A stretch of 7,177 nucleotides of DNA from DASVDK01 sp036381125 [NCBI: Thermodesulfobacteriota bacterium] (GTDB lineage Bacteria; DASVDK01), in contig DASVDK010000114.1 in assembly GCA_036381125.1 (NCBI GenBank), positions 1 to 7,177 on the forward strand, written 5' to 3'. Position 1 is the first letter of the stretch; each line of letters begins with the position of its first letter. The notes beneath the pieces were generated by a model, which worked only from the letters and a program-made list of their open reading frames with translations, was not told the origin of the DNA and did not search any database. This document shows positions 1 to 7,177 of the stretch, in pieces. The position numbers and the translations under genes are program-made.

Positions 1-1006
1 CCGGGCGGGCTGCCGGTGGGTGCTCGGGGCGAGGCGGCGGGGAGTCGGGGCGCGCGCCCGGCTCCCGGCGTACGGGGGGCGACCCGGGGGGCGCGCTCTG
101 CGCCGCCCGCGCCGGAGCGGGCGGCGTGGGGGCCGACTCCCGTGTCGCGCCGGGTGCAGGGTGTGCCGGCTCTCGTGCCGCTCCGCGCGCGGCGGCTGCC
201 GGCTCCCGTGTCGGCGACGGAGAGGGCGCGTCGGGCAGCGTGGACGCGTACTCCCCGGCCCCACGCTCCGGCCGTGCCGGTCTTGCCCGGTCTGCCGGCG
301 GCGCGTCGGGCGCGGGCGGCCGTGCGGCGTGAGCGGGCGGGGGCGGGACCGCGGGGCGCGCCGGGCGGTCGAGGTTGCCGGCCGCCGGGGTCGGCGCCGG
401 CCCCGCGGGTGCGTCGGGTTCCGGCGCGGCCGGCCGCGCGCCGGAGGCGGGCCGGGACGGCGCCGGGTCGACCCGTGCGCCCGGCCGTGCCGCGGTGTCC
501 GACTCCGCTGCCGTGCCGAGGCGTCTGCCGGGCGGAAGCGGAAGGTCCAGCGGTTCGTCCGTCTCGAGTATCCGGCGCGCGTCGAGGACGACGAGGAGGT
601 CCTCGCCGTCGCCGACGAGGCAGCCGCGGACGATCGGGCTCGTGACCGGCCGCGGCAGGGGCGCGAGCCCGCCCGCGCCCACCGGGCGGCTGCCGACCAC
701 CTCGTCCACCGTGAGGCCGGCCAGCCCCCCGCTGATGCGCACGACGAGCGTGCGGCGCGCCTCGGGACGCGGCGGAGGGGGCGGCTCGGCGCCGGCCGGC
801 AGCCGGAAGCGGCGCGAGAGGTCGACGACCGGCAGGATGCCGTCGCGATAGCGGACGATGCCCTCGACGAACGGGGCGCTGCCGGGCGCGCGAACGGCGG
901 TCCGGTGCGGGACGATCTCCTCGATGTCGTCGCCCGCGATGCCCCAGTCGAGCCCGAGCGTGCGGATGGCGAGGACGTCCCGGCTCGCCCCGGCAGGCCG
1001 CGTCAT
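1..1006 (-). CDS. CheW-like domain protein with long Pro/Ala-rich tail (3' end beyond the window)
   Basis: The frame reads open from an ATG at 1006 to the left edge (335 codons, no stop), so the C-terminus is missing. Residues about 10-150 look like one CheW domain, the SH3-like fold that links chemoreceptors to the CheA kinase. Visible hallmarks are FVEGIVRYRDGILPVVDL (residues 46-63), LVVRISGGLAGLTVDEVVG (87-105) and a final strand block around PIVRGCLVGDGEDLLVVLD (124-142). From about residue 150 the chain is low-complexity Pro/Ala/Arg/Gly, probably disordered, with an 11-residue repeat at 266-298. A plain CheW is about 150-170 residues, so this one is extended; another domain could lie off the edge. 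The start is uncertain: ATG 1006 lacks a clear ribosome site, and an in-frame GTG lies at 1036. It is divergent from nrdJ. The CheW call is from motif recognition; the partner and the behaviour controlled are unknown. Confidence 0.8.
   Translation of the reverse strand, partial: MTRPAGASRDVLAIRTLGLDWGIAGDDIEEIVPHRTAVRAPGSAPFVEGIVRYRDGILPVVDLSRRFRLPAGAEPPPPPRPEARRTLVVRISGGLAGLTVDEVVGSRPVGAGGLAPLPRPVTSPIVRGCLVGDGEDLLVVLDARRILETDEPLDLPLPPGRRLGTAAESDTAARPGARVDPAPSRPASGARPAAPEPDAPAGPAPTPAAGNLDRPARPAVPPPPAHAARPPAPDAPPADRARPARPERGAGEYASTLPDAPSPSPTREPAAAARGAAREPAHPAPGATRESAPTPPAPARAAQSAPPGSPPVRREPGARPDSPPPRPEHPPAARP
113..211 (-). repeat. 33-bp tandem repeat encoding 11-residue units in the CheW-like tail
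   Basis: Three adjacent in-frame units read TREPAAAARGA, AREPAHPAPGA and TRESAPTPPAP (residues 266-298 of the minus-strand protein). At DNA level a core resembling GGCTCCCGTGTCG recurs at 201, 168 and 135, exactly 33 bp apart. The units are degenerate, with the R-E-[PS]-A core best kept. This looks like a repeat that expanded by slippage or unequal crossing-over inside a disordered linker. Confidence 0.7.
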
Positions 1007-1192
1007 GCCGGCCGGCGCGTCCCGGGCAGGCCGCACCGCCGCCCGGCCCGGCGCAGGGGGTCGATACGGCGCGCCGACGCCAGGTCGCGCCGCGCGGCAG
1101 GGAGGCGTCCGGTCGGCATGCGATGGGTGTCCCCCTCGAGGCCGGCGGCATCGTAAGTGGGCGAGCCGCCGCCTGTCAATCGTGTTCGGCCC

Positions 1193-1208
1193 GCGGCCGG
1201 CCGGCCGC
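1193..1208. repeat. 16-bp perfect GC palindrome
   Basis: GCGGCCGGCCGGCCGC is its own reverse complement. It lies about 37 bp on the CheW side of the NrdR-like boxes, within a longer run of CG/GC alternation. It could be an operator or simply a by-product of extreme GC content; nothing else in the sequence assigns it a role. Confidence 0.5.
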
Positions 1209-1244
1209 GCGGCGCGGCCGGGCAGGCGCCCGCTCCTGTGAGAA

Positions 1245-1291
1245 CCACAATACATAGCGGTACCATTCGTGAAAAGAGCCACAGCTAGTGG
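1245..1291 (+). promoter_or_regulatory. Probable NrdR-box pair upstream of nrdJ
   Basis: Box 1 at 1245-1260, CCACAATACATAGCGG, matches the NrdR consensus ACACWATATATWGTGT at 12 of 16 positions. It sits in the only AT-richer part of the intergenic region. A weaker second box at 1276-1291, GAGCCACAGCTAGTGG, matches 8 of 16, mainly through its right half TAGTGG. The start-to-start distance is 31 bp, the about three helical turns known for NrdR-box pairs. NrdR is a zinc-finger/ATP-cone repressor that senses (d)ATP and controls ribonucleotide reductase genes in most bacteria, so the position upstream of nrdJ supports the call. The nrdR gene itself is not in the window. The weak second box is the main doubt. 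Confidence 0.6.
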
Positions 1292-1298
1292 GATGGGC

Positions 1299-1328
1299 TT
1301 GACAGCAACCGGGCCCTTGACGCAGACT
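1299..1328 (+). promoter_or_regulatory. Candidate sigma70-type promoter for nrdJ
   Basis: A perfect -35 hexamer TTGACA at 1299-1304 is followed after 18 bp by CAGACT at 1323-1328, which keeps only the A2, A4 and T6 positions of a -10 box. It lies just downstream of the NrdR-like boxes. A second TTGACG at 1317-1322 and a TACCAT at 1261-1266 are alternative elements. The weak -10 makes the exact promoter uncertain. Initiation near 1335 would give a leader of about 155 nt. Confidence 0.3.
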
Positions 1329-1336
1329 CGTCGGCA

Positions 1337-1425
1337 CCCCCTGGGCCCGGGGGCTTCACCCCTCGCGACCACTCGACAGGTCGACCCGGTCACGCACGTG
1401 GCGCAGGCGCCGTGCCGCCGCCTGC
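1337..1425 (+). other. Hairpin-rich nrdJ 5' leader
   Basis: Three inverted repeats lie between the candidate promoter and the ribosome site: CCCCC/GGGGG (1337-1341 with 1349-1353), TCGAC/GTCGA (1373-1377 with 1380-1384, only two bases between) and GCAGGCG/CGCCTGC (1403-1409 with 1419-1425, 9-base loop). I do not recognise a cobalamin riboswitch or another named riboswitch, and no B12-box arrangement is present in the leader. At this GC content short inverted repeats arise easily, so a structured regulatory RNA is only a possibility. Confidence 0.3.
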
Positions 1426-1477
1426 TGCCGTGGTGGACGCGTGGCGTGGCGGCGAGGGCGACGCGAACCCTCTCAGT

Positions 1478-1482
1478 GGAGG
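1478..1482 (+). promoter_or_regulatory. Ribosome binding site that sets the nrdJ start
   Basis: GGAGG ends 9 bases before a GTG at 1492. This favours GTG 1492 over the longer in-frame opening at GTG 1441, which has no such motif. The protein then starts MPKAPVSEEKKG. Confidence 0.8.
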
Positions 1483-1491
1483 TATCCGACA

Positions 1492-4400
1492 GTGCCGAAA
1501 GCGCCCGTGAGCGAGGAGAAGAAGGGGACCCAGACGGCCAGGACGAGCCAGGAGGTCCCGGCTCCCGATGGTGCCGCGCCTCGCCGAGGGATCAGCGTCG
1601 CGCGCCGATTCACGGTGAAGGGCCGGCACCCGTTCGACACTGTCGAGTGGGAACTCCGGACGGCCGTGATCACCAACGAGAAGGGCGAGGTCGTCTTCGA
1701 GCAGAAGGGGATCGAGTTCCCGAAGTTCTGGAGCCAGATGGCGACGAACGTCGTCGCCTCCAAGTACTTCCGCGGGCCGCTCGGCTCGCCCGAGCGCGAG
1801 CGCAGCGTCCGCCAGCTCATCGGGCGGGTCGTCCGGCGCATCCGCGAGTGGGGCGAGGCGGGGGGCTACTTCGCCACGCCGGACGACGCCGAGGCGTTCG
1901 CCGACGAGCTGACCCACATCCTCCTCCACCAGCAGATGGCCTTCAACAGCCCCGTCTGGTTCAACCTCGGCGTGCCCGACACCCGGCAGCAGGTCTCGGC
2001 CTGCTTCATCAACTCCGTCGAGGACACGATGGAGTCGATCCTCGAGCTGGCCAAGACCGAGGGGATGCTCTTCAAGGGCGGCTCGGGCACCGGCACGAAC
2101 TTCTCCACGATCCGCTCCTCCAGGGAGCCGCTGGCCGGCGGCGGCACCGCCTCCGGGCCGGTCTCCTTCATGCGCGGCTACGACAGCTTCGCCGGCGTCA
2201 TCAAGAGCGGCGGCAAGACGCGGCGCGCGGCCAAGATGGTCATCCTCAACGCCGACCACCCGGACATCGTCGAGTTCATCCGCTGCAAGATGGACGAGGA
2301 GAAGAAGGCCTGGGCCCTCATCGACGCCGGCTACGAGGGCGGCTTCAACGTGATGGGCGGCGCCTACGACTCCATCCAGTTCCAGAACGCCAACCACTCG
2401 GTCCGGGCCACCGACGAGTTCATGCGGGCGGCCGTCGAGGACCGCGAGTGGGTGACGAAGGCCGTGACGACCGGCGAGCCGATGGAGCGGCACCGGGCAA
2501 GGGAGCTGCTGCGCCTCATCGCCGAGAGCACCTGGGTCTGCGGCGACCCGGGGATGCAGTTCGACACGACGATCAACGACTGGCACACCTGCATCAACAC
2601 CGACCGGATCCACGCGAGCAATCCGTGCGTCACGGGTGACACGCTCGTGGGGACCGCCGACGGGTGGCAGCGGATCGACGCCCTCGTCGGCCGGTCGGCT
2701 CGGGTCATCGGCGCCGACGGCCAGCCGCACTTCGTGACGCGCATCTTCCCGACGGGCCGCAAGCCGGTCTTCCGGCTTCGCACCCGGGCCGGCTACGAGG
2801 TTCGCATCACGGGCAACCACAAGGTGCTCACGGTGGAGCGCGGGGACGTCCCGGTCGAGGATCTCGCCATCGGCGAGCGCATCCACCTCGCCGGCGCGGG
2901 CTTCGGCCGGCGGACGCTCCCCTCCGCGACCGCGCTCGCCGTCGGCGTGGCGGTGGGCGACGGCTGCCTTTCGCGCACGACCCACGCGAGCAGCGTCCAG
3001 GAGATCGTCACGCTCACCATGGCGGCCGCCGAGGCAGGGGTCCTGCGGACCATCGCCGAGGCGCTCAACGAGGAGACCGCCTCTCTGGCCGCGGTCGGAG
3101 CCGACGGTCGAAGCGGCCGCCCGGTTCACGTGCGGGTGAACGGGAACGGCGCGAGGCTCGCGTTCTCCTCCCGGCGAGCCGTCGAGACGTTCAAGAGCCT
3201 CGCCGTGCTCGACGAGGGATCGGATCGCAAGCGGTTCCTCCCGGCGGTGTTCGATCTCGATCGGGCCTCCCTCGCCGCGATGCTGCGAGGCCTCTTCACG
3301 GCCGACGGGACGGTTGCCAACTACGGCGAGAAGAGCCAGTACGTCTCGCTCGACTCGACGTCGCTCGAGCTGCTCAAGCAGGTCCAGGTGCTCCTGCTCG
3401 GATTCGGCATCAAGTCCAGGCTCTACACCGAGCGCCGGGCCGGCGTCACGGCCGCCATCCTGCCGGACGGGCAGGGCGGGGCCCGGCGCTACCCGGTCGT
3501 CGAGATGCACTCGCTCCGGATCAGCCGCGCCTCGCGGTTCGTCTTCGAGCGCGAGATCGGCTTCGATCCCGCGAGCCCGAAGGCCGCGGCTCTGGCCCGG
3601 CTCAACGCCGAGGTCGGCGCGTACCGGGACGAGATGACGGACGCCGTCGCCTCGATCGAGCCGCTCGGCGAGGAGGACGTCTTCGACCTCACCGAGCCGG
3701 TGACGTCGCACTTCGTGGCGAACGGGCTCGTCGTGCACAACTGCTCCGAGTACATGCACCTCAACGACTCGGCCTGCAACCTCGCGTCGCTGAACCTCAT
3801 GCGGTTCGTCGACGAGCAGGGCGAGTTCGACGTCGAGGCGTTCAAGCACGCCTCGGCCATCACGATCACGGCCATGGAGATCCTGGTCGGCTTCGCGGAC
3901 TACCCGACGCCGAAGATCGCGAAGAACGCCCACGCGTTCCGCCAGCTCGGCATCGGCTTCGCGAACCTCGGCGCCCTGCTGATGGCGCGCGGCCTGCCGT
4001 ACGACAGCGACGCCGGCCGACACTACGCGGGGGCGATCGCGGCCCTCATGAGCGGCAACTGCTACGCCCAGTCGGCGAGGATCGCCTCGGTCCTGGGGCC
4101 GTTCGACGGCTACGCCGTCAACCGCGAGCCGATGCTGCGGGTCATGGAGAAGCACCGCGCGGCCGTCGGCAAGATCAGCCCGATGCACGTACCGCTCGAC
4201 CTCCTCGGGGCCGCGCGTCAGGCGTGGGACGAGGCGCTCGAGCTGGGCCGGCAGCACGGCTACCGGAACTCGCAGATCTCGGTCATCGCGCCGACCGGGA
4301 CCATCGCGTTCATGATGGACTGCGACACGACCGGCATCGAGCCCGACATCGCCCTGGTGAAGTACAAGAAGCTCGTGGGGGGCGGCGTCCTCAAGATCGT

Positions 4401-5445
4401 CAACAACACGGTGCCGGTGGCGCTCAGGCGGCTCGGGTACGACGACCCGCAGATCAAGGCGATCGTCGAGTACATCGACGAGAACGGCACCATCGAGGGG
4501 GCGCCGGAACTCGACCCGGCCGACCTGCCGGTCTTCGACTGCGCCTTCCGCCCGACCAACGGCACGCGGTCGATCCACTACATGGGGCACCTCAAGATGA
4601 TGGCGGCGGTCCAGCCCTTCATCTCGGGCGCCATCAGCAAGACGATCAACGTGCCGAACGAGGCGTCGGTCGACGAGATCATGCAGGCTTACATCGAGGC
4701 CTGGCGGCTCGGCCTCAAGGCGGTGGCCATCTACCGCGACGGCAGCAAGCGGAGCCAGCCGCTCTCGACCTCGAAGGACAAGGAGAAGAGCGAGGAGGCG
4801 CCCGTCGCGCGCCCGGTGCGCCGCAAGCTGCCGGACGAGCGGGCCTCGATCACCCACAAGTTCTCCATCGCCGGCCACGAGGGCTACATCACGGTCGGCA
4901 TGTACGAGGACGGGCAGCCGGGCGAGATCTTCGTGGTGATGGCCAAGGAGGGCTCGGTCGTCTCGGGCCTCATGGACTCCTTCGCGACCGCCATCTCGCT
5001 CGCCCTGCAGTACGGGGTCCCGCTCAAGGTGCTCGTGGACAAGTTCAGCCACACGCGCTTCGAGCCGGCCGGGTTCACGACCAACCCGCAGATCCCGATG
5101 GCCAAGTCGATCATGGACTACATCTTCCGCTGGCTCGCCTCGAAGTTCCTCGCGAAGAGCGACCAGCAGGCGGTGGGCCTGATCGAGCGGGAGACGGCGG
5201 AGACGCCGGCCCCTCCCGCCCTGCCGGCCGGGCCATCGGCTTCGCCGGCGCGGGAGCAGGCGGGCGGCCAGCCCGGCGCCCGGGCGAAGGTGTTCGAGCT
5301 CCGGGTCAAGGACACGTCGGAGCGGACGATCACCTTCCAGAACCAGGACGACGCCCCCTCCTGCCCGGACTGCGGCGGCCTCATGGTGAGGAACGGCGCC
5401 TGCTACAAGTGCCTGAACTGCGGCTCGACCTCGGGGTGCAGCTAG
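1492..5445 (+). CDS. nrdJ: Adenosylcobalamin-dependent (class II) ribonucleotide reductase precursor with intein
   Basis: This cytosolic enzyme reduces ribonucleotides to deoxyribonucleotides for DNA synthesis, generating a thiyl radical from coenzyme B12 without oxygen or a small subunit. The precursor is 1317 residues; removing the 372-residue intein (379-750) leaves 945. No N-terminal ATP-cone is visible; the conserved reductase starts near residue 38. Key residues are redox Cys171 (in SACFINS), the split N-x-C-x-E motif (N377, P378, then C751, S752, E753) with C751 the expected radical cysteine, and the second redox Cys762 (in SACNLASLNL). C751 and C762 are 11 apart, as in Thermotoga NrdJ (322/333). 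The phosphate-binding PTGTI is at 934-938, followed by FMMDCDTTGIEPD. A TSCPD-type domain spans about 1110-1222. After a Pro/Ala linker comes a Cys-rich tail (C1291, C1294, C1304, C1307, C1310, C1316), probably a zinc ribbon plus redox shuttle. The gene stands alone behind NrdR-like boxes. The first 43 codons are variable and richer in A/T-ending codons. Confidence 0.96.
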   Translation: MPKAPVSEEKKGTQTARTSQEVPAPDGAAPRRGISVARRFTVKGRHPFDTVEWELRTAVITNEKGEVVFEQKGIEFPKFWSQMATNVVASKYFRGPLGSPERERSVRQLIGRVVRRIREWGEAGGYFATPDDAEAFADELTHILLHQQMAFNSPVWFNLGVPDTRQQVSACFINSVEDTMESILELAKTEGMLFKGGSGTGTNFSTIRSSREPLAGGGTASGPVSFMRGYDSFAGVIKSGGKTRRAAKMVILNADHPDIVEFIRCKMDEEKKAWALIDAGYEGGFNVMGGAYDSIQFQNANHSVRATDEFMRAAVEDREWVTKAVTTGEPMERHRARELLRLIAESTWVCGDPGMQFDTTINDWHTCINTDRIHASNPCVTGDTLVGTADGWQRIDALVGRSARVIGADGQPHFVTRIFPTGRKPVFRLRTRAGYEVRITGNHKVLTVERGDVPVEDLAIGERIHLAGAGFGRRTLPSATALAVGVAVGDGCLSRTTHASSVQEIVTLTMAAAEAGVLRTIAEALNEETASLAAVGADGRSGRPVHVRVNGNGARLAFSSRRAVETFKSLAVLDEGSDRKRFLPAVFDLDRASLAAMLRGLFTADGTVANYGEKSQYVSLDSTSLELLKQVQVLLLGFGIKSRLYTERRAGVTAAILPDGQGGARRYPVVEMHSLRISRASRFVFEREIGFDPASPKAAALARLNAEVGAYRDEMTDAVASIEPLGEEDVFDLTEPVTSHFVANGLVVHNCSEYMHLNDSACNLASLNLMRFVDEQGEFDVEAFKHASAITITAMEILVGFADYPTPKIAKNAHAFRQLGIGFANLGALLMARGLPYDSDAGRHYAGAIAALMSGNCYAQSARIASVLGPFDGYAVNREPMLRVMEKHRAAVGKISPMHVPLDLLGAARQAWDEALELGRQHGYRNSQISVIAPTGTIAFMMDCDTTGIEPDIALVKYKKLVGGGVLKIVNNTVPVALRRLGYDDPQIKAIVEYIDENGTIEGAPELDPADLPVFDCAFRPTNGTRSIHYMGHLKMMAAVQPFISGAISKTINVPNEASVDEIMQAYIEAWRLGLKAVAIYRDGSKRSQPLSTSKDKEKSEEAPVARPVRRKLPDERASITHKFSIAGHEGYITVGMYEDGQPGEIFVVMAKEGSVVSGLMDSFATAISLALQYGVPLKVLVDKFSHTRFEPAGFTTNPQIPMAKSIMDYIFRWLASKFLAKSDQQAVGLIERETAETPAPPALPAGPSASPAREQAGGQPGARAKVFELRVKDTSERTITFQNQDDAPSCPDCGGLMVRNGACYKCLNCGSTSGCS
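2626..3741 (+). other. Intein with LAGLIDADG endonuclease inside nrdJ
   Basis: This 372-residue in-frame insertion (precursor residues 379-750) is bounded by ASNP|CVTGDT and VVHN|CSEY. Splicing motifs are complete: block A Cys379, block B TGNH (T440, H443), block F around DVFDLTEPVTSHFVANG, and block G His749-Asn750 followed by Cys+1 (751). It is therefore a class 1 intein, expected to excise itself and ligate N-P to C-S-E. The middle holds a two-motif LAGLIDADG homing endonuclease: LAVGVAVGDG with Asp490 and LRGLFTADG with Asp605, 115 residues apart. The second follows the typical RKRFLPAVF lead-in, and SLELLKQVQVLLLGFGIKSR lies after it. Both acidic residues are present and no frameshift is seen, so the endonuclease may be active. 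A/T-ending codons make up 22 of 372 here, against about 1% in the flanking reductase core. Confidence 0.95.
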
Positions 5446-5508
5446 GGGGCCAGCCCGCCCGGAGGGAGGCCACGCTCTGCCGGGCCTCCCGATGACCCGG
5501 GGAGGTTG
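5431..5508 (+). repeat. Imperfect direct repeat, copy 1 (end of nrdJ and its 3' flank)
   Basis: This copy covers the last four codons and stop of nrdJ and the 63 bases beyond. Positions 5459-5508 align without gaps to 5668-5717 with 43 of 50 identical. The preceding TCGGGGTGCAGC aligns to TCGGGGTAGAGC at 5649 after a 9-base gap (TAGGGGGCC, which includes the stop codon, is absent from copy 2). Confidence 0.8.
5464..5490 (+). terminator. Hairpin just after the nrdJ stop
   Basis: GGGAGGCC at 5464-5471 pairs with GGCCTCCC at 5483-5490 around an 11-base loop, 18 bases past the stop codon. No T-run follows, so it may protect the 3' end of the message rather than terminate. In the second copy of the direct repeat the right arm is changed (GGCCGACC), so this stem is not conserved there. 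Confidence 0.4.
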
Positions 5509-5544
5509 AAACTCAACCTGATCACGGCCGACTGTGGTTCGGCC
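5503..5544 (+). other. Two adjacent small hairpins in the convergent gap
   Basis: AGGTTGA (5503-5509) pairs with TCAACCT (5513-5519) around a 3-base loop, and GGCCGA (5526-5531) pairs with TCGGCC (5539-5544) around CTGTGGT. They lie between the post-nrdJ hairpin and the strong terminator-like stem, so the nrdJ 3' region would fold into a row of four stem-loops. No known RNA family was recognised. Confidence 0.35.
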
Positions 5545-5558
5545 GGCATGTGGCACGG

Positions 5559-5600
5559 CGCCCCGCCGGGAGGAGCGACCCGGCGGGGCGTTCTCGTTCC
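5559..5600 (+). terminator. Strong terminator-like stem for nrdJ
   Basis: CGCCCCGCCGGG (5559-5570) pairs perfectly over 12 bp with CCCGGCGGGGCG (5579-5590) around the loop AGGAGCGA. It is followed on the plus strand by TTCTCGTTCC, a poor but T-enriched tail. The reverse direction has no T-tract, so it fits termination of rightward nrdJ transcription better. It lies 113 bases after the nrdJ stop and could also block read-through between the two convergent genes. Confidence 0.6.
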
Positions 5601-5648
5601 ACGGGTCCATCCCTCGGGCTCTCCCCAGCCGGCCGAGGCGCAATCGGT

Positions 5649-5717
5649 TCGGGGTAGAGCAGCCGGTCCGGAGGGAGGCCAGGCGCTGCCGGGCCGACCG
5701 ACGAGCCGGGGAGGGTG
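5649..5717 (+). repeat. Imperfect direct repeat, copy 2 (degenerate nrdJ tail duplicate)
   Basis: This is the second copy of the element at 5431-5508, offset by 209 bp over its ungapped part (43 of 50 identical). It ends directly at the stop codon of the minus-strand transporter gene (5718-5720). It has lost the nrdJ stop codon and the hairpin of copy 1. No transposase or target-site features accompany it, so tandem duplication with intervening sequence, or a repeat family of this genome, are the plausible origins. Confidence 0.7.
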
Positions 5718-5747
5718 TCAGGAGGGGGGCGGAGCCTCTCTCCTGAC
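5717..5747 (-). terminator. Hairpin overlapping the 3' end of the transporter gene
   Basis: GTCAGGAG (5717-5724) pairs with CTCCTGAC (5740-5747), a perfect 8-bp stem with a 15-base GC-rich loop. In the minus-strand message the stop codon TGA lies in the stem. No T-tract follows, so it may stabilise the 3' end or aid termination; this is inferred from structure only. Confidence 0.35.
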
Positions 5748-7177
5748 GCCGATGCAGAGCGCGGCTCCCCCCGCGCCGGCCGCCGTCGCCGCGCAGAGCA
5801 GCATCACCCAACGGAACGCCTCCAGGAACGCCTCGTCGATCGCCTGTTCGAGGGCGGCGCGCTGCTCGTGGGACACCCGGTCGGGCACCCGCGCCCCGGC
5901 GAGCCGCGTTGCCTCGGCCACGACCGCACGTGCCGCCTCGGGCGGCACGGGGAGGGCGGCGACCCGCCGCTCGAGCGCTGGACCGAAGACGGCAAGCGCC
6001 TGGACGCTGGACACGGCCACGGCGATCAGCGACCCGAGGCGAGTCACGGCGTTGTTGACGCCTGCCGCGATGCCGGCCCGCGACTCGCCGTGCGCGCTCA
6101 TCACGGCGGTCGTGAGCGGCGCGTCGGTGACGGCGACGCCGAGGCCGAGCACGACCAGGGGCGGGAAGAAGGTGGTCCAGTACGAGCCGCCGATCCCGGC
6201 CCACGCGAAGCCGGCAAAGCCGAGGGCCGAGACGAGCGGCCCGACGACGAGCGGCAGCCGGTCGCCGTAGCGGTCGCGGACCCTCCCTGCCCAGCGGGAC
6301 AGAAGGGCCAGGACGAGGGTGGCGGGGAGGAGGGCCGTGCCGGTGGCGGTGGCCGAGTAGCCCTGGACCTGGACCAGGTTGAACGGGAGGAAGAACATCG
6401 CCGTCCCGAGCGCGCCGTAGAGGAGGAAGGTCAGGACGTTCAGCGCGGTGAACGTCCGCGACCGGAAGAGCCCGAGCGGCATCATCGGCGCGGGGGCCTG
6501 CGCCTCGACGGCGAGGAAGCCGGCGAGGAGGACGAGCCCGGTGACGAACGCCGGAGGCGACCCCTCGATGAGACCGTAGGTCACGCTCCCGAACCCCGCG
6601 ACGGCGAGGAGCGCCCCGCGCAGATCGAGCGGCCCCGCGGCGACGTCGGCCCGGCTTTCGGGCACGTATCGGCGCGTCAGGATCACGCTCGCGATCGCGA
6701 CCGGCACGGCGACGAGGAAGACGGCCCGCCAGGAGACGGCATCGACGAGCGCGCCGCCCAGGAGCCTCCCGGCCGCGGTCACGATGGCCGCAGCGGCGGT
6801 CCAGGTGCCGATGATGAGGCCCCGCCGCCCGGGCGGGGCCGTGGACGTGACGATGGCAAGGCTCACCGGGATGACCAGGGCCGCTCCGAGGCCCTGGAGC
6901 GCGCGCGCGGCGAGGAGGACCGGCACGTTCGGCGCGAGCCCGCAGGCGACCGACGCGACGGCGAAGAGCCCGACGCCGAGCGTGAAGACCAGCCGCCGGC
7001 CGAACCGGTCGCCGACGGCGCCGCCGACGAGGATGAGCGCTCCGAGGACGAGCATGTAGCTGTTGACGACCCACTGCATGGCGCGCGCGTCGGCAGCGAG
7101 CGCCCGTTGCATGGCCGGCAGGGCGACGTTCGTGGTGGACGCCTCGAGGAACTCCAGGCTCGAGCCGAGGAAGATCG
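5718..7177 (-). CDS. MFS efflux transporter, DHA2 (14-TM, EmrB/QacA-like) family (5' end beyond the window)
   Basis: This is an inner-membrane proton-driven exporter, probably of drugs or toxic organics; the substrate is unknown. The frame stays open to the right edge (485 residues visible). The first ATG inside the window (7112) is not the start, because the codons before it read FLEASTTNVALPAM, the first transmembrane helix with the family motif (usually LDxTIVNVALP). Motif A, GGAVGDRFGRR, is at visible residues 51-61, and RALQGLGAALVIP follows in helix 4. Motif C is altered: GRLLGG where GPxxGG is usual, followed by SWRAVFLVAVP. Many hydrophobic helices continue to the C-terminus, with a soluble loop of about 57 residues (398-454) before the last helix, as often seen in 14-TM members. 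Only a few N-terminal residues should be missing. The gene converges on nrdJ; no regulator is visible. Confidence 0.9.
   Translation of the reverse strand, partial: IFLGSSLEFLEASTTNVALPAMQRALAADARAMQWVVNSYMLVLGALILVGGAVGDRFGRRLVFTLGVGLFAVASVACGLAPNVPVLLAARALQGLGAALVIPVSLAIVTSTAPPGRRGLIIGTWTAAAAIVTAAGRLLGGALVDAVSWRAVFLVAVPVAIASVILTRRYVPESRADVAAGPLDLRGALLAVAGFGSVTYGLIEGSPPAFVTGLVLLAGFLAVEAQAPAPMMPLGLFRSRTFTALNVLTFLLYGALGTAMFFLPFNLVQVQGYSATATGTALLPATLVLALLSRWAGRVRDRYGDRLPLVVGPLVSALGFAGFAWAGIGGSYWTTFFPPLVVLGLGVAVTDAPLTTAVMSAHGESRAGIAAGVNNAVTRLGSLIAVAVSSVQALAVFGPALERRVAALPVPPEAARAVVAEATRLAGARVPDRVSHEQRAALEQAIDEAFLEAFRWVMLLCAATAAGAGGAALCIGVRREAPPPS

Follow-up and report, generated by a model that had tools for sequence, protein, structure and literature searches.

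The stretch of DNA analysed here (the window, 7,177 nucleotides) carries nrdJ, the gene of a B12-dependent ribonucleotide reductase (RNR), and this essential enzyme is very probably interrupted directly before its thiyl-radical cysteine by an ordinary class 1 (HINT) intein whose endonuclease appears intact. The same sulfur would serve splicing chemistry first and radical chemistry later, making the window a clean case of a mobile element that depends for its survival on an essential enzyme's most constrained residue.

Anatomy of the interrupted gene

The gene begins at a GTG codon, with GGAGG upstream (1478–1482), and is laid out as follows (Tma, Thermotoga maritima NrdJ numbering; all features on the + strand).

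1492–5445, +, nrdJ precursor, 1,317 aa, class II (adenosylcobalamin-dependent) RNR with intein, GTG start
1492–2625, +, N-extein, residues 1–378, C-terminal ...HASNP
2002–2004, +, Cys171 codon, equivalent to Tma C134, the +1 residue of other inteins in L006, L007 and L026
2626–3741, +, intein, 372 aa (C1...H371 N372), HINT splicing domain with LAGLIDADG endonuclease insert
2626–2628, +, intein Cys1 (C379, TGC), invariant in 41/41
2809–2820, +, block B, TGNH; T62 and H65 invariant in 41/41
2959–2961, +, first LAGLIDADG aspartate, D112, invariant in 41/41
3304–3306, +, second LAGLIDADG aspartate, D227, invariant in 41/41
3736–3741, +, intein C-terminal His371-Asn372, invariant in 41/41
3742–5445, +, C-extein, CSEYMH..., 567 aa plus stop
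3742–3744, +, +1 splicing residue Cys751 (TGC), mature Cys379, Tma C322
3775–3777, +, mature Cys390 codon, Tma C333; the equivalent residue is +1 of inteins in L033, L102, L103 and L106

The codons of N377 (2620–2622) and P378 (2623–2625) precede the intein, N750 (3739–3741) ends it, and Cys751 is followed by S752 and E753; joined, the exteins read N-P-C-S-E. The preliminary description of this DNA had the intein splitting the N-x-C-x-E motif of the reductase, as the joined flanks bear out, and its residue numbering (N377-P378, C751-S752-E753) is exact with the GTG start at 1492; the span it gave, 2611–3756, encloses the intein but takes in 15 extra bases at either side.

On the precursor, the Pfam models Ribonuc_red_lgC (E = 3e-135), Ribonuc_red_2_N, TSCPD, Intein_splicing and LAGLIDADG_3 all score over their cut-offs, as do the NCBIfam models PRK06556 for B12-dependent RNR (1,441 bits, cut-off 859) and TIGR02504 (570, cut-off 400). 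Dependence on adenosylcobalamin is predicted from these family models.

Aligned with T. maritima NrdJ (which we take to be structure 1xje), a fragment of the joined exteins runs ungapped from query residue 87 (Tma 275) through the motif, placing the +1 cysteine at Tma 322 and the cysteine 11 residues further on at Tma 333; in the NrdJ of structure 7b9p, presumably that of S. coelicolor, the +1 cysteine is residue 476. We take Tma C322 to be the thiyl-radical cysteine of NrdJ, and C134 and C333 to be its redox-active pair. As Cys171 of the window corresponds to C99 of ref A, that is, Tma 134, the class II cysteine set is complete in the exteins (Cys171, Cys379 and Cys390). The equivalence of the +1 splicing residue and Tma C322 had been proposed beforehand, together with an alignment to check it; that alignment, gap-free, lands on 322. 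A literature search by title and abstract opening returned no account of a +1 residue that is an RNR radical cysteine, which is weak evidence of absence.

Two further genes of the window lie on the strand opposite to nrdJ, one for a CheW-like domain protein whose long tail is rich in Pro and Ala (2–1108, −) and one for an MFS transporter (5718–7112, −). An open frame of 1,894 codons also runs antisense through nrdJ (1390–7074, −), probably as a by-product of high G+C codon usage.

Integrity of the intein and proposed splicing

The window intein has the residues of a class 1 intein (C1, T62 and H65, H371-N372 and the +1 residue Cys751), matches Intein_splicing at 55.9 bits (cut-off 35.8) and LAGLIDADG_3 at 68.9 bits, and retains both catalytic aspartates, D112 and D227. 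All seven intein residues (C1, T62, H65, D112, D227, H371 and N372) are invariant across an alignment of 41 inteins (A1), consisting of the window intein and 40 relatives; L035, whose intein is cut by the contig end, is omitted from it and from the trees. Because the relatives were sampled with query-derived patterns, some of them from the endonuclease, part of the invariance seen at the two aspartates is a sampling effect. An AlphaFold2 model of the window intein, built on the 41 sequences of A1 (pLDDT 94.8, pTM 0.92), has the architecture of a HINT domain plus endonuclease, and the best PDB folds found by Foldseek are the homing inteins TliVMA (7qsu, E = 1e-16) and PI-PfuI (1dq3). Block B of the window intein (2809–2820) reads TGNH, where at least 90% of the relatives have Asp before the His (consensus TADH).

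Splicing would proceed by the standard route: Cys1 would form a thioester with Pro378; attack on it by the +1 cysteine, which later becomes the radical cysteine, would be followed by cyclisation of Asn372, and an S–N shift would leave the joined N-P-C-S-E. Proline at −1 is often reported as unfavourable to the first splicing step; it is nevertheless present in all 41 loci. It is plausible that the precursor is inactive before splicing.

Alternatively, the insert could be a non-splicing remnant in a gene that is dead or has been replaced by another reductase, as further reductases are possible in the host genome and splicing is here read from sequence. Yet the frame is open over 1,317 codons, all splicing residues and both endonuclease aspartates are present, and the exteins keep Cys171, Cys379 and Cys390, which together make such a remnant extremely improbable.

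A recurrent insertion site

A single scan of genome contigs with the window intein gave 41 loci. The N-terminal junction is NP/C (the slash marks the splice point) in 41/41, and this identity among homologues excludes chance for the window junction; the C-terminal junction is HN/C in all 40 loci readable to the C-terminal end. In the 39 loci where the motif is readable through the Glu it is always CxE, L015 stopping after the Cys and L035 inside the intein. Host groups of the relatives include Acidobacteria, Rokubacteria, Chlorobi, Planctomycetes, Sumerlaeota, Ignavibacteria, Omnitrophota and DPANN archaea, and nine relatives in viral contigs (31–51% identity) use the same site in 9/9 cases.

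Searches of whole genomes agree. Among 22 loci matched at E ≤ 1e-40 in two of these searches, the C-terminal junction is N/CxE in 21; this set includes L055, which ends inside the intein, two repeats of L001 and L002, and one gene counted as both L064 and L069. Many of the weaker loci in this set sit in another NrdJ type (NPCGEQ). The partial matches L064 and L069, in G306, flank a run of N in the assembly, and we rejected them as a split intein. We likewise set aside an origin in phages or plasmids, where matches are below 30% identity and the closer relatives (31–51%) are those in viral contigs. Of six phage or plasmid matches that were opened, four are class I RNRs (two SPbeta-type NrdE, a Proteus phage NrdA and a Miltoncostaea plasmid NrdE), L047 is followed by DnaB-like sequence and L044 came without an RNR identification.

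The preliminary description had left it as a question whether this site was on record; it recurs in bacteria, archaea, viral contigs and class I enzymes. The window intein is thus a further member of a widespread mobile family that uses the radical-cysteine site, and is not new in kind.

Mobility and persistence

Intein and host protein have different histories. Over 780 pairs from 40 rows, intein identities correlate only loosely with those of the exteins (Pearson r 0.46, Spearman 0.27), the extein being represented by 60 aa upstream of the site and 200 aa downstream of it; L015, which has no C-extein, was left out of this comparison and of the AU test. The window intein shares 70% identity with its counterparts in both L001 and L002, and the exteins are 66% and 52% identical, respectively. 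The six-member clade that contains the window intein is rejected on the extein tree (AU test, p = 1.8e-5). Such conflict between intein and host trees is expected of a mobile element, and empty alleles also exist.

We located the empty alleles in Methylomirabilota with an intein-independent search (TIGR02504), which matched 85/94 genomes. From its matches, 80 loci were hand-picked as a selection of interrupted and uninterrupted genes; 70 have a readable motif, of which 43 are empty, 11 carry inteins ending in HQ, 7 in HN, and 9 carry an element ending in Ser-Arg-Gly (SRG). The other ten, without a readable GEQ motif, were dropped (L094, L104, L107, L108, L109, L166, L167, L168, L170 and L187); this group includes L107 and L109, which are SRG loci, as well as L104 and L108, which are cut off. 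On a 69-row NrdJ tree, from which L105 was omitted for its second intein, the empty, HN, HQ and SRG states are interleaved and need 19 changes; the inteins on this tree are mostly of other types than the window's, at the identical site. Branches of 0.004 and 0 separate the HQ gene of G046 from the empty gene of G045, which is almost identical to it. These two genes, G046:C155 (L095, with a 410-aa intein) and G045:C142 (L178, exactly empty, its C-extein nearly identical), form a natural pair for the study of homing or loss.

Two properties of the site may account for persistence of the intein: its near-invariance would provide a dependable homing target, and a working enzyme would be regained only after exact removal of the insert from the gene. 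Related genes hold exactly empty sites, which fits the idea that only exact loss is tolerated.

The preliminary description had suggested that splicing could act as a redox- or metal-sensitive switch on dNTP supply. On such a reading a reversible disulfide between Cys1 and the +1 cysteine, for example, or zinc bound to both, would make splicing responsive, and the intein would have been kept for this response. There are precedents: the DnaBi1 intein of M. smegmatis is inhibited by H2O2 through a disulfide (PMC6195587), the Aquifex NrdB intein, between iron ligands, raises iron loading (PMC8772380), and a title among the references of PMC4031507 names a disulfide between catalytic cysteines of an intein precursor. 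In the window, both residues in question are cysteines, a disulfide with Cys114 is conceivable, and another cysteine lies in the N-extein, 12 residues ahead of Cys1. We found nothing specific to such a switch, however. The window intein contains no cysteines but Cys1 and Cys114, and the +1 cysteine is the only one next to it. The Cys114 column, Cys in 38/41 inteins, adjoins a LAGLIDADG aspartate and has no other distinguishing feature, and beyond it and Cys1 the number and place of cysteines vary among the 41. Presence is sporadic, with A1 matches at E ≤ 1e-40 in 12/95, 9/247 and 7/246 genomes of three phyla, and related inteins at this site alternate between presence and absence across the NrdJ tree, a pattern more in keeping with a mobile element than with a regulator that has been retained. 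We therefore consider a conditional switch improbable and prefer mobility as the account of this intein. The window has no Rfam match above the gathering score that would point to a regulatory RNA.

Inteins at all three catalytic cysteines

The radical cysteine is one of several positions at which inteins interrupt NrdJ. In ref A numbering, mapped over loci other than L042–L069, inserts lie at 123 (HK/S), 127 (GGG/T), 170 (GG/T), 282 (NP/C) and 293 (EA/C), with a partial one at 541 (SK/T); further sites in the window-type enzyme are 564 (APTG/T), 199 (GSG/T) and 170 (A/C). Automatic insert calls of about 90–100 residues at 622–627 have no intein junctions, and we judged them to be extein length differences.

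Every +1-cysteine insert readable to both ends lies before one of the three catalytic cysteines: before the equivalent of Tma C134 in L006, L007 and L026, before that of C333 in L033, L102, L103 and L106 (and partly L105), and before that of C322 in the remainder. As read from these junctions, all three catalytic cysteines act as predicted splicing nucleophiles somewhere in the NrdJ family. These cysteines are highly constrained, and residue conservation alone could explain the pattern; why +1-cysteine inteins in class II RNR lie only there is a testable question.

Some of these genes carry several inteins in different conserved motifs: three in L006 and in L096, and apparently four, two of them partial, in L106 (G083:C166). 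Inteins ending in HQ at the NP/C site were seen in L086, L090, L093, L095, L096, L097, L098, L100, L101, L102 and L106; ten are of 409–411 aa and that of L098 is a 173-aa mini form.

A HINT element ending in Arg-Gly

In 13/94 Methylomirabilota genomes the NP/C site holds a HINT element of about 132 aa without endonuclease (E ≤ 4e-59; 11 copies full-length, two cut off). The full-length copies are as follows.

L079, 1988–2380, +, SRG element
L081, 336–731, +, SRG element
L084, 3064–3459, +, SRG element
L085, 1458–1853, −, SRG element
L088, 3263–3658, +, SRG element
L089, 1504–1899, −, SRG element
L103, 2473–2868, −, SRG element
L105, 2475–2870, −, SRG element
L107, 441–836, −, SRG element
L109, 147–542, −, SRG element
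L190, SRG element

Another 23 genomes of the phylum gave only weak matches (E 1e-8 to 1e-5), in most cases to the N-terminal region of other inteins; 247 Acidobacteriota genomes gave weak matches only, in two, and no relative was confirmed in viral contigs. The element keeps C1, T60 and H63 and has an invariant Cys82 (10 rows), and its Pfam match is weak, with Hint_2 below cut-off. Arg-Gly stands directly before CGEQ in 11/11 full-length copies, giving Ser-Arg-Gly in place of Ser-His-Asn. Since a DnaB-like mini-intein of the same phylum (L129) reads SWLADGIVSHN/S at the corresponding place, His-Asn has become Arg-Gly in this element.

Several lines of evidence bear on whether the element is kept. 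First, it is under purifying selection, with a pN/pS of 0.24 over 11 copies, where the L190 row has about 32 extra residues ahead of the element, and likewise 0.24 over 10; in its last 26 codons pN is 0.07 against a pS of 0.68. Second, the pN/pS of the C-extein is 0.21 in seven SRG genes, 0.23 in 21 empty genes and 0.27 in nine HN or HQ genes (37 of 66 readable loci, those starting CGEQPLLPNEACNLGSLNV; three pairs with pS ≤ 0.2 were dropped, and L103 and L105, which run into a second intein, are left out). This match to the empty genes indicates that the SRG-bearing reductase is not relaxed. Third, among 12 SRG genomes tested (G049 left out), a second large subunit with an empty site occurs in three (G084, G086 and G089), the frame of the G089 copy breaking once further on. 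In the other nine we found no second RNR large subunit, a provisional count given that genome completeness is not stated; in G096 a short piece at a contig end was counted as part of the same reductase gene. No NrdD was found in the 12 genomes at E ≤ 1e-5.

Two observations count against an old, stable role of the element. The SRG state occurs at scattered places of the NrdJ tree (7 changes, of which starred branches force at least three), its clustering hardly above that of shuffled labels (124/500 shuffles as low), and synonymous divergence of the element exceeds that of the neighbouring extein in 21/21 pairs (medians 0.68 and 0.39). Given this excess and scatter, the element may have moved between lineages despite its lack of an endonuclease, or the extein may be unusually slow to change.

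An Arg-Gly tail on a kept element could mean splicing without a terminal Asn. The C-terminal intein residues named in the accessible part of a review are Asn, Gln, Asp and Glu, with Gly not among them (PMC4031507), and a search by title and abstract opening for Gly-terminated inteins returned none, again weak evidence of absence. If the element splices, it does so without any of these four residues; if it does not, the HINT domain stays at the radical loop of an RNR that either functions in its presence or is gated by it. From an Arg-Gly HINT domain under purifying selection in constrained reductases that are often the only ones found, we tentatively suggest, as a possibility that we rate below even, that the radical-cysteine site has long been used for splicing, with at least one rebuilding there of the usual chemistry. 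The question of how a reductase that looks functional can keep a HINT element lacking its terminal asparagine is open to test, and it is this element, with the three-cysteine pattern, that deserves follow-up.

Comparison with known systems

The fast split intein NrdJ-1 has the extein context NPC/SEI, the same NrdJ active-site motif as in the window; it differs in being split, in its insertion one residue later and in having Ser, not the radical Cys, at +1. The NCBIfam model NF006207 (PRK08332, 1,684 positions), whose source we take to be of the Pyrococcus RIR1 type, aligns residues 40–372 of the window intein at positions 940–1241 and, on the whole precursor, residues 418 through the C-extein to 1100 at positions 940–1571. 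It seems to include an intein at the equivalent position, a likeness read at the level of place; its full-length score is 313 against a cut-off of 2,400.

Class I inteins, in SPbeta-family NrdE (bnrdE) and other hosts (L042, L043, L045 and L046), have SNL/C...N/C[STV]E, the class I form of N-x-C-x-E, with TNL in place of SNL in the Proteus phage. They differ from the window intein in their class Ia or Ib hosts, in intein identity (24–29%) and in ending, all four, in Gly-Asn rather than His-Asn. About 80 RNR inteins had been curated in RNRdb by 2009 (PMC2795772). The RNR intein of Chilo iridescent virus ends in Gln, unlike the window intein with its Asn, and recalls the HQ/C inteins of Methylomirabilota, a likeness of RNR host and Gln, site aside (PMC4031507). 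Finally, NrdB of Aquifex aeolicus likewise carries a LAGLIDADG intein at the catalytic heart of an RNR, with Cys at +1, and this intein is removed in E. coli; it differs in lying in the small subunit, between the iron ligands Glu228 and His231, and its +1 residue, Cys230, is not described as catalytic in the accessible part of that report, unlike the +1 cysteine of the window (PMC8772380).
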